Shown here: positions 1-64,000 of the stretch, in pieces | How the letters are laid out: every line of letters begins with the position of its first letter | How positions within the stretch are numbered: position 1 is the stretch's first letter | Assembly: GCA_030728245.1 (NCBI GenBank) | Contig: JANQZX010000035.1 | Coordinates: 17,732 to 81,731, forward strand | Direction: 5' to 3' | DNA length: 64,000 nt | DNA from: Saprospiraceae bacterium | GTDB lineage: Bacteria > Bacteroidota > Bacteroidia > Chitinophagales > Saprospiraceae | Position numbers and translations under genes: made by a program | The notes under the pieces: generated by a model | Database searches by the model: none | What the model saw: the letters and a program-made list of their open reading frames with translations, nothing else | What the model was told of the DNA's origin: nothing

Positions 1-2
1 GA

Positions 3-797
3 GTGGATAAAATTTCTGGAAAAATTTCCTTGAAAATCCAACAACTGGATGTGAATGTTGAAACAAAAACAAAAGACAATGTATTTGTAAAAATCAAAGT
101 ATCCGTGCAGTTTAAAGTCTTGGAGGAAAAGGCTTACGACGCATATTACAAGCTGGATAACCCTACCGAACAGATTACAGCTTATGTGTTTGATACTATT
201 CGTGCTGAAGTACCAAAATTAAGATTAGATGACGTTTTTGAAAGAAAAGATGATATCGCTGTAGCCATCCGAAGAGAACTCGAAGAAGCTATGAACACCT
301 ACGGTTATGGTATAGTTAAAGCACTGGTTACAGATATTGATCCTGATCATGCGGTTAAAAATGCAATGAATAGAATCAATGCTGCGGAAAGGGAGAAAAT
401 AGCAGCTGAATATGAGGGAGAATCAGAGCGTGTCAAAATTGTTGCTAAGGCAAGAGCTGATGCTGAAAGTAAGCGATTACATGGACAAGGTATTGCAGAT
501 CAACGCCGGGAAATTGCCAGAGGCTTAGAAGAATCTGTCCATCTTTTAAATAAGGTGGGAATCAATTCTCAGGAAGCCTCTGCATTAATTGTAGTAACAC
601 AACACTACGATACCCTGCAATCTTTAAGTGAAAAGGTGAATAGCAATCTTATTTTGTTGCCAAATAGTCCTACGACGGCAAGTGATATGTTAAACACAAC
701 CATTACGTCATTTGCTGCTTCTCACCAACTTGGAGAACAACTTAAACTTAAGAATCCAATGCCAAAATTGGAAGAAAAGATTATCTTGAAAGAATAA
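3..797 (+). CDS. SPFH/Band 7 domain protein (5' end probably outside the window)
   Basis: SPFH-like sequence (VFVKIKVSVQFKVLEEKAYDAYYKLDNP...) followed by the Ala/Glu-rich helix typical of the family; begins at window edge. Confidence 0.85.
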   Translation: MDKISGKISLKIQQLDVNVETKTKDNVFVKIKVSVQFKVLEEKAYDAYYKLDNPTEQITAYVFDTIRAEVPKLRLDDVFERKDDIAVAIRRELEEAMNTYGYGIVKALVTDIDPDHAVKNAMNRINAAEREKIAAEYEGESERVKIVAKARADAESKRLHGQGIADQRREIARGLEESVHLLNKVGINSQEASALIVVTQHYDTLQSLSEKVNSNLILLPNSPTTASDMLNTTITSFAASHQLGEQLKLKNPMPKLEEKIILKE

Positions 798-836
798 ATT
801 TTTGAACCGAATTATTGATTTGAAACTAATCTACTT

Positions 837-3344
837 ATGCACAAATTTATCATTACGCTAGGACTTTGTATGTTATTCATGCAGGTTCAAGCACAAGAAG
901 ATCCCTCCAAGGATCCAGCTGCTGCGGCAAAAAAGCCGGCTAAGGCAAAATCTTTTTCCGATATTATTCCAGCAGACGCTGTTACTGACGCCGGACTTTT
1001 TACCATTCACAGAGTGGGGCAAAAATACTTTTTTGAGGTTCCAAAAGTGATTTTAGGCAGAGATATTCTTGTTGCCAGCGTAATTTCCGGTCATGTAAAG
1101 GGACTAAATTTTGGAGGTGCAGGTATGCGTTCCAGACCTCAGCAAATCGTTCGCTGGTATTTACAAGACGAAAAAGTTTTATTGAAATCTGTAAGTTACG
1201 ATGCTATTGCAGATCCTTCTCTACCCGTTGCGAAAGCAGTTCAACGAAATAATTTTGAACCTATTATCATGGTCTTCGATCTCGCTACGTTATCAAAAGA
1301 TTCAAGTGCTGTCGTATTTGACGCTACAGGTTTATTTACGTCTGACATTCCTATGATTGGTCCACTTACCAAGGCTGAAAAAAGGAGTTTCGAAATACAG
1401 GCCTTAGATGCTAAGAGATCTTACGTAACCAGTATGAAAAGTTATCCTCAAAATACAGAAGTAAGGCATGTACTTACTTTTACGGGAACTAACATACCTG
1501 ATAATCAGCTGACTAATACGCTCAGCATTGAAATGAATCAATCATTTATCTTGTTACCTGAAAAGATATGGCAGCCAAGATTTTTAGATAAACGCGTAGG
1601 TTATTTTTCTCTTTCAAGAACAAACTATGGTTTAGATGAGCAGAAAGCAGCTAAACAAACTTTAATAACCCGCTGGAGGCTGGAACCCAAAGACCCTGCT
1701 GCTTATTTCAGAGGAGAATTGGTTGAACCTGTTAAACCTATTGTCTATTACATCGATCCGGGTACCCCTATGGAATGGCGTCCTTTCCTTAAGAAAGGTA
1801 TCGAAGATTGGCAGGCTGCTTTTGAAACAGCAGGTTTCAAAAATGCCATCATTGCCAAAGACCCTCCAACACCAGAAGAAGACCCGGAATGGTCTCCTGA
1901 AGATGTTCGCTACTCTGTAATACGTTATATTACCACTGATATCCAAAATGCCGTTGGCCCCCATGTCCATGACCCAAGATCAGGCGAAATCATTGAATCT
2001 GATATCTTATGGTATCATAATGTGATGAACCTACTTAGAAACTGGTTCTTCATTCAAACCGCAGCAGCTAATCCAGAGGCAAGAACGCCTAAATTCAAAC
2101 AGGAATTAATGGGTGAATTAATTCGCTTCGTTGCCGCTCATGAGGTAGGTCATACCTTAGGATTACCACATAATATGGGTTCTAGCTCTGCTTACTCCGT
2201 AGATTCCCTTCGTGCACCAGGTTTCGTTCAAAGAATGGGCGTTGCTCCTTCTATTATGGATTATGCCCGTTTTAATTATGTAGCTCAACCACAGGACAAA
2301 GGTGCAGGTTTTTACGCAGCCGTCGGTCCTTATGATAAATGGTCTATTGAATGGGGATACAGACTAATCAAAGATGCCAGTGATCCAGAAAAAGAGAAAC
2401 CTACCCTGAATTCATGGATTCTTAATAAAGCGGGTAATCCAATTTACCGCTATGGTCAACAGCAGTTTAATACTATTGATCCAAGTGGTCAGACAGAAGA
2501 TATTGGCGATGATGCTATAAAAGCTTCTGATCTTGGCATTGAGAACTTAAAGGTCCTTACCAGTAAACTCGTAGATTGGACTGTAAAACCAGGTGAAGAT
2601 TTTTCTGAACTTACCGAACTATATACCAACATGGCGGGACAATTTCGCCGTTACATGGGTCACGTTGTAAATAATATAGGTGGTACCTACGAATATGACA
2701 AAACGGGAGAACAAAAAGGTCCTGTTTATGTAAACGTTGCCCGTGAAAAACAAGTTAGAGCGATGCAATTCTTCGATCGCCAGTTGTTTACGACTCCTTA
2801 CTGGATGATTAATAACGAAATTCTTGGCAAAATTGAGGGATCTGGTACAATGGACAGGATAAGATCTCTTCAAACTTCTACACTAAGCGCGCTCTTTGCC
2901 CAGGATAGAATGAAAAGATTGTCAGAACAGGCAGCATTACAAGGTAAAAAAGCATATAGCTTAAGTGACCTGTTTTTCGATAGTAAAAAAATGATTTTCA
3001 GAGAGTTAGACTTACATACTGTACCTGATCCATATAGAAGAAATCTTCACAGAGCATTCCTTGATAAGTTGGCAAGCCTTCTTACGATGGATAATATGGA
3101 TGTGTCACAATCTGATATAAGTTCGTTGGCAAGACTAACCGTTAGTCAGGTAAAAATGGCTGCAACGAGAGAATCTGCTTCGACAACAGATGCAACAACA
3201 AAAGCGCACTATCTAGACTTGGCACAACGTGCTACCTTAATTTTAAGCGGAGAATATCCTAAACCAGCTTCTCCTCTTATTGGAAGAATGCCTTCATTTG
3301 AATTACAAATGAAAGGTTGCTGGGATAATTCCTTAGAGGAATAA
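837..3344 (+). CDS. Secreted zinc-dependent metalloprotease (DUF5117/DUF5118-type)
   Basis: Signal peptide; HEVGHTLGLPHN metzincin-type zinc motif with a downstream SIMDYARFNYV Met-turn. Confidence 0.88.
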   Translation: MHKFIITLGLCMLFMQVQAQEDPSKDPAAAAKKPAKAKSFSDIIPADAVTDAGLFTIHRVGQKYFFEVPKVILGRDILVASVISGHVKGLNFGGAGMRSRPQQIVRWYLQDEKVLLKSVSYDAIADPSLPVAKAVQRNNFEPIIMVFDLATLSKDSSAVVFDATGLFTSDIPMIGPLTKAEKRSFEIQALDAKRSYVTSMKSYPQNTEVRHVLTFTGTNIPDNQLTNTLSIEMNQSFILLPEKIWQPRFLDKRVGYFSLSRTNYGLDEQKAAKQTLITRWRLEPKDPAAYFRGELVEPVKPIVYYIDPGTPMEWRPFLKKGIEDWQAAFETAGFKNAIIAKDPPTPEEDPEWSPEDVRYSVIRYITTDIQNAVGPHVHDPRSGEIIESDILWYHNVMNLLRNWFFIQTAAANPEARTPKFKQELMGELIRFVAAHEVGHTLGLPHNMGSSSAYSVDSLRAPGFVQRMGVAPSIMDYARFNYVAQPQDKGAGFYAAVGPYDKWSIEWGYRLIKDASDPEKEKPTLNSWILNKAGNPIYRYGQQQFNTIDPSGQTEDIGDDAIKASDLGIENLKVLTSKLVDWTVKPGEDFSELTELYTNMAGQFRRYMGHVVNNIGGTYEYDKTGEQKGPVYVNVAREKQVRAMQFFDRQLFTTPYWMINNEILGKIEGSGTMDRIRSLQTSTLSALFAQDRMKRLSEQAALQGKKAYSLSDLFFDSKKMIFRELDLHTVPDPYRRNLHRAFLDKLASLLTMDNMDVSQSDISSLARLTVSQVKMAATRESASTTDATTKAHYLDLAQRATLILSGEYPKPASPLIGRMPSFELQMKGCWDNSLEE

Positions 3345-3359
3345 GTTATTCAATCTAAG

Positions 3360-3396
3360 AAAAGCCCATTTGATTAAGTTCAAATGGGCTTTTTTA
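3360..3396. terminator. Bidirectional intrinsic terminator between convergent genes
   Basis: AAAGCCCATTTGA-ttaag-TTCAAATGGGCTTTTTT inverted repeat flanked by A and T tracts. Confidence 0.85.
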
Positions 3397-3397
3397 T

Positions 3398-4012
3398 TTA
3401 AAACTGAGCTCTAACCTTTATTTCTTTGAATTTTTCCATTCCTAAGGAAGTGAAGTGAGGCGTAAATATCTGCCATATAATCGCCAAGAATTCTTCTTTG
3501 CTTAAGGCATAATCTGTTTCCCGAAGCAGCGTATCTTGTACGGACCAACTCGCAAGAAACAACCACATTTTAACGGCAATTCTCTTGTGATTGTGATCGC
3601 TTGAATCTTCATGACAAATACCCTGTTGAGCCCAAACAGAAAGTTGATTAATCATGTCCTCTATTCTTGAACCCACCAATGTTTTTCTTAATCTTGCAAA
3701 TTCCGGATAATGGGAAATAAACAAATGAATATCTCTGGTAATAAATCCATATTTTTCCTGAACCATAGGCACTCTTTCAAAAACAGAATGCAAGTCGCTT
3801 AAATCAAATGGAATCCGGGGAAGATGACTAATTTCCAACATCATCTGATGATTAAGTTCTTCCATTAAATCGTTCCAACGGGGAAAATAATAGGTAACAT
3901 TTCCAACGCTCATGTCAAGGGCGTCGGCTATCTCTCGCATACTTACATTCGGAATACCCTTCTCATTTAATAAATCAATAGCCTTATATATTATTCTTTC
4001 CCGGGTTTTCAT
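3398..4012 (-). CDS. TetR/AcrR family transcriptional regulator
   Basis: N-terminal HTH (RERIIYKAIDLLNEKGIPNVSMREIADALDMSVGNVTYYFP). Confidence 0.85.
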   Translation of the reverse strand: MKTRERIIYKAIDLLNEKGIPNVSMREIADALDMSVGNVTYYFPRWNDLMEELNHQMMLEISHLPRIPFDLSDLHSVFERVPMVQEKYGFITRDIHLFISHYPEFARLRKTLVGSRIEDMINQLSVWAQQGICHEDSSDHNHKRIAVKMWLFLASWSVQDTLLRETDYALSKEEFLAIIWQIFTPHFTSLGMEKFKEIKVRAQF

Positions 4013-4052
4013 TGTAAAAGTTGAATAGCAAAATCATTTGCGCGAAATTACT

Positions 4053-4060
4053 TAATTTTG
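4053..4060 (+). promoter_or_regulatory. Candidate Bacteroidota -7 box TAATTTTG
   Basis: Matches TAnnTTTG, 22 bp upstream of the decarboxylase ATG; -33 element not assigned. Confidence 0.5.
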
Positions 4061-4082
4061 CGACATCAAAAAATAAAATTCG

Positions 4083-5534
4083 ATGAACGAAACATTAGAT
4101 CCTTCTAATTGGGATGAAATGAGGCAGTTAGGACACCTTATGGTAGATGATATGATTTCGTATTTATCGACCATAAGAGATCAACCCGTTTGGCGTCCAA
4201 TACCCGACGAGGTCAAAGAAACTTTTAATACCAGCATACCACATAATCCAACGAATTCTTTAGCTGTTTACGACGATTTTAAAAAAAATATACTTCCCTA
4301 TAATAAAGGAAATGTGCATCCCCGCTTTTTTGCTTTCGTTCAGGGAACAGGCACCCCAATGGGTGTTTTTGCCGAAATGCTGGCCGCAGCCATGAATCCC
4401 AATCTCGCTATTGGTGAACATGCTGCCATGTACGTTGAAGGTCAGGTTTTAGATTGGTTCAAGGAATTTCTTGGCTATCCGGCCGATGCCTCTGGTATTT
4501 TGCTGAGCGGTGGTTCCATGGCAAATTTTACCGCCTTAAATGTGGCCCGAAACAATATTTTGCCAGAAAATATCAGAAAATCAGGTTTGCATGCCGTTGA
4601 AAAACAACTTGTAGCATATTGCTCAACAGAATCTCATAGTTGTATTCAAAAATCTATCGAGGCCTTAGGAATTGGAACAGATAACCTTCGGAAAATTCCT
4701 GTAAATGAATCCTTTCAAATTGATGTCACAGCCTTAAAAAAACAAATACAAATAGATAAAGAAAATAATTTATTACCATTTTGTATTATTGGAAATGCAG
4801 GAACAGTAAACACAGGTGCCATAGATCCTCTGGACGAATTACTCGCTATTTGTAAAAGTGAAAAAATATGGTTTCACGTGGACGGTGCCTTTGGTGCTTT
4901 AGCTAAAGTAGTTCCCACTCTATCTGCTGCCTTAAAACCTATCGAGGAAGCGGATTCCGTCGCTTTCGATCTTCATAAATGGATGTATATGCCCTATGAA
5001 GCAGGTTGTGTGTTAATAAAAAATAAAAAAGCACACAGAGATACCTTTGCTTTAAATCCTTCCTATTTACATACAGATCCAGGCGGTTTAGCCGGAGGGC
5101 CGGAACCATTTAATAATTTCGGCATTGAACTTTCCAGAGGATTTAAGGCTTTAAAAGTATGGATGAGCATAAAAGAACTTGGAAGCCTCGCCTACATCAG
5201 AATGATTGAAAAAAATTGTGTGCAATGTCAATATCTGGGGTCTCTAATTAGTAGTCACCCACCTTTACAGTTAATGACCCCTGTGTCTATGAATATCGTT
5301 TGCTACCGGTTTCAATTTCCAACAGATGATTTAACAGTACAGAATAATAAGAATAAAAAATTACTCCTCGAATTACAAAATCAAGGCATTGCAGCCCCTT
5401 CTTCGACCATTCTAAATGGTCATTTTGTTATACGAGTGGCTAATGTGAACCAGAGAAGTCAACAAATTGATTTTGATATTTTAGTAAGGGAATCTTTGAG
5501 AATTGGACAAGATATATCCAATAATTTACTCTAA
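4083..5534 (+). CDS. PLP-dependent group II (aromatic-L-amino-acid type) decarboxylase
   Basis: Family-typical sequence with PLP lysine context SVAFDLHKWMYMPYEAGCVL. Confidence 0.85.
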   Translation: MNETLDPSNWDEMRQLGHLMVDDMISYLSTIRDQPVWRPIPDEVKETFNTSIPHNPTNSLAVYDDFKKNILPYNKGNVHPRFFAFVQGTGTPMGVFAEMLAAAMNPNLAIGEHAAMYVEGQVLDWFKEFLGYPADASGILLSGGSMANFTALNVARNNILPENIRKSGLHAVEKQLVAYCSTESHSCIQKSIEALGIGTDNLRKIPVNESFQIDVTALKKQIQIDKENNLLPFCIIGNAGTVNTGAIDPLDELLAICKSEKIWFHVDGAFGALAKVVPTLSAALKPIEEADSVAFDLHKWMYMPYEAGCVLIKNKKAHRDTFALNPSYLHTDPGGLAGGPEPFNNFGIELSRGFKALKVWMSIKELGSLAYIRMIEKNCVQCQYLGSLISSHPPLQLMTPVSMNIVCYRFQFPTDDLTVQNNKNKKLLLELQNQGIAAPSSTILNGHFVIRVANVNQRSQQIDFDILVRESLRIGQDISNNLL

Positions 5535-5548
5535 ATAATCGTGGAATT

Positions 5549-6667
5549 ATGAGCAAAATGGGAAAAGTTTTAGTGGCAATGAGTGGAGGTATCGATAGTA
5601 CGGTAACTGCCATTTTATTACACGAAATGGGGTATGAGGTTGTTGGAATTACAATGAAAACATGGGATTATGCGCAGTCGGGCGGCAGTAAAAAGGAAAC
5701 AGGGTGTTGTAGCCTCGATTCAATAAACGATGCCAGACAAGTGGCCGTTGATATGGGTTTCCACCATTTTATTCTGGATATTAGAGATGAATTTGGCGAT
5801 TATGTTATTGATAATTTCGTGGACGAATACATGGCTGGAAGAACCCCCAATCCCTGTGTATTGTGTAATACTCACATTAAATGGAATGCATTGCTCAAAA
5901 GAGCCAAAGCCCTCGATTGTGAAACCATAGCAACGGGACACTATGCAAAAATCAATAAAAACGATGACCGATACTATATCTCTAAAAGCAAAGACGCAAA
6001 CAAAGATCAATCTTATGTTTTATGGGGCTTAACTCAGTCTGCCTTGGCAATGAGCCAATTTCCATTAGGCGATTTAACGAAGCCGGAAGTTAGACAACTT
6101 GCTCACGACGCTGGATATACCGATTTAGCAAAAAAAGGGGAAAGCTATGAAATCTGTTTTGTCCCCGATAATGACTATCGCAATTTCCTCCGAAGAAAAG
6201 TAGATGGACTGGATGATTTGGTAAAGGGAGGACATTTCGTAGATAAAACAGGTAAAATATTAGGTAAACATGAAGGCTACCCATTTTTTACTATAGGTCA
6301 AAGAAAAGGGCTGGGAATGGCCTTTGGACAACCTATGTTTGTTTCAGAAATACGTCCCAATGAAAACGAGGTAGTTCTTGGCCCCGTTGAAGAATTGACA
6401 AGAAATGGATTAAAAGTCAGGCAACCAAATCTTCAAAAATATGCTTCAATTTCCCCTGATCTGGAAGTTATTACAAAAGTAAGATACAAAGATACAGGTA
6501 CCCTGGGAATTCTAAACTGGACCGATGAGCAATTACTGGGCATCGAATTTTTAGCCCCGGTAAATGGCATTGCTCCCGGGCAATCTGCCGTTTTTTATGA
6601 AGGTGACGATGTCGTAGGGGGTGGAATTATTCACAGTAGTTATTTACCAAAAATGGATGTACAATGA
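5549..6667 (+). CDS. mnmA: tRNA-specific 2-thiouridylase MnmA
   Basis: VAMSGGIDSTV PP-loop, GRTPNPCVLCN, YEICFVPD, FFTIGQRKGLG. Confidence 0.95.
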   Translation: MSKMGKVLVAMSGGIDSTVTAILLHEMGYEVVGITMKTWDYAQSGGSKKETGCCSLDSINDARQVAVDMGFHHFILDIRDEFGDYVIDNFVDEYMAGRTPNPCVLCNTHIKWNALLKRAKALDCETIATGHYAKINKNDDRYYISKSKDANKDQSYVLWGLTQSALAMSQFPLGDLTKPEVRQLAHDAGYTDLAKKGESYEICFVPDNDYRNFLRRKVDGLDDLVKGGHFVDKTGKILGKHEGYPFFTIGQRKGLGMAFGQPMFVSEIRPNENEVVLGPVEELTRNGLKVRQPNLQKYASISPDLEVITKVRYKDTGTLGILNWTDEQLLGIEFLAPVNGIAPGQSAVFYEGDDVVGGGIIHSSYLPKMDVQ

Positions 6668-7179
6668 TTGAAATAGGAAAATGTGGAAAGCCCCACGGGC
6701 TAAACGGTACGTTAAAATGCCAGATAGATGAAAGATACCTGGATGATGTGCTTCAGGCAAAGGCGATATTTATTGGCGTGGGCGCTAACCCAATTCCCTA
6801 TTTTATTGAATCTGCGAGAGAAGGTAATAGCTTTTTAGTAAAATTAGAAGATGTTAATTCTAAAGAAGATGCAGAGACCTTAGCACATAAACCTATTTTC
6901 CTGAGAGAAGAAGATTTGATGGAACATGAGGAAGAGGAGGAGGATGAATTCAGCGACGATCGGTATGAAAAATGGATTGGATATACCATTATTGATGAAG
7001 AAATGGGCCTAATAGGAAAAATAGACCAAATACTGAGTTTGCCCGGGCATTTTACTGCATTAACAATGCATGACGAAAAAGAAGTACTTATTCCACTTCA
7101 TGAAAGCCTGATAGTAAGAATTAATAAAGAAAAAAAAGAATTGGTTTTTAACTTACCATCAGGCTTATTAAACCTTTGA
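6664..7179 (+). CDS. rimM: Ribosome maturation factor RimM
   Basis: IGKCGKPHGLNGTLK N-terminus and PRC-barrel-like C-terminus; 4-bp overlap with mnmA. Confidence 0.9.
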   Translation: MIEIGKCGKPHGLNGTLKCQIDERYLDDVLQAKAIFIGVGANPIPYFIESAREGNSFLVKLEDVNSKEDAETLAHKPIFLREEDLMEHEEEEEDEFSDDRYEKWIGYTIIDEEMGLIGKIDQILSLPGHFTALTMHDEKEVLIPLHESLIVRINKEKKELVFNLPSGLLNL

Positions 7180-7184
7180 TTCAT

Positions 7185-8768
7185 TTATTTTTTCGAATCT
7201 CCTGGTTGTTTTATTTCGTAATCTTCTTTTTCCTTTGCTACTTTAACCATTTTCTTAACATCGTCAAGAAGTTTCTTTGCATCATAGATAATACCGTCCT
7301 TGATAGTATATCTCACTCCACCTACTCTGATAATTTCGTTATTATCATTTAATTTAATGGCACCCATGCCATAAAGAACTTGTAGATTTTCGAGTGGATT
7401 TTCGTCAACAATCAACATATCTGCGAACTTACCTACTTCTATGCTACCCAATTTATCAGCAACGCCTAAGGCTTCTGCACCATTTAAAGTAGCAGAACGA
7501 ATGATTTCGAGAGGATGAAAGCCAGCTTCTCTTAATAATTCCAACTCTCTAATAAAAGCGAAACCATAGAGTTGAAAAATAAACCCCGAATCAGAACCGG
7601 CTGTTACGCGCCCTCCTCTATTCTTAAATTCTTGTAAAAAGGTCATCCATAATTTATAATTTTCTTTCCAGGCGACCTCTTGTTCTGTTCCCCAGCTATG
7701 CCAGTAGGAACCGTGGGAAATTCTGCTCGGCAAATAAAATCGCCAAAGAGAAGGAAGCGTGAATTCCTCATGCCATTCCGCACGACGTGCGCGCATTAAA
7801 TCTCTGTTTGCCTCATAAATATTAAAAGTAGGATCTATGGTAAAATCAAGGGCAATAAGTTCATCCATCACTTTGTTCCAATGATCAGAAAAGGGGGCTG
7901 CCGCTTGTTTCCAGAGATTTCCAGCACCTTCAAAACGATGTTGTTCGTTCTGGTAGTTATAATTTAGGGGATAATTCTGAACGGTTCTGTCATTAAATAA
8001 AGCCTCAGGCAGTCCATACCAGTGTTCCATAGTGGTCAAACCAGCTCTGGCCGATTTTAAAACATTCCAGCGAGCGACATCCATTTGTGCATGATGACAA
8101 GCTGAACGCAAGCCAATTCTTTTATTTTCCCTCAGCGCGGCATCCATAATTTCAGGCGCTGCACCAAAAAATTTAATCCCATCAGCCCCTTTGGCTGCAT
8201 TATCATTTACCCATTCAATCGCCTGAGCTGGGGTAGTGATTGGATTTTTGGCACCTGAACCAAAAGCATTATAAACAAATAGTCGGGGCGCCGTAATCTC
8301 GTTTGCCAGGCTAAGTTTTTTATGCCTTAATGTCCAATCGAGACCATTTCCGGCGGCGGGATCGCGAACGGTAGTTATACCATGCCCCATCCATAGCTTA
8401 AAAACATATTCACCTCCAGCACCTTGAGCCGCTCCACCGCTATGTCCGTGCATGTCAATCAAGCCAGGAAGTAAGAATTTACCCGTACCATCGAGTTCTC
8501 TTCCCCCCTCCTTTAAGACCGGTCTATTTTTCTCTGGAATGGGAACGCCAGGATAACCAACTACACTTACTTGCTTTATTAAATTATTTTCTACTACTAT
8601 GTCAACCGGGCCAATAGGCGGTGCCCCATTACCGTTAATTAAGGTAATCCCTCTAATAATTAATTGATTATAAGGTCCCTCACCTTCTTTTACTTTCGGA
8701 GCGTCTGCAATTTGACCAAATGAAAAAAAGAATAGTGATGAAAAAACTATGATTAATAAAAGTCTCAT
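7185..8768 (-). CDS. Secreted amidohydrolase family protein
   Basis: Signal peptide; LPGLIDMHGHSGG metal-binding motif, ...GSIEVGKFADMLIVDENPL C-terminal motif. Confidence 0.88.
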   Translation of the reverse strand: MRLLLIIVFSSLFFFSFGQIADAPKVKEGEGPYNQLIIRGITLINGNGAPPIGPVDIVVENNLIKQVSVVGYPGVPIPEKNRPVLKEGGRELDGTGKFLLPGLIDMHGHSGGAAQGAGGEYVFKLWMGHGITTVRDPAAGNGLDWTLRHKKLSLANEITAPRLFVYNAFGSGAKNPITTPAQAIEWVNDNAAKGADGIKFFGAAPEIMDAALRENKRIGLRSACHHAQMDVARWNVLKSARAGLTTMEHWYGLPEALFNDRTVQNYPLNYNYQNEQHRFEGAGNLWKQAAAPFSDHWNKVMDELIALDFTIDPTFNIYEANRDLMRARRAEWHEEFTLPSLWRFYLPSRISHGSYWHSWGTEQEVAWKENYKLWMTFLQEFKNRGGRVTAGSDSGFIFQLYGFAFIRELELLREAGFHPLEIIRSATLNGAEALGVADKLGSIEVGKFADMLIVDENPLENLQVLYGMGAIKLNDNNEIIRVGGVRYTIKDGIIYDAKKLLDDVKKMVKVAKEKEDYEIKQPGDSKK

Positions 8769-8804
8769 GTTTATTTTTTTAAATGATTATCCATTCCCTT
8801 ATTC

Positions 8805-8812
8805 CAAATATA
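8805..8812 (-). promoter_or_regulatory. Candidate -7 box TATATTTG for the amidohydrolase gene
   Basis: CAAATATA on + strand = TATATTTG on - strand. Confidence 0.45.
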
Positions 8813-8850
8813 ACTCATTTTTCGGTTAATTCAATTCCCCTTTTTTAAGT

Positions 8851-8858
8851 TATATTTG
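8851..8858 (+). promoter_or_regulatory. Candidate -7 box TATATTTG for the LysE-family gene
   Basis: TATATTTG 17 bp upstream of ATG 8875. Confidence 0.5.
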
Positions 8859-8874
8859 TAAATATTTTATTTTT

Positions 8875-9543
8875 ATGTATTTTAAATACACCCTAATTTT
8901 TTCGGTAACTTTTTTAACCAGTTTATTGGCATCCATTCCTTTTGGACCAATAAATTTAAATGTGATTTACACAACCGTTCAAAAAAATAAAAAAGCGGGA
9001 TTAACCTTTGCCGCTGCGGCGGCAATGATAGAATTACTGCAATCATTTATTGCCATTCAAGTAAGTCCGGATTATTTGGTACCTTTCTTAGACCATCACC
9101 TAACCATTATATTCACCTCAATTTTTTTAGTATTTTTTGGTATCTTTTTTATTGTCAAAAAAGAAAAAAACAAAAAAGTGGTTTTACCCATCGGAAAAGA
9201 ATATACAGGCTTTTTACAATTTTGCCGTGGTATGCTAATTGCCTTATTGAACATACCAACCATAGCCTTTTGGATTGCCATGACAACCTATTTCAGATCG
9301 ATAAAATTATTTGATATTAAGGAAAATACACCTTATTATTTAATTATATGTTTTATTTCTGCTGCAGCATTGGGTAAACTAATAACCTTAAGCACCTACG
9401 CTTTATTAGCTAACAGATTTTTACCTCACCTGGGAAAATTTAAAAAATTACTTCCTAAGTTGATTGGAATATTGCTTATAATGATGGGTTTATTTCAAAT
9501 GTTCCGATTATTTATTTTTGATTTAGCCGCTCAAATTAGTTAA
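8875..9543 (+). CDS. LysE/RhtB family transporter
   Basis: Multi-TM, SIPFGPINLNVIYTTVQKNKKAGLTFAAAAAMIE motif. Confidence 0.75.
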   Translation: MYFKYTLIFSVTFLTSLLASIPFGPINLNVIYTTVQKNKKAGLTFAAAAAMIELLQSFIAIQVSPDYLVPFLDHHLTIIFTSIFLVFFGIFFIVKKEKNKKVVLPIGKEYTGFLQFCRGMLIALLNIPTIAFWIAMTTYFRSIKLFDIKENTPYYLIICFISAAALGKLITLSTYALLANRFLPHLGKFKKLLPKLIGILLIMMGLFQMFRLFIFDLAAQIS

Positions 9544-9544
9544 A

Positions 9545-10381
9545 ATGATTTTACAAAGATTAATCTTGTCTGGCTTACTTTCAGTCATAGGAACAGCTAC
9601 TCTTATTGGACAAGAGAAAGGATTCGCCATTAATTATAAAGAATCTGATGCAAGTAGGGTTACTTCGTCCAGTGAATTATACGATCCGTCCAAATTAACA
9701 GCGGCACACAATACCATACCCTTCGGCACTATGGTAAAGGTAACAAGACTGGATAACGGTATGTCCGTAGTGGTAAGAATTAATGATAGAGGACCTTTTA
9801 CACCCAACAGAATACTGGCATTATCAAAAGCCGCTGCCTATACTATTGGATTAAAAAAATATGAAAAGATAAATGTTCAGTTAACTATTCTCCCAAAAAA
9901 AGAAATCGCAGAGACGCTGGTTGAAAAACCAGTAAAGAAACCTGACATTCCGTTTTACCAGCCTGGAAGTACCAAAACAGAAATTAAGGAAACCGAAGAT
10001 TTACCGCTACGTATTGATCCTGTTGATGGTACAAGAATACAACAAAATCCTGTTGAAGAGAGGAATATAGTTTCACCTCCGGGAAGCGAAACGCTAAAAC
10101 TTGGTTTATACCAAATTCAACTGAACAGCCTGCCTGAAAAAGGCTTTGCCATACAAGTTGGCTCATTTCAAAATGTTTCTGTGCTGTGGAGCGAAGTTTC
10201 AAAGTTACACAACGCCTGGTTTAAACAGATTATGATTCAAACGGTTAAAACTACAAATGGACTGGTACTTCATAAACTATTGTTGGGACCTTTCGCTACC
10301 CGAGAAAAAGCCATTAGTTACAAAGGAAACCTAAAAGAAAAATATGGCATTGAGGGTTTCATTGTACCCCTTCAAGAATAA
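9545..10381 (+). CDS. RlpA-like double-psi beta-barrel protein with C-terminal SPOR domain
   Basis: LTAAHNTIPFGTMVKVTRLDNGMSVVVRINDRGPF RlpA motif; GFAIQVGSFQN...LLLGPFATREKA SPOR motif. Confidence 0.9.
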   Translation: MILQRLILSGLLSVIGTATLIGQEKGFAINYKESDASRVTSSSELYDPSKLTAAHNTIPFGTMVKVTRLDNGMSVVVRINDRGPFTPNRILALSKAAAYTIGLKKYEKINVQLTILPKKEIAETLVEKPVKKPDIPFYQPGSTKTEIKETEDLPLRIDPVDGTRIQQNPVEERNIVSPPGSETLKLGLYQIQLNSLPEKGFAIQVGSFQNVSVLWSEVSKLHNAWFKQIMIQTVKTTNGLVLHKLLLGPFATREKAISYKGNLKEKYGIEGFIVPLQE

Positions 10382-10399
10382 TATTTAAGCCCTAACCCT

Positions 10400-10885
10400 T
10401 TATTTAACCTTTATATTACCCGATACTGGCTGTATAGTAACCAGCTTTTCTTCAAGATTAACTGACTCAAACGGGGTGGGTTTTTGTGTGAATTTGATAC
10501 TTGAAACGCCCCCCGATTTACCAATTACTTTGAAACAGACTTGGTACAAAGAAGAGTCATCTACCAGATTTACACCTTTTAAGGAATTATCAATCCACAT
10601 ACAAGTCAATATACCTTTACTCACCGCTTGAACACCAAAATTTTCTTTGGTCATATAGGGTAATTTAAAATTTGTCAACCCTGAATAAGACAAAACTGCA
10701 GGATCCCACTGAATTGAATATTGGGTGGATAGAATACGTCTGAAATTTGAACCAGAAACATTTAAACAGACTACCTCTCCTGAAGACGCTTCTTTACTGT
10801 CAATCTTTAACGTAATAGTAGAAGTTTGCGCGAAAGAAGAAAAAGAAGTTACAAAAAATAGAAAGGCGAAAATTCGAGTTATCAT
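10400..10885 (-). CDS. Secreted single cohesin-like domain protein
   Basis: Signal peptide; SSGEVVCLNVSGSNF...YSIQWDPAVLSYSGL... cohesin-type beta-sandwich pattern. Confidence 0.6.
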   Translation of the reverse strand: MITRIFAFLFFVTSFSSFAQTSTITLKIDSKEASSGEVVCLNVSGSNFRRILSTQYSIQWDPAVLSYSGLTNFKLPYMTKENFGVQAVSKGILTCMWIDNSLKGVNLVDDSSLYQVCFKVIGKSGGVSSIKFTQKPTPFESVNLEEKLVTIQPVSGNIKVK

Positions 10886-10965
10886 AGCGGTTTATTTGTC
10901 AGAAAAACGATTAAACATATAAAAAAGTATGGAGTCGCAATAAAAAAAGGGTAAAAAAAGCAGGA

Positions 10966-12882
10966 TCAATCAAAAGAAACGCCTGCCGCCTCAATTTCAG
11001 CCACGGCTATTTCCCAAAGTTCCAAGGTATTTTCCAACTGCTTTTTCACTGTTTGGTATTTTTCCGTAAGCTTGCTGATATCAGGGCGATCAAAATAACC
11101 GGGAGAAGCCATTTCATTTTCCATTTTAGCTATTTCCTTCTCAAACTCCTGAATTTTCCTTTCGGACTGCTGCACATTTCTTTGAAGCCTTTTTTTCTCT
11201 TCATTAGAAACGACTGGCGTTTGAATTTTTTCAACCACCGGGACATTAATCTTTTCAACTTCCCTCATATTCTGCAAATCTCTTTTTTCTAAAAAGAAAT
11301 TCACATCTCCCAAATATTCAAACAGTTTTCTATCTCTGAACTCTAGTGTTTTTTCAGTAAGACCCTGTAAAAACTCTCTATCGTGAGAAACAACTATCAA
11401 AGTACCATCATATTCCAACAAAGCTTTTTTCAAAACATCTTTTGAAAGCATATCCAGGTGATTGGTAGGTTCATCCAGCACGAGTAAATTAAAAGGATTC
11501 AGGAGTAAACAAGCCAGGGCAAGGCGAGCTCTTTCCCCACCGGAAAGAACGGATACTTTTTTTTCAGCATCAGAACCTGAAAAAAGAAAAGCACCCAAAA
11601 TAGACCTTATTTTAGTTCGCATTTCTGGGGGTGAGGAATCCTCCATAGTTTCAAGAACGGTTTTTGAACCCGACATATTCTCAGCCTGATTTTGAGCATA
11701 GTAACCAATCTTTACATTATGACCCAAAATCATTTCCCCGCTGGTATAAGTTAATTCATTCACGATAATCTTTGCAAGGGTCGTTTTTCCCTGACCATTC
11801 TGACCCACAAAAGAAATTCTTTCTCCCCTATCCATTCTAAAATGGATATCATCCAGGATATTTAAAGTTCCGTAAGATTTGCTAAGATTAACCACATCGA
11901 GAGCCACCTGTCCCGACCGGGGAGCTGTTGGGAATCGAATATTCATTACTGAAACATCTGTCTCATCAAGTTCAATGCGCTCAATTTTATTCAATTGCTT
12001 TTGCATTGATTGAGCCATTTTTGTTTTAGAGGACTTAGCCATAAATCGGGAGATGGTTTTCTCCTTATCTGCAATAACCCTTTGTTGATTGTCAAAAGCC
12101 GACTTTAATTTATCTCTCCTATCCTCACGTAACACAACATAATCACTATAGGAAGCTTTATAATCTTGTAAGGTACCTAATTCAACTTCAACCGTTCTGC
12201 TTGTCACTTTATTCAGAAACTCTCTATCGTGAGAAATCAAAATGAGGGCACCAGAGTTACCAACTAAGAAATTTTCTAACCAAATAATGGATTCGATATC
12301 CAGGTGGTTAGTAGGTTCGTCGAGCAATAAATAATCGGGTCTTTTCAACAACATTTTCGCTAATTCCACCCTCATTTTCCAACCACCACTAAACTCATCA
12401 GTTAAGCGGGACATATCCGAAGGTTTAAAACCTAATCCCTTAAGAACTCTTTCAGCATCAGCCTGCATAGAATCACCTCCAAGGTAATGGAACCTATCAT
12501 TAACGTAAGAAAAATCTTCCAGCAATTTATAGTAAGAATCCGATTCATAGTCCGTCCTATGCGCCATTTCCTCGTTAATTTTTGCTAATCTCATCTCGAG
12601 ATCTCTTACCTCTTCAAAAGCGGTAAGTGTCTCTTCAAGAACAGTTTTACCCAAGGGAATTTCCATATCCTGGTGTAAATAACCTAAGGTGCTCGTCGAA
12701 GGTCGCGCAATATTACCTTCATGAGGCGATAATTCACCAGCGATAATCTTGAGAAGGGTAGATTTTCCGGCACCATTACGACCGACAAGACCTATTTTAT
12801 CCTTTTCTCCAATAACTAGATTGATTTTGTTCAGCAGAATCCTATCTCCGTACTGAACATAAATATTAGATAAATTAATCAT
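10966..12882 (-). CDS. ABC-F family ATP-binding protein
   Basis: Two ABC domains (GRNGAGKST / GQNGQGKTT; LSGGERARLALA), C-terminal coiled coil, no TM. Confidence 0.92.
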   Translation of the reverse strand: MINLSNIYVQYGDRILLNKINLVIGEKDKIGLVGRNGAGKSTLLKIIAGELSPHEGNIARPSTSTLGYLHQDMEIPLGKTVLEETLTAFEEVRDLEMRLAKINEEMAHRTDYESDSYYKLLEDFSYVNDRFHYLGGDSMQADAERVLKGLGFKPSDMSRLTDEFSGGWKMRVELAKMLLKRPDYLLLDEPTNHLDIESIIWLENFLVGNSGALILISHDREFLNKVTSRTVEVELGTLQDYKASYSDYVVLREDRRDKLKSAFDNQQRVIADKEKTISRFMAKSSKTKMAQSMQKQLNKIERIELDETDVSVMNIRFPTAPRSGQVALDVVNLSKSYGTLNILDDIHFRMDRGERISFVGQNGQGKTTLAKIIVNELTYTSGEMILGHNVKIGYYAQNQAENMSGSKTVLETMEDSSPPEMRTKIRSILGAFLFSGSDAEKKVSVLSGGERARLALACLLLNPFNLLVLDEPTNHLDMLSKDVLKKALLEYDGTLIVVSHDREFLQGLTEKTLEFRDRKLFEYLGDVNFFLEKRDLQNMREVEKINVPVVEKIQTPVVSNEEKKRLQRNVQQSERKIQEFEKEIAKMENEMASPGYFDRPDISKLTEKYQTVKKQLENTLELWEIAVAEIEAAGVSFD

Positions 12883-12913
12883 ATATGATGGGTAAGTTCT
12901 TCTTTTTCGGGCG

Positions 12914-12921
12914 CAAAGATA
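12914..12921 (-). promoter_or_regulatory. Candidate -7 box TATCTTTG for the ABC-F gene
   Basis: CAAAGATA on + strand, 31 bp upstream of the start codon. Confidence 0.5.
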
Positions 12922-12946
12922 GGCAAACCTTTTTAGAATAAAGAAT

Positions 12947-13996
12947 TTAAGCCTTCTCTAATGTAAATCCAAAGGTTGATCCCATTTCTACAGAACTTCT
13001 AACATGTATTGTTTGTTGATGTGCCTCAATAATGTGTTTGACAATAGCGAGGCCTAACCCTGTTCCACCGGCATTTCTGGACCGGCTTTTTTCCACCCGA
13101 TAAAAACGATCAAACAAATGAGGAAGGTGTTCCTTAGAAATACCTGCACCGTTGTCAGCCACTTCGATTAAAATTTGCCGTTCCATGTCATAAAATGACA
13201 ACTTAATATAGCCATTGTTTTTACCATACTTGATAGCGTTGTGCACTAAATTGATAAGAACCTGATGCACTTTTTCTCTATCTGCTTTTACTTTGAAACC
13301 TTGCTGAGCACCTTCTTTGAAAATCAGTGCTACATTTCTGGCAGCTGCTTTAATTTCCAGCTCCTCAAAAACTTCTTCTACCAATTTTTTAATATCAAAA
13401 ATGCGTAATTCAAGCATAGAATCACCCGATTCCAGTCTTGATATGGTTTCCAAATCATTGATTATGGTTTGTAAACGATCTACATTTTTCGAAGCCTTTT
13501 GTAAAAAATGCCTGTTTATGTGAGGTTCATCCACAGCGCCGTCGAGCAAAGTCTCTATATAGCCCTGAATATTAAAAATAGGTGTTTTAAGTTCGTGTGA
13601 CACGTCACCCATAAAATTTCTTCTGTACTCTGCCCAAATCTTCTGCTTCTCCATTTCCTGTTTCTGTTCTTCAACCCAGGCAGCTACCTCTGTTTCAACC
13701 TCTTCCAAAACATTTCTGAAGGTATTTATTTGTTTCTTTTTCTCTACAGGCTGTAATTTTTCAACTCTGATCGTTTTATAAATTAGTTTTATTTTTCGTT
13801 GAACATATACGCTGATATAATGCTTAAAAACAAAATAATTAATAACAAAAACAATAGTTACAAAATAGAGATAATAAAGAGGTTTTAGAGGAATAGAAAA
13901 ATATTGAAAATAAATAAAAACCAGTAGGGTAACCCCAAGGGAGGTTAGCAGAGAAGACCTTATGGATATTTGGTGTGGCGTTGGATTTTTAAGCAT
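12947..13996 (-). CDS. Sensor histidine kinase (PhoR-like)
   Basis: Two N-terminal TMs, MGDVSHELKTPIFNIQGYIETL H-box, NLVHNAIKY, GTGLGLAIVKHI. Confidence 0.92.
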   Translation of the reverse strand: MLKNPTPHQISIRSSLLTSLGVTLLVFIYFQYFSIPLKPLYYLYFVTIVFVINYFVFKHYISVYVQRKIKLIYKTIRVEKLQPVEKKKQINTFRNVLEEVETEVAAWVEEQKQEMEKQKIWAEYRRNFMGDVSHELKTPIFNIQGYIETLLDGAVDEPHINRHFLQKASKNVDRLQTIINDLETISRLESGDSMLELRIFDIKKLVEEVFEELEIKAAARNVALIFKEGAQQGFKVKADREKVHQVLINLVHNAIKYGKNNGYIKLSFYDMERQILIEVADNGAGISKEHLPHLFDRFYRVEKSRSRNAGGTGLGLAIVKHIIEAHQQTIHVRSSVEMGSTFGFTLEKA

Positions 13997-14682
13997 TAAA
14001 AGTCAAATTTATATCCTATACCCTTTATCGTTTTAATAAAATCATCACCAATTTTTTCTCGTAACTTTCTGATATGTACATCAATAGTTCTGTTACCTAC
14101 GATGACATCATTTCCCCATATTTTATTAAAAATTTCTTCTCTGGAGAATACTTTACCTGGTTTTGACACGAGCAGCATTAATAATTCCAGCTCTTTACGA
14201 GCTAAATCTATATGCTCGCCATTTTTGATAATCATCACCTTTTCCTTATCAATCCTTAAATCTCCAAATTCAAGCCATGTTTCTTCTTCTATTTCAGTTG
14301 AATCTATATGTTTACGACGCAATAAAGCTTTAATTCTACTTATAAGCACCCTTGGCCGAATGGGCTTTGTGATATAATCATCACCACCAACATCTAGCGC
14401 AGCTATTTGAGAATATTCTTCCTCACGAGCCGTCAAAAAAGTAATCAATGTATTTTTAAGATGGTCATCAGCTCTTATTAACCTGCATAACTCTACGCCA
14501 TCCATTTTAGGCATCATTATATCTAAAATAATGAGATCTGGCATTTCCTTTTTTGCTATTTGGAAACCAGTGATTCCATCTCCTGCAGAAAAGACGACAA
14601 ACTGTTCTTTTTCAAGATTATACCTCAGAAATTCTAAAATATCTGGTTCATCATCAACAATTAAGATTTTAACCATATTCAT
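13996..14682 (-). CDS. OmpR/PhoB family response regulator
   Basis: Receiver VDDEPDILEFL...LIILDIMMPKMDG...K; winged-helix DNA-binding C-terminus. Confidence 0.93.
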   Translation of the reverse strand: MNMVKILIVDDEPDILEFLRYNLEKEQFVVFSAGDGITGFQIAKKEMPDLIILDIMMPKMDGVELCRLIRADDHLKNTLITFLTAREEEYSQIAALDVGGDDYITKPIRPRVLISRIKALLRRKHIDSTEIEEETWLEFGDLRIDKEKVMIIKNGEHIDLARKELELLMLLVSKPGKVFSREEIFNKIWGNDVIVGNRTIDVHIRKLREKIGDDFIKTIKGIGYKFDF

Positions 14683-14774
14683 TTTATTGTCTCTTGTAAA
14701 TCATTCGTAAAACTAACTTTAACAAATATCTATACTGAATTATCGATATTAATTAAATGTTAATTTTAAAAATA

Positions 14775-15107
14775 CTAATCAGGAATAGCTGACATTTCTT
14801 CTAATAGTTGTTGATAAACAATTTCTATTTTTTCTGGATCTTCCCTTAATTTATTAAGTAAACGAACTATTTTTAAAGAATCTGTGTGATGTATTTTATA
14901 AATATCATTCATGTAAATTTGTCTTAAACTATCTTTTCTAATACCAAAAACGGATTGTAAAGCTGCCTCTGAAGTATGAATATCAGCAAGAATTGTTTTT
15001 ATTTCCTCATCTGAAAAATCGTAAGGTTCAGCTTTTTCTTCACACCCAATTAAAAGTACGATAGTCAGAACAAATAAAACAAGTGATTTTACCATTGTGG
15101 CTTCCAT
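14775..15107 (-). CDS. DUF4296-type lipoprotein
   Basis: Lipobox-like LLIGC; small helical domain SDEEIKTILADIHTSEAAL. Confidence 0.7.
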   Translation of the reverse strand: MEATMVKSLVLFVLTIVLLIGCEEKAEPYDFSDEEIKTILADIHTSEAALQSVFGIRKDSLRQIYMNDIYKIHHTDSLKIVRLLNKLREDPEKIEIVYQQLLEEMSAIPD

Positions 15108-15580
15108 ATTGCCTTAATATTTCCTCTTGCCTCCTTAATTGACTGCCAGGATTCATTGTTAGGATATTCAATTTGTACTAAAGTACCCGTAGGTAAATTG
15201 ACTATTCCTTCTATAGTATAAATATTCAAAAAAACGGTAAGAACGGGATTGTGTCCAACGACCATTACTTTGGAAAAATCATCTGAGGTTTCTAAGATAA
15301 TGTCCATTAATTGATCTGGGTACAAATCATACAGTTTTGGAAGAACGACTATTTTATCTTGTGGAAAATTAGTTTCCTCGGCAAAAATAATAGCTGTGGT
15401 AAGTGCTCTTCTGGCCGAGCTACTATAAATTAAAGATGGTAATAAATGCGCTTCATTACACCTTTTACCCAACTGCCTGGCTTCTAAAACACCATCTTTA
15501 CTAAGTTGCCTGTCGAAATCAGACGCATTATATTTCGCACTAACAGCCTCCGCATGTCTCAGAATAAATAGCTCTTTCAT
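15089..15580 (-). CDS. SixA-like histidine phosphatase
   Basis: LFILRHAEA RHG motif, SSSARRALTTA, VVGHNP. Confidence 0.88.
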   Translation of the reverse strand: MKELFILRHAEAVSAKYNASDFDRQLSKDGVLEARQLGKRCNEAHLLPSLIYSSSARRALTTAIIFAEETNFPQDKIVVLPKLYDLYPDQLMDIILETSDDFSKVMVVGHNPVLTVFLNIYTIEGIVNLPTGTLVQIEYPNNESWQSIKEARGNIKAIWKPQW

Positions 15581-15585
15581 TTTAA

Positions 15586-17016
15586 TTATTCAGTGGGTGC
15601 TTTTTTGTCGAATTCTATGATTTTTTCCATAACCTCTTTTAATTGAGGCGCACCTATACCTTTGCTGATTATTTTCTTATTCTTGTCCAGAATAAAAATC
15701 TGAGGCGTAGTTTTTACATTGTATAGAGAGTAAAATTTCGATTTCAGATAAGGATCAACGGTATGAATCCAACCATCGAGCTTATTTTCGTCAACATATT
15801 TCCAGCAATCTCCAATTTCATCATTAAATTTCACACAAACGGCAAATATTTTAACCCCTTTATTTTTATATTCTTCATAGAAAGCCTTTAAATCGGGCAT
15901 TGATTCTTTACAATGTCCACAGTCATAACGCCAAAAATAAAGTAAAGTATAAGGTGATTTTACATCGTGAAGGGTGATGGGAGAACCATCTCTCAGCTGC
16001 ATTTTAATATTTGGAGCCAATTTACCTATTAAAATAGGTTTTAGCGCGACGGCATTTTCAACAATTTTAGCTAATTGCGTTGAATCGACCCAAGGTGCTT
16101 GACCTCCCGCGTAATATTTTTCAGCCAGATGGACATAAACGGCATCCATACCTACAAACTTTGAATTAGCATATTCATTTAAATAATGAACGGCAAAATA
16201 ACGGAATGATTCCTGTGCATTTCTTGTTTTTTCCAAGACATAATCAATGGCCTTAATTAAAGAATCAGGCACTTGAACTTGCAGCTTTCCAACATAAGTA
16301 TTCACCCTTTCAAAAAGAAAAGGAGTTCTTAAGAAACGAGCATCTCCAAGATCCAGATTATCAAAAAAATGATCTCTATTATAGTAAAATGCTTCTCTTT
16401 GCTGTTCCTCTTCGGTGCCTGAAAATTCAGGTAATTTAATGGGGGTATTTGCCCTTATTATGGCGCCAGTAAAAGTATTGGCATTATTCACAACGAAGGA
16501 TGCTTGAAACTGCTCTACCTCCTCATCAATTTTATCAATCGCTATTTCAATTTCTTTTATTTTAATGGAATCCTTTTCCTCTTTCAATTGATTATTCAAT
16601 GCTTCTGATTGTGGCCGCTTCTCTGCTAGAAAATTCATATAACCATAAAATAGCTCATTCTCTATAGAACCTTTTATCTGTATATTTTTCGAGGGATCTT
16701 TAGCCTCTGTAACCACAGAAAAGAATTGATCCCCTTTTTCTATAATTAACTGGAAATAGTTATTGTCCGGAGGTAAAACAACCAAATAAATACCTGATTC
16801 GAGAGGTGTATCCCCTTTAAAAAGGAAAGAACCATTCGATTGTTGCCTCAAAGTATCCTTAATATATTGTTTCTCACCCAGATGATAGGCCATATAAATC
16901 TCCTTCTCACTAAAACCGTTAATCTGAATGTTTATCTCATACCCATTTGATTTTTGTGCCTGGGCGAAAAATGGAGCAAAAGAAATAAGAAATAAAAACA
17001 ATGAATTACGTATCAT
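15586..17016 (-). CDS. Secreted thioredoxin-like (TlpA/ResA-type) protein with DUF4369/DUF5106-like N-terminus
   Basis: Signal peptide; YFWRYDCGHCKESMPDL CxxC thioredoxin fold; TTPQIFILDKNKKI. Confidence 0.85.
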   Translation of the reverse strand: MIRNSLFLFLISFAPFFAQAQKSNGYEINIQINGFSEKEIYMAYHLGEKQYIKDTLRQQSNGSFLFKGDTPLESGIYLVVLPPDNNYFQLIIEKGDQFFSVVTEAKDPSKNIQIKGSIENELFYGYMNFLAEKRPQSEALNNQLKEEKDSIKIKEIEIAIDKIDEEVEQFQASFVVNNANTFTGAIIRANTPIKLPEFSGTEEEQQREAFYYNRDHFFDNLDLGDARFLRTPFLFERVNTYVGKLQVQVPDSLIKAIDYVLEKTRNAQESFRYFAVHYLNEYANSKFVGMDAVYVHLAEKYYAGGQAPWVDSTQLAKIVENAVALKPILIGKLAPNIKMQLRDGSPITLHDVKSPYTLLYFWRYDCGHCKESMPDLKAFYEEYKNKGVKIFAVCVKFNDEIGDCWKYVDENKLDGWIHTVDPYLKSKFYSLYNVKTTPQIFILDKNKKIISKGIGAPQLKEVMEKIIEFDKKAPTE

Positions 17017-17081
17017 GAGTGTACTAATTTTAAAGATTCAAACTATTTAACGAAATAAAATCAATTTAGGTATTAAAATTA

Positions 17082-18020
17082 TCATGGTTTTGAAGCAAGG
17101 AGATATAAAACGGCCATTCTAACGGCCACTCCGTTCTCCACTTGATCCAATATAATAGCGTTAGGAGAATCTGCCACTTCCGATGTTATTTCAACGCCCC
17201 GGTTAATGGGACCGGGATGTAGAATAATCAAATCCTTATTGACTTTAGTTAAAACCTGCTTATTTACACCATAATAGGTAGCATACTCTCTGAGGCTGGG
17301 GAAATATCTTGTACTTTGCCTTTCTAATTGTATTCTAAGGATATTAGCCGCGTCACACCAATTCAGGGTATTCTCTAACGAATAACTTACACTGACCCCT
17401 AAGGAAGAAATATAATTAGGAATCAAGGTAGGTGGACCACAAACTTCTACTTCGGCACCCAATTTTTTTAAACACAGAATATTACTTAAGGCGACTCTCG
17501 AATGTAAAATATCACCGATAATAGCGATCTTTTTACCCGCCAGATCACCTAATTTCTCTTGAATGGAAAATGCGTCGAGTAATGCTTGTGTGGGGTGTTC
17601 GTGCGTTCCGTCACCAGCATTAATAATGGGTACATTGATATGATTGGATAAAAAAACACAGGCACCAGGTGCGGGATGTCTCATGACCACCATATCCACC
17701 TTCATTGAAAGGATATTATTAACGGTATCTAAAAGAGTTTCTCCTTTTTTTAAACTAGATGATGCAGCCGAAAAATTTACAACATCAGCGGATAATCTTT
17801 TTTCAGCTAATTCAAAGGAAATTCTGGTCCTTGTAGAATTCTCAAAAAATAAATTAGCAATAGTCAAATCCCTTAAGGAGGGTACCTTTTTGATAGGTCT
17901 GTTAAGGACTTCCTTAAATTGTTCGGTGGTTTGAAAAATCAACTTTAAGTCCTGCTTAGTCAAATCTTTGATACCAAGCAAGCTTTTTGTTGACAGTTGC
18001 GCTTCCTTATCTATTGGCAT
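17082..18020 (-). CDS. pyrB: Aspartate carbamoyltransferase catalytic subunit
   Basis: FFENSTRTRISFELAEKRL, RHPAPGA, HPTQALLDA, LHPGPINRG. Confidence 0.95.
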   Translation of the reverse strand: MPIDKEAQLSTKSLLGIKDLTKQDLKLIFQTTEQFKEVLNRPIKKVPSLRDLTIANLFFENSTRTRISFELAEKRLSADVVNFSAASSSLKKGETLLDTVNNILSMKVDMVVMRHPAPGACVFLSNHINVPIINAGDGTHEHPTQALLDAFSIQEKLGDLAGKKIAIIGDILHSRVALSNILCLKKLGAEVEVCGPPTLIPNYISSLGVSVSYSLENTLNWCDAANILRIQLERQSTRYFPSLREYATYYGVNKQVLTKVNKDLIILHPGPINRGVEITSEVADSPNAIILDQVENGVAVRMAVLYLLASKP

Positions 18021-18022
18021 TG

Positions 18023-18592
18023 TTAATGCTTAATTTCTTGTTTATCAGCAAATAATATGATTTTATCCTCGCCTGATTCCTCTTCCCATTCTACACTAAC
18101 ATAGGCCTTATCCAAGGCATCTACCTGAATACCCGTGAAAGTACTTTGAATGGGAAGATGTCTGTTAAACCGTCGGTTAACCATGACCAATAGCGTAACT
18201 TCAGAGGGTCTTCCAAAATGATTTAATGCCGTTAAAGCAGCTTGAGTCGTTCTGCCTGTGTACAAGACATCATCAATCAAGATAACCTTTTTTCCCTCTA
18301 TGAGGAATGGCATATCGGTGTAATTTGCTTCCAAAGGTTTATCCCTTCTTCTAAAATCGTCTCTGTAAAAGGTAATATCCAACACACCTAAAACGGGTGC
18401 ATTCATACCTGGTTCAATAGAAATTCGTTGAACTAAACGCTTGGCAAGTACCACGCCTCTAGGTTGAATAGCAACAAAACAGACATTTTCGAAGGGTTCA
18501 AATTCTTCCATTAGCGTTTGTGCCAGACGTTCTATGGTAAGAGAGAATAACTCCTTATCCATGATTAATCTTCCAAGACCCACGTCACTCAT
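18023..18592 (-). CDS. pyrR: Bifunctional pyr operon regulator/uracil phosphoribosyltransferase PyrR
   Basis: GKKVILIDDVLYTGRTTQAAL PRPP-binding motif, adjacent to pyrB. Confidence 0.92.
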   Translation of the reverse strand: MSDVGLGRLIMDKELFSLTIERLAQTLMEEFEPFENVCFVAIQPRGVVLAKRLVQRISIEPGMNAPVLGVLDITFYRDDFRRRDKPLEANYTDMPFLIEGKKVILIDDVLYTGRTTQAALTALNHFGRPSEVTLLVMVNRRFNRHLPIQSTFTGIQVDALDKAYVSVEWEEESGEDKIILFADKQEIKH

Positions 18593-18599
18593 ATCGATA

Positions 18600-20276
18600 T
18601 CATTTCGTTACAAAAGAATCCTTTAACCCTACGGTCCTGTTAAATACAGGCAAATCACTTCTACTATCCTTATCTTTACAATAATAACCTTGTCTCAAAA
18701 ATTGATACGTCTGTCCTGCTGCTGCGTCTAATAAAGACGCTTCAACCTTAGCTGAAACATTGATTTTTAAAGAATCCTTATTCACAAAACTTAAGAAATC
18801 AATGTCTTCATCTGCCGTAGGTTCAGGCACAGTAAACAACCTTTCATAATCGCGTATTTCAGCCGTTACCGCATGCGATGCCTCTACCCAATGCAGAGTA
18901 CCCTTTACTTTTAATCCCGATGTATCTTGTCCCGATTTACTTTCCGGAAAATAAGTACACAAAATTTCTATAATTTCGCCCGTTTCCTTATTCTTAATAA
19001 CCTCGTCACATTTGATTATATATGCGCCTTTCAATCTCACTAATTGTCCGGGTGCCAGTCTAAAATATTTTGGAGGAGGATTTTCTGAAAAATCATCTCT
19101 TTCAATATATAATTGATTTGAAAAAGGAACCAATCTTGTACCTCCTTCCATATCTTCCGGATTATTTTCCATAGGTAACCAATCCACTTGATTTTCGGGA
19201 AAATTACTGAGCGTCACTTTTACAGGATCGAGAACAGCCATAGCCCTTAGCGCCGTTTTATTTAAAACCTCTCTAACAGAAAATTCAAGTAACTCAATAG
19301 ATATTAAATTATCTCTTTTCGCCACCCCGGCGCGATCACAAAAAGCAACAATTGCTTTAGCTGGATAGCCCCTTCTGCGCATGCCTGAAATCGTAGACAT
19401 CCTTGGGTCATCCCAACCAGAAACTAAGTTCTCTTGAATCAATCTAAGTAGTTTACGCTTACTTGTTATCATGTAAGCTACATTCATTCTTGCAAATTCA
19501 ATTTGACGGGAAGGAAATATACCTAACTGTTGAATGAACCAATCGTAGAGATCTCTGTGATGCCTGAATTCTAAACTACAGAGAGAATGAGTTATATTTT
19601 CTATGGCATCACTTTGACCATGAGCAAAGTCATACATAGGATAAATACACCATTTATCAGCCGTTCTATGGTGATGAGCATGTTTAATACGATATATAAT
19701 AGGATCTCTAAAATGCATATTTGGGGAGGACATATCAATCTTAGCCCTTAGTACTTTTTCTCCATCCTTGAAAGAACCATCTTTCATAGCCGTGAATAAA
19801 GCTTTATTCTCTGCTATGGTTCTATCCCTGAATGGGCTATTTTTTCCAGGCGTTGCAGGGTTCCCCTTCATTTCCGCAATCTGAGCTGACGACGAATCAT
19901 CAACATAAGCCAGACCTTTGTCTATAAGGTCATGCGCAAAAGCATATAACGTGTCGAAATAATCAGATGCATAACATTCTTGCCCCCATTGGTAACCCAG
20001 CCAGGAGACATCCTCTCTTATTCTGTCAACAAATAGCGTCTCTTCCGTGACCGGATTTGTATCATCAAACCTAAGATTACAAACCCCACCGTACTGCGCA
20101 GCAAGACCAAAATTAACTACGATGGCTTTGGCATGCCCTATGTGTAAATATCCATTTGGCTCAGGGGGAAAACGAGTTTGCAATCGCCCATTATTTTTCC
20201 CTATGGCTAAATCATCAAGTATTATCTGCTCGATAAAATGTAATGATTTTTCTTCTTTTTCCTCAATTTGCGACAT
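18600..20276 (-). CDS. glnS: Glutaminyl-tRNA synthetase
   Basis: RFPPEPNGYLHIGHAKAI HIGH motif, MITSKRKLLRLI KMSKS-like motif, RMSTISGMRRRGYPAKAI. Confidence 0.95.
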   Translation of the reverse strand: MSQIEEKEEKSLHFIEQIILDDLAIGKNNGRLQTRFPPEPNGYLHIGHAKAIVVNFGLAAQYGGVCNLRFDDTNPVTEETLFVDRIREDVSWLGYQWGQECYASDYFDTLYAFAHDLIDKGLAYVDDSSSAQIAEMKGNPATPGKNSPFRDRTIAENKALFTAMKDGSFKDGEKVLRAKIDMSSPNMHFRDPIIYRIKHAHHHRTADKWCIYPMYDFAHGQSDAIENITHSLCSLEFRHHRDLYDWFIQQLGIFPSRQIEFARMNVAYMITSKRKLLRLIQENLVSGWDDPRMSTISGMRRRGYPAKAIVAFCDRAGVAKRDNLISIELLEFSVREVLNKTALRAMAVLDPVKVTLSNFPENQVDWLPMENNPEDMEGGTRLVPFSNQLYIERDDFSENPPPKYFRLAPGQLVRLKGAYIIKCDEVIKNKETGEIIEILCTYFPESKSGQDTSGLKVKGTLHWVEASHAVTAEIRDYERLFTVPEPTADEDIDFLSFVNKDSLKINVSAKVEASLLDAAAGQTYQFLRQGYYCKDKDSRSDLPVFNRTVGLKDSFVTK

Positions 20277-20301
20277 AATAATTTCTTAACTTATATATAA
20301 A

Positions 20302-22149
20302 TCACATCTTATCTGGCATTTCTATACCCAAAAGATTCATACTGTGGTTTAAAACACTGCCTACCGCCTTACTCATGCATAATCTAAAACTTCTCACTGC
20401 CAAATCATCTGCTTTGAGAATAGAATGTTCGTGATAAAAACGGTGGTAATTTTTTGCTAAAGCATAAGCATAATTTGCGATAGCTGAAGGATCATATTGT
20501 AAAGCTGATTCCTCAATAACACTCGGATATTGATACAATTGCTGAATAATTTCTCTTTCCTCCAATACAAATTCAATATAATTCTCCGCAATATTGGCGT
20601 CAAAATCGCCTGCTTTGCGCAAAACAGATTGAATTCTAACAAAAGCATTTTGAATATATGGACCCGTTTGCCCTTGCATGTCAACCGATTCTTTGGGATC
20701 AAAGGTCATTCTTTTCTGTGGCTGTACTTTAATTATAAAATATTTAAGTGCTGCGAGACCAATTTTCCTAATAATTTCCGACCGCTCAGCATCAGTTAAA
20801 TCAGCCAATACACCTCGTTCTTCCGAATTTTTTCTGGCTTCGAGAACAACCTCGGCAATTAAATCATCTGCATCAACCACCGTACCTTCTCTCGACTTCA
20901 TTTTACCTGTCGGTAAATCGACCATACCATAAGACAAATGATGGAGACCTTCAGCAAAAGGTACTTTTAATTTTTTAGCTATTTCGAAAAGCACTTGAAA
21001 ATGATAATTTTGTTCATCTGCAACAACATAAATCATTTTATTAGCTTTGAAATCGTCATATCTAAGTTCAGCTGTACCTAAATCCTGGGTAATATAAACG
21101 GAGGTTCCGTCTTTTCTAAGGACTACCTTTTTATCGAGTTTAACATCCGTCAAGTCAATCCAGACAGAACCATCAGCTTCTTTATAGAAGACTGATTTTT
21201 CAATTCCCGCTTGAACAATATCTTTTCCTAATAGGTAAGTTTCTGATTCATAGTACAATTTATCGAAATGAACACCCAATAACTTATAGGTATAATCAAA
21301 ACCGGCATATACCCACTGATTCATTTGAGACCAGGTAGCGATGGTTTCTTCCTCACCAGCTTCCCAGTTCCTTAACATTTCAGCAGCTTGTTTACCCAAT
21401 TCACTGTAGGCGTTGAAATATAAATCTTTGTAAGATTTAAAAAAAGCTACTTCTGATTGATCATCCTTTTTCTTGCTTTCGAATACTTCTCTGGCTTCTG
21501 CGGTAAGTTGCCAGGTAGCGTATTCTTCTTGAAACTTTTGCTCGAAGAGAACATAGTAACTACCTACAAAAAAATCACCTTTAATGCCCGTATTTTCAGG
21601 TGTTTTATCGGCACCCCATATTTTTCTTGCCAACATGCTTTTGCATATCGCAATACCTCTGTCATTAATAATCTGGACATTAAAAACATCGAAACCGGCA
21701 GCTTTTAAAATTTTAGAAACAGACCAGCCAATTAATATATTTCGAATATGACCCAGATGTAAAGGTTTATTTGTATTTGGGGAAGAAAATTCCACCAAAA
21801 CCCTTTCACCATTTGCAGGAAGCTCTCCAAAGGTAGGATTATCCTGAAGGCTTAAAACGAAGGCATTCCAAAAGGAGGGTACAAAAGAAAGATTTAGAAA
21901 ACCTTGAATTACATTAAAAGAATCAATTTCAGGCAAATTTTTCACTAAAATAAGACCTAATTCTTCGCCTATGATGTCAGGTTTCTTCTTCGCTAATTTA
22001 GTTAATGGAAAAGTAACGACGGTAAAATCTCCTTGAAACTCTTTCCTGGTTGGTGTAATTGGTAATAAGTTTTCAGAAATATCCAACCCATAAAGTTCTT
22101 TTACGGCTAAATTAAGGTGATGCTGTATCAGCGAGGCGGCATTTTTCAT
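20302..22149 (-). CDS. argS: Arginyl-tRNA synthetase
   Basis: EFSSPNTNKPLHLGHIRNILIG, class I aaRS Arg-type C-terminal DALR-type domain. Confidence 0.95.
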   Translation of the reverse strand: MKNAASLIQHHLNLAVKELYGLDISENLLPITPTRKEFQGDFTVVTFPLTKLAKKKPDIIGEELGLILVKNLPEIDSFNVIQGFLNLSFVPSFWNAFVLSLQDNPTFGELPANGERVLVEFSSPNTNKPLHLGHIRNILIGWSVSKILKAAGFDVFNVQIINDRGIAICKSMLARKIWGADKTPENTGIKGDFFVGSYYVLFEQKFQEEYATWQLTAEAREVFESKKKDDQSEVAFFKSYKDLYFNAYSELGKQAAEMLRNWEAGEEETIATWSQMNQWVYAGFDYTYKLLGVHFDKLYYESETYLLGKDIVQAGIEKSVFYKEADGSVWIDLTDVKLDKKVVLRKDGTSVYITQDLGTAELRYDDFKANKMIYVVADEQNYHFQVLFEIAKKLKVPFAEGLHHLSYGMVDLPTGKMKSREGTVVDADDLIAEVVLEARKNSEERGVLADLTDAERSEIIRKIGLAALKYFIIKVQPQKRMTFDPKESVDMQGQTGPYIQNAFVRIQSVLRKAGDFDANIAENYIEFVLEEREIIQQLYQYPSVIEESALQYDPSAIANYAYALAKNYHRFYHEHSILKADDLAVRSFRLCMSKAVGSVLNHSMNLLGIEMPDKM

Positions 22150-22180
22150 AGACTCAGGTAGAAAACATTGATAACTGGGA

Positions 22181-22188
22181 CAAAAGTA
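22181..22188 (-). promoter_or_regulatory. Candidate -7 box TACTTTTG for argS
   Basis: CAAAAGTA on + strand. Confidence 0.45.
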
Positions 22189-22206
22189 GCCAAATTTTCC
22201 CTTATT

Positions 22207-22743
22207 TCATCTAAAAAAACTAAATTGGGTTTCACCATAATTCCTCATTTGCCAAAAACGAGGATGATCGTTGAACTTATGATTTGGATTATGCTCCAAA
22301 ACAAAGAAACCATCTTCCATCAAAATGGGGTACTTGAATATTAAATCCGGTATATCGTCCAAAGTAGTTAGTGAATAAGGAGGACCTGCAAAAATATAAC
22401 TAAATTTCTCTGTACAACGAGGTATAAATCTGAATATATCATCTCGTTCGATACGAATATGCGGTTCAATATCCAATTGTTTAGCCATTCCCTTTACAAA
22501 CTGCACACATGGAGAAAATTTATCTACATACGTTACTGAGGTACATCCTCTTGAAATAAATTCATAACTATGGCTACCTGTCCCACCAAAAAGATCTAAA
22601 AATTTTGTCTCTTCGTAGTCGAGTAAATTTCCCAACATATTGAAAAGTCCTTCTTTAGCAATATCTGTTGTTGGTCTGGTCGGCCATTTATCCGCCGGCG
22701 GGCTAAAACGTCGGCCTTTAAATTTACCTGAGATAATACGCAT
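22207..22743 (-). CDS. rsmD: RsmD-family 16S rRNA methyltransferase
   Basis: MRIISGKFKGRRF...PTRPTTDIAKEGLFNML...FLDLFGGTGSHSYEFISRG...FAGPPY. Confidence 0.92.
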   Translation of the reverse strand: MRIISGKFKGRRFSPPADKWPTRPTTDIAKEGLFNMLGNLLDYEETKFLDLFGGTGSHSYEFISRGCTSVTYVDKFSPCVQFVKGMAKQLDIEPHIRIERDDIFRFIPRCTEKFSYIFAGPPYSLTTLDDIPDLIFKYPILMEDGFFVLEHNPNHKFNDHPRFWQMRNYGETQFSFFR

Positions 22744-22770
22744 AAAATGACTTGGTTTCTTCTAAGACCC

Positions 22771-23592
22771 TCAGATTAAGTGGTCTAATACTTTTGATTC
22801 TGACACTATTCGGGTCTTGGTATCAGATGAAATAATGAGCTGAGCATTTAAAAATTTAACCCGGCTAAATAAAGACTTAAGTTTAATGACTACTTCACTA
22901 TCGTCGTCACAATCACCCCAAATATAGGCTGTTTCGAGCACGGGGTTCAATTTAAATTGAGAACATACCAGCATAATGTAATATTGAAAATCAGTTAATT
23001 GATTACAATAAAACTGATTTGCAAATTGAAAAAAATTATCTCTATAGATAAAAATCAGAACACTCTTCTTTGAAATCCTGCAAAATATATGAGTATCATA
23101 CAATTCCTGATCTCTTAAAAAAGGCAATGTTTTATTAAAAACAGGCGTTGGAATATTTCCAGGATAGAGATGACGAGAAAGATTTTCCTGAAAAAAATTC
23201 AATTTATAGCTGATGGCCAGATCTAACTCAGGCAACATACTATAGTTTACATTAACATTATCCTCCTTGGGCGAGAGGTGTTCGAAGCAGGCATTAAGAT
23301 TTTCTTTACTGAACAGTCTGGTTGGCAGAAAAGAAAAAAACGATGGAATCACCTGATAGGAAAAAGAATGATGTGCTGAATTAAACAGAGTATCTTTCCT
23401 AATTTCGGTGGACAGGTGTAAAACATCGTCAATAGAATGCTTTTCCGAAGACCAATCATATTGATGATATGCTAGTACAACGTTTTTAAAATTTATTATA
23501 CTTAAACTAAAACTGTCCACTCCTAACAGAATGGACAGTTTTACATTAGAAGAATATTCTTTTTCCCAGTTAGGGTAAATATATTCAACCAT
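22771..23592 (-). CDS. DUF3822 family protein
   Basis: Length, content and position next to rsmD match the conserved Bacteroidota DUF3822 family. Confidence 0.7.
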   Translation of the reverse strand: MVEYIYPNWEKEYSSNVKLSILLGVDSFSLSIINFKNVVLAYHQYDWSSEKHSIDDVLHLSTEIRKDTLFNSAHHSFSYQVIPSFFSFLPTRLFSKENLNACFEHLSPKEDNVNVNYSMLPELDLAISYKLNFFQENLSRHLYPGNIPTPVFNKTLPFLRDQELYDTHIFCRISKKSVLIFIYRDNFFQFANQFYCNQLTDFQYYIMLVCSQFKLNPVLETAYIWGDCDDDSEVVIKLKSLFSRVKFLNAQLIISSDTKTRIVSESKVLDHLI

Positions 23593-23595
23593 ATT

Positions 23596-24180
23596 TTACC
23601 AGTTTCCAGCAAGATTTGGAGAATTCAGATTTCCAAATTTTATTGGATTTGCTGGGTCATACTTTTGATCGTACTTAGAGTATTTTAGAGAACCGAAACT
23701 ACCCATGAAGCTTGAATAAGGTGTTCCTACCTGTACAACAGGGACTTTAGTACCTTGATATTCAATTTCTAAAGCTTCCATTTCAAATTCTGCACCATTA
23801 CCAAAAGGAACTACGGCTAAAGAAGCAAAATCGGTAATGCCTAATTTGTTAAGCATTGAATCTTTAGCCGGGCGAAGAATTGTTTCATAAGTAACTTCTC
23901 CCTTGAAATTCGGATCATCTGGATCACCATTTACGTTAATAATAGTAAAATTGCCCGTGTTAAGTACCATTGCCAGGGTATCGAATGTTGGTGCGAATAC
24001 ACCTGTGATATCTCGGTATGCTTCCTGGGCAACTCTAATTTTGGTCAATTTTTCTTGCACAATTTGCTCTCTCGTTTCCTTTACATCCTTGAAAGCTATA
24101 GGTTCACGAATGCTGTCATAAAGGGCATAAATAAGTAACGCTGCAAGGGCTACAAGGGCTAGGTTGATTATTAATCTCAT
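23596..24180 (-). CDS. Conserved hypothetical membrane-anchored protein
   Basis: N-terminal TM then soluble domain; co-directional with DUF3822 and rsmD. Confidence 0.65.
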   Translation of the reverse strand: MRLIINLALVALAALLIYALYDSIREPIAFKDVKETREQIVQEKLTKIRVAQEAYRDITGVFAPTFDTLAMVLNTGNFTIINVNGDPDDPNFKGEVTYETILRPAKDSMLNKLGITDFASLAVVPFGNGAEFEMEALEIEYQGTKVPVVQVGTPYSSFMGSFGSLKYSKYDQKYDPANPIKFGNLNSPNLAGNW

Positions 24181-24218
24181 TTGTCGGTCAGTTTTGTTGC
24201 AATTATACTATTTTTTAT

Positions 24219-24276
24219 AAAAATTACACACCAAAATGATAAAAATCGAATAAATATTATTTTTTGTGTAATTTTT
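24219..24276. repeat. 12-bp perfect inverted repeat (AAAAATTACACA ... TGTGTAATTTTT, 34-bp spacer)
   Basis: Direct reading; located between divergent genes. Confidence 0.75.
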
Positions 24277-24294
24277 TCGGTTCGTAAAGGTTGT

Positions 24295-24302
24295 TACCTT
24301 TG
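24295..24302 (+). promoter_or_regulatory. Candidate -7 box TACCTTTG for tsaD
   Basis: TAnnTTTG match located inside the over-long ORF call, upstream of ATG 24336. Confidence 0.55.
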
Positions 24303-24335
24303 TCCAAATTTACAAAAATATTTTATAAGATTACT

Positions 24336-25337
24336 ATGGCTATTATTTTAGCAATCGAAACTTCCTGTGATGACACCTCTGCAGCTATTGTAAAAGATGG
24401 TAAAGTATTATCCAATATTGTGTCAACTCAAATGATGCATATTGAATATGGCGGCGTTGTCCCTGAAGTAGCTTCACGAGCCCATTTACAAAAAATAGTT
24501 CCTGTAGTCAATGAGGCTATACTTGCATCGGGGATAGATAAAAATAATATTGAAGCCGTCGCATTTACCAAAGGCCCAGGGTTACTGGGTTCATTACTCG
24601 TGGGTGTTTCTTTCGCCAAAGCTTATGCCCTCGCAAAAAATATTCCTCTCATCGAAGTTAATCATTTAGCGGCGCACGTGCTTGCCCATTTTGCCCAACC
24701 GCCCTACCCTTCCTTTCCTTTTTTGTGCCTAACGGTTAGTGGTGGTCACACGCAAATCATTCAGGTTAACAACTATCTGGATATGAATATATTAGGTCAA
24801 ACACTAGATGATGCGGCCGGAGAGGCCTTTGACAAAGCGGGAAAAATGATGGGGCTCCCATACCCGGCAGGCCCATTAATTGACAAATTGGCAGCATTGG
24901 GTAAGCCCATTTTTACCTTTCCTGAACCAAAACTAGCAGATTTAAATTATAGCTTCAGCGGCATTAAAACCTCCATTTTATATTTTTTGAAAAAAGAAAA
25001 GGAAAAGAATCCAGCCTTTGTAGAGGAAAATTTAAATGATTTGTGTGCATCCATTCAGGAAACCATCGTTCGCACCCTCCTTTACCAAGTTGAAAAAGCT
25101 GCTCATTTGACTGGAATCAGGGAAATAGCTATTGCCGGTGGTGTATCAGCTAACCGTCGTTTAAGAACTTTACTTCAAGAAAAAGCTACAGCAAATCAGT
25201 GGAATGCTTACGTCCCTGATATCGCTTTATGCACTGATAATGCAGGTATGATCGGCATTGTGGCACATTACAAATACGAAAAGGGAGATTTTTCAGATCA
25301 GGATGTCAGTCCTTCCGCGCGGTTTCCTTTGGGGTAA
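24336..25337 (+). CDS. tsaD: tRNA N6-adenosine threonylcarbamoyltransferase TsaD (start corrected from 24291)
   Basis: MAIILAIETSCDDTSAAI N-terminus, HLAAHVLAH, TVSGGHTQI, GGVSANRRLR. Confidence 0.95.
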   Translation: MAIILAIETSCDDTSAAIVKDGKVLSNIVSTQMMHIEYGGVVPEVASRAHLQKIVPVVNEAILASGIDKNNIEAVAFTKGPGLLGSLLVGVSFAKAYALAKNIPLIEVNHLAAHVLAHFAQPPYPSFPFLCLTVSGGHTQIIQVNNYLDMNILGQTLDDAAGEAFDKAGKMMGLPYPAGPLIDKLAALGKPIFTFPEPKLADLNYSFSGIKTSILYFLKKEKEKNPAFVEENLNDLCASIQETIVRTLLYQVEKAAHLTGIREIAIAGGVSANRRLRTLLQEKATANQWNAYVPDIALCTDNAGMIGIVAHYKYEKGDFSDQDVSPSARFPLG

Positions 25338-25340
25338 AAA

Positions 25341-26042
25341 TTATTCTTCCAAGATTTTTTTCTTCATAGCAGTGAACTCTTCATCCGACAGTATTCCTTG
25401 CTCCTTTAACTCGGCTAATGCTTTTAATCGGCTAACAACATCCGAACCTGTAGATGGATTACCTCCAGTTGCAGGCTTTTCATTCTTAAGATCTTCTACT
25501 ACTTTTTTTCCCTTTTCAAATTGTTCTTTGTACAATTTCCTTAATCTTTCAGGATCAAAATCAAGGATAGTCCCACCTGAAGAAAAATGTTTTTTAAATA
25601 CCTCTCCCAGCGCATAAGTAGATGCTCCTGCAAAAACGGATACCGTAATACCTCCGACAATACTTCCCAATCCAGGAATCATCTTAACTACACTCCCTGC
25701 CGTTATTCTGGCGAGCGTAGAACTTGTTAAGGAAGTTACAATGGCTTTACCCTGCGTTTCTGCAAAATTAATGTTATATACTTTACATAACTGCCTGATC
25801 ATATCTAGTTGCAAAGCAGAAATAGCGAAAATATCTGCTATCAAAACTGGGATTAATCCCGCACCCATGGACCAGATAACATGATTGCGAATGATGGTAT
25901 CTGCATGTTTATTTTGTTCCGAATCCTGACTCATATTAGTATTTTTTGAAAAACCATGAATATATATTTCACTCGCTTTTTTAACGGCTTTAAAAATATA
26001 ATTACCCTTTTCTTTTTCCCAAAAATTTCGACGTTCTGCCAT
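25341..26042 (-). CDS. DUF697-like membrane protein with C-terminal SHOCT-like domain
   Basis: Hydrophobic GLIPVLIADIFAISALQLDMIRQL / ITAGSVVKMIPGLGSIVGG segments; VSRLKALAELKEQGILSDEEFTAMKKKIL SHOCT. Confidence 0.72.
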   Translation of the reverse strand: MAERRNFWEKEKGNYIFKAVKKASEIYIHGFSKNTNMSQDSEQNKHADTIIRNHVIWSMGAGLIPVLIADIFAISALQLDMIRQLCKVYNINFAETQGKAIVTSLTSSTLARITAGSVVKMIPGLGSIVGGITVSVFAGASTYALGEVFKKHFSSGGTILDFDPERLRKLYKEQFEKGKKVVEDLKNEKPATGGNPSTGSDVVSRLKALAELKEQGILSDEEFTAMKKKILEE

Positions 26043-29000
26043 TATTTTACTATATAAATTTTATCTCCTTTTGTGTGACTGCCAAATTCGGGTGCGTACA
26101 TACATTGTATCGTGCTCGTTCCAAGCAAGAAAGCCCCCTCTGCATTTACTTTTACCGGATAATCAATGATGAAAGTACCCTTAGGTAAAAAATCTATAAA
26201 AAAATCTGTTCCCACATCGCTGCTACTCTCAAAATAATACAGACTCTCTTTAAAGACATAACCCGATAAGACGCTTTCGAGTTCAAAGCCAGCGGCGCGT
26301 TTGTCATTCAAATGAATGAATTCCATATCCCTATCTGCTTTCACTGTCAATCTAACCACCAGTTTATCTCCTATTTTTACTGTATTCTTACTATCCACGA
26401 GGGATAGAACCTCGCCGGAAGACCCTACTTTTTTCACATAAAGAGCTCGGGAAACGGACAAAAAAGGAGAATTATAATCCTCTATTTGATTAATCTCCTT
26501 GTAATACTGCAAAAAAGTAGCACCCCACACCACATCTGATAAGTTATTTTCAATTTTTACAGATTTAATATCATTTGAAAGTTCCCCTTTTTTCCAAATT
26601 TTTTGAAAAAATCCTGTGGAGGCTTCCGAGCTTTTCATGGCCAAATCAATAGATTCCTTCATTTCTTTATTAGGCTTAGGCTCAAAAGAAATACTAACGG
26701 GATAGGCTTCACCCACAGCTAACTTTTCATTTCCACCACCCAATAACGCATAAACAGCATCGGCAGTCTCTTTGGTGGTGGACCAACTATTTGTTTGTTT
26801 ATTTAATAATAAGGCCAGTTTAAGTTCCGCTAAATATTGATTCATAAAGCCAGTTTCAGCGAAAGCTTCGATGAGCAACGCTTGAATTTCGACTTGATTT
26901 TCATACCATCGAAAGCCATTTTTCATTATCCAGTACATGCCTAAATCTTTAGATTTAATGGCGCGGTCATTTAAGCTGTATATCACCTTTTTAGCCATAT
27001 CCATCTCACCGTTTCTATACCAGAAAAGTGCCAGTTGACCTTGTTGTAAAAGACTCATAGTCAACCATTTTTTCTTTGCCAGTGCATCAAAATAGGCTAA
27101 TGCTTCCTTAACTTGACTATTTACAACCCTATCTTTAAAGAAACTCTGCGTATATAAATAATGTATAATAAGATCTGATAAAACGACTTCGTCAGATTTA
27201 GTTTTCTCAATATCCCGATAATAATTAAGCATCTGATCGTCACAAAATTGATTAGCGTTGTCGATGAAACGCTGGGGATTATTTGGGTCTAACAATCCTA
27301 ATTTTTTTAATTTTCCCCATCCTCCTAAAATATATTGTGTGATATACCAATGACCGTTACCTCCTGGAAACCAGGACCAACTACCATTGGATAATTGCCT
27401 GTCTGCCAATAAATTACTCAAAGCATTTACCTGCTTTGTCATTTTAGACACATCTAGTAATTCAGCTATTTTAAGTCGTTGTTCCCGCTCATTTTTTGCT
27501 TCGTCGACCCATGGCGTTTCTTTTAATAAGGCCGATTTCAAGGACTCATTTTTTTCAAGTTCAGCATCTAAAGCCCCGGTATTCTTCCATTCATTTAAAA
27601 CATTTGAAATATTAGGATATTTAGATAACAAATGAGTTCCCAAAACATTGGCATACAGTTTATTGAATAATTGCTCATTACCATCATAAGGGTTCTCCAT
27701 AAGATAAGGTAACGATTTCAAGGCTATCCAAACTGGATGCGTGGTAATTTGTAAATTAAAATTTTCAATACCTAAATGATTCCCTTCATTTTTATTTGGC
27801 CAGATAATATCTATTTTTTCGGATTTTCTTAATAGAAATGGTTTTGCTTCAGTAACTAATATTTGAGAAGGTAGAATAGGAATCCATTCTTTTATACCGT
27901 CCCCAAAATCACCAGATGTAAATTTAATGAGCAGGTTCAGACTATTCAAACCAACTTTAGCTGGGATTTTAAATGGCAAAAACATGGGTATTGTTTTACC
28001 TGCAGGAACGGTTACAGAAATAAATTCATAATTAAAGCCAACCTTAGTTGTCCAATCCTCTCCCGTTTCACCATGAAAGGCCTTAAAAAAAACCTTCCCA
28101 GATATATCTTCCTCGGTGGTATTTGTCAATGTAACCGCATATTTAATTTCGTCACCTTCTCTTAAGAACCTTGGCGCATTGGTCTGTAGCATAACGGGTA
28201 ACGTTGAAACAATGTATTTTTCAGTATAACCGTAAGCGATATCTGAACGGTGCGCTAAGAGCATAAATTTCCATCGGGTCAGTGCGTCATTCATAGTAAA
28301 TGAAAACTGAATATTTCCAAGACTATCAGATTTAAGTTCCGGCATAAAAAACAGCGATTCAGAAAAATCATTCCTGATCATCGGCCCATCTTCTAAATTA
28401 TTTATTTCCACCATTTCCTTCGACGAATTCATCATATCACTTTCTACTATCCTCTCGTTTGGTATTGCCGATTCAGAAAGAGTCTGCATGGCCATTACAG
28501 GCATAGACATTTGTCTTTTGCTCAATCCTCTGAGATAAGTGTTTTCCTGAAAAAAAGAAAAATTATTTAAAGTAGGATAATATTTATTAATCGTTTTGAA
28601 TCTTAATTTTTTAGGTTGAAATGATACATAAATATCTCTTATAACGGGTTGAGGTATTACCCAGTAAGATGGTAAATAATTACTTTTTCCAAAACCATTA
28701 AAAAACCATTCATGGGGTATAAAAGATTCTAATGAAGCATCAAAAAGAGTTGCAACCGCTTCAACTGGCCATTTTTCACCTTTCTCCGAAGATATATTGA
28801 GCTCCCAATGAACTTTTTCACCCGGCGATACTATTTCCTTCGTCCGTTGATAAGTGACTTTTAATTTTTCCTCAGGAATGACCACTTTTATGACCTTATA
28901 AATGAAAATGGGTTCATTCTGAAAGTAGGCCATTATTTCCAATTTACCTAAACCCGCCTGCTCTTCAGCTATTGGAATTTTCAAGCGATTTACCTCCTCA

Positions 29001-32000
29001 ACATTAACCCATTCTTTGTATATTTTTTCACCCAAAGTAAAGGAAACGAGGACCTTTTTAATTTCATTTGCCGCAGCAATCTTGAAATCAAGCGTATCTG
29101 TTAAATTATAAACATCTTTCTCCAAATGAATATCCAGCCATTTGGGTGTAGGAATTCTAACTAATTCTGAATCAAATAAATAAAACAACTTTTGATCCAT
29201 TTTTGTATTTACAACGGTCGATCCATCCTTCCATTTTATTTTTACTGCATAATACCCTGGATCAAGATTTGTCATGGGTATTTCCAACATTTTCTCCCCA
29301 CTCACAAGAAGATTATCCTCATAAATAGTCTTTAATACTTCAAGAGAATCTAAATTATCTTCATTAAAACAAGGAGTGTAAGGAAACAAACGAATATAAT
29401 CCTCCGTTTTCAATGAAGGTAAATCAGGAAAAGACCATTTTCTTTGGACAAAATGTTGCCTGGGTGCTTTTAATTTAACCAGAGTAATATTTACATCGCC
29501 AGATACCTTGTCCCCATTCCAATCGGTTAAAAAAAGAGACCAATCAAGCGTGCCCTTTTGTTTATCCCAATTTTCGGGTATCTGAACATCCAGCTTAACT
29601 TTCGAGTAACCAATATTAAAAGTAAGGGTCTTTTGCTGTATTTCACCAGATGGAGAAGTTACAGTAACCTTTACTTCAAACTGAAAAGCAGGGCGTTTAT
29701 CTTGCCCGATAGAAATATCTGGTTTAGCAAAAAAAGGAATAATAAACGATCCGTTTTCGTTGGTTATACCTTCACCTGACGATAAAAAACTACCAGGATC
29801 GCGCGTATAGAACCGACGCATTGACCGCCAGTTATCGGGAAACGATTTCCTATAAATTTCCCATTTTACTAAGGCATTTTCAATCAATGTGCCATTAAAA
29901 AAGGCAGCATTTCCTTTAACTTCTAAAGAATCGCCGAGCATCCCAACGGGAGCCTTTTCAAAATTTATCTCAAATTGTGGACGTTTATATTCTTCTACCT
30001 GAATGCTTTCTCTGTTACCTCCATGGGAACTAACCAAAGTATAATTTCCCTTTACCAGATTCAAAGGAATGTCAAAACGGCCGTTGATTGAACCCATTTC
30101 ATTAGATAACAGGGTATTCTGAACTAACAAACTACCATTTGGATCAAAGAAAGAAATGGTCACCTCCTTATTTGCAGAAATTTTAGGTTTTTCAATGCCA
30201 TTGCGCTCCATTAAAATGGCCTTCCAAAAAATAGTTTGTCCCGGTCTGTATATCTTCCTGTCAGAAAAAATATTTGATTTTAAAACCATTGATATTTCTT
30301 CCCGGTACTTTTCCCCGATATAAAAATTCTCCTCAATCAGTAAAGTATCTTCCCCATTCGCTATTTTAAAATTAAAAGCACCCTGGGGTAAAGAATATGA
30401 AAGAAAACCTTGGTCATCACTCTCTTTCCATGTTTCTTTAAAGGTAATGACTGGTGCATTGGGCGAAAAATAACCAGTCCTCACAGGAATAGCCAATACA
30501 CTGGTACCTCCTTTAGGTTCCGTCGAATTTTTATCAAAAAATTGAAATACTACCTTTTCAAATCCCTCATTATTAACAAAATAGCCGATGTTCGATATTT
30601 GAAAAGGTAGAAAAGAATACTTTGTTTCATCGCTTTTAAAAACATACAAGTAATGACCTACAGGAAGTCCCTCTAAAGGAATTTCAGTCACATGTTGCTG
30701 ATAATCCGTTGATTTAGGAAGAATTATTAAAGCTTCCTTTTCAGGTTTTCTATCCCTTAAAAACAATTGAATGTCCTCCTCTTTATATAATAATTTACTT
30801 TGCTGGAAGCTTGAAAAAGAAACCGGAACAATCCCTCCTTTAAATGACTGGATATTTTGAAAAGTAACTTTTAATAAAATGGGTTGGTTGGGTAACCCGT
30901 TGTCTTCTAGGGTTAATGATAAGTTTTTTACCCTGATACTTTGTAATAATTCGTTACATTTAAACGCCCCAAAGGTTTTGGGAAATTTTTTAATAGCTTG
31001 TTCACATAAAGCCACCGATTCGTTTATTAATTTTTGTTTGTACTTTTCATTGGCTAATAAATAATAGGTTTCAGCAGTAGTAGCCTGGGCAGGGAACTTT
31101 GCTATTAAATTTTCTAATTCCTTGCGTAATAAAACGTCCTTCTCAGTATAAATCAAATTTCGACGGACAAATAATAAACGTTGACGATCAAAATCAATTA
31201 AAATGGTAGGATCCTTATCTAAATGATGAAAAGTTAAAACCTCTTGAAATAATAAAAGAGCTTTTCTAACAAAAGAGGAAGAATCTGCCCTTGAAAAATC
31301 AATATTTATAAAAGTTTCTAAAGAGGATAAGGAGGCAGGATTTTGCAAATAGAAAACATCATCTGGCTTTATTAATCTACTCTCCTGAATAGTAAAATAT
31401 TGTGTGGCGCGATAGACCAAAAAGTCATAAAGCGTTTTAAAAAAATAAACCTCTTTTGCTGGATTCAAAAAAAGTCCGTCTATTTTTTTTAGTTCAAAAT
31501 TTTTTGCGATTGAAAATGAAACACTTTTAAAATAATGCTCAGAAATTACATCTTCAAAATGTCTGATGGACCATAATTTGAGGTCATCTGGTCTTTCGCC
31601 CTCTGCCTCCTTCCGATCCATCAAAGACCAGGATTCCCTTTGTAAATAATTTGCATAAAGTTCCGCTAAAATACTGTGAACGATAGCATTTTCCGGAAAT
31701 CCAATGGTTAGAAGCTCCCTTTCTAACCTTTTAATTCCAAGGATATTTCCATTCTCTTCCAACTCATTTAAATAATTTACCGTATATAGTAAAGACTTAA
31801 TAAATTGATCCGTTTCATTATTTTCTTTTGCCAACTTGTAAATGATGTCCACCTTAGCCAATGCTTCTCTGTACAAACCATTTTGATGGAGAGAATCTAC
31901 TGTTTTCCATAGTTCACTATAATTCATTGAAGGTGTTTTTTCAAAACCATGAATAGGGCTAACGTAATTGGAAGGTGAAGCCAATCCCACCATTGGAAGT

Positions 32001-32035
32001 ACAATTAAAAATGCTTTGAGAACATTACATTTCAT
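26042..32035 (-). CDS. Alpha-2-macroglobulin family (MG2 domain) large secreted protein
   Basis: IFSDRKIYRPGQTIFWKAIL MG2 signature; LPVMLQTNAPRFLREGDEIKYAVTLTN; terpenoid-cyclase-like helical region with PYDGNEQ in place of the thioester. Confidence 0.9.
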   Translation of the reverse strand: MKCNVLKAFLIVLPMVGLASPSNYVSPIHGFEKTPSMNYSELWKTVDSLHQNGLYREALAKVDIIYKLAKENNETDQFIKSLLYTVNYLNELEENGNILGIKRLERELLTIGFPENAIVHSILAELYANYLQRESWSLMDRKEAEGERPDDLKLWSIRHFEDVISEHYFKSVSFSIAKNFELKKIDGLFLNPAKEVYFFKTLYDFLVYRATQYFTIQESRLIKPDDVFYLQNPASLSSLETFINIDFSRADSSSFVRKALLLFQEVLTFHHLDKDPTILIDFDRQRLLFVRRNLIYTEKDVLLRKELENLIAKFPAQATTAETYYLLANEKYKQKLINESVALCEQAIKKFPKTFGAFKCNELLQSIRVKNLSLTLEDNGLPNQPILLKVTFQNIQSFKGGIVPVSFSSFQQSKLLYKEEDIQLFLRDRKPEKEALIILPKSTDYQQHVTEIPLEGLPVGHYLYVFKSDETKYSFLPFQISNIGYFVNNEGFEKVVFQFFDKNSTEPKGGTSVLAIPVRTGYFSPNAPVITFKETWKESDDQGFLSYSLPQGAFNFKIANGEDTLLIEENFYIGEKYREEISMVLKSNIFSDRKIYRPGQTIFWKAILMERNGIEKPKISANKEVTISFFDPNGSLLVQNTLLSNEMGSINGRFDIPLNLVKGNYTLVSSHGGNRESIQVEEYKRPQFEINFEKAPVGMLGDSLEVKGNAAFFNGTLIENALVKWEIYRKSFPDNWRSMRRFYTRDPGSFLSSGEGITNENGSFIIPFFAKPDISIGQDKRPAFQFEVKVTVTSPSGEIQQKTLTFNIGYSKVKLDVQIPENWDKQKGTLDWSLFLTDWNGDKVSGDVNITLVKLKAPRQHFVQRKWSFPDLPSLKTEDYIRLFPYTPCFNEDNLDSLEVLKTIYEDNLLVSGEKMLEIPMTNLDPGYYAVKIKWKDGSTVVNTKMDQKLFYLFDSELVRIPTPKWLDIHLEKDVYNLTDTLDFKIAAANEIKKVLVSFTLGEKIYKEWVNVEEVNRLKIPIAEEQAGLGKLEIMAYFQNEPIFIYKVIKVVIPEEKLKVTYQRTKEIVSPGEKVHWELNISSEKGEKWPVEAVATLFDASLESFIPHEWFFNGFGKSNYLPSYWVIPQPVIRDIYVSFQPKKLRFKTINKYYPTLNNFSFFQENTYLRGLSKRQMSMPVMAMQTLSESAIPNERIVESDMMNSSKEMVEINNLEDGPMIRNDFSESLFFMPELKSDSLGNIQFSFTMNDALTRWKFMLLAHRSDIAYGYTEKYIVSTLPVMLQTNAPRFLREGDEIKYAVTLTNTTEEDISGKVFFKAFHGETGEDWTTKVGFNYEFISVTVPAGKTIPMFLPFKIPAKVGLNSLNLLIKFTSGDFGDGIKEWIPILPSQILVTEAKPFLLRKSEKIDIIWPNKNEGNHLGIENFNLQITTHPVWIALKSLPYLMENPYDGNEQLFNKLYANVLGTHLLSKYPNISNVLNEWKNTGALDAELEKNESLKSALLKETPWVDEAKNEREQRLKIAELLDVSKMTKQVNALSNLLADRQLSNGSWSWFPGGNGHWYITQYILGGWGKLKKLGLLDPNNPQRFIDNANQFCDDQMLNYYRDIEKTKSDEVVLSDLIIHYLYTQSFFKDRVVNSQVKEALAYFDALAKKKWLTMSLLQQGQLALFWYRNGEMDMAKKVIYSLNDRAIKSKDLGMYWIMKNGFRWYENQVEIQALLIEAFAETGFMNQYLAELKLALLLNKQTNSWSTTKETADAVYALLGGGNEKLAVGEAYPVSISFEPKPNKEMKESIDLAMKSSEASTGFFQKIWKKGELSNDIKSVKIENNLSDVVWGATFLQYYKEINQIEDYNSPFLSVSRALYVKKVGSSGEVLSLVDSKNTVKIGDKLVVRLTVKADRDMEFIHLNDKRAAGFELESVLSGYVFKESLYYFESSSDVGTDFFIDFLPKGTFIIDYPVKVNAEGAFLLGTSTIQCMYAPEFGSHTKGDKIYIVK

Positions 32036-32086
32036 GATATTTTTTTTACAACTTGAATTAAATGGATAACGACGAAAAGGTTTAGA

Positions 32087-33142
32087 TTATTTATTTTTAA
32101 ACCTGTTGATGCTAACTTCTTTGCTTAAATCCCCATTTTTATATAAAAATTCAACAAAATGATTCGCCCAATACGGTGCGAGGGAGGTTCCCTTGGTTCC
32201 TAATCCGTTAAAAATGAATAATCTGGAATGGACGGGATGACGACCAATGAGAGGCCTTCTATCTTTAACCGTAGGCCGAATCCCCACCAGATGCTTTAAA
32301 ATAGCGTACTCTTGACGAATCATTTTAGCCACTTCACTGTGGAGTAAAATTTCCGAATCTTCATCGGGCAGAAAATGAGAAAATTCCCATTTATTGGTAG
32401 CACCTGCCCAAAGTACATTTTCAGAAAAAGGGGAAAGAAAAAATTTATGTTTTAAGATAATATCAAGATGAACCTTATCTATTTGCACTAAAAGCGCTTC
32501 CCCTTTGGCACCGTCTAATGGTAAAAAATTAAACCATGGATTTTGTAACATAAAATGCCCTTCACAAAAAATAATTTGTTCAGCAAATATATCTCCGTAT
32601 TGTACTCCATCTTCGGAAATTACCAAAGCCTGGTAATCAAATAATGCGTTAGTGTAAACCCCATTTTTTGTCCAATAATCCTCCGATTGTGTCAAAAAAT
32701 CATGCCATTTCACCTGACCGCCACCAATGGTTTGACCATATCCGAGCGGTTCATTATTTATCCAGTCAAACGGGGTAACATCCACAAAATCAGCAATATA
32801 ATGTTTAACTGAAGGATCTGCTGTTTTGGCAAGCCAATCATTTTGTTCTGATACTCCATGAAGGGACCTAAGAATAATTCGGGGGAAATAAAAATAGCTA
32901 TTAAGCTTCTGTTCCCATTGAAAATATTTTTTTTCAGCGAAAGGTATTAAGGTATCTACCTGCCATGATTTTATAAAATACTTCCCGGTGATGGGGTTGA
33001 TAATACCTGCCGCGACAGAGGAGGATTCACCCGGTTGACGTTTATGAATAATATGGAAATCGAGGTGTTCATCTTCTAGCGTATGAGCCAAAACAGTACC
33101 AGCTATCCCCTGACCAACAATTAAATATTTTACTTTTTTCAT
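32087..33142 (-). CDS. FAD-dependent oxidoreductase (DAO family)
   Basis: KYLIVGQGIAGTVLAHTLE dinucleotide-binding motif; VGIRPTVKDRRPLIGRHP, FNGLGTKG. Confidence 0.88.
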   Translation of the reverse strand: MKKVKYLIVGQGIAGTVLAHTLEDEHLDFHIIHKRQPGESSSVAAGIINPITGKYFIKSWQVDTLIPFAEKKYFQWEQKLNSYFYFPRIILRSLHGVSEQNDWLAKTADPSVKHYIADFVDVTPFDWINNEPLGYGQTIGGGQVKWHDFLTQSEDYWTKNGVYTNALFDYQALVISEDGVQYGDIFAEQIIFCEGHFMLQNPWFNFLPLDGAKGEALLVQIDKVHLDIILKHKFFLSPFSENVLWAGATNKWEFSHFLPDEDSEILLHSEVAKMIRQEYAILKHLVGIRPTVKDRRPLIGRHPVHSRLFIFNGLGTKGTSLAPYWANHFVEFLYKNGDLSKEVSINRFKNK

Positions 33143-33194
33143 TGAACAAAGGAACGAAAAAAAATGCCACTACGGAAAAATCAAGCTACAACAG

Positions 33195-33941
33195 TTAAGG
33201 ATTTATGGCAATAATTTGAAAGATAGGTTTTGCTTCCGAGGCATTTAATGTATTATTTATCCATATCTCCCCATTTCCAATCATAACACCTTGATAATTA
33301 TTGAATAGGTTATGTGAAAAAGTATTATTTAGTTTAGATTTAAAGGCAGTCGTGAAAATTTTATCGTACTGCAATAAAAACTGATTTTTATTCTTTAACA
33401 CTACTGAAGATTTTTCAGAAATTCTAACCTTTATTGGATAGAAGAGGTTAGCAGCCAACCATATTTTATCGCCTTTTGATATAGCTTTTTTTGCATCGTA
33501 GACAAATTCTTCCACCGCTGCATCTGAACCTACAATATGGGAATATCTTTTACCCTCTGTTCCCGCGGTAACCGACGATAAAACAGCTTTAAAAATACTT
33601 TTTACACCATTAGGCATTTTTCGCCAGCTTACTTCAAGTCTGTCCTGATCGTCAGTGAATATTTTACCTGATAATTCATCGGTGGTTTTTCCATTTAAAG
33701 AAGCCGTCAAATAAATTTCATTTCCTATCACATTGCCAGATAAAAGCACCTTGGGTTCATTGGTTATGGAACAAAAACTGCCAATAAGTTTTCCAGATTT
33801 TAGGGTATAGAAAGAAAGTTGAATACTTTTGTTATCTAATTTGCCCGTAAAATCGTACCATTGATTAAGTTCCAAATCCAGGGAAAAAGAAAAAACACTG
33901 GATTGAACTAAAAGATAAGCAACTAAAAATATTTTTTTCAT
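33195..33941 (-). CDS. Hypothetical secreted protein
   Basis: Signal peptide, no recognised domain. Confidence 0.65.
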   Translation of the reverse strand: MKKIFLVAYLLVQSSVFSFSLDLELNQWYDFTGKLDNKSIQLSFYTLKSGKLIGSFCSITNEPKVLLSGNVIGNEIYLTASLNGKTTDELSGKIFTDDQDRLEVSWRKMPNGVKSIFKAVLSSVTAGTEGKRYSHIVGSDAAVEEFVYDAKKAISKGDKIWLAANLFYPIKVRISEKSSVVLKNKNQFLLQYDKIFTTAFKSKLNNTFSHNLFNNYQGVMIGNGEIWINNTLNASEAKPIFQIIAINP

Positions 33942-33963
33942 CTGGTTGGCGTTTTTATTTAGG

Positions 33964-33971
33964 CAAAAGTA
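33964..33971 (-). promoter_or_regulatory. Candidate -7 box TACTTTTG
   Basis: CAAAAGTA on + strand, divergent from the box at 33985. Confidence 0.5.
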
Positions 33972-33984
33972 CCCTAATACATGT

Positions 33985-33992
33985 TAATTTTG
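33985..33992 (+). promoter_or_regulatory. Candidate -7 box TAATTTTG
   Basis: TAnnTTTG match upstream of ATG 34008. Confidence 0.5.
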
Positions 33993-34007
33993 AAAATATT
34001 TTATGTA

Positions 34008-34889
34008 ATGATATCACTAAAACACAAACTTGTCCTTTTTTATTTTTTATTATTGTTGACATTTTCGTCATGTTCTTTTTTAAATCAAAACGAACCTACC
34101 CCCAGTTATCTTTACATAAGCGAATTTCGTTTAAAAACACAGGTGAATCAGGGAAGTACCTCAGAAAGAATTACTGATATCTGGTTATTTAACGATACTG
34201 AATTTTTAGGTATGTTCCCCTTACCTGCAAAAATTCCATTGTTATTATATGGGGAACAAAATTTAACTATTCAAGCGGGCATAAAGGAAAATGGCATAGG
34301 AGCAACGCCTGAAAATTATCCTTTTTTCAACCCAATCAAAGTAAAGGTTAATTTAAAAGCTTTAAAAACAGATACTTTGAAGCTGGAAACCAGCTATTTA
34401 TCGACGTCGAAATTTCATTTTATAGAAAATTTTGAAAATAACACCTCTTTTTTTTCCTTTCTAGTCAGCGGATTACCAGAAAACAGGGTCTTACCATATA
34501 GCGACAGTAATGTTTTTGAGGGTAAATTTTCGGGAAAAATTCAGGTATCCAAATCTGCGCCAATAGTAACCGTGGGGTCAAACGCAAAATATAAAAATAC
34601 CTTTAATCCAGGTCAACCGGTTTATCTTGAGATGGATTATAAAGGGGAGGCACCTTGCGTTATTGGCGTTCAATTTTATGATACTGAAAATACCGAGGAA
34701 GCAGGTATAATTGTGCCTATTGCAGGATTTAAAGAATCGGCAGATTGGAAAAAAATATATTTTAACCTGGGAAGCACCCTTGCCTTAAGAAAATCGCTCT
34801 ATTATAGGGTTATTTTTAATGCCGCGTTACCAGAGGGAAAGGAAAATGCCAGTGTTCATTTTGACAATATCAAACTAATTTCTTTTTAA
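34008..34889 (+). CDS. Hypothetical lipoprotein (start corrected from 33981)
   Basis: Lipobox-type LLLLTFSSCS; -7 box overlaps the longer ORF start. Confidence 0.7.
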   Translation: MISLKHKLVLFYFLLLLTFSSCSFLNQNEPTPSYLYISEFRLKTQVNQGSTSERITDIWLFNDTEFLGMFPLPAKIPLLLYGEQNLTIQAGIKENGIGATPENYPFFNPIKVKVNLKALKTDTLKLETSYLSTSKFHFIENFENNTSFFSFLVSGLPENRVLPYSDSNVFEGKFSGKIQVSKSAPIVTVGSNAKYKNTFNPGQPVYLEMDYKGEAPCVIGVQFYDTENTEEAGIIVPIAGFKESADWKKIYFNLGSTLALRKSLYYRVIFNAALPEGKENASVHFDNIKLISF

Positions 34890-36322
34890 TGAGCAAAACA
34901 AAACAAAGGAACCTTAATAATCACACCCTCTTTTATAAATGGGCTGATTATTTTTGTGCCATGACCGCCTGGGGCCTTTTTTTTGCTTACAGAAAAATGA
35001 TGATTGAAAAGGAAGAGAACGTTTCAGTCATTTTTCAAGATATTAATTTCTGGTACGGACTGATTATTATACCCATTGGCTGGTTTCTGGTGTATTCATT
35101 ATTTGATCAATATGGCGATATACACAGACATTCCAGGTTAAAAACGCTGTCAAGAACCTTTTTTCTCTCCTTTTTTGGCGTTTTAATCCTGTTTTTTACC
35201 CTTATTCTTGATGATTTTGTTTCTAATTACACCACTTACTATCAATCATTTCTAGCCCTATTCAGTTTTCATTTTATACTTACCGTGGTTACTAGAATGG
35301 TTTTATTAACAGCAGCATCTCGTCGAATCCGTCAGGGAATGGTGAAATTTAATACCATTATTATTGGAGGTAATACAGAAGCGCTGGCTTTATATGAAGA
35401 AATAATTGCACAAAAACGTTCCTACGGTTATCATTTTATTGGATTTTTAAGAAGTAACAAAGAAAAAGTATCTCCATTAGAGGCCAAATTAAAATACCTT
35501 GGAAATATAAAAGACTTAGACAGTATTATTCAGGAATATCAAATTGAGGAGGTCATTATTGCCGTACAAACGCAGGAACACAATTTATTAAAACAACTTA
35601 TAACTGCCTTATTTGATTTCAGGCCTATATTACATGTTAAAATTATTCCTGATATGTATGATATCATGCTGGGAAGTGTTAAAATGAATCAGGTATTCGG
35701 CACGGCCCTTATTGAAATAAATCAGGAAATAATGCCACCCTGGCAAATTGCCTTCAAGCGGGTCCTGGATATTTTAGTTTCATGTGTTTCTTTACTTCTA
35801 TTATCGCCGCTCTTTGTATATCTGTCGCTAAAAGTGAAGCAATCATCAGTTGGGCCTATATTTTACAGGCAAGAAAGAATTGGCCTTCAAGGGGTACCGT
35901 TTACTATTCTCAAATTCAGATCAATGTATGAAAATGCTGAGGATAGTGGGCCTCAACTTTCCAAAGATGAAGATAGACGATGCACACCATTTGGGGCTAT
36001 TATGAGAAAATGGAGGCTCGATGAATTACCTCAGTTCTGGAATGTTCTCATTGGTGAGATGAGTTTAGTGGGACCACGCCCTGAGCGAAAATTTTATATC
36101 GACAAAATTATGGAGCAGGCACCGCATTACCGTCATCTGCTTAAAGTAAGACCCGGCATAACGTCCTGGGGTCAAGTCAAATACGGCTATGCTTCAGACG
36201 TGAATCAAATGATCCAGCGCCTTAAATATGATATCCTTTATTTGGAAAACAGATCTATTGCGCTGGATTTTAAAATTATGTTTTACACTTTGGTAGTACT
36301 CCTTCAAGGTACGGGTAAGTGA
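34889..36322 (+). CDS. Exopolysaccharide biosynthesis polyprenyl glycosylphosphotransferase
   Basis: N-terminal TMs, CoA-binding-like domain, KRVLDILVSCVSLLLLSPLF, RQERIGLQGVPFTILKFRSM, LDELPQFWNVLIGEMSLVGPRPE. Confidence 0.92.
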   Translation: MSKTKQRNLNNHTLFYKWADYFCAMTAWGLFFAYRKMMIEKEENVSVIFQDINFWYGLIIIPIGWFLVYSLFDQYGDIHRHSRLKTLSRTFFLSFFGVLILFFTLILDDFVSNYTTYYQSFLALFSFHFILTVVTRMVLLTAASRRIRQGMVKFNTIIIGGNTEALALYEEIIAQKRSYGYHFIGFLRSNKEKVSPLEAKLKYLGNIKDLDSIIQEYQIEEVIIAVQTQEHNLLKQLITALFDFRPILHVKIIPDMYDIMLGSVKMNQVFGTALIEINQEIMPPWQIAFKRVLDILVSCVSLLLLSPLFVYLSLKVKQSSVGPIFYRQERIGLQGVPFTILKFRSMYENAEDSGPQLSKDEDRRCTPFGAIMRKWRLDELPQFWNVLIGEMSLVGPRPERKFYIDKIMEQAPHYRHLLKVRPGITSWGQVKYGYASDVNQMIQRLKYDILYLENRSIALDFKIMFYTLVVLLQGTGK

Positions 36323-36325
36323 TGA

Positions 36326-37591
36326 TTATAAAGAAAAGGCTGCTTTAACCTGATCTTTATAATCTAGTTTCTCCCAGGTGAAAAGTTCCACTTCTTTTGT
36401 AATTTGTTGACCGGAGCCGTCTTTAAAGGTCAATGTTTTAACCTCGGGAATTCTTCCCATGTGACCATACGCTGCTGAGTCACTATAAATAGGATTCCTT
36501 AATTTCAATCGTTGTTCAATCGCATAAGGTCGCATATCGAAAATGCTATAAACTATATCTGCTATTTGAGCATCTGTTTTTGCTACCTTGGCTGTTCCAT
36601 AAGTATTTATGTAAATATTGGTAGGCTTAGCTACCCCTATCGCATAAGAAACCTGCACTAAAACCTCTTTACAAACACCCGCAGCCACCAGGTTTTTTGC
36701 AATATGTCTGGTAGCATAAGCAGCAGAACGATCCACTTTTGAAGGATCTTTACCACTAAATGCACCTCCACCGTGAGCACCTTTGCCACCGTAGGTATCA
36801 ACAATAATCTTTCTTCCTGTTAAACCTGTGTCTCCATGAGGTCCGCCAATAACGAACTTACCTGTAGGATTGACGTGATAGGTAATAGTTTCGGTAAATA
36901 AAGCCTGTAATTCAGGTTTTAATTTTGCCTTAACTCTTGGAATAAGTAACTGAATAACATCAGATTTAATTTTCTCTAACATTACCTGTTCATTCTCATT
37001 AAAATCATCATGTTGGGTAGAGACGACAATGCTATCAATGCGGATAGGTTTATGGTTATCATCGTACTCAATGGTAACTTGAGATTTTGCGTCAGGTCTG
37101 AGATAATTCATGGCATCGGTTGCCTTCGCCGATTTGCGAATTTCCGCCAGTTCCAATAAAATTCTGTGTGCTAAATCTAACGCTAGAGGCATATAATGCT
37201 CCGTTTCCTCGGTAGCATAACCAAACATCATACCTTGGTCACCCGCGCCCTGATCTTCATCTTTCGCTCTTTCGACACCCTGATTTATATCAGGCGATTG
37301 CTCATGAATAGCGGAAAGAACGCCACAAGAATTAGATTCAAACATATATTCTGACTTGGTATAACCAATACGTTTGATAACATCGCGAGCAATTTGTTGA
37401 ACATCAAGATATGCTTTTGATTTAACCTCACCGGCAAGAATAACCTGACCTGTAGTAACTAAGGTTTCACAAGCAACTTTCGATTGAGGGTCAAAAGCAA
37501 GAAAATGATCAACAAGTGCATCAGATATTTGGTCGGCCACTTTATCCGGATGACCTTCCGATACTGATTCTGAAGTGAAAAGATAAGCCAT
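36326..37591 (-). CDS. metK: S-adenosylmethionine synthetase
   Basis: [53 protein letters not shown]. Confidence 0.97.
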
Positions 37592-37634
37592 ATTACAGGT
37601 TTGTATAAATTTTATAATAGATTAAAAATATAAT

Positions 37635-37642
37635 CAAAGATA
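37635..37642 (-). promoter_or_regulatory. Candidate -7 box TATCTTTG for metK
   Basis: CAAAGATA on + strand. Confidence 0.45.
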
Positions 37643-37651
37643 GGAATATAT

Positions 37652-38275
37652 TTATTTAATGTTACAGGTAAAGAAAGATTCCCATCCTTCATTTGTCAAC
37701 ATTTTCCCTTCTAATTTATCACCAATGGCCACAGGTCCAACTCCTGCTGGGGTACCAGTGTAAATAAAATCACCCATTTGGAGCTTAAAATATTTTGACA
37801 CGTAAACAATTAAGGTCTCGAAAGAAAAAATACAATCAGCCGTATTACCTTGTTGTACTAATTCCTCATTTTTCAGCAACTGGAATTCAAAAGCAGCGGA
37901 ATTTGGGAATGCAGAAAGTGGCTTAAAGTTACCTAGCACGGCTGAATGGTCAAACGCTTTGGCAATTTCCCAAGGCAATCCTTTCGCTTTTTGTTTAGCC
38001 TGAATATCCCGGGCTGTAAAATCGATACCCAACCCAATTTCCTCAATATAATCAGAAGCAAATTGAGGTTCAATGTGCCTTCCATTTTTACCGATTTTAA
38101 TAACCACCTCTACCTCATAGTGCAAATCATTTGTAAAAGAAGGATAATAAAGAGGCTTATTGTTTATTAATAAAGCGGTTGGTGGCTTCATAAAAACAAT
38201 AGGCTCATCAGGAACTGCATTTTGAAGTTCCTTGGCATGAGCACCATAATTACGTCCGATACAAATAATTTTCAT
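37652..38275 (-). CDS. Fumarylacetoacetate hydrolase family protein
   Basis: KIICIGRNYGAHAKEL, LHYEVEVVIKIGKNGRHI, GDFIYTGTPAGVGPV. Confidence 0.9.
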   Translation of the reverse strand: MKIICIGRNYGAHAKELQNAVPDEPIVFMKPPTALLINNKPLYYPSFTNDLHYEVEVVIKIGKNGRHIEPQFASDYIEEIGLGIDFTARDIQAKQKAKGLPWEIAKAFDHSAVLGNFKPLSAFPNSAAFEFQLLKNEELVQQGNTADCIFSFETLIVYVSKYFKLQMGDFIYTGTPAGVGPVAIGDKLEGKMLTNEGWESFFTCNIK

Positions 38276-38285
38276 GATTGTAGAG

Positions 38286-39296
38286 TTACATTTTAATGTT
38301 CATAAGTCCCGCTAAGGATTTTACTTCATTCATTGTCTTCTGAGCCACTTTTCTAATCTCAGCGGAGGAATTTCTAATTATTTCCTTTACTTCCTCTTTA
38401 TTTTCATCCAATTGTTGTCGACGATCAACCATTGCAACACTTATTTCCGTTAAGGCCTCTGCAACAGTGTCCTTTAGATGGACATATTTAAGAACACCTG
38501 ACTGATAATCAGACATTAAGGAATGGTGCTGATTCATTTTATTAGCTGCTTTTAACAGTTCAAATAAGTTAATCAAACCTTGGGACATTTCTCCGGATGG
38601 CGTATCACCCGTATCTGTAACAGCCGATCGAATCTGTTTTTTAATTTTCTCCGGCGTACTGAAAACAGGAATATAGTGTTTTTCCCCTGCACTCTTACTC
38701 ATCTTTTTCATAGGGTCTGCAGGAGACATCACCTTAGGCGTTTCCGTAAATAAAGGCTCAGGCAATACAAAATATTCTTGTCCGACTTGATTATTAAAAC
38801 GCTGGGCTATATTTCTGGTAAGTTCCAAATGTTGTTCCTGATCTTTTCCAACAGGGACGAAATCAGCCTTGTAAATGAGAATGTCAGCGGCCTGCAAAAC
38901 AGGATAATCTAATAAACCCGCTGAAATAAAACCGTCGGCATTTCCCTCCTCTACTTGCTGGGTTTTATCTTTGAACTGCGTCATTCGGGTAAGTTGTCCA
39001 TAAGAAGCAAAACAGTTTAAAATCCAGGATAATTCTGCATGTTCAGGGACGAGAGATTGTACGAAAAGATTCTCCGTTTTAACTCCAGCAGCTATCAGAT
39101 TAAATATAAGCTCCCAGGTATTTTCCTGAAGCTGTTTTGGATTGTAGGGCATGGTCATAGCATGATAATCTACAACGCCATAGAAACAATCATATTTTTG
39201 TTGAATATCTACCCAATTTTTTACAGCTCCGAAATAATTTCCGAAGTGCATATCACCCGTAGGCTGGATACAAGAAAGGACTGTTTTTGTAGCCAC
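38286..39296 (-). CDS. trpS: Tryptophanyl-tRNA synthetase
   Basis: SCIQPTGDMHFGNYFGAVKNW, KMSKS motif (DPMKKMSKSAG). Confidence 0.95.
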   Translation of the reverse strand: MATKTVLSCIQPTGDMHFGNYFGAVKNWVDIQQKYDCFYGVVDYHAMTMPYNPKQLQENTWELIFNLIAAGVKTENLFVQSLVPEHAELSWILNCFASYGQLTRMTQFKDKTQQVEEGNADGFISAGLLDYPVLQAADILIYKADFVPVGKDQEQHLELTRNIAQRFNNQVGQEYFVLPEPLFTETPKVMSPADPMKKMSKSAGEKHYIPVFSTPEKIKKQIRSAVTDTGDTPSGEMSQGLINLFELLKAANKMNQHHSLMSDYQSGVLKYVHLKDTVAEALTEISVAMVDRRQQLDENKEEVKEIIRNSSAEIRKVAQKTMNEVKSLAGLMNIKM

Positions 39297-39338
39297 AATA
39301 AGAATTAAGACAATAAAAAAGAAACGAATAGAAAATTA

Positions 39339-39722
39339 TTATCTACCCGCAATGAGTGAAATCTCCACATGAACAAAACGCGGTAGCGCTGCGACTTGCA
39401 CCAATTCTCTGGCGGGAGCCGTTTCTTCTTTAAAATACTTACCATAAACGGCATTTATTTTTGAGAAATCGTTCATGTTGGTAACAAAAACAGAACATTT
39501 AAGCACATTTTCAAAGGTTAATCCTGCGGTGTGCAGAATACCCTCAAGGTTCTTTAACACCCTGTCTGTTTCAATTTCAATAGAATCAAGTACTAATTCA
39601 CCCGTTACCGGATCTAAGGCAATCTGCCCGGACACAAATAAAACATCCCCGTACCAAACAGCCTGATTATAAGGACCGATAGGTGCGGGGGCATTTTTAC
39701 TTGTTACTATAGTTTTACTCAT
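39339..39722 (-). CDS. RidA family deaminase
   Basis: APAPIGPYNQAVWYGDVLFVSGQIALDP, CSVFVTNMNDF, PARELVQVAALPR. Confidence 0.93.
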   Translation of the reverse strand: MSKTIVTSKNAPAPIGPYNQAVWYGDVLFVSGQIALDPVTGELVLDSIEIETDRVLKNLEGILHTAGLTFENVLKCSVFVTNMNDFSKINAVYGKYFKEETAPARELVQVAALPRFVHVEISLIAGR

Positions 39723-39755
39723 AGAAACAGATTTTCAATAGGAAGACGCTACTAT

Positions 39756-39950
39756 TTATTCTTCTGTCGCAGAAGCACTAAATAAACGACCTCTATAATA
39801 AAGATTACCAGTTACATCAGTGTAAGCGCGGTGACGTAGATGGGTTTCTCCTGTTACTGAACAGGTAGAAAGGGTTGGAATTTCTGCTTTGTAGTGCGTA
39901 CGACGCTTGTGTTTACGTTGCTTTGAAATTCTACTCTTTGGATGTGCCAT
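39756..39950 (-). CDS. rpmF: 50S ribosomal protein L32
   Basis: MAHPKSRISKQRKHKRRTHYKAE; adjacent to a DUF177 gene. Confidence 0.9.
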   Translation of the reverse strand: MAHPKSRISKQRKHKRRTHYKAEIPTLSTCSVTGETHLRHRAYTDVTGNLYYRGRLFSASATEE

Positions 39951-39964
39951 TTTTCAACGTTTAT

Positions 39965-39985
39965 CTGTTATCTTAACAATAACAG
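39965..39985 (-). other. Hairpin in the rpmF leader (7-bp stem, 7-nt loop)
   Basis: CTGTTAT-cttaaca-ATAACAG between the DUF177 and rpmF genes. Confidence 0.5.
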
Positions 39986-39988
39986 GAA

Positions 39989-40531
39989 TTAAGAATTTTT
40001 TTTATTATCCCAATTTTGAAGTATTTTCCAAGGGGAAAAATTTTCATCTTCAGGAGTTTCGTCAACTATTCCCTGGGAAAGGATTTTAATCATATCCATA
40101 TCACAAGGAGGATTTAAATCACTTTCACAGTCATATCTTTTAATTACTGGTATAGCCAGTAAAATATTTTCATAAATCACAGGAGCCACATTCCATACAG
40201 GCGTTTCGGGATGAAGAACGATAACATCTTCGTTTTCAATCTCCTCTGGATGCTCCATTGATTTTATCAACAACTTATAATCACCTTGCAAAGGTATTTT
40301 AATATCAGCTAAACAGCGATCGCAAGGTGCGTGCAACTCAGCATTAAGGTTAAACTGCATAATAATCAGCCCAACCCTTTTTTCTAACAATACCCTAACA
40401 CTTCCAGTGACAACATCATCGGGTGCATTTTCAAAAAAAGGAAGAAAATCACTGCCGACGGTGAAATCAAATGTATGTACCCCATCTTTAAGGCCTTTTA
40501 GGCGAATATCATAGGGAACTAAATCCTTCAT
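39989..40531 (-). CDS. DUF177 (YceD-like) protein
   Basis: CDRCLADIKIPLQGDY motif; located directly upstream of rpmF. Confidence 0.85.
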   Translation of the reverse strand: MKDLVPYDIRLKGLKDGVHTFDFTVGSDFLPFFENAPDDVVTGSVRVLLEKRVGLIIMQFNLNAELHAPCDRCLADIKIPLQGDYKLLIKSMEHPEEIENEDVIVLHPETPVWNVAPVIYENILLAIPVIKRYDCESDLNPPCDMDMIKILSQGIVDETPEDENFSPWKILQNWDNKKNS

Positions 40532-40560
40532 GTCAAAAGAACTTTTTTTTAAAACGTGCG

Positions 40561-40568
40561 CAAATATA
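40561..40568 (-). promoter_or_regulatory. Candidate -7 box TATATTTG for the DUF177-rpmF unit
   Basis: CAAATATA on + strand. Confidence 0.45.
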
Positions 40569-40618
40569 GGTAAAAAATAGATTCCTTGGATAAATACCTA
40601 AAAAAAAAACGGTATAAA

Positions 40619-41602
40619 TCAATTTATTATTACAGCCGTTTTTTCAATCTCGGATCTGACTTTATCTAAAATCTCTAATTTTTCAGCTACGGACTTATAC
40701 TCCTGTTTTACACCGACTTTCGTGAGTGCCCCAACCTTTTCGGTAAACGGAATAAACCCTGCTTTTTTAATTTTATCTACTACCCTGGCAGCATTATCAG
40801 GATTACCGAATACACCAATGGCTATTTTAACGTAAGTCGGTTCTTCGGTAGATTCAGTTTTCAACGGTTCTGACTTAATGACCGGTTTATCATCCTCTTC
40901 GTTCACAGGAAAATCTACCACTTGCGCACTTGTATCCACTGGATCTACCTCGGGATTAATACTTTTTTTCTCCTCATTAGTATCGTCATTCCAAGCCTCA
41001 AACATTTCTTTAACTTTAACCAACTTTCTTTCCATAAAGGGTGTAGTAACCATAAAATAAATGCCGGCAGCCAGAGCAACAAAAATGATACTAAAAACAA
41101 CAAATTTTATCATCGGATTAGACGGTGGTACCGGTGGCATCATATTGCTACCTAGATCTTTCTGAACCTGAGTGTCCTCGGGTGAAATTTCAACAAATGG
41201 CACTTCGGGTAAACCGAAAGAATCATTTTCAAAAACTTTTAATCTGGGTACAAAGGCTATTTTATGTTCTACATTATAGTACAATCTGCCCAGGTTGGGT
41301 AATTCGACGCTATTGTGTAAATCTAAAGCGTCGTGAATATTTTTAGAAAAAAGCCTGATAGCCTCTGAAGCTATAGCATCATCCACTGAAAACCTTCTTT
41401 TTACCTCATTATGAAAAAGCGTACTATCTCCGTTTCCGCCGGGTTCAAATACAATGATAGTATCTGGTGGCAATATTTTTCCATTGATAGAATCTTCTTT
41501 AGCGGCAATGTATTTTTCAGAAAAAGTACCTAAACCAGAAACGTATAATCGATGATAGCTGGAAATTAAAGGTTGGATAATTGGATAAAGATCTAATTGC
41601 AT
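40619..41602 (-). CDS. HU-CCDC81-like N-terminal domain, single TM, C-terminal SPOR domain protein
   Basis: HU-like N-terminus (YHRLYVSGLGTF...VELPNLGRLYYN), TM at IKFVVFSIIFVALAAGIYFMV, SPOR-like YVKIAIGVFGNPDNAARVVDKIKKAGF. Confidence 0.75.
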   Translation of the reverse strand: MQLDLYPIIQPLISSYHRLYVSGLGTFSEKYIAAKEDSINGKILPPDTIIVFEPGGNGDSTLFHNEVKRRFSVDDAIASEAIRLFSKNIHDALDLHNSVELPNLGRLYYNVEHKIAFVPRLKVFENDSFGLPEVPFVEISPEDTQVQKDLGSNMMPPVPPSNPMIKFVVFSIIFVALAAGIYFMVTTPFMERKLVKVKEMFEAWNDDTNEEKKSINPEVDPVDTSAQVVDFPVNEEDDKPVIKSEPLKTESTEEPTYVKIAIGVFGNPDNAARVVDKIKKAGFIPFTEKVGALTKVGVKQEYKSVAEKLEILDKVRSEIEKTAVIIN

Positions 41603-41628
41603 AAATGGTAATTATTTTGTCATGTTTA

Positions 41629-41636
41629 CAAATATA
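41629..41636 (-). promoter_or_regulatory. Candidate -7 box TATATTTG
   Basis: CAAATATA on + strand upstream of the HU/SPOR gene. Confidence 0.45.
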
Positions 41637-41660
41637 GTGGAATAACGGTAATTCGTTTCG

Positions 41661-41668
41661 TAAGTTTG
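41661..41668 (+). promoter_or_regulatory. Candidate -7 box TAAGTTTG for hemL
   Basis: TAnnTTTG match; overlaps the longer ORF start, supporting ATG 41702. Confidence 0.5.
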
Positions 41669-41701
41669 TTTTATAATAACCCTTTTCATCAAATAATTAT
41701 T

Positions 41702-43018
41702 ATGCAGGAAGCAACCTCATTTCCACGACGAGAAAAATCAGCTGAACTATTTGCCAGAGCAAAAGCCGTATTTCCAGGCGGGGTGAGTTCCCCTGTCAGG
41801 GCTTTTAAGTCGGTAAGTGGACCTCCCCTTTTCATTAAACGGGGAGATGGATGCTATGTTTGGGACGAAGATGACAGCCGCTATATTGACTTTTGCGCCT
41901 CGTGGGGACCGTTAATTTTGGGACACAATAACGAACAAATAAGAGAAAGAATTTTTGAAGCGGTTGCTTCGGGAACTTCATTTGGCACCCCTACCCTCAA
42001 TGAGCTGGAACTCGGTGAATTGTTGGTTAAAAACAATCCTTATTTAGAAAAAGTAAGATTTGTAAGTTCTGGTACCGAAGCCGTTATGTCTGCCATCAGA
42101 CTGGCCAGAGGATTTACAGGAAGATCAAAAATTTTAAAATTTGAAGGTTGCTATCATGGACACCTGGACTCCCTTCTGGTGAAAGCAGGCTCTGGCTTGG
42201 TTACCTTTGGGGAATCAACCTCTGCGGGTATTCCACCGTCTTTCGCCGCTGAAACATTGGTTATTCCCTTAGATGACCGCGCCGCACTGGATGAAGCCCT
42301 GGATAAATATGGCCAAGAAATTGCCTGTATAATCATAGAGCCTATTCCCGCCAATAATGGACTTTTACTACAAGATTATTCTTTCCTGAAATATCTTAGA
42401 CAAAAAGCGACAGAGCATAAGGTACTTCTTCTTTTTGACGAAGTAATTTCCGGATTCAGAGTACATTTCGCTGGAGCGGCTGGTTACTATGACATTAAAC
42501 CTGACTTAGTTACCTACGGAAAAATCATTGGCGGTGGTATGCCCGTCGGCGCGTATGGCGGAAGTAATGAACTTATGGCTTTTATTTCACCCGACGGACC
42601 TGTTTATCAAGCGGGAACCCTTTCTGGAAATCCTGTCGCAATGGCCGCCGGACTTGCCGCTTGCCAACAATTATTGATGCCCAATTTTTATTGTGATCTT
42701 GATCATAAAACCAATCATTTAATAAAAAAACTGACAGACCACGCCACAGAAAACAAATACAGTGTTACCTTCCCCAAAGTAGGTTCTATATTTTGGATAG
42801 CCTTTAGTACAGAGACCATAAAAAAGGCTGATCAAATTGATCCCGCTTCCATGAAATTCTTCAAACTTTTACATGCCGCCCTCCTTGAAAAAGGAGTCTA
42901 TATGGGTCCTTCTGGCTATGAAGTAGGATTTGTCAGTTCCGCACATACCATTGAAGTATTAGATGAGGCAGCGGAGATAATCAATTGGGCCATGGATAGC
43001 GTATTTAGTGACCTTTAA
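41702..43018 (+). CDS. hemL: Glutamate-1-semialdehyde 2,1-aminomutase (start corrected from 41666)
   Basis: FPGGVSSPVRAFKSV, FVSSGTEAVMSAIRLARG, DLVTYGKIIGGGMPVGAYGG. Confidence 0.94.
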   Translation: MQEATSFPRREKSAELFARAKAVFPGGVSSPVRAFKSVSGPPLFIKRGDGCYVWDEDDSRYIDFCASWGPLILGHNNEQIRERIFEAVASGTSFGTPTLNELELGELLVKNNPYLEKVRFVSSGTEAVMSAIRLARGFTGRSKILKFEGCYHGHLDSLLVKAGSGLVTFGESTSAGIPPSFAAETLVIPLDDRAALDEALDKYGQEIACIIIEPIPANNGLLLQDYSFLKYLRQKATEHKVLLLFDEVISGFRVHFAGAAGYYDIKPDLVTYGKIIGGGMPVGAYGGSNELMAFISPDGPVYQAGTLSGNPVAMAAGLAACQQLLMPNFYCDLDHKTNHLIKKLTDHATENKYSVTFPKVGSIFWIAFSTETIKKADQIDPASMKFFKLLHAALLEKGVYMGPSGYEVGFVSSAHTIEVLDEAAEIINWAMDSVFSDL

Positions 43019-43026
43019 CTCATTTT

Positions 43027-44019
43027 ATGCTAAATAATCAGTTGCGTATCATTTCATACTTGGTTATTTTTTACATGCTACTGGCCTTTAGCTGGTGGAC
43101 GGTTCTTTTGCATACTAAAAACAGAGACGCATTTCTAGCGAAAAATGAACTTCTAAAACTAAGCTTAATTGCAAAAAATGAAATAAAAAACGAGGAAGAC
43201 TTCCTTAAAAATTCCTTTCATATTGAACTCAGAGATGCTTATAAACGCCAGGAATGGATGATTCTTGGCGAAGCCTCTGTTTTTGTGTTAAGCCTGCTCA
43301 TTGGTATCGTTTTTATAAACAGAGGTTACCATAAAGAGATTCTCGCTGCTAAACAAAGTAGTAATTTCCTGTTATCCATTACCCACGAGTTGAAATCTCC
43401 TATTGCTTCCATAAGATTAGGATTTGAAACGCTGCAACGAAAAAAATTATCGGAGGAACAGTCGCATGTTTTACTTAAAAATGGAATAAATGATACTGAT
43501 AGATTAAATAATCTGGTTTCCGATCTTCTTCTCTCCGCCAGATTAGAATCGACATATCAGCTAAATACAGAATTGTTTTCCTTAGAAATTTTAATAGATG
43601 AGTGTGTTCAACTCTTAAAACAAAAATTTCCCTATGCTATCATAAAAGTTAATTTAATACAGGAAATCCCTGAGATACTGGCTGATTATTCAGCTATTCG
43701 TTCCGTAATCATTAACTTACTTGAAAATGCTGTAAAATATAGTGACAGTGTCCCTGAAATAAATATTGAGTTGACTTCAAACAATGAGCGGTGTAATATA
43801 GAAATTTCTGATAAGGGAATCGGGATAGATCAAAGTGAGAGAAAGAAGATATTTGAAAAATTTTATCGCGTTGGAAATGAGGATCAAAGAAAAACAAAAG
43901 GAACTGGATTGGGTTTATACATTGTAGATCAAATAGTAAGGGCCCATAACGGATCCATAACCGTTTCTTCAAATCAGCCAAAGGGAACTATTTTCAATGT
44001 TTTCTTACCTTTTAATTAA
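43027..44019 (+). CDS. Sensor histidine kinase
   Basis: Two TMs; LLSITHELKSPIASIRLG H-box; NLLENAVKY; GTGLGLYIVDQI. Confidence 0.93.
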   Translation: MLNNQLRIISYLVIFYMLLAFSWWTVLLHTKNRDAFLAKNELLKLSLIAKNEIKNEEDFLKNSFHIELRDAYKRQEWMILGEASVFVLSLLIGIVFINRGYHKEILAAKQSSNFLLSITHELKSPIASIRLGFETLQRKKLSEEQSHVLLKNGINDTDRLNNLVSDLLLSARLESTYQLNTELFSLEILIDECVQLLKQKFPYAIIKVNLIQEIPEILADYSAIRSVIINLLENAVKYSDSVPEINIELTSNNERCNIEISDKGIGIDQSERKKIFEKFYRVGNEDQRKTKGTGLGLYIVDQIVRAHNGSITVSSNQPKGTIFNVFLPFN

Positions 44020-44035
44020 TAAAACCCTGATCAAA

Positions 44036-44746
44036 ATGCGCATTCTTCTGGTAGAAGACGAGGAAAATATAAGAGACCTGGTTAAGTTAAACCTTGAACT
44101 TGAAAATTTCGAGGTGATTGCTACTGGAAATGGTCGAGATGCGCTTAAATTATCCGTTGGTCAGCATTTCGACCTCATTTTATTAGATGTTATGTTACCC
44201 GAGATGGACGGCTTTCAGATATGTGAGCAAATTAGATTAAGTGATCTTCAAACACCCATTATTTTTTTAACGGCGAAAGATGGTTCAAATGATCGGATAC
44301 AAGGTTTAAAATATGGTGCGGATGATTATATTGTAAAGCCCTTCGTTTTTGAAGAGTTACTATTAAGAATCAATAATTTACTTAAAAGAAGTGCGCGGAC
44401 TCCAGAAAATACGGCCACGGTTTTTTCCTTTGGAAATAATCAGATAAATTTTATCACCTTTGAAGCCATAGGTAATGAGGGAAAGTTTCTACTAACAAAG
44501 AAGGAGGCTATGCTTTTAAAGTTACTTATAGACAGAAAAAATCAGGTGGTTTCACGACAACAAATTTTACAATCTGTATGGGGTTACGATGTTTATCCCA
44601 GCACCCGGACCATAGATAATTTCATTTTGAAATTTCGACGAAATTTTGAGGAGGACACCAGAGAACCTGTTCATTTCCATGCCATACGAGGCATTGGTTA
44701 TAAATTTAGTTATCCTTCTGGCTCTACAAATGAGATAGTTGAGTAA
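44036..44746 (+). CDS. OmpR family response regulator (start corrected from 43997)
   Basis: MRILLVEDEENIRDLVKLNLE...LILLDVMLPEMDG; winged-helix C-terminus. Confidence 0.93.
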   Translation: MRILLVEDEENIRDLVKLNLELENFEVIATGNGRDALKLSVGQHFDLILLDVMLPEMDGFQICEQIRLSDLQTPIIFLTAKDGSNDRIQGLKYGADDYIVKPFVFEELLLRINNLLKRSARTPENTATVFSFGNNQINFITFEAIGNEGKFLLTKKEAMLLKLLIDRKNQVVSRQQILQSVWGYDVYPSTRTIDNFILKFRRNFEEDTREPVHFHAIRGIGYKFSYPSGSTNEIVE

Positions 44747-46898
44747 GAAAATCACGTACTTCCAAGGTATTAACCAGGTGATATTTAGCTTCTGAATTTT
44801 CCATACCTATTTTCACTGAAAATGCTTCCGGGGGCAAAACCCTAAACATATCTTCATCTGTTTTATCATCACCGATAGCTAAAATAAAGTCCCAATCATC
44901 CATTTGCAACCAATTTAAGGTGGCTTTACCTTTAGTTACGCCGGCATGTTTGACTTCCACTACTTTATTGCCCTCCAGTACGTGTAACTCAGTATTTGCC
45001 GTAAGATATAAAAGCACGTCTCTGAATTCTCTTAAGCGCTTTTCACCTAAATCTTTGTCTATCTGTCTATAATGCCAGGCTATCGAAAATTCCTTTTCTT
45101 CTATAAATGAACCTGGTGTCCGCTCGACAATATTTTCAAGAGCCGCTCTGACATCATTTTTCCAGTCGCTTGATAAACCAGGCGTCCTTCGCCACTCCGT
45201 TGAATCTTTCAACCAAACGCCATGTTCCGCTGCAAGATCTATGCCCAAATTCCCCAACCAATCTTCTAAAGTGTGTTTATCTCTCCCACTATTTATCACC
45301 ATTCTATTGTTGGGATCTGCATTTAGCCTTAACAATAAATCTATAAGATCAGTGTCTGGAAAAACAGCCAGGGGGTCAACATGAAAGGGCATTAAGGTAC
45401 CGTCATAATCCAGGATAATTAGCCTTTTTTTACTATGCTGATAGGCGTCAAAAATTACCGTTTTAATTGATTCCTCCAATTTATTAATATGAAACTGCCG
45501 TCTATTATGAAGATGTCTGTCCAGTTCCTTTAAAAAATTAGCCGCCCAATAATCCACAGCATACTTTTTCAACCCTGCCTGCATGTTTTTAAGTCTCAGA
45601 GCTTGTTCTTGTTCAGGCATGATTAAGGCAGTCTTTATAGCTTTTACAATGTCATAAGTATCATGAGGATTTACTAAAATAGCGTCTGACAATTCTGTTG
45701 CAGCGCCCGTCATTTCACTAAGAATAAGCACTCCTTTACCTATATCATTTTTACTTGCTATATATTCTTTTGCCACCAGATTCATTCCATCTCTTAGAGG
45801 GGTAATTAAGGCTATATCAGCTACTTGATAAAGGGTTAACAGTTCATTATGTAATAAATTACGATATAAATAATGGATAGGTATCCAGCCAAAACTGCCA
45901 TAAGTACTATTTACTTCGCTGACCAAAGTATTCAGCGTCTTCTTTAAATCTCTATATTGAGTAACCTGAGAACGGGAAGGAATAACGACTAAAACGAGGG
46001 TAACGAGACCTATATATTCCGGATGAAGATCTAAAAAACGGGCAAATGCCTGAATCCTTTGGGGAATACCTTTTGTGTAATCTAAGCGATCTAATGAAAT
46101 AATTATTTTTTTTCCATTACCGAGATTACCAATATTTATAGTTTCATCAGCCAGATTAGATACAGAAGGAACCGCTGCATATTTATTATAGTCTATACCC
46201 ATTGGAAAAACATCGACATTCACCACCCTATTTGTTGTAGTTATCTTTCCTATATGATGTTCAAAACCGCAAATTCTATAAGCAGCACTCAAGAAATGAC
46301 GCATATAGCCGTAGGTATGAAAACCAACCTGATCCGCCCCGAGCATACCCAAAAGTAAATCGGAACGCCACGGAAGGGTTCTGAAAATTTCATAAGACGG
46401 AAATGGGATATGTAGGAAAAAACCAATGGACAAATCAGGAAAATTATTTCTAAGAATTCCGGGTAATAACATCAACTGATAGTCATGAATCCAAACCGTA
46501 TCATCAGGTTTTATGCAGTTCGATATAATCTGCGCAAACCTATTATTTATTTTTACATAAGCATCCCAATATTCCTCTTTATAAGAAGTATATTGAGTAA
46601 AATAATGAAAATGTGGCCAAATGGTACGATTGCAAAACCCTGAATAATAAGTATCTATATCATTTTCTGACAAAAATACAGGAATAAGACCTTTTTGCTG
46701 GAGGAGATCTGTAACCTCAGATTCTTCTGTTCTACTAAAGTGAGAACCCGGCCATCCAATCCATATTTTCTCGATTGCATCGGGAAGTGCACTTAAACCA
46801 GTAGCTAATCCGCCTGAACTGGCTGCACTGACATATATATCGCCCTGCTTCTGAATAGTTACGGGCAAACGATTGGAAACGATTACCAGCCTAGTCAT
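44724..46898 (-). CDS. Bifunctional trehalose-6-phosphate synthase/trehalose-phosphatase (OtsA-OtsB fusion)
   Basis: GT20 N-terminus (IVSNRLPV, WIHDYQLMLLPGILR, SLDRLDYTKGIPQR) plus HAD C-terminus (LIILDYDGTLMPF, GDDKTDEDMF). Confidence 0.94.
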   Translation of the reverse strand: MTRLVIVSNRLPVTIQKQGDIYVSAASSGGLATGLSALPDAIEKIWIGWPGSHFSRTEESEVTDLLQQKGLIPVFLSENDIDTYYSGFCNRTIWPHFHYFTQYTSYKEEYWDAYVKINNRFAQIISNCIKPDDTVWIHDYQLMLLPGILRNNFPDLSIGFFLHIPFPSYEIFRTLPWRSDLLLGMLGADQVGFHTYGYMRHFLSAAYRICGFEHHIGKITTTNRVVNVDVFPMGIDYNKYAAVPSVSNLADETINIGNLGNGKKIIISLDRLDYTKGIPQRIQAFARFLDLHPEYIGLVTLVLVVIPSRSQVTQYRDLKKTLNTLVSEVNSTYGSFGWIPIHYLYRNLLHNELLTLYQVADIALITPLRDGMNLVAKEYIASKNDIGKGVLILSEMTGAATELSDAILVNPHDTYDIVKAIKTALIMPEQEQALRLKNMQAGLKKYAVDYWAANFLKELDRHLHNRRQFHINKLEESIKTVIFDAYQHSKKRLIILDYDGTLMPFHVDPLAVFPDTDLIDLLLRLNADPNNRMVINSGRDKHTLEDWLGNLGIDLAAEHGVWLKDSTEWRRTPGLSSDWKNDVRAALENIVERTPGSFIEEKEFSIAWHYRQIDKDLGEKRLREFRDVLLYLTANTELHVLEGNKVVEVKHAGVTKGKATLNWLQMDDWDFILAIGDDKTDEDMFRVLPPEAFSVKIGMENSEAKYHLVNTLEVRDFLTQLSHL

Positions 46899-46920
46899 AA
46901 TTTATTTTTAACCTGCCAAA

Positions 46921-48324
46921 TTAAACCTCCTTTGGCTTCCTAACTGTCTTAAACCGCTCAACAAACTCCTTTTCAGTAACAAATTCCAGTTCAACGAAAG
47001 TACGGCCAACGAACTTCTTAACTTCTTGATAATCTCTTCCTCTTTTATCGAGAAAAGTATCTTGTAAACGATCGATGTAAGCCAGGGCAGCTTCTCTGAT
47101 CCTCATATTAAAGTGCTGATTATTAAATATCTGCTGATAAGTTGGGAATAGCTGAGTGAAAATACCGAAAAACTCCATATAATCTTGTTCCTCAATATTC
47201 TTAATTAATTTTAAAAAATATTGAGAGACCGTTAATCTAAGACACTCATTAATATCAGATAAGCCGTCGTATTTTGAGTGAAATTGTCGTATTTCCTCTT
47301 GAACAGATTCGTTGGTGTACCCAGCCTTATGAATTTTATCCACTACTGTATAATAAGCAGACAATTCATCATTCATGGTTTTATCAAGAATAGCTGATAA
47401 TCTCAAATCTGCTTCAGGAGTAAGGATACCCTGTCCATCCTGGTGTAAATCGAGCAAGATGGAAAAAGAACGTTGAGAAAATACCTCCGTGTTCTTTGTT
47501 CTTATTTTGTTGATGGTTTTATGCAGATTAATTCTATCTATTTCCGGCATGTCAAAAAACAGACCAAAAATCAACATAATTTCCTGATGTTCTGCCGTTC
47601 CCCAAAAATCTTCGTTTATTACAAACTCAGAAAGTGGCGTAATCAAACTTTCGTTAGCTGATGGTTTATCAACTCTGGATAACAAAAATCTTTTCAGTTG
47701 GGGAAAAAATACAACTAATTCACCTGTAGTGGAGGGAAATTCCGCAGAAAGGAAAACATCGTTTTGAAATTGTTTTAAAAACCTTGAATAAGCTAATTTT
47801 CTTTCAGCTAAATGAACAAATTTTTCATTTTTCTGGTTTTGAAAAAACTGCTTAACTCTTTTATTTTCAATAGATTCAAGTACATTGGTAATCCATATAT
47901 CACTGCATAAAGCAAATCCTACCTGGACTGACATACCTATTCTTTTTCTTAACAACTCAAAATTAGGTGAGCTGGAAATAGCCAGAATTAAATCTTTGAA
48001 ATGTTCTTGTGGTCTGATATATTTAAAATCATTATTAACATTACCACGTAAAACGACATACCCAAGTAACTTAGGTAAGAATAGACCTTCGAACACAGGA
48101 TCCATCAAAACTTGTTCCAATGCAATTAACTGCAATGGTGAATTTTGAGCTACAACTTGATATATTTCAGCAATAGAAGGCTCGAAATTACTTTTTAGTT
48201 CGTTATAATCGACCTCTTCTTCTGAATTAAGATAAGCAGCGAGTGCGGGAGAATCTTGAATTCCCACGGCAAGCTCTTCAAGTTGTGTAAGGTATTCCGC
48301 GTTTAATTCGTACATGGTCATCAT
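46921..48324 (-). CDS. Conserved hypothetical protein (mostly helical)
   Basis: 467-aa ORF, no signal peptide or recognised motif. Confidence 0.65.
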   Translation of the reverse strand: MMTMYELNAEYLTQLEELAVGIQDSPALAAYLNSEEEVDYNELKSNFEPSIAEIYQVVAQNSPLQLIALEQVLMDPVFEGLFLPKLLGYVVLRGNVNNDFKYIRPQEHFKDLILAISSSPNFELLRKRIGMSVQVGFALCSDIWITNVLESIENKRVKQFFQNQKNEKFVHLAERKLAYSRFLKQFQNDVFLSAEFPSTTGELVVFFPQLKRFLLSRVDKPSANESLITPLSEFVINEDFWGTAEHQEIMLIFGLFFDMPEIDRINLHKTINKIRTKNTEVFSQRSFSILLDLHQDGQGILTPEADLRLSAILDKTMNDELSAYYTVVDKIHKAGYTNESVQEEIRQFHSKYDGLSDINECLRLTVSQYFLKLIKNIEEQDYMEFFGIFTQLFPTYQQIFNNQHFNMRIREAALAYIDRLQDTFLDKRGRDYQEVKKFVGRTFVELEFVTEKEFVERFKTVRKPKEV

Positions 48325-48334
48325 TTTAAATGGA

Positions 48335-48368
48335 AACCTGATAATGCATTTTTCAGCATTACCAGGTT
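48335..48368 (-). other. 13-bp intercistronic hairpin between rpsP and the hypothetical gene
   Basis: - strand AACCTGGTAATGC-tgaaaaat-GCATTATCAGGTT; one G-U pair on the minus-strand RNA. Confidence 0.75.
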
Positions 48369-48398
48369 AAAAGATATTAAATTTCCTCAGGGAGAATT

Positions 48399-48887
48399 TT
48401 ATTCAGCTGCAGGCGTTTCCTCGTTGGTTTCTTCTGCAGGAGTTTCCTCCACTACGACTTTTTTAGAAACTTTTGGTGCAGCAACTCCTGACACCATTGC
48501 ATGGAAGTCACTAATTTCTTTCTTGGTCTGACTTACTCTGTCTGCAATTTTTGCTTCTTTCTGTTCAACCCAAGAAGTGTGCTTTTCATCTGCCTGTTCT
48601 AAAGTAAGAGCACCTTTTTTAACACCTCTCATAAGGTGTTTCTTGTAAAGAACTCCTTTGAATCTTAAGATAGCATTAACAGTATCAGTAGGTTGTGCGC
48701 CATTATTTAACCATTCGAAAGCTTTATCGCGGTCAATATCAATGGTTGCAGGTTTTGTCATTGGATTGTAACTTCCAATTCTTTCGATGAAACGTCCATC
48801 ACGGGGAGCACGTGCATCTGCAATAACGATGTGGTAAAAAGGAGATTTTTTTCTCCCCATACGCTGAAGTCTGATTTTTACGGCCAC
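48399..48887 (-). CDS. rpsP: 30S ribosomal protein S16 with acidic/Ala C-terminal extension
   Basis: [40 protein letters not shown]. Confidence 0.96.
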
Positions 48888-48920
48888 TTGTCAAAATTTA
48901 TGTGGTGAATGCCAGCCAAC

Positions 48921-48946
48921 CCTACGTCCCTAAGGAACCAGGTAGG
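48921..48946 (-). ncRNA. Structured 5' leader hairpin upstream of rpsP
   Basis: - strand CCTAC-CTG-GTTCC-TTA-GGGAC-GTAGG: two 5-bp helices separated by a one-sided bulge. Confidence 0.55.
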
Positions 48947-48957
48947 TTTTAACAGCA

Positions 48958-48965
48958 CAAAAGTA
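48958..48965 (-). promoter_or_regulatory. Candidate -7 box TACTTTTG for rpsP
   Basis: CAAAAGTA on + strand about 70 bp upstream of the rpsP start. Confidence 0.5.
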
Positions 48966-49016
48966 ATCTTTTTTACTGGATTTCCTACTTCTTAATCAAA
49001 ATAAAAAAATCTGTCC

Positions 49017-51554
49017 TTAAAATTCGCAACGGAATCTAAGATTTAGCCTCCTACTGGTCAAATAGTTAGGAATAGCATACTGCTGCAGAAAAACCGTTTT
49101 AATCCAGGTATTCCCTGCTTGATTCTGAACTTGAAGTAAGTTAAATACCTCTAAACTTAACCAGGTTTTTTTACTAAACCTCAGCCAATGGTCAGGTTTG
49201 ATAAGTGATTTTTTTTCTCTGTCGTAGAGTAAAAATGAAAAACCTATATCTACTCTATGGTATGGATTTAGCCGGTAAGTATTTCTATAGACTGTATTGT
49301 TCCCCTGAAGCCCATAAGGTAAACCAGTTCCTAAGGTAAAATTAACGTGAACTCGGAAATTATCATTTTTAGGCAAGTAATCCTGGAAAAACAACGCCAT
49401 AGTAACCAGCTGGTCCGACGGCCTTGGTACGTCCTTTACCACCGTCGCATCAGTCTTTCCAACTTCCCTTTCCAAGTGTTCTATCCCATTTAACCTTTCT
49501 CTGGCTCTAAGAAAAGAGAGATTTATCCATGATTCTGCTCCATTGACAAATTCACCATTTAACCTGACATCCAGACCGGTTACGTATCCGGAGGCATTGT
49601 TTTCACCAGCATACCGAATACGAACATTTTCAACCTCATAAGAAACCAGGTCCCATAAATTTTTATAGTACCCTTCCGCAATCAACTTAAATTTCGTTGG
49701 ATTATCTTTGCCCAAATAAAAATCATAAGAAAAACCAGCCAGATAGTGAAACGATTTTTGAGCTAAAACATCTAAATTCATCAAACCATTTGGTCTTCTC
49801 AACTCCCTGTAAAAAGGGGGTTGCATATAATATCCAAAAGCAAGTTTCCAGGAAATATCGCTTTTAATACCTAAAGGTTTATAGAGTAGTTGAACACGGG
49901 GAGAAAATAGAAACTCCTTATTTATCGTCCAGTAATTTGCCCTTAATCCCATAGATAACCTCAATTCTCTTTTACCCGCTTTTCTGTAGGTGTAAGTGTC
50001 CTGAAAATAGCCACTTAGCCTTGACGAATTCAATTCATTTTCTGTTTTTAAAACCTGTGAAAGTTGGAGTTCATCAGCACTATATGGCAGAGAATATCCC
50101 GCTGAATCAATCCTCTCCCATTCGTTGATTCTATCGTAAATGGACTCAAACTGGTATTTTAAGCTCCATTGTAAAAAATTATTCGACGAACCATCTTCTG
50201 TCATTTGTATTTCCAGACCTCCTTTGTACTCAATATTTGCTACCCTGGTTTGCAATAAATTTCGCACATATTGATGTTGGGTTCCAGAACCTAACTCTTC
50301 TAAAACCTCGCCAAATCGGGAACTACCAATATCCGATTCAATTTGACGTAAGCTGTAGCTACCCAATATATCAAAAGCTTCCTTTTCATAGGAACCAAAG
50401 CCAGAAAACAACCATTTCATAAATAATGGATTTTTCCTGTTTTCAGGTAACCAGGTCAAAGAAACTCCACCCATTCCTGTGGTAAAAACATTTTTTTCCT
50501 CCCCTTCAAAAACACTATAAAGTTGTAAGGCATAATTAATGAGACCAAAAGCCGTACTCCGGGTGGTAGGTCTGAATTCATAACTTGCATTGTTATAGTT
50601 GCCCAGAAAGCCTACTTGAAGAGACTTTGATAGGTCGTAAGTTAAATATACCTGCAAATCGGTAAAATTTGGAACGTATTCACCTTTTACATCCAAAGAG
50701 CCCAATAAGTATTTATTTGTTTTATATCTGGTTCCTACTAAATATCGCCATTTTTTGAAATCACTTTTACCTGCGGGCAAACTACCTTCCAAATGAGCGG
50801 TCGCCCCTAAAAGACTTCCTGAAAAAGAGCCGCCGAACGCTTCCGGTCTTTTATACTTTATATCTAACACCGATGATTGTTTGTCACCGTACCGAGCTTC
50901 AAATCCACCAGATGAAAATGACAAATCTCTTACTAAATCGATATTTGGAAAACTCAGCCCCTCTTGTTGACCCGCACGAATTAACTGGGGTCTATATATT
51001 TCAAAATCATTAACATAGACCAGATTTTCATCGTAATTTCCTCCTCTCACATTGTATTGAGAACTTAATTCCCCTCCCGTTCCGCTGCTTGCACCCAATG
51101 CTAAATGAGGAAGTAAACTTTCCAGATTACCAGAGGTACTAGGTAACAATCGAAGTTGTTCAACCCCTTCTCTTACCATTCCTGCTTCCTGAATGCGCGA
51201 ACTTCGAATTTCAATTTCTATATCTGAAGTAGTGGGTGCCAGTGTTATATCGAATTGCCTGCTACTGCCGTTAGGCATTGCATCTGCATTGACAACACTT
51301 TCCTTATAACCAATACGAGTAAACACTAGAATAAAAGGCTTTTGGGCTGGTACATTAATATTATACCGACCGGAAGCATCTGTTTCTACCGCATTAGAGG
51401 AGCCCTTGAGGTAAACAGTCACAAACTCAACAGGTAAATCGGTTAATCCATCTGTTACCGTACCTGTGATTTTAGCACTGATAGACGATTGAGCAATACT
51501 TTTACCAATATTTACTAAAAAAACTGATAAAACAATAATTAACCACTTCTGCAT
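49017..51554 (-). CDS. TonB-dependent receptor with N-terminal carboxypeptidase-regulatory-like domain
   Basis: ISAKITGTVTDGLTDLPVEFVTVYLKGSSNAVETDASGRYNI; plug region QYNVRGGNYDENLVYVNDFEIYRP. Confidence 0.9.
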   Translation of the reverse strand: MQKWLIIVLSVFLVNIGKSIAQSSISAKITGTVTDGLTDLPVEFVTVYLKGSSNAVETDASGRYNINVPAQKPFILVFTRIGYKESVVNADAMPNGSSRQFDITLAPTTSDIEIEIRSSRIQEAGMVREGVEQLRLLPSTSGNLESLLPHLALGASSGTGGELSSQYNVRGGNYDENLVYVNDFEIYRPQLIRAGQQEGLSFPNIDLVRDLSFSSGGFEARYGDKQSSVLDIKYKRPEAFGGSFSGSLLGATAHLEGSLPAGKSDFKKWRYLVGTRYKTNKYLLGSLDVKGEYVPNFTDLQVYLTYDLSKSLQVGFLGNYNNASYEFRPTTRSTAFGLINYALQLYSVFEGEEKNVFTTGMGGVSLTWLPENRKNPLFMKWLFSGFGSYEKEAFDILGSYSLRQIESDIGSSRFGEVLEELGSGTQHQYVRNLLQTRVANIEYKGGLEIQMTEDGSSNNFLQWSLKYQFESIYDRINEWERIDSAGYSLPYSADELQLSQVLKTENELNSSRLSGYFQDTYTYRKAGKRELRLSMGLRANYWTINKEFLFSPRVQLLYKPLGIKSDISWKLAFGYYMQPPFYRELRRPNGLMNLDVLAQKSFHYLAGFSYDFYLGKDNPTKFKLIAEGYYKNLWDLVSYEVENVRIRYAGENNASGYVTGLDVRLNGEFVNGAESWINLSFLRARERLNGIEHLEREVGKTDATVVKDVPRPSDQLVTMALFFQDYLPKNDNFRVHVNFTLGTGLPYGLQGNNTVYRNTYRLNPYHRVDIGFSFLLYDREKKSLIKPDHWLRFSKKTWLSLEVFNLLQVQNQAGNTWIKTVFLQQYAIPNYLTSRRLNLRFRCEF

Positions 51555-51565
51555 ATTATTAATTA

Positions 51566-52246
51566 TTAATATTGCCCGTTTTTAACATTATTTGCTATTT
51601 CATAAAATTTATTCACCGTTTCCTCTCTGTGTAACGCCTTAAATACCGAAGTACCCGCCACTAAATTATCCGCGCCTGCTTCTATGAGTTGTGCAGCATT
51701 TTTCAAATCTACCCCACCATCAATTTGTATAATAACATCTGGATAGGAGACATCTAATAAATTTCTTAATTCTCTAACCCTATTTATAGTATGTGGAATA
51801 AATTTTTGTCCTCCAAAACCTGGATTTACAGACATAATTAATATCATTTCTACATAAGGAAATATGTCTTTCAGTAAAGAAACCGGCGTGTGAGGATTTA
51901 CCGCCACCGCTGGAGATACTCCTAACTCTTTGATCTGTTGAAGGGTTCTTACCAAATGAGGACAAGCTTCATAATGCACGGTGATTCTATCTGCACCCGC
52001 CTCATGAAATGATTTTAAGTATTGGTCTGGATTTGAAATCATTAAATGAACATCAAAAATCTTTTTTGTCAACGGCCTCAATGAGGATATAACGGGGAAT
52101 CCAAAACTTATATTGGGAACAAAATGTCCGTCCATAATATCTAGATGCAACCATTCTGCCTGGCTGTTGTCAAAAAACAAAATTTCTTCCTGAAGTTGGC
52201 TAAAATCAGCGGCAAGTAAAGATGGCGATAAACAAAATGACCTCAT
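51566..52246 (-). CDS. rpe: Ribulose-phosphate 3-epimerase
   Basis: LSPSLLAADFSQL, WLHLDIMDGHFVPNISFG, MSVNPGFGGQKFI, IQIDGGV, VAGTSVF. Confidence 0.95.
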   Translation of the reverse strand: MRSFCLSPSLLAADFSQLQEEILFFDNSQAEWLHLDIMDGHFVPNISFGFPVISSLRPLTKKIFDVHLMISNPDQYLKSFHEAGADRITVHYEACPHLVRTLQQIKELGVSPAVAVNPHTPVSLLKDIFPYVEMILIMSVNPGFGGQKFIPHTINRVRELRNLLDVSYPDVIIQIDGGVDLKNAAQLIEAGADNLVAGTSVFKALHREETVNKFYEIANNVKNGQY

Positions 52247-52265
52247 TATATTTAATTAGTTAGCG

Positions 52266-52273
52266 CAAAAGTA
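52266..52273 (-). promoter_or_regulatory. Candidate -7 box TACTTTTG for rpe
   Basis: CAAAAGTA on + strand. Confidence 0.45.
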
Positions 52274-52438
52274 TAAAATAAGCATTGAATTTGTTGCCAA
52301 AATGCTTTTATATTCATTGAATTATAAAGAGAATTGATTTATTGAACATCTAAAAAATCATTGATAACAAATAAAATACAAATCATTTGATTAAAAAGAA
52401 TTAAATTTATAACTGCATTTTAAAAAAAATGAACCGAA

Positions 52439-52921
52439 ATGTCTCTCGAATTACCTGTTCAAATAAAAATCAATTGTCTTCCTTATGCTGGTTTAAGTTT
52501 AAATCAGCTCTACGACATAATGAAATTGAGACAAAAAGTATTTGTTGTAGAACAAAACTGTCCCTATTTAGATGCAGACGATGTTGATAAAAATGCGTGG
52601 CACTTGCTATTTTACGGTTGGGATGAACAATTAATTGGTTATTCCAGACTTATCCCAAAGGGCATTGTCTTTCCAGAATATGCATCGATTGGAAGAGTCG
52701 TTGTTGATCCGGATTTCCGGCAAAAAAATCTCGGTAAGCAGGTTGTTAACAGAGCTATAGATGAGATGGAGGCCTTGTATGGAAACATTGAAATTAAAAT
52801 ATCGGCACAATCCTATCTCATTAAATTCTATGAATTCCTTGGTTTTTACAAAGCTGGCGAAGAATATCTGGAAGATGGCATTCCACATACGCCCATGATA
52901 AAACCTAAAAAGCTTTTATAA
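52439..52921 (+). CDS. ElaA-like GNAT family N-acetyltransferase
   Basis: LYDIMKLRQKVFVVEQNCPYLDADDVDKNAWHL; SIGRVVVDPDFRQKNLGKQVVNRAI; Y-FYEFLGF. Confidence 0.9.
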   Translation: MSLELPVQIKINCLPYAGLSLNQLYDIMKLRQKVFVVEQNCPYLDADDVDKNAWHLLFYGWDEQLIGYSRLIPKGIVFPEYASIGRVVVDPDFRQKNLGKQVVNRAIDEMEALYGNIEIKISAQSYLIKFYEFLGFYKAGEEYLEDGIPHTPMIKPKKLL

Positions 52922-52947
52922 AATATAATGCATTCACCGTTTACAAA

Positions 52948-53440
52948 CCGCCAGGGGCCAAAAGGTGTTTTGGGGGAGATTGTGCCGCCAGGGGCCAGTT
53001 GTTTGAATCAGGATTTACAGGATTTCGAGGATTAACTATAACGTCGTTGGTTTGGGAGGGAAGTTTATTATTAAACGGTGCTTTCATTGCCAAGCCTCCC
53101 GCCGATGTGTTACACATCGGCGAAAAGAAGGGTAAAAAGTAATCCTCTACAAATTACCCTTACCTCCAAAACGAAGACGTACGCTGCAATCCTGAAAATC
53201 CTGTAAATCCTGATTCAAAACCAGATGATAGCAGGTGAAATTTATATTGTATCCTGTCGGGGAAAAGACGCGAAGCATCACGTCTCTACATGATGACATT
53301 CTGACCATTGGGAAATGCATCTGTATCATGGGAGGGCGAATGCAATTCGCCTCTACAATAATGGAATGACTATCATCCGTGAAATCCAATAATCCTTAAA
53401 ATCCGTGATTCAAAACCGGGTGATAGCAGGTAAATTTTAC
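52948..53440. repeat. Mosaic non-coding repeat island (direct repeats, 24-bp inverted repeat, several small palindromes)
   Basis: CCGCCAGGGGCCA at 52948 and 52985; TTTGAATCAGGATTTACAGGATTT 53002-53025 inverted at 53196-53219; direct repeat at 53212/53407; palindromes at 53100-53122, 53266-53285 and 53335-53351. Confidence 0.85.
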
Positions 53441-53452
53441 CTATAATAACAC

Positions 53453-53490
53453 AAAAAAAGAGGCCATCTTTTCAGACAGCCTCTTTTTTT
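53453..53490. terminator. Bidirectional intrinsic terminator at the end of the aromatic operon
   Basis: AAAAAAAGAGGC...GCCTCTTTTTTT inverted repeat immediately 3' of the minus-strand operon. Confidence 0.85.
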
Positions 53491-53497
53491 GAAATGC

Positions 53498-54580
53498 TTA
53501 ATTTCCTTGCATCACCTTTTCCTGGTGATTTATAGATTCCTGATGAATCGCTTTTAGCGTGGTTTCTACAAACTCCTCGCTTAATCCTTTTTTAGTACCT
53601 ATGGAAAGACCTCTTTCCAAAATTTCGTTCCAACGATTAGTTTGAAGAATAGCAATATTATTGTCTTTCTTAAATTTGCCAATACCTTCGGCCAATTTCA
53701 TTCTTCGGGCATATAGATTCATTAATTCATCGTCAATTTCATCAATTTCATGTCTTAAATGATCAATATTATTGTGAAATTCAGGATTATCGGTGGTAGC
53801 GAGCCTGAACTTTAACTTATTATAAAGTTCTGCGCCATATACCTCCGGGGTAATTTGCTGGGCAGCGTCACTCCAGGCCTCATCGGGACGAGGATGAACT
53901 TCGGTCATAAGGCCGTCAAAATTAAGGTCAAATCCCTTTTGGGCCACTGCCAATAAAGTATCTCTGCGTCCGCATATATGACTATTATCCACAATAATTT
54001 CTAAATCTGGAAATAATCTTTTCAACTCAATGGCAATTTGCCAGCGGGGAATATTTCTATAGTTTGATTCCCCATGATGAGAGAATCCCCTCTGAATAGC
54101 GGCAATTCTTCTGATACCTGCATTATAAACCCTTTCGATGGCACCAATCCATAATTTCAGATCAGGGTTCACCGGATTTTTAATTAATACAGGAATATCC
54201 ACGCCTTTCAAGGCATCGGCTACTTCCTGCACGGAGAAAGGATTTACCGTCGTACGTGCACCTATCCAAAGTACATCAACGCCAGCTTTCAGGGCTTCAA
54301 AAACATGCTGGGTATTGGCCACCTCCGTTGTAACAGGCAAACCAGTTTCAGCTTTCACCTTTTTAAGCCAGGGCAAACCAATGGCGCCTACCCCTTCAAA
54401 TTCACCGGGACGGGTTCTTGGTTTCCAGATTCCTGCTCTAAAAAGATCCACTTTACCGAGAGCAGCTAAACCGCGCGCCGCCTGAAGTACTTGTTCTTCT
54501 GATTCAGCACTGCAAGGGCCGGCAATAATAATTGGACGTTTTTCCGTACGTGCCAAAACGGGGCTAAATGTCATTTCCAT
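53498..54580 (-). CDS. Bifunctional 3-deoxy-7-phosphoheptulonate synthase/chorismate mutase type II
   Basis: IIAGPCSAESEEQV...FRAGIWKPRTRPGEFEG DAHP synthase; C-terminal IDHLRHEIDEIDDELMNLYARRMKLAEGIGKFK chorismate mutase. Confidence 0.94.
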   Translation of the reverse strand: MEMTFSPVLARTEKRPIIIAGPCSAESEEQVLQAARGLAALGKVDLFRAGIWKPRTRPGEFEGVGAIGLPWLKKVKAETGLPVTTEVANTQHVFEALKAGVDVLWIGARTTVNPFSVQEVADALKGVDIPVLIKNPVNPDLKLWIGAIERVYNAGIRRIAAIQRGFSHHGESNYRNIPRWQIAIELKRLFPDLEIIVDNSHICGRRDTLLAVAQKGFDLNFDGLMTEVHPRPDEAWSDAAQQITPEVYGAELYNKLKFRLATTDNPEFHNNIDHLRHEIDEIDDELMNLYARRMKLAEGIGKFKKDNNIAILQTNRWNEILERGLSIGTKKGLSEEFVETTLKAIHQESINHQEKVMQGN

Positions 54581-54599
54581 GAATATTCCTTTAAATTAG

Positions 54600-55442
54600 T
54601 CAGGAAATAATGCGTTTTATAGCATTTGCTTCCTCGATAAGTGTGTGAAATGTATCAAAATCGTTTTTTATAAGTAAACTTCGAAATTGCGATAATTGGT
54701 TAATGTGTTCATCCAAAACATCGAGAACATTATCTCTGTTTTGTTTGAAAATGGGTATCCAGGTATCCGGAGAAGATTTAGCCAGACGAACCGTACTGCT
54801 GAATCCTGAACCTGCTAATTCAAATATTCTATTTTCATCTTTTTCCTTTGCGAGCACCGTTAAAGCTAAGGCAAATGAGCTAATATGAGAAATATGCGAA
54901 ACATAAGCGGTGTGTACATCGTGCGATTTCGAATCCAATTCTAATACCTTCATATTCAATGAAGAAAAAATATTCCGAACTGTTTCTAGTGCATCCGGCG
55001 CACTAAGTTCAACATCGCAGAGAACGGTATATTTGCCTTCAAACAAATGAGGAATAGCAGCCTCCGGTCCCGAAAATTCAGTGCCCGCCATTGGGTGAGC
55101 AGCAACATATCTATTCCTTCTCGGGTGCAAGCGAACAGCCTCTGATAATTGCATTTTAGTGGAACCTACGTCCATTACTATTTGAAGATCGGTAATACTT
55201 GAAAGTAGTTCGGGGATAATTCTTACCATGCTATCCATTGGGGTAGAAACTATAAAAAGATCCGCTCTTTTTATTGCTTCAGGTAAGGTTACTATCTCAT
55301 CTGCCAATCCAAGTTTTAAAGCTTTAGCTGCATTGTCAGACTGACTGTCAATACCCAATATATGATTTATTCCCGCTCTGTTTTTAAGGGAAATTCCTAA
55401 AGACCCACCAATTAAGCCTAATCCAATAATGGCTACAATCAT
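54600..55442 (-). CDS. tyrA: Prephenate dehydrogenase
   Basis: IIGLGLIGGSLGISLK, VSTPMDSM, AAHPMAGTEFSGPEAA. Confidence 0.92.
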   Translation of the reverse strand: MIVAIIGLGLIGGSLGISLKNRAGINHILGIDSQSDNAAKALKLGLADEIVTLPEAIKRADLFIVSTPMDSMVRIIPELLSSITDLQIVMDVGSTKMQLSEAVRLHPRRNRYVAAHPMAGTEFSGPEAAIPHLFEGKYTVLCDVELSAPDALETVRNIFSSLNMKVLELDSKSHDVHTAYVSHISHISSFALALTVLAKEKDENRIFELAGSGFSSTVRLAKSSPDTWIPIFKQNRDNVLDVLDEHINQLSQFRSLLIKNDFDTFHTLIEEANAIKRIIS

Positions 55443-55444
55443 TA

Positions 55445-56626
55445 TTAAACTTTTAGTTCAGATAAATGAATTCTTTCCAAAGCCTCTTCAAAATCAGTTA
55501 CGGGACTGCAAAGAGAAATTCTAAGATATTGATCGCCGCCGCTGCCAAAAATACCGCCTGGCGTAATAAATAAATTAGTTTCATAGAGCAGTCTATCGGC
55601 CAATTGATAGGCATTTTCAAAAACATCAGGAATTTTTGCCCATAAAAACATGCCTACCTGATTATTTGCATACTTACAACCCAATAAATCCATTACCTTT
55701 TCAGCCACCTTTCTTCTTTCTAAATATACCTTATTCAGATTTTCATACCATGCATCGGTTAGTTCCAGCGCGGTGATAGCTGCTTTTTGAACGCCATAAA
55801 ACATGCCAGAATCCATATTACTTTTAAATCGTAATATTTCAGCTAAATAATCAGCTCTACCCGCTAACATGCCTATCCTCCATCCTGCCAAATTATGTGC
55901 TTTGCTTAAAGAATTTAACTCCAAAGCAACATCCATAGCACCAGGGACAGATAAAAGGCTATGTTTTTCAGGATTTAATACAAAGGTATATGGATTATCA
56001 TTCACCAATAATATATGGTATTGTTTGGCAAACTGAATCAGCGCTGTAAAATAATCCTTATCTGCGGGAGCGCCTGTAGGCATATTAGGATAATTAAGCC
56101 ACATTAATTTGACCTTAGAAAGGTCAGTTTTTGCGAGAAGATCCAGATCTGCCTGCCAGTTTTTTGACTCTTCCAAGGCATAATAGCGCAACGTTGCCCC
56201 CGTCAACTGAGCTACTGCAGAATAAGCCGGGTATCCAGGATTGGGCACAAGAACTTCATCACCTGGTTCGAGATAAGTCATAGAAATATGCATAATCCCC
56301 TCTTTGGAACCAATCAGCGGCAAAATTTCAGTATTTGGATTAAGATCAACCTTAAAATATTTTTTATACCACATTGAAAAAGCCTGCCGTAATTCAGGTA
56401 AACCTAAATAAGATTGATAACCATGCACCTCTTTTTTACTACTTTCCCTGATTAAAGTTTGAATAACTTCCTCATCGGGGGCCTGGTCAGGGCTTCCAAT
56501 ACCAAGATTGATAACTTTTTTACCCTCAGCACGTAAAGAAGCAATTTCCTTTAATTTTCTGGAAAAGTAGTATTCCTCTACTTGCCCCATTCTGGAGGCG
56601 GGCAAAATGATGGGCTCGCTTTTCAT
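55445..56626 (-). CDS. PLP-dependent class I/II aminotransferase
   Basis: INLGIGSPDQAP, NPGYPAY, LNYPNMPTGA, SLSKAHNLAGWRIG. Confidence 0.93.
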   Translation of the reverse strand: MKSEPIILPASRMGQVEEYYFSRKLKEIASLRAEGKKVINLGIGSPDQAPDEEVIQTLIRESSKKEVHGYQSYLGLPELRQAFSMWYKKYFKVDLNPNTEILPLIGSKEGIMHISMTYLEPGDEVLVPNPGYPAYSAVAQLTGATLRYYALEESKNWQADLDLLAKTDLSKVKLMWLNYPNMPTGAPADKDYFTALIQFAKQYHILLVNDNPYTFVLNPEKHSLLSVPGAMDVALELNSLSKAHNLAGWRIGMLAGRADYLAEILRFKSNMDSGMFYGVQKAAITALELTDAWYENLNKVYLERRKVAEKVMDLLGCKYANNQVGMFLWAKIPDVFENAYQLADRLLYETNLFITPGGIFGSGGDQYLRISLCSPVTDFEEALERIHLSELKV

Positions 56627-57507
56627 TCCTCAAAATGTTTACCTTGATTATAAATTCCTAGTATCTGCATATTATTTGCCAATGGTTTAATGGCATCAAT
56701 GGCAGATTGAATGGGAACCGATCCCTCTGAAATGAAATCCAGATAGAACTGATATTCCCATGGCTTACCTAAAATGGGGGTAGATTGAATTTTAGAGACA
56801 TTAATATTATAGGCAGCTAAGACAGCTAATACTTTATACAGGCTTCCAACAGTATGATCCACTGAAAATGTTATGGAAACTTTATTGGCCTGATCATCGA
56901 TAATGGCCATTTTCTGAGGTTGTAAAACCCAAAATCTGGTATGATTGGCCTTATTCGTCTCAATACTTGGCGCAAGGATGTTTAAATCGTACATTTTTGC
57001 CGCTAAACTGCTGGCAATAGCACCAATACCCTTCCATTGTCCGTCTTTAATATACTTTGCTGAAAGGGCAGTATCCTCACTTTCGATAAGTTTAATAGAA
57101 GGAAAATTTCTGAAAAACTCACGACATTGTTCAATGGCAATGGGATGGGAATGAACCTCTTTCAAATCGGCTATTGACTGTCCAGGTAAAGCCATTAAAT
57201 TCTGAACAATCCTTAAATACACCTCTCCAACGATAGAGAGAGAAGAATCATGAACCCTTTTGTAGTTAGGTAGCAAAGTTCCTGCAATAGAATTTTCAAT
57301 AGCCATAAGCGCAACATCCACCCTGGTATCACTTTGAGCACTCTCCACTAGTTGGTCGAAAGTTATGGCGGGAATTATTTCAATAGACTGACCTTCAAAA
57401 CAATGTCTTGCAGCAATGTCATGAAAAGCACCAGGCACCCCTTGTATGGCAACGCCCAGAGATTGGGTATTTTTTAACTTCTTTTCAAGTAACGTTTGAG
57501 CGATCAT
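56623..57507 (-). CDS. pheA: Prephenate dehydratase (with ACT domain)
   Basis: IQGVPGAFHDIAARHCF, ALMAIENSIAGTLLPNY, NHTRFWVL, ACT domain with ISKIQSTPILGKPWEYQFYLDF. Confidence 0.94.
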   Translation of the reverse strand: MIAQTLLEKKLKNTQSLGVAIQGVPGAFHDIAARHCFEGQSIEIIPAITFDQLVESAQSDTRVDVALMAIENSIAGTLLPNYKRVHDSSLSIVGEVYLRIVQNLMALPGQSIADLKEVHSHPIAIEQCREFFRNFPSIKLIESEDTALSAKYIKDGQWKGIGAIASSLAAKMYDLNILAPSIETNKANHTRFWVLQPQKMAIIDDQANKVSITFSVDHTVGSLYKVLAVLAAYNINVSKIQSTPILGKPWEYQFYLDFISEGSVPIQSAIDAIKPLANNMQILGIYNQGKHFEE

Positions 57508-57522
57508 AATTCATTTTTAACC

Positions 57523-57548
57523 AAAAAAAAAGTCCCGATGCCGGGACT
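57523..57548 (-). terminator. Attenuator terminator in the pheA leader
   Basis: - strand AGTCCCG-gcat-CGGGACT followed by a run of 9 T, about 16 nt before the pheA ATG. Confidence 0.88.
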
Positions 57549-57588
57549 CTATTTTGCAGAAATAATTTTATAGCAATCATAGCGTCCC
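57543..57588 (-). promoter_or_regulatory. Candidate antiterminator pairing (GGGAC 57588-57584 with GTCCC 57547-57543, extendable across one mismatch by CT/AG)
   Basis: GTCCC is shared with the left arm of the terminator; GGGAC begins two nt after the leader-peptide stop codon. Confidence 0.7.
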
Positions 57589-57589
57589 T

Positions 57590-57646
57590 TTACGACAAAA
57601 CGTAAAAACAGAAACCGCTAAAATAAAATGCTACTGAAAAATTCAT
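57590..57646 (-). CDS. Phe/Tyr-rich leader peptide MNFSVAFYFSGFCFYVLS of the aromatic operon
   Basis: ATG AAT TTT TCA GTA GCA TTT TAT TTT AGC GGT TTC TGT TTT TAC GTT TTG TCG TAA read on the minus strand; 5 Phe and 2 Tyr in 18 codons; preceded by AGGA. Confidence 0.82.
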   Translation of the reverse strand: MNFSVAFYFSGFCFYVLS

Positions 57647-57783
57647 TCCTACGTGTTTTAATATTGTAAAAATAGGATAATTCAATAATATTCCAAAAAA
57701 AGTAAGGAAAAATAATCAACAATTTAACCTAATGGCTATATTATTGCATTAATATCAATTTTTAATCTTTCTAACCTCTTTAT

Positions 57784-58683
57784 ATGAGAATATTAACTCT
57801 GTGTATTTACCTTTTTTTGATAAAGGTCACCTTAGTGGCTCAACTGCCCGAAAGTAATATTTTCCAATTAGAAATAAAAAAAGATGCTCAGGGAAATTTA
57901 AAGCTTCAGAAGCCTACCCTTTTAACTTCATTGAATACACAGGGTTATAACAATCACCCCCATTTAGTAGGAGATAGTCTTTTATTTTACAGCAGTGCCG
58001 CAAAAGGAGCCTCTCATCCCGACATTTACAAACTGAACACTTCCAGTGGTAAGTTAGTACGCTTCACCGACACAAAGGAAGGTGAATATTCTGCCATAAC
58101 TATGCCTAATAAAAGGGACATTGGTGTTTTAAGAATGGAGTTTTGGCCAAAGGACACCCTTCAAAGGATTTGGTCGCTGCCTTTAGACGGACAAAATCAA
58201 GGAAAACCCATTTTAGCAAATCATACGAATATTGGCTATTTTAGATGGGTTTCCGATCAAGGCGTAATTACCTTTGAACTGGGAAATCCACAAACCCTTT
58301 GGTATCGCCGTTTAGATGAAACGGCCTCTACAATAATAACCTCCTCACCAGGCAGATGTTTTCGGGTCACTGAAAATGGGGAACTTTACTATATTCAAAA
58401 GGCTAAACCAGGAGAACCCTCCTTCATTTACCGAACAAAAGCCATTTACTCCAGTGAAAGCCCCAAAATACCTATCATCATGCCATTGAACCAACAGGAA
58501 GATTTCAGTATTTTAAAAGATGGTACTTTAATAATGGCAGAAGGAGCAAAAATTTATCAATTTCACCCTGACAAAAATGCGAACTGGGAACTTTTGGTTG
58601 ATTTATCCAATTTTCCATTGAAAAAAATTACCCGAATGGAAATTAACGGAAGTGAAAATAAACTTGTTTTAGTAGCTCAATAA
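57784..58683 (+). CDS. Secreted beta-propeller-like (PD40/WD40-type) hypothetical protein
   Basis: Signal peptide; repeated blade-like segments (DSLLFYSSAAKGASHPDIYKLNTSSGKLVRFTDTKEGEYSAITM). Confidence 0.65.
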   Translation: MRILTLCIYLFLIKVTLVAQLPESNIFQLEIKKDAQGNLKLQKPTLLTSLNTQGYNNHPHLVGDSLLFYSSAAKGASHPDIYKLNTSSGKLVRFTDTKEGEYSAITMPNKRDIGVLRMEFWPKDTLQRIWSLPLDGQNQGKPILANHTNIGYFRWVSDQGVITFELGNPQTLWYRRLDETASTIITSSPGRCFRVTENGELYYIQKAKPGEPSFIYRTKAIYSSESPKIPIIMPLNQQEDFSILKDGTLIMAEGAKIYQFHPDKNANWELLVDLSNFPLKKITRMEINGSENKLVLVAQ

Positions 58684-58692
58684 ATATAACCA

Positions 58693-59319
58693 ATGAAAAA
58701 CGCTTATATAATTCGAACACTCTTGAGCGTTTTACTGTTTTTGCAAATAACGAGTCCATTGATTTCCCAATCAAAAAAGGAAATGATTGCCTACAGAAAA
58801 ACTCATCTGGACGAACTATTGGCAGACCCCAGAAAACCTATTACGCCTGAGGAAAAAAATTTAATAAAATATTTTTCATATAAAAAATCCTGGCAGGTTG
58901 AAGCAGAATATGTTCCATTAGAAAAGGAACCTGTATTTCAAATGCCTACCTACAGTGGTGTTACCCGAGATTATCGAAAATTTGCCACGGCAACCTTTAC
59001 ACATGGTCCTGAAAAAATAACGGTATATCTATACCAAAATATGACATTAATACGTCAACCGCAATTTAAAGATTACTTATTCTTACCCTTTAAAGATGAC
59101 ACCAACGGTGTGGAAAGTTATGGAGGAGGTCGTTATATGGATGTAAGGTTAAGTACTGTTAAGGACGGGAAGATCATTTTAAATTTTAATAAAGCGTATA
59201 ATCCATATTGTGCCTATAATGAAGGATTCAATTGCCCGATTCCACCACAAGAGAATCATCTAAATCTCGCAATCAGAGCCGGAGAACGTAATTTTGAGTC
59301 AAAAAGAGGTGAAAAATAA
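58693..59319 (+). CDS. DUF1684 domain protein
   Basis: YLFLPFKDDTNGVESYGGGRYMDV...ILNFNKAYNPYCAYNEGFNCPIPPQENHLNLAIRAGE. Confidence 0.88.
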   Translation: MKNAYIIRTLLSVLLFLQITSPLISQSKKEMIAYRKTHLDELLADPRKPITPEEKNLIKYFSYKKSWQVEAEYVPLEKEPVFQMPTYSGVTRDYRKFATATFTHGPEKITVYLYQNMTLIRQPQFKDYLFLPFKDDTNGVESYGGGRYMDVRLSTVKDGKIILNFNKAYNPYCAYNEGFNCPIPPQENHLNLAIRAGERNFESKRGEK

Positions 59320-59376
59320 GTATTAACTGCCTTTTTGTTCTTAAAATCTGACATAAAAGGGATTAAACATGAAAAT

Positions 59377-59405
59377 TTGGCAGATAATAAAGATTGGCAC
59401 ATAAT
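59377..59405 (+). promoter_or_regulatory. Tandem direct repeat TTGGCAGATAAT / TTGGCACATAAT upstream of groES
   Basis: 11/12 identical copies, start-to-start 17 bp. Confidence 0.55.
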
Positions 59406-59456
59406 GTGATAGCATTCTATTAAATATTTTTTAACCACCTAATAAAATAAAGAGAT

Positions 59457-59720
59457 ATGAGGCCAATCAACGATCGTGTTGTAGTAAAGCCTGCTCCTGC
59501 GGAAGAAAAGACGAAGGGAGGAATTATTATCCCTGATACCGCTAAAGAAAAACCTCAAAGAGGTGAAGTAGTAGCAGTAGGACCAGGAAAAGACGGTAAC
59601 CTAATGACAGTTCAGGTAGGCGACACCGTTTTATATGGTAAATATGCTGGTCAGGAATTGAATTTCGAAGGGTATGATTATTTAATCATGCGCGAAGATG
59701 ACATTTTGGTCATTCTGTAA
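59457..59720 (+). CDS. groES: Co-chaperonin GroES
   Basis: [44 protein letters not shown]. Confidence 0.97.
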
Positions 59721-61391
<1,671 letters not shown>

Positions 61392-61417
61392 TATTCGTTT
61401 TTAAGATAATCCATAGT

Positions 61418-61456
61418 AAAGCCATCATTGGGATTTTCCCGGTGATGGCTTTTTTA
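61418..61456. terminator. Bidirectional intrinsic terminator between groEL and the ZIP gene
   Basis: AGCCATCATTGGGA-ttt-TCCCGGTGATGGCT followed by a T-run; ZIP stop codon abuts it. Confidence 0.87.
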
Positions 61457-62194
61457 ATGCCAGGAACTTAATATGGCCAACATAAATCCTGATAAAATAA
61501 CCACCCATTTGTAACGATCTGTATCTTTCTCACTTTTCTTGTGCCAGCTTTCCAATAATATGCTCGCAGATATATGTAAAAATGATCCCGCAACCATCGC
61601 CATCAATATAGTGATAATGGTTGAAGTTAAATGTAATAATGAAACAATCCAGGCTGAAAATGGTGCCATCAAAGAAAAAATAAGGATGATCAATGCCGCA
61701 TGAATCGATTTCGTTTTTGTTAACATAAATAATGAAGCAAGGGCAAATCCCTCTCCTATCTTATGCATTAGGATACCGTAAACAAAACCATGTTCGTGTC
61801 CACCTGTTTCGCGATGTAAATGAGACCATTCATTATAACTGCCTACAGAAGCACCGTCCATCAGTGCGTGAAAACTTAATCCGACAAATACCTGTAAAGC
61901 CATTTGCTTATTTAGAGAAGTGGTAGTGTGAATGTGTCCATGCTCACTGCCACCAGAAATTTTTTGTATGATCAGCTGGATAAAAAAACCTATAAGTATC
62001 CAGGGACTTTTTTCAGGGCTTATCCTGATAATATCAGGAACAAAAACAATTAGGGCGATACCCAGTAAATAGGCACCACTAAAAAGGAGAATTCTTGAAA
62101 GAAACATCTCTCCCCTCTTTAAAATAAAAGGTAAAATAGCTCCTAACCATACTACCATTATCAGCCCAAAATAAATTAACCAAGATTGACCCAT
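61454..62194 (-). CDS. ZIP family metal transporter
   Basis: FHALMDGASVGSY and HKIGEGFALASLF TM metal-site motifs; His-rich loop SEHGHIHTT. Confidence 0.87.
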   Translation of the reverse strand: MGQSWLIYFGLIMVVWLGAILPFILKRGEMFLSRILLFSGAYLLGIALIVFVPDIIRISPEKSPWILIGFFIQLIIQKISGGSEHGHIHTTTSLNKQMALQVFVGLSFHALMDGASVGSYNEWSHLHRETGGHEHGFVYGILMHKIGEGFALASLFMLTKTKSIHAALIILIFSLMAPFSAWIVSLLHLTSTIITILMAMVAGSFLHISASILLESWHKKSEKDTDRYKWVVILSGFMLAILSSWH

Positions 62195-62196
62195 TT

Positions 62197-62772
62197 TTAA
62201 CCTTTTACTTCTTTTTCTTTATTCAGAACGCGAAGATACGTTTTTGCAACAATGTTGCCAAAATAAAATCCTATTAATCCACCAATGAAAACATCTAATG
62301 GATAATGAACACCCACGTAAACCTGGGCAAAACAAATAGAAAACGCCCAAACATACCATAAAAAGCGCCATTTAAATGATATAAAATGAGCAGTATAATA
62401 AAAAAAAGCAGCCAAGGCAAAATGGTTTACCGCATGGCTGGAGGGAAAAGATAAACCACTTCCACAAGACACTAAGGGGTCAAACAAGGTGTTCAGCTGA
62501 AAATCATTGCAAGGTCTTAATCTGTTAAATAAGGGTTTTAACAACCGGCTACTTACCATATCAGATATTGAAACGAGGCCTATCAAAAACAGAAGATATT
62601 TGAAAAAAACTTTCTTACCCCACTGATAACTATATATCAGAATGACTATATACAGAGGTATCCATATAAATTTATTTCTCAATAGAGGCAGTACCATGTC
62701 CAGCAATGGATTACGCAAATATTCCTGAATAAAAAGGAATATCATTTTATCTATTCCCAGGTATTTCTCCAA
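62197..62772 (-). CDS. PAP2 superfamily membrane phosphatase
   Basis: LKPLFNRLRPC, FPSSHAVNHFALA, VYVGVHYPLDVFIG. Confidence 0.92.
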   Translation of the reverse strand: MEKYLGIDKMIFLFIQEYLRNPLLDMVLPLLRNKFIWIPLYIVILIYSYQWGKKVFFKYLLFLIGLVSISDMVSSRLLKPLFNRLRPCNDFQLNTLFDPLVSCGSGLSFPSSHAVNHFALAAFFYYTAHFISFKWRFLWYVWAFSICFAQVYVGVHYPLDVFIGGLIGFYFGNIVAKTYLRVLNKEKEVKG

Positions 62773-62812
62773 AGCCTTTTTTTTACAAAGATAAGAGATG
62801 CTTGCTATTTTG

Positions 62813-62820
62813 TATATTTG
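62813..62820 (+). promoter_or_regulatory. Candidate -7 box TATATTTG for the phosphohexomutase gene
   Basis: TAnnTTTG match 18 bp upstream of GTG 62838. Confidence 0.5.
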
Positions 62821-62837
62821 CTACAAAATCAAAAAAG

Positions 62838-64000
62838 GTGACTTTAATAAAATCTATTTCCGGAACCAGGGGAACCATTGGTGGGCGACCAAGTGAAAAC
62901 TTAACTGCCATTGACATTGTCGTTATGACCGCTGCTTTCGCGCACTGGCTAAAGCAAAAAAATGATAAACGTAAAGTAGTTATAGGTCGGGATGCCAGAA
63001 TTTCAGGTTCTATGGTAGCTGGATTAGTAAATAATACATTAATTTCCATGGGATTTAATGTCGTTGACCTTGGATTATCCACTACGCCAACAGTTGAAAT
63101 GTGGGTGACCAAGGAGAATGCGGCTGGGGGTATCGTTATAACTGCCAGTCATAATCCGCGGGAATGGAATGCACTAAAATTTTTAAATGACCAGGGAGAG
63201 TTTATTTCAGCAAAAGATGGAGAAACATTGTTGGATATTTCAGCCCGGCCAGAAATTATCGACTATGTAAATATTGATGAACTGGGTAAATTGACCCAAT
63301 TCAATGAGTCTCATTTTGACTACCATCTTGAAGCTATTTTAAAACATCCTCTTGTTCAGGTAGATGCCATTAGGTCTAAAAAATTCCACATAGTCATAGA
63401 CCCGATAAATTCAACGGGTGCCATTTTTGTACCCATACTTTTAAAAGCTTTAGGATGTACATTTTCTCTGGTACATGGCGCAGTTCATGGTGATTTTGCT
63501 CATAACCCCGAACCTTTACCAGAACATTTAACTGATCTTTGCGATGCAGTAAAGTCAGATAAAGGTGCTTTGGGCATCGCTGTGGATCCCGATGTTGACC
63601 GACTTGCGCTGATAGATGAAAACGGGCATTTGTTTGGAGAAGAATATACTTTAGTCGCTGTAGCTGATTATGTATTATCTCTCAAAAAAGGAAATACTGT
63701 CTCTAATCTTTCCTCTACCAGGGCATTAAGAGATATTACCTTATTACATGGTGGTCAATATGCTGCCAGTGCTGTAGGTGAGGTCAATGTGGTAGAGGTT
63801 ATGAAAAAAACCAATGCCGTGATCGGTGGTGAAGGTAATGGTGGTATCATTGTACCCGATCTACATTTCGGAAGAGATGCCTTCATTGGCATTGCCTTGT
63901 TTCTTTCGTTTATGGCTACTAAAAATATGCCTGTCTCAGAAATAAAAAAAACCTATCCTACCTATTTTATAATAAAAAGTAAAATGTCAATTCCCGTAGG
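62838..64000 (+). CDS. Phosphoglucosamine mutase/phosphomannomutase family protein (3' truncated by window end)
   Basis: My translation from GTG: VTLIKSISGTRGTIGGRPSENLTAIDIV...VVIGRDARISG...GGIVITASHNPREWNALKF...AVDPDVDRLALID...IGGEGNGGII; absent from the ORF track because no stop occurs before the end. Confidence 0.93.
   Translation, partial: MTLIKSISGTRGTIGGRPSENLTAIDIVVMTAAFAHWLKQKNDKRKVVIGRDARISGSMVAGLVNNTLISMGFNVVDLGLSTTPTVEMWVTKENAAGGIVITASHNPREWNALKFLNDQGEFISAKDGETLLDISARPEIIDYVNIDELGKLTQFNESHFDYHLEAILKHPLVQVDAIRSKKFHIVIDPINSTGAIFVPILLKALGCTFSLVHGAVHGDFAHNPEPLPEHLTDLCDAVKSDKGALGIAVDPDVDRLALIDENGHLFGEEYTLVAVADYVLSLKKGNTVSNLSSTRALRDITLLHGGQYAASAVGEVNVVEVMKKTNAVIGGEGNGGIIVPDLHFGRDAFIGIALFLSFMATKNMPVSEIKKTYPTYFIIKSKMSIPV

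Follow-up and report, generated by a model that had tools for sequence, protein, structure and literature searches.

Organization of the locus

The window, the whole 64,000-nucleotide stretch of DNA analysed here, carries on its minus strand the pheA-aminotransferase-tyrA-DAHPS/CM operon proposed in the initial annotation, its genes being identified by Pfam and NCBIfam domain matches. pheA (56623-57507) encodes a prephenate dehydratase with an ACT domain (PF00800 and PF01842, the latter barely above the cut-off) and overlaps by 4 nt the gene of a class I/II aminotransferase (55445-56626; PF00155), for which the best NCBIfam matches are LL-diaminopimelate aminotransferase-like and under the cut-off. 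These are followed by tyrA, encoding prephenate dehydrogenase (54600-55442; NCBIfam NF006307 above the cut-off, PF02153, PF20463), by a DAHP synthase-chorismate mutase fusion (53498-54580; PF00793 and PF01817) and by a probable operon-end terminator, AAAGAGGC..GCCTCTTTTTTT (53453-53490), read directly from the sequence.

Upstream of pheA, on the same strand, lies an open reading frame of 18 codons running from ATG to TAA (57646-57590) and encoding MNFSVAFYFSGFCFYVLS. As the initial annotation had claimed, seven of the 18 residues are Phe or Tyr (codons 3, 7, 8, 9, 12, 14 and 15). Leader peptides of this kind are shorter than the usual ORF cut-offs and are therefore probably unannotated. The end of the frame is embedded in a first pairing (1:2, the protector; 57580-57620), in which TAGCG (57620-57616) and CGCTA (57584-57580), both located where they had been predicted, surround a hairpin over the stop codon, TTTACG-ttttgt-CGTAAA. 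This structure folds at -10.3 kcal/mol. Segment 2, the left arm of the antiterminator, is GGGAC-g-CTAT-ga-TTGC (57588-57572). Its GGGAC had been placed correctly at 57588-57584, and a single nucleotide (A57589), not two, separates it from the stop codon. Segment 3, GCAA-a-ATAG-a-GTCCC (57561-57543), is common, by sequence and folding, to the antiterminator (2:3) and the terminator (3:4). The pairing of GGGAC with GTCCC (57547-57543) described initially does exist and is considerably longer than was thought: GGGAC-g-CUAU-ga-UUGC pairs with GCAA-a-AUAG-a-GUCCC over 13 base pairs at -16.2 kcal/mol. The intrinsic terminator itself, AGTCCCG-GCAT-CGGGACT followed by a T tract (57548-57523; -13.5 kcal/mol), is also present as had been reported; its stem covers 57548-57531 and the T tract 57531-57523, the first T being paired, and its end lies 15 nt before the pheA ATG at 57507. 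For the leader region as a whole the folding energy is -42.7 kcal/mol, with z = -5.3 relative to shuffles, and this, together with conservation across the family, argues that the layout is more than chance.

The -33/-7 promoter consensus of Bacteroidota includes TAnnTTTG as its -7 part. A putative promoter of this type, recognized by eye, is formed by TTTG (57697-57694), a 19-nt spacer and TATTTTTA (57674-57667), and would place the transcription start near 57660. The TTTG-N19-TATTTTTA block is identical in all seven sampled species of the genus, and the 5'-UTR between it and the ATG varies and includes an indel, a pattern that fits a promoter of this type. Promoter calling returned nothing of the sigma-70 type here.

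Conservation of the leader in the genus, the family and beyond

The reading frame and every aromatic codon of the leader are kept in the seven species sampled within the genus. The differences between them are synonymous or fall at non-aromatic positions, including the replacement of a Cys codon by Tyr in two species, and in one species the stop codon is TGA rather than TAA. Named relatives whose pheA is 96-100% identical are metagenome-assembled genomes of Saprospiraceae / Haliscomenobacteraceae.

The family survey covered the DNA upstream of pheA at 130 loci of the window's GTDB family, with very few genomes contributing more than one. To count as a module, a region needed an ORF 9-40 codons long in which Phe and Tyr numbered five or more and made up 25% or more of the peptide, and a terminator 15-110 nt downstream. 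The initial annotation would have been contradicted by orthologous regions devoid of an aromatic-rich ORF or a terminator; the script found both in 115 of the 130 upstream regions. Among the 15 that it missed, a leader is visible by eye in several (L020, L025, L099, L102, L116, L155, L159), and one (L066) is broken off at a contig end. The Phe plus Tyr fraction of the family leaders is 0.42 in frame, against 0.17 and 0.18 in the other two frames and 0.176 in shuffled sequences, a comparison that somewhat overstates the excess because the detector itself demands at least 25% and so raises the in-frame value. Conservation within the genus and the family is independent of this comparison.

Outside the family, 19 pheA-bearing genomes were sampled from other orders of the class, and an F/Y-rich leader precedes pheA in 15 of them (one of which, G309, has two modules). 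The leader also occurs in three genomes of another family of the window's order (two by script and one, G272, by eye) and in two of about 48 genomes sampled elsewhere in the phylum. Several of the loci from other orders of the class (L193-L199, L203, L204) show a variant geometry, with segment 2 located before the leader stop codon and not after it. A Flavo-1 RNA (RF01705) occurs at positions 486-563 of L193, the pheA upstream locus of a class-level relative. No pheA match was obtained in 57 of 197 genomes of the family, which are possibly phenylalanine auxotrophs or carry divergent enzymes.

Base pairing in the leader RNA

The 1:2 / 2:3 / 3:4 attenuator layout first suggested for the window is borne out in its relatives, where all of the pairings show compensatory changes or exceed permutation controls. 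The initial annotation had proposed a search for covariation in both 2:3 and 3:4; it is seen in the alignment columns for 3:4, and for 2:3 there is a permutation excess. The latter pairing was tested by permutation rather than by column covariation because MAFFT does not hold segment 2 in register. Across 154 modules, among which the window genus is represented by one, segment 2-3 pairing reaches 7.72 with a module's own arm and 6.21 with the arms of other modules (sd 0.10; about 15 sd), and windows shifted by 24-30 nt give a far weaker excess. The stop-codon hairpin behaves in the same way (7.46 for own arms and 5.64 for permuted ones, sd 0.116, about 16 sd), with weak or nil signals in controls placed 18 nt upstream or 30 nt downstream; these permutation figures, like the shuffle figures below, are not strict probabilities because related sequences have common ancestry.

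In a MAFFT alignment of 51 modules, 97% of the cells of the hairpin and the terminator are paired, and compensatory changes occur at 10 of the 14 pairs (six of seven for the terminator alone). Compensatory cells number 52, against 10.5 in shuffles, none of the 500 shuffles being as high, and sliding the pairing partner abolishes the signal. RNAalifold, unprompted, recovers the stems of both the stop-codon hairpin and the terminator. It also lengthens the hairpin so that the leading G residues of segment 2 are included, which identifies the hairpin as the 1:2 protector. The best covarying pair of the hairpin, U-A in 36 sequences and C-G in 13, connects two third codon positions, one in a Tyr codon and the other, in most relatives, in a Pro codon. 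The exchanges are synonymous, TAT occurring with CCA and TAC with CCG, which favours RNA pairing and disfavours a constraint on the peptide.

This distinction bears on the possibility that the leader is an arrest peptide resembling TnaC, whose nascent chain would respond not to tRNA charging but to a ligand, for example free Phe or Tyr. Many relatives' peptides do share an FYG-x-P ending before the stop codon. However, this ending coincides with the covarying stop-codon hairpin, so that RNA pairing accounts for it, and it was rejected as a mark of arrest since it encodes that hairpin. Moreover, the window peptide ends in FYVLS and lacks the motif, the hairpin still being present, and the N-terminal halves of the leader peptides vary freely across the family. 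An arrest peptide is thus considered very improbable.

Switching in silico and proposed mechanism

For the window leader, each folding began 13 nt past the first A-site base and ended with segment 3, the ribosome being assumed to cover about 13 nt downstream of its A site. With the ribosome at any of codons 6-16, the nascent RNA forms 2:3 with a probability of 1.00; this falls to 0.26 at codon 17 and to 0 once codon 18 or the stop codon is reached. The logic put forward initially, in which stalling leads to the antiterminator and arrival at the stop codon to the terminator, thus works in silico. Without a ribosome, 1:2 and 2:3 have probabilities of 0.53 and 0.42, respectively, and the completed RNA adopts the terminator. 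Equilibrium folding of the complete leader RNA mostly favours the terminator, even with a ribosome stalled, and the model therefore depends on co-transcriptional order. When the ribosome was placed at the middle F/Y codon or at the stop codon, 137 of 153 modules were switch-like, compared with 20% for shuffled linkers, in tests that are equilibrium foldings of truncated RNA and not kinetics.

A further alternative is that the hairpin terminates partially and without regulation, the ORF being either T-rich noise or the gene of an ordinary small protein. Although T-rich DNA yields Phe and Tyr codons by chance, and the fraction already reaches 17% out of frame, the in-frame excess, the overlapping covarying pairings and the position-dependent switching, far above that of shuffled linkers, make this reading extremely unlikely. 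Trans-acting regulators and T-box or riboswitch elements control aromatic genes in other phyla, but hardly any credence can be given to a regulator of this kind acting on the terminator, with the ORF incidental: an Rfam scan of the window returned no family at gathering score, T-box included, 16 related loci gave no attenuator, T-box or riboswitch match (only the unrelated Flavo-1 in L193), and what is conserved is the codons together with segments 1-4.

Judged by sequence, conservation, covariation and folding, the window element is very probably a ribosome-mediated transcription attenuator, predicted to sense charged tRNA-Phe and tRNA-Tyr. RNA polymerase would be trailed by a ribosome translating the 18-codon leader. 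When charged tRNA is scarce, the ribosome would stall on a Phe or Tyr codon and disrupt the 1:2 hairpin, leaving segment 2 free to pair with segment 3 once this is transcribed; the terminator would then be blocked and the pheA-aminotransferase-tyrA-DAHPS/CM operon transcribed. When charged tRNA is plentiful, the ribosome would reach the stop codon and cover segment 2, and 3:4 would end transcription before pheA. If the leader were left untranslated, 1:2 would compete with 2:3 and the terminator would be favoured. Such a mechanism implies that in Bacteroidota the ribosome trails RNA polymerase closely enough to control termination.

Relationship to known regulatory leaders

The closest functional parallel is the enterobacterial pheA leader (RF01859), which has an aromatic leader peptide, the same 1:2 / 2:3 / 3:4 logic and control of pheA. 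The window leader differs in using both Phe and Tyr codons, in preceding a joint Phe and Tyr operon, in belonging to another phylum and in its unrelated sequence. The Phe_leader model scores 18.7 bits in the window against a threshold of 55, and low-score Rfam matches (E up to 10) were judged to be due to chance. The Bacteroid-trp RNA (RF01692) is a probable cis-regulatory element of the trp pathway in Bacteroidetes (PMC2864571). It resembles the present element as a cis-regulatory RNA of an amino-acid pathway in that group and differs from it in gene and sequence; it had no match in the window or in 30 related genomes.

A published element, absent from the initial annotation, is more directly relevant. 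In the transcriptome of Flavobacterium psychrophilum, pheA is reported to be preceded by a structured 5' element that other Flavobacteriaceae also conserve and that no Rfam family matches; the same report presents, as a separate point, strong clues that leader peptides attenuate operons of amino-acid biosynthesis (PMC9723704). Like the window element, it is structured, lies before pheA in the same phylum and lacks an Rfam match, and it is known to be transcribed; for this element the main text of that report mentions neither a leader peptide nor pairings, covariation or tandem copies. Since comparable leaders are found across the class, it is very likely the same regulator as that of the window, and the phenomenon is therefore not wholly new. 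The leader peptides are covered by no Rfam family, and the present observations would put classical ribosome-mediated attenuation at the core aromatic amino-acid operon over much of a major phylum, for which the searchable papers only hint at it. The window element is very probably a sound, conserved Phe/Tyr attenuator; the tandem form seen in its relatives is the more novel part.

Tandem modules in relatives

Two complete leader-plus-terminator modules, both Phe/Tyr-rich, stand in series in at least 45 of the 130 family loci (for example L008, L009, L011, L012, L013, L015, L017 and L072), an arrangement frequent in relatives that the initial annotation did not include. The window itself has one module only. 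A median of 30 nt separates the first terminator stem from the start of the second leader, which leaves little room for a separate promoter, and the second module would most simply be reached by readthrough of the first. Pairing is better within modules than across them in 35 of the 45 genomes, worse in seven and tied in three. Assignment of one module to one amino acid and of the other module to the other was ruled out, as the F/Y fractions of the two are alike (0.24/0.16 and 0.23/0.17).

A covariance model of the 51 modules gives two strong matches before pheA in relatives that include G036, G007, G026, G020, G043, G029 and G051, and a single match in the window genome; it includes the matched sequences and so shows specificity rather than independent discovery. 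Its matches in three genomes without pheA (G095, G090, G013) were rejected as generic terminators. In the pheA tree, the window genus falls among two-module genera. Given the weak backbone support of this tree, it is no more than likely that the genus once had a second module and lost it. The window peptide stretch FYFSGFCFY resembles first-module peptides such as FYFSSFYFF in L011.

Tandem leader-peptide attenuators are known from the Salmonella mgtCBR leader, where they respond to two different signals, ATP and proline; nutrient biosynthesis genes are normally under a single attenuator (PMC3641672). The relatives of the window resemble mgtCBR in that a single leader RNA carries two successive leader ORFs. 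They differ from it in that both modules are Phe/Tyr-rich, each has its own intrinsic terminator and the pair precedes a biosynthetic operon. A search of largely open-access papers returned no same-signal tandem attenuators in an amino-acid operon and none in Saprospiraceae. It seems probable that the Saprospiraceae-type Phe/Tyr operon is governed by two same-signal attenuators in series, that is, by two ribosome-gated terminators, and that the window genus is secondarily single. If this is true, serial attenuators would multiply repression and steepen the response, and the same-signal tandem of the relatives would offer a natural experiment on why one attenuator is insufficient.

Many second-module leaders (L008, L009, L011, L013, L017) also have a conserved CCTAACCA-like stretch, encoding the peptide PNQ, near the start codon. 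A stretch of this kind is kept in L016, which has no intact second module, and is possibly a relic.
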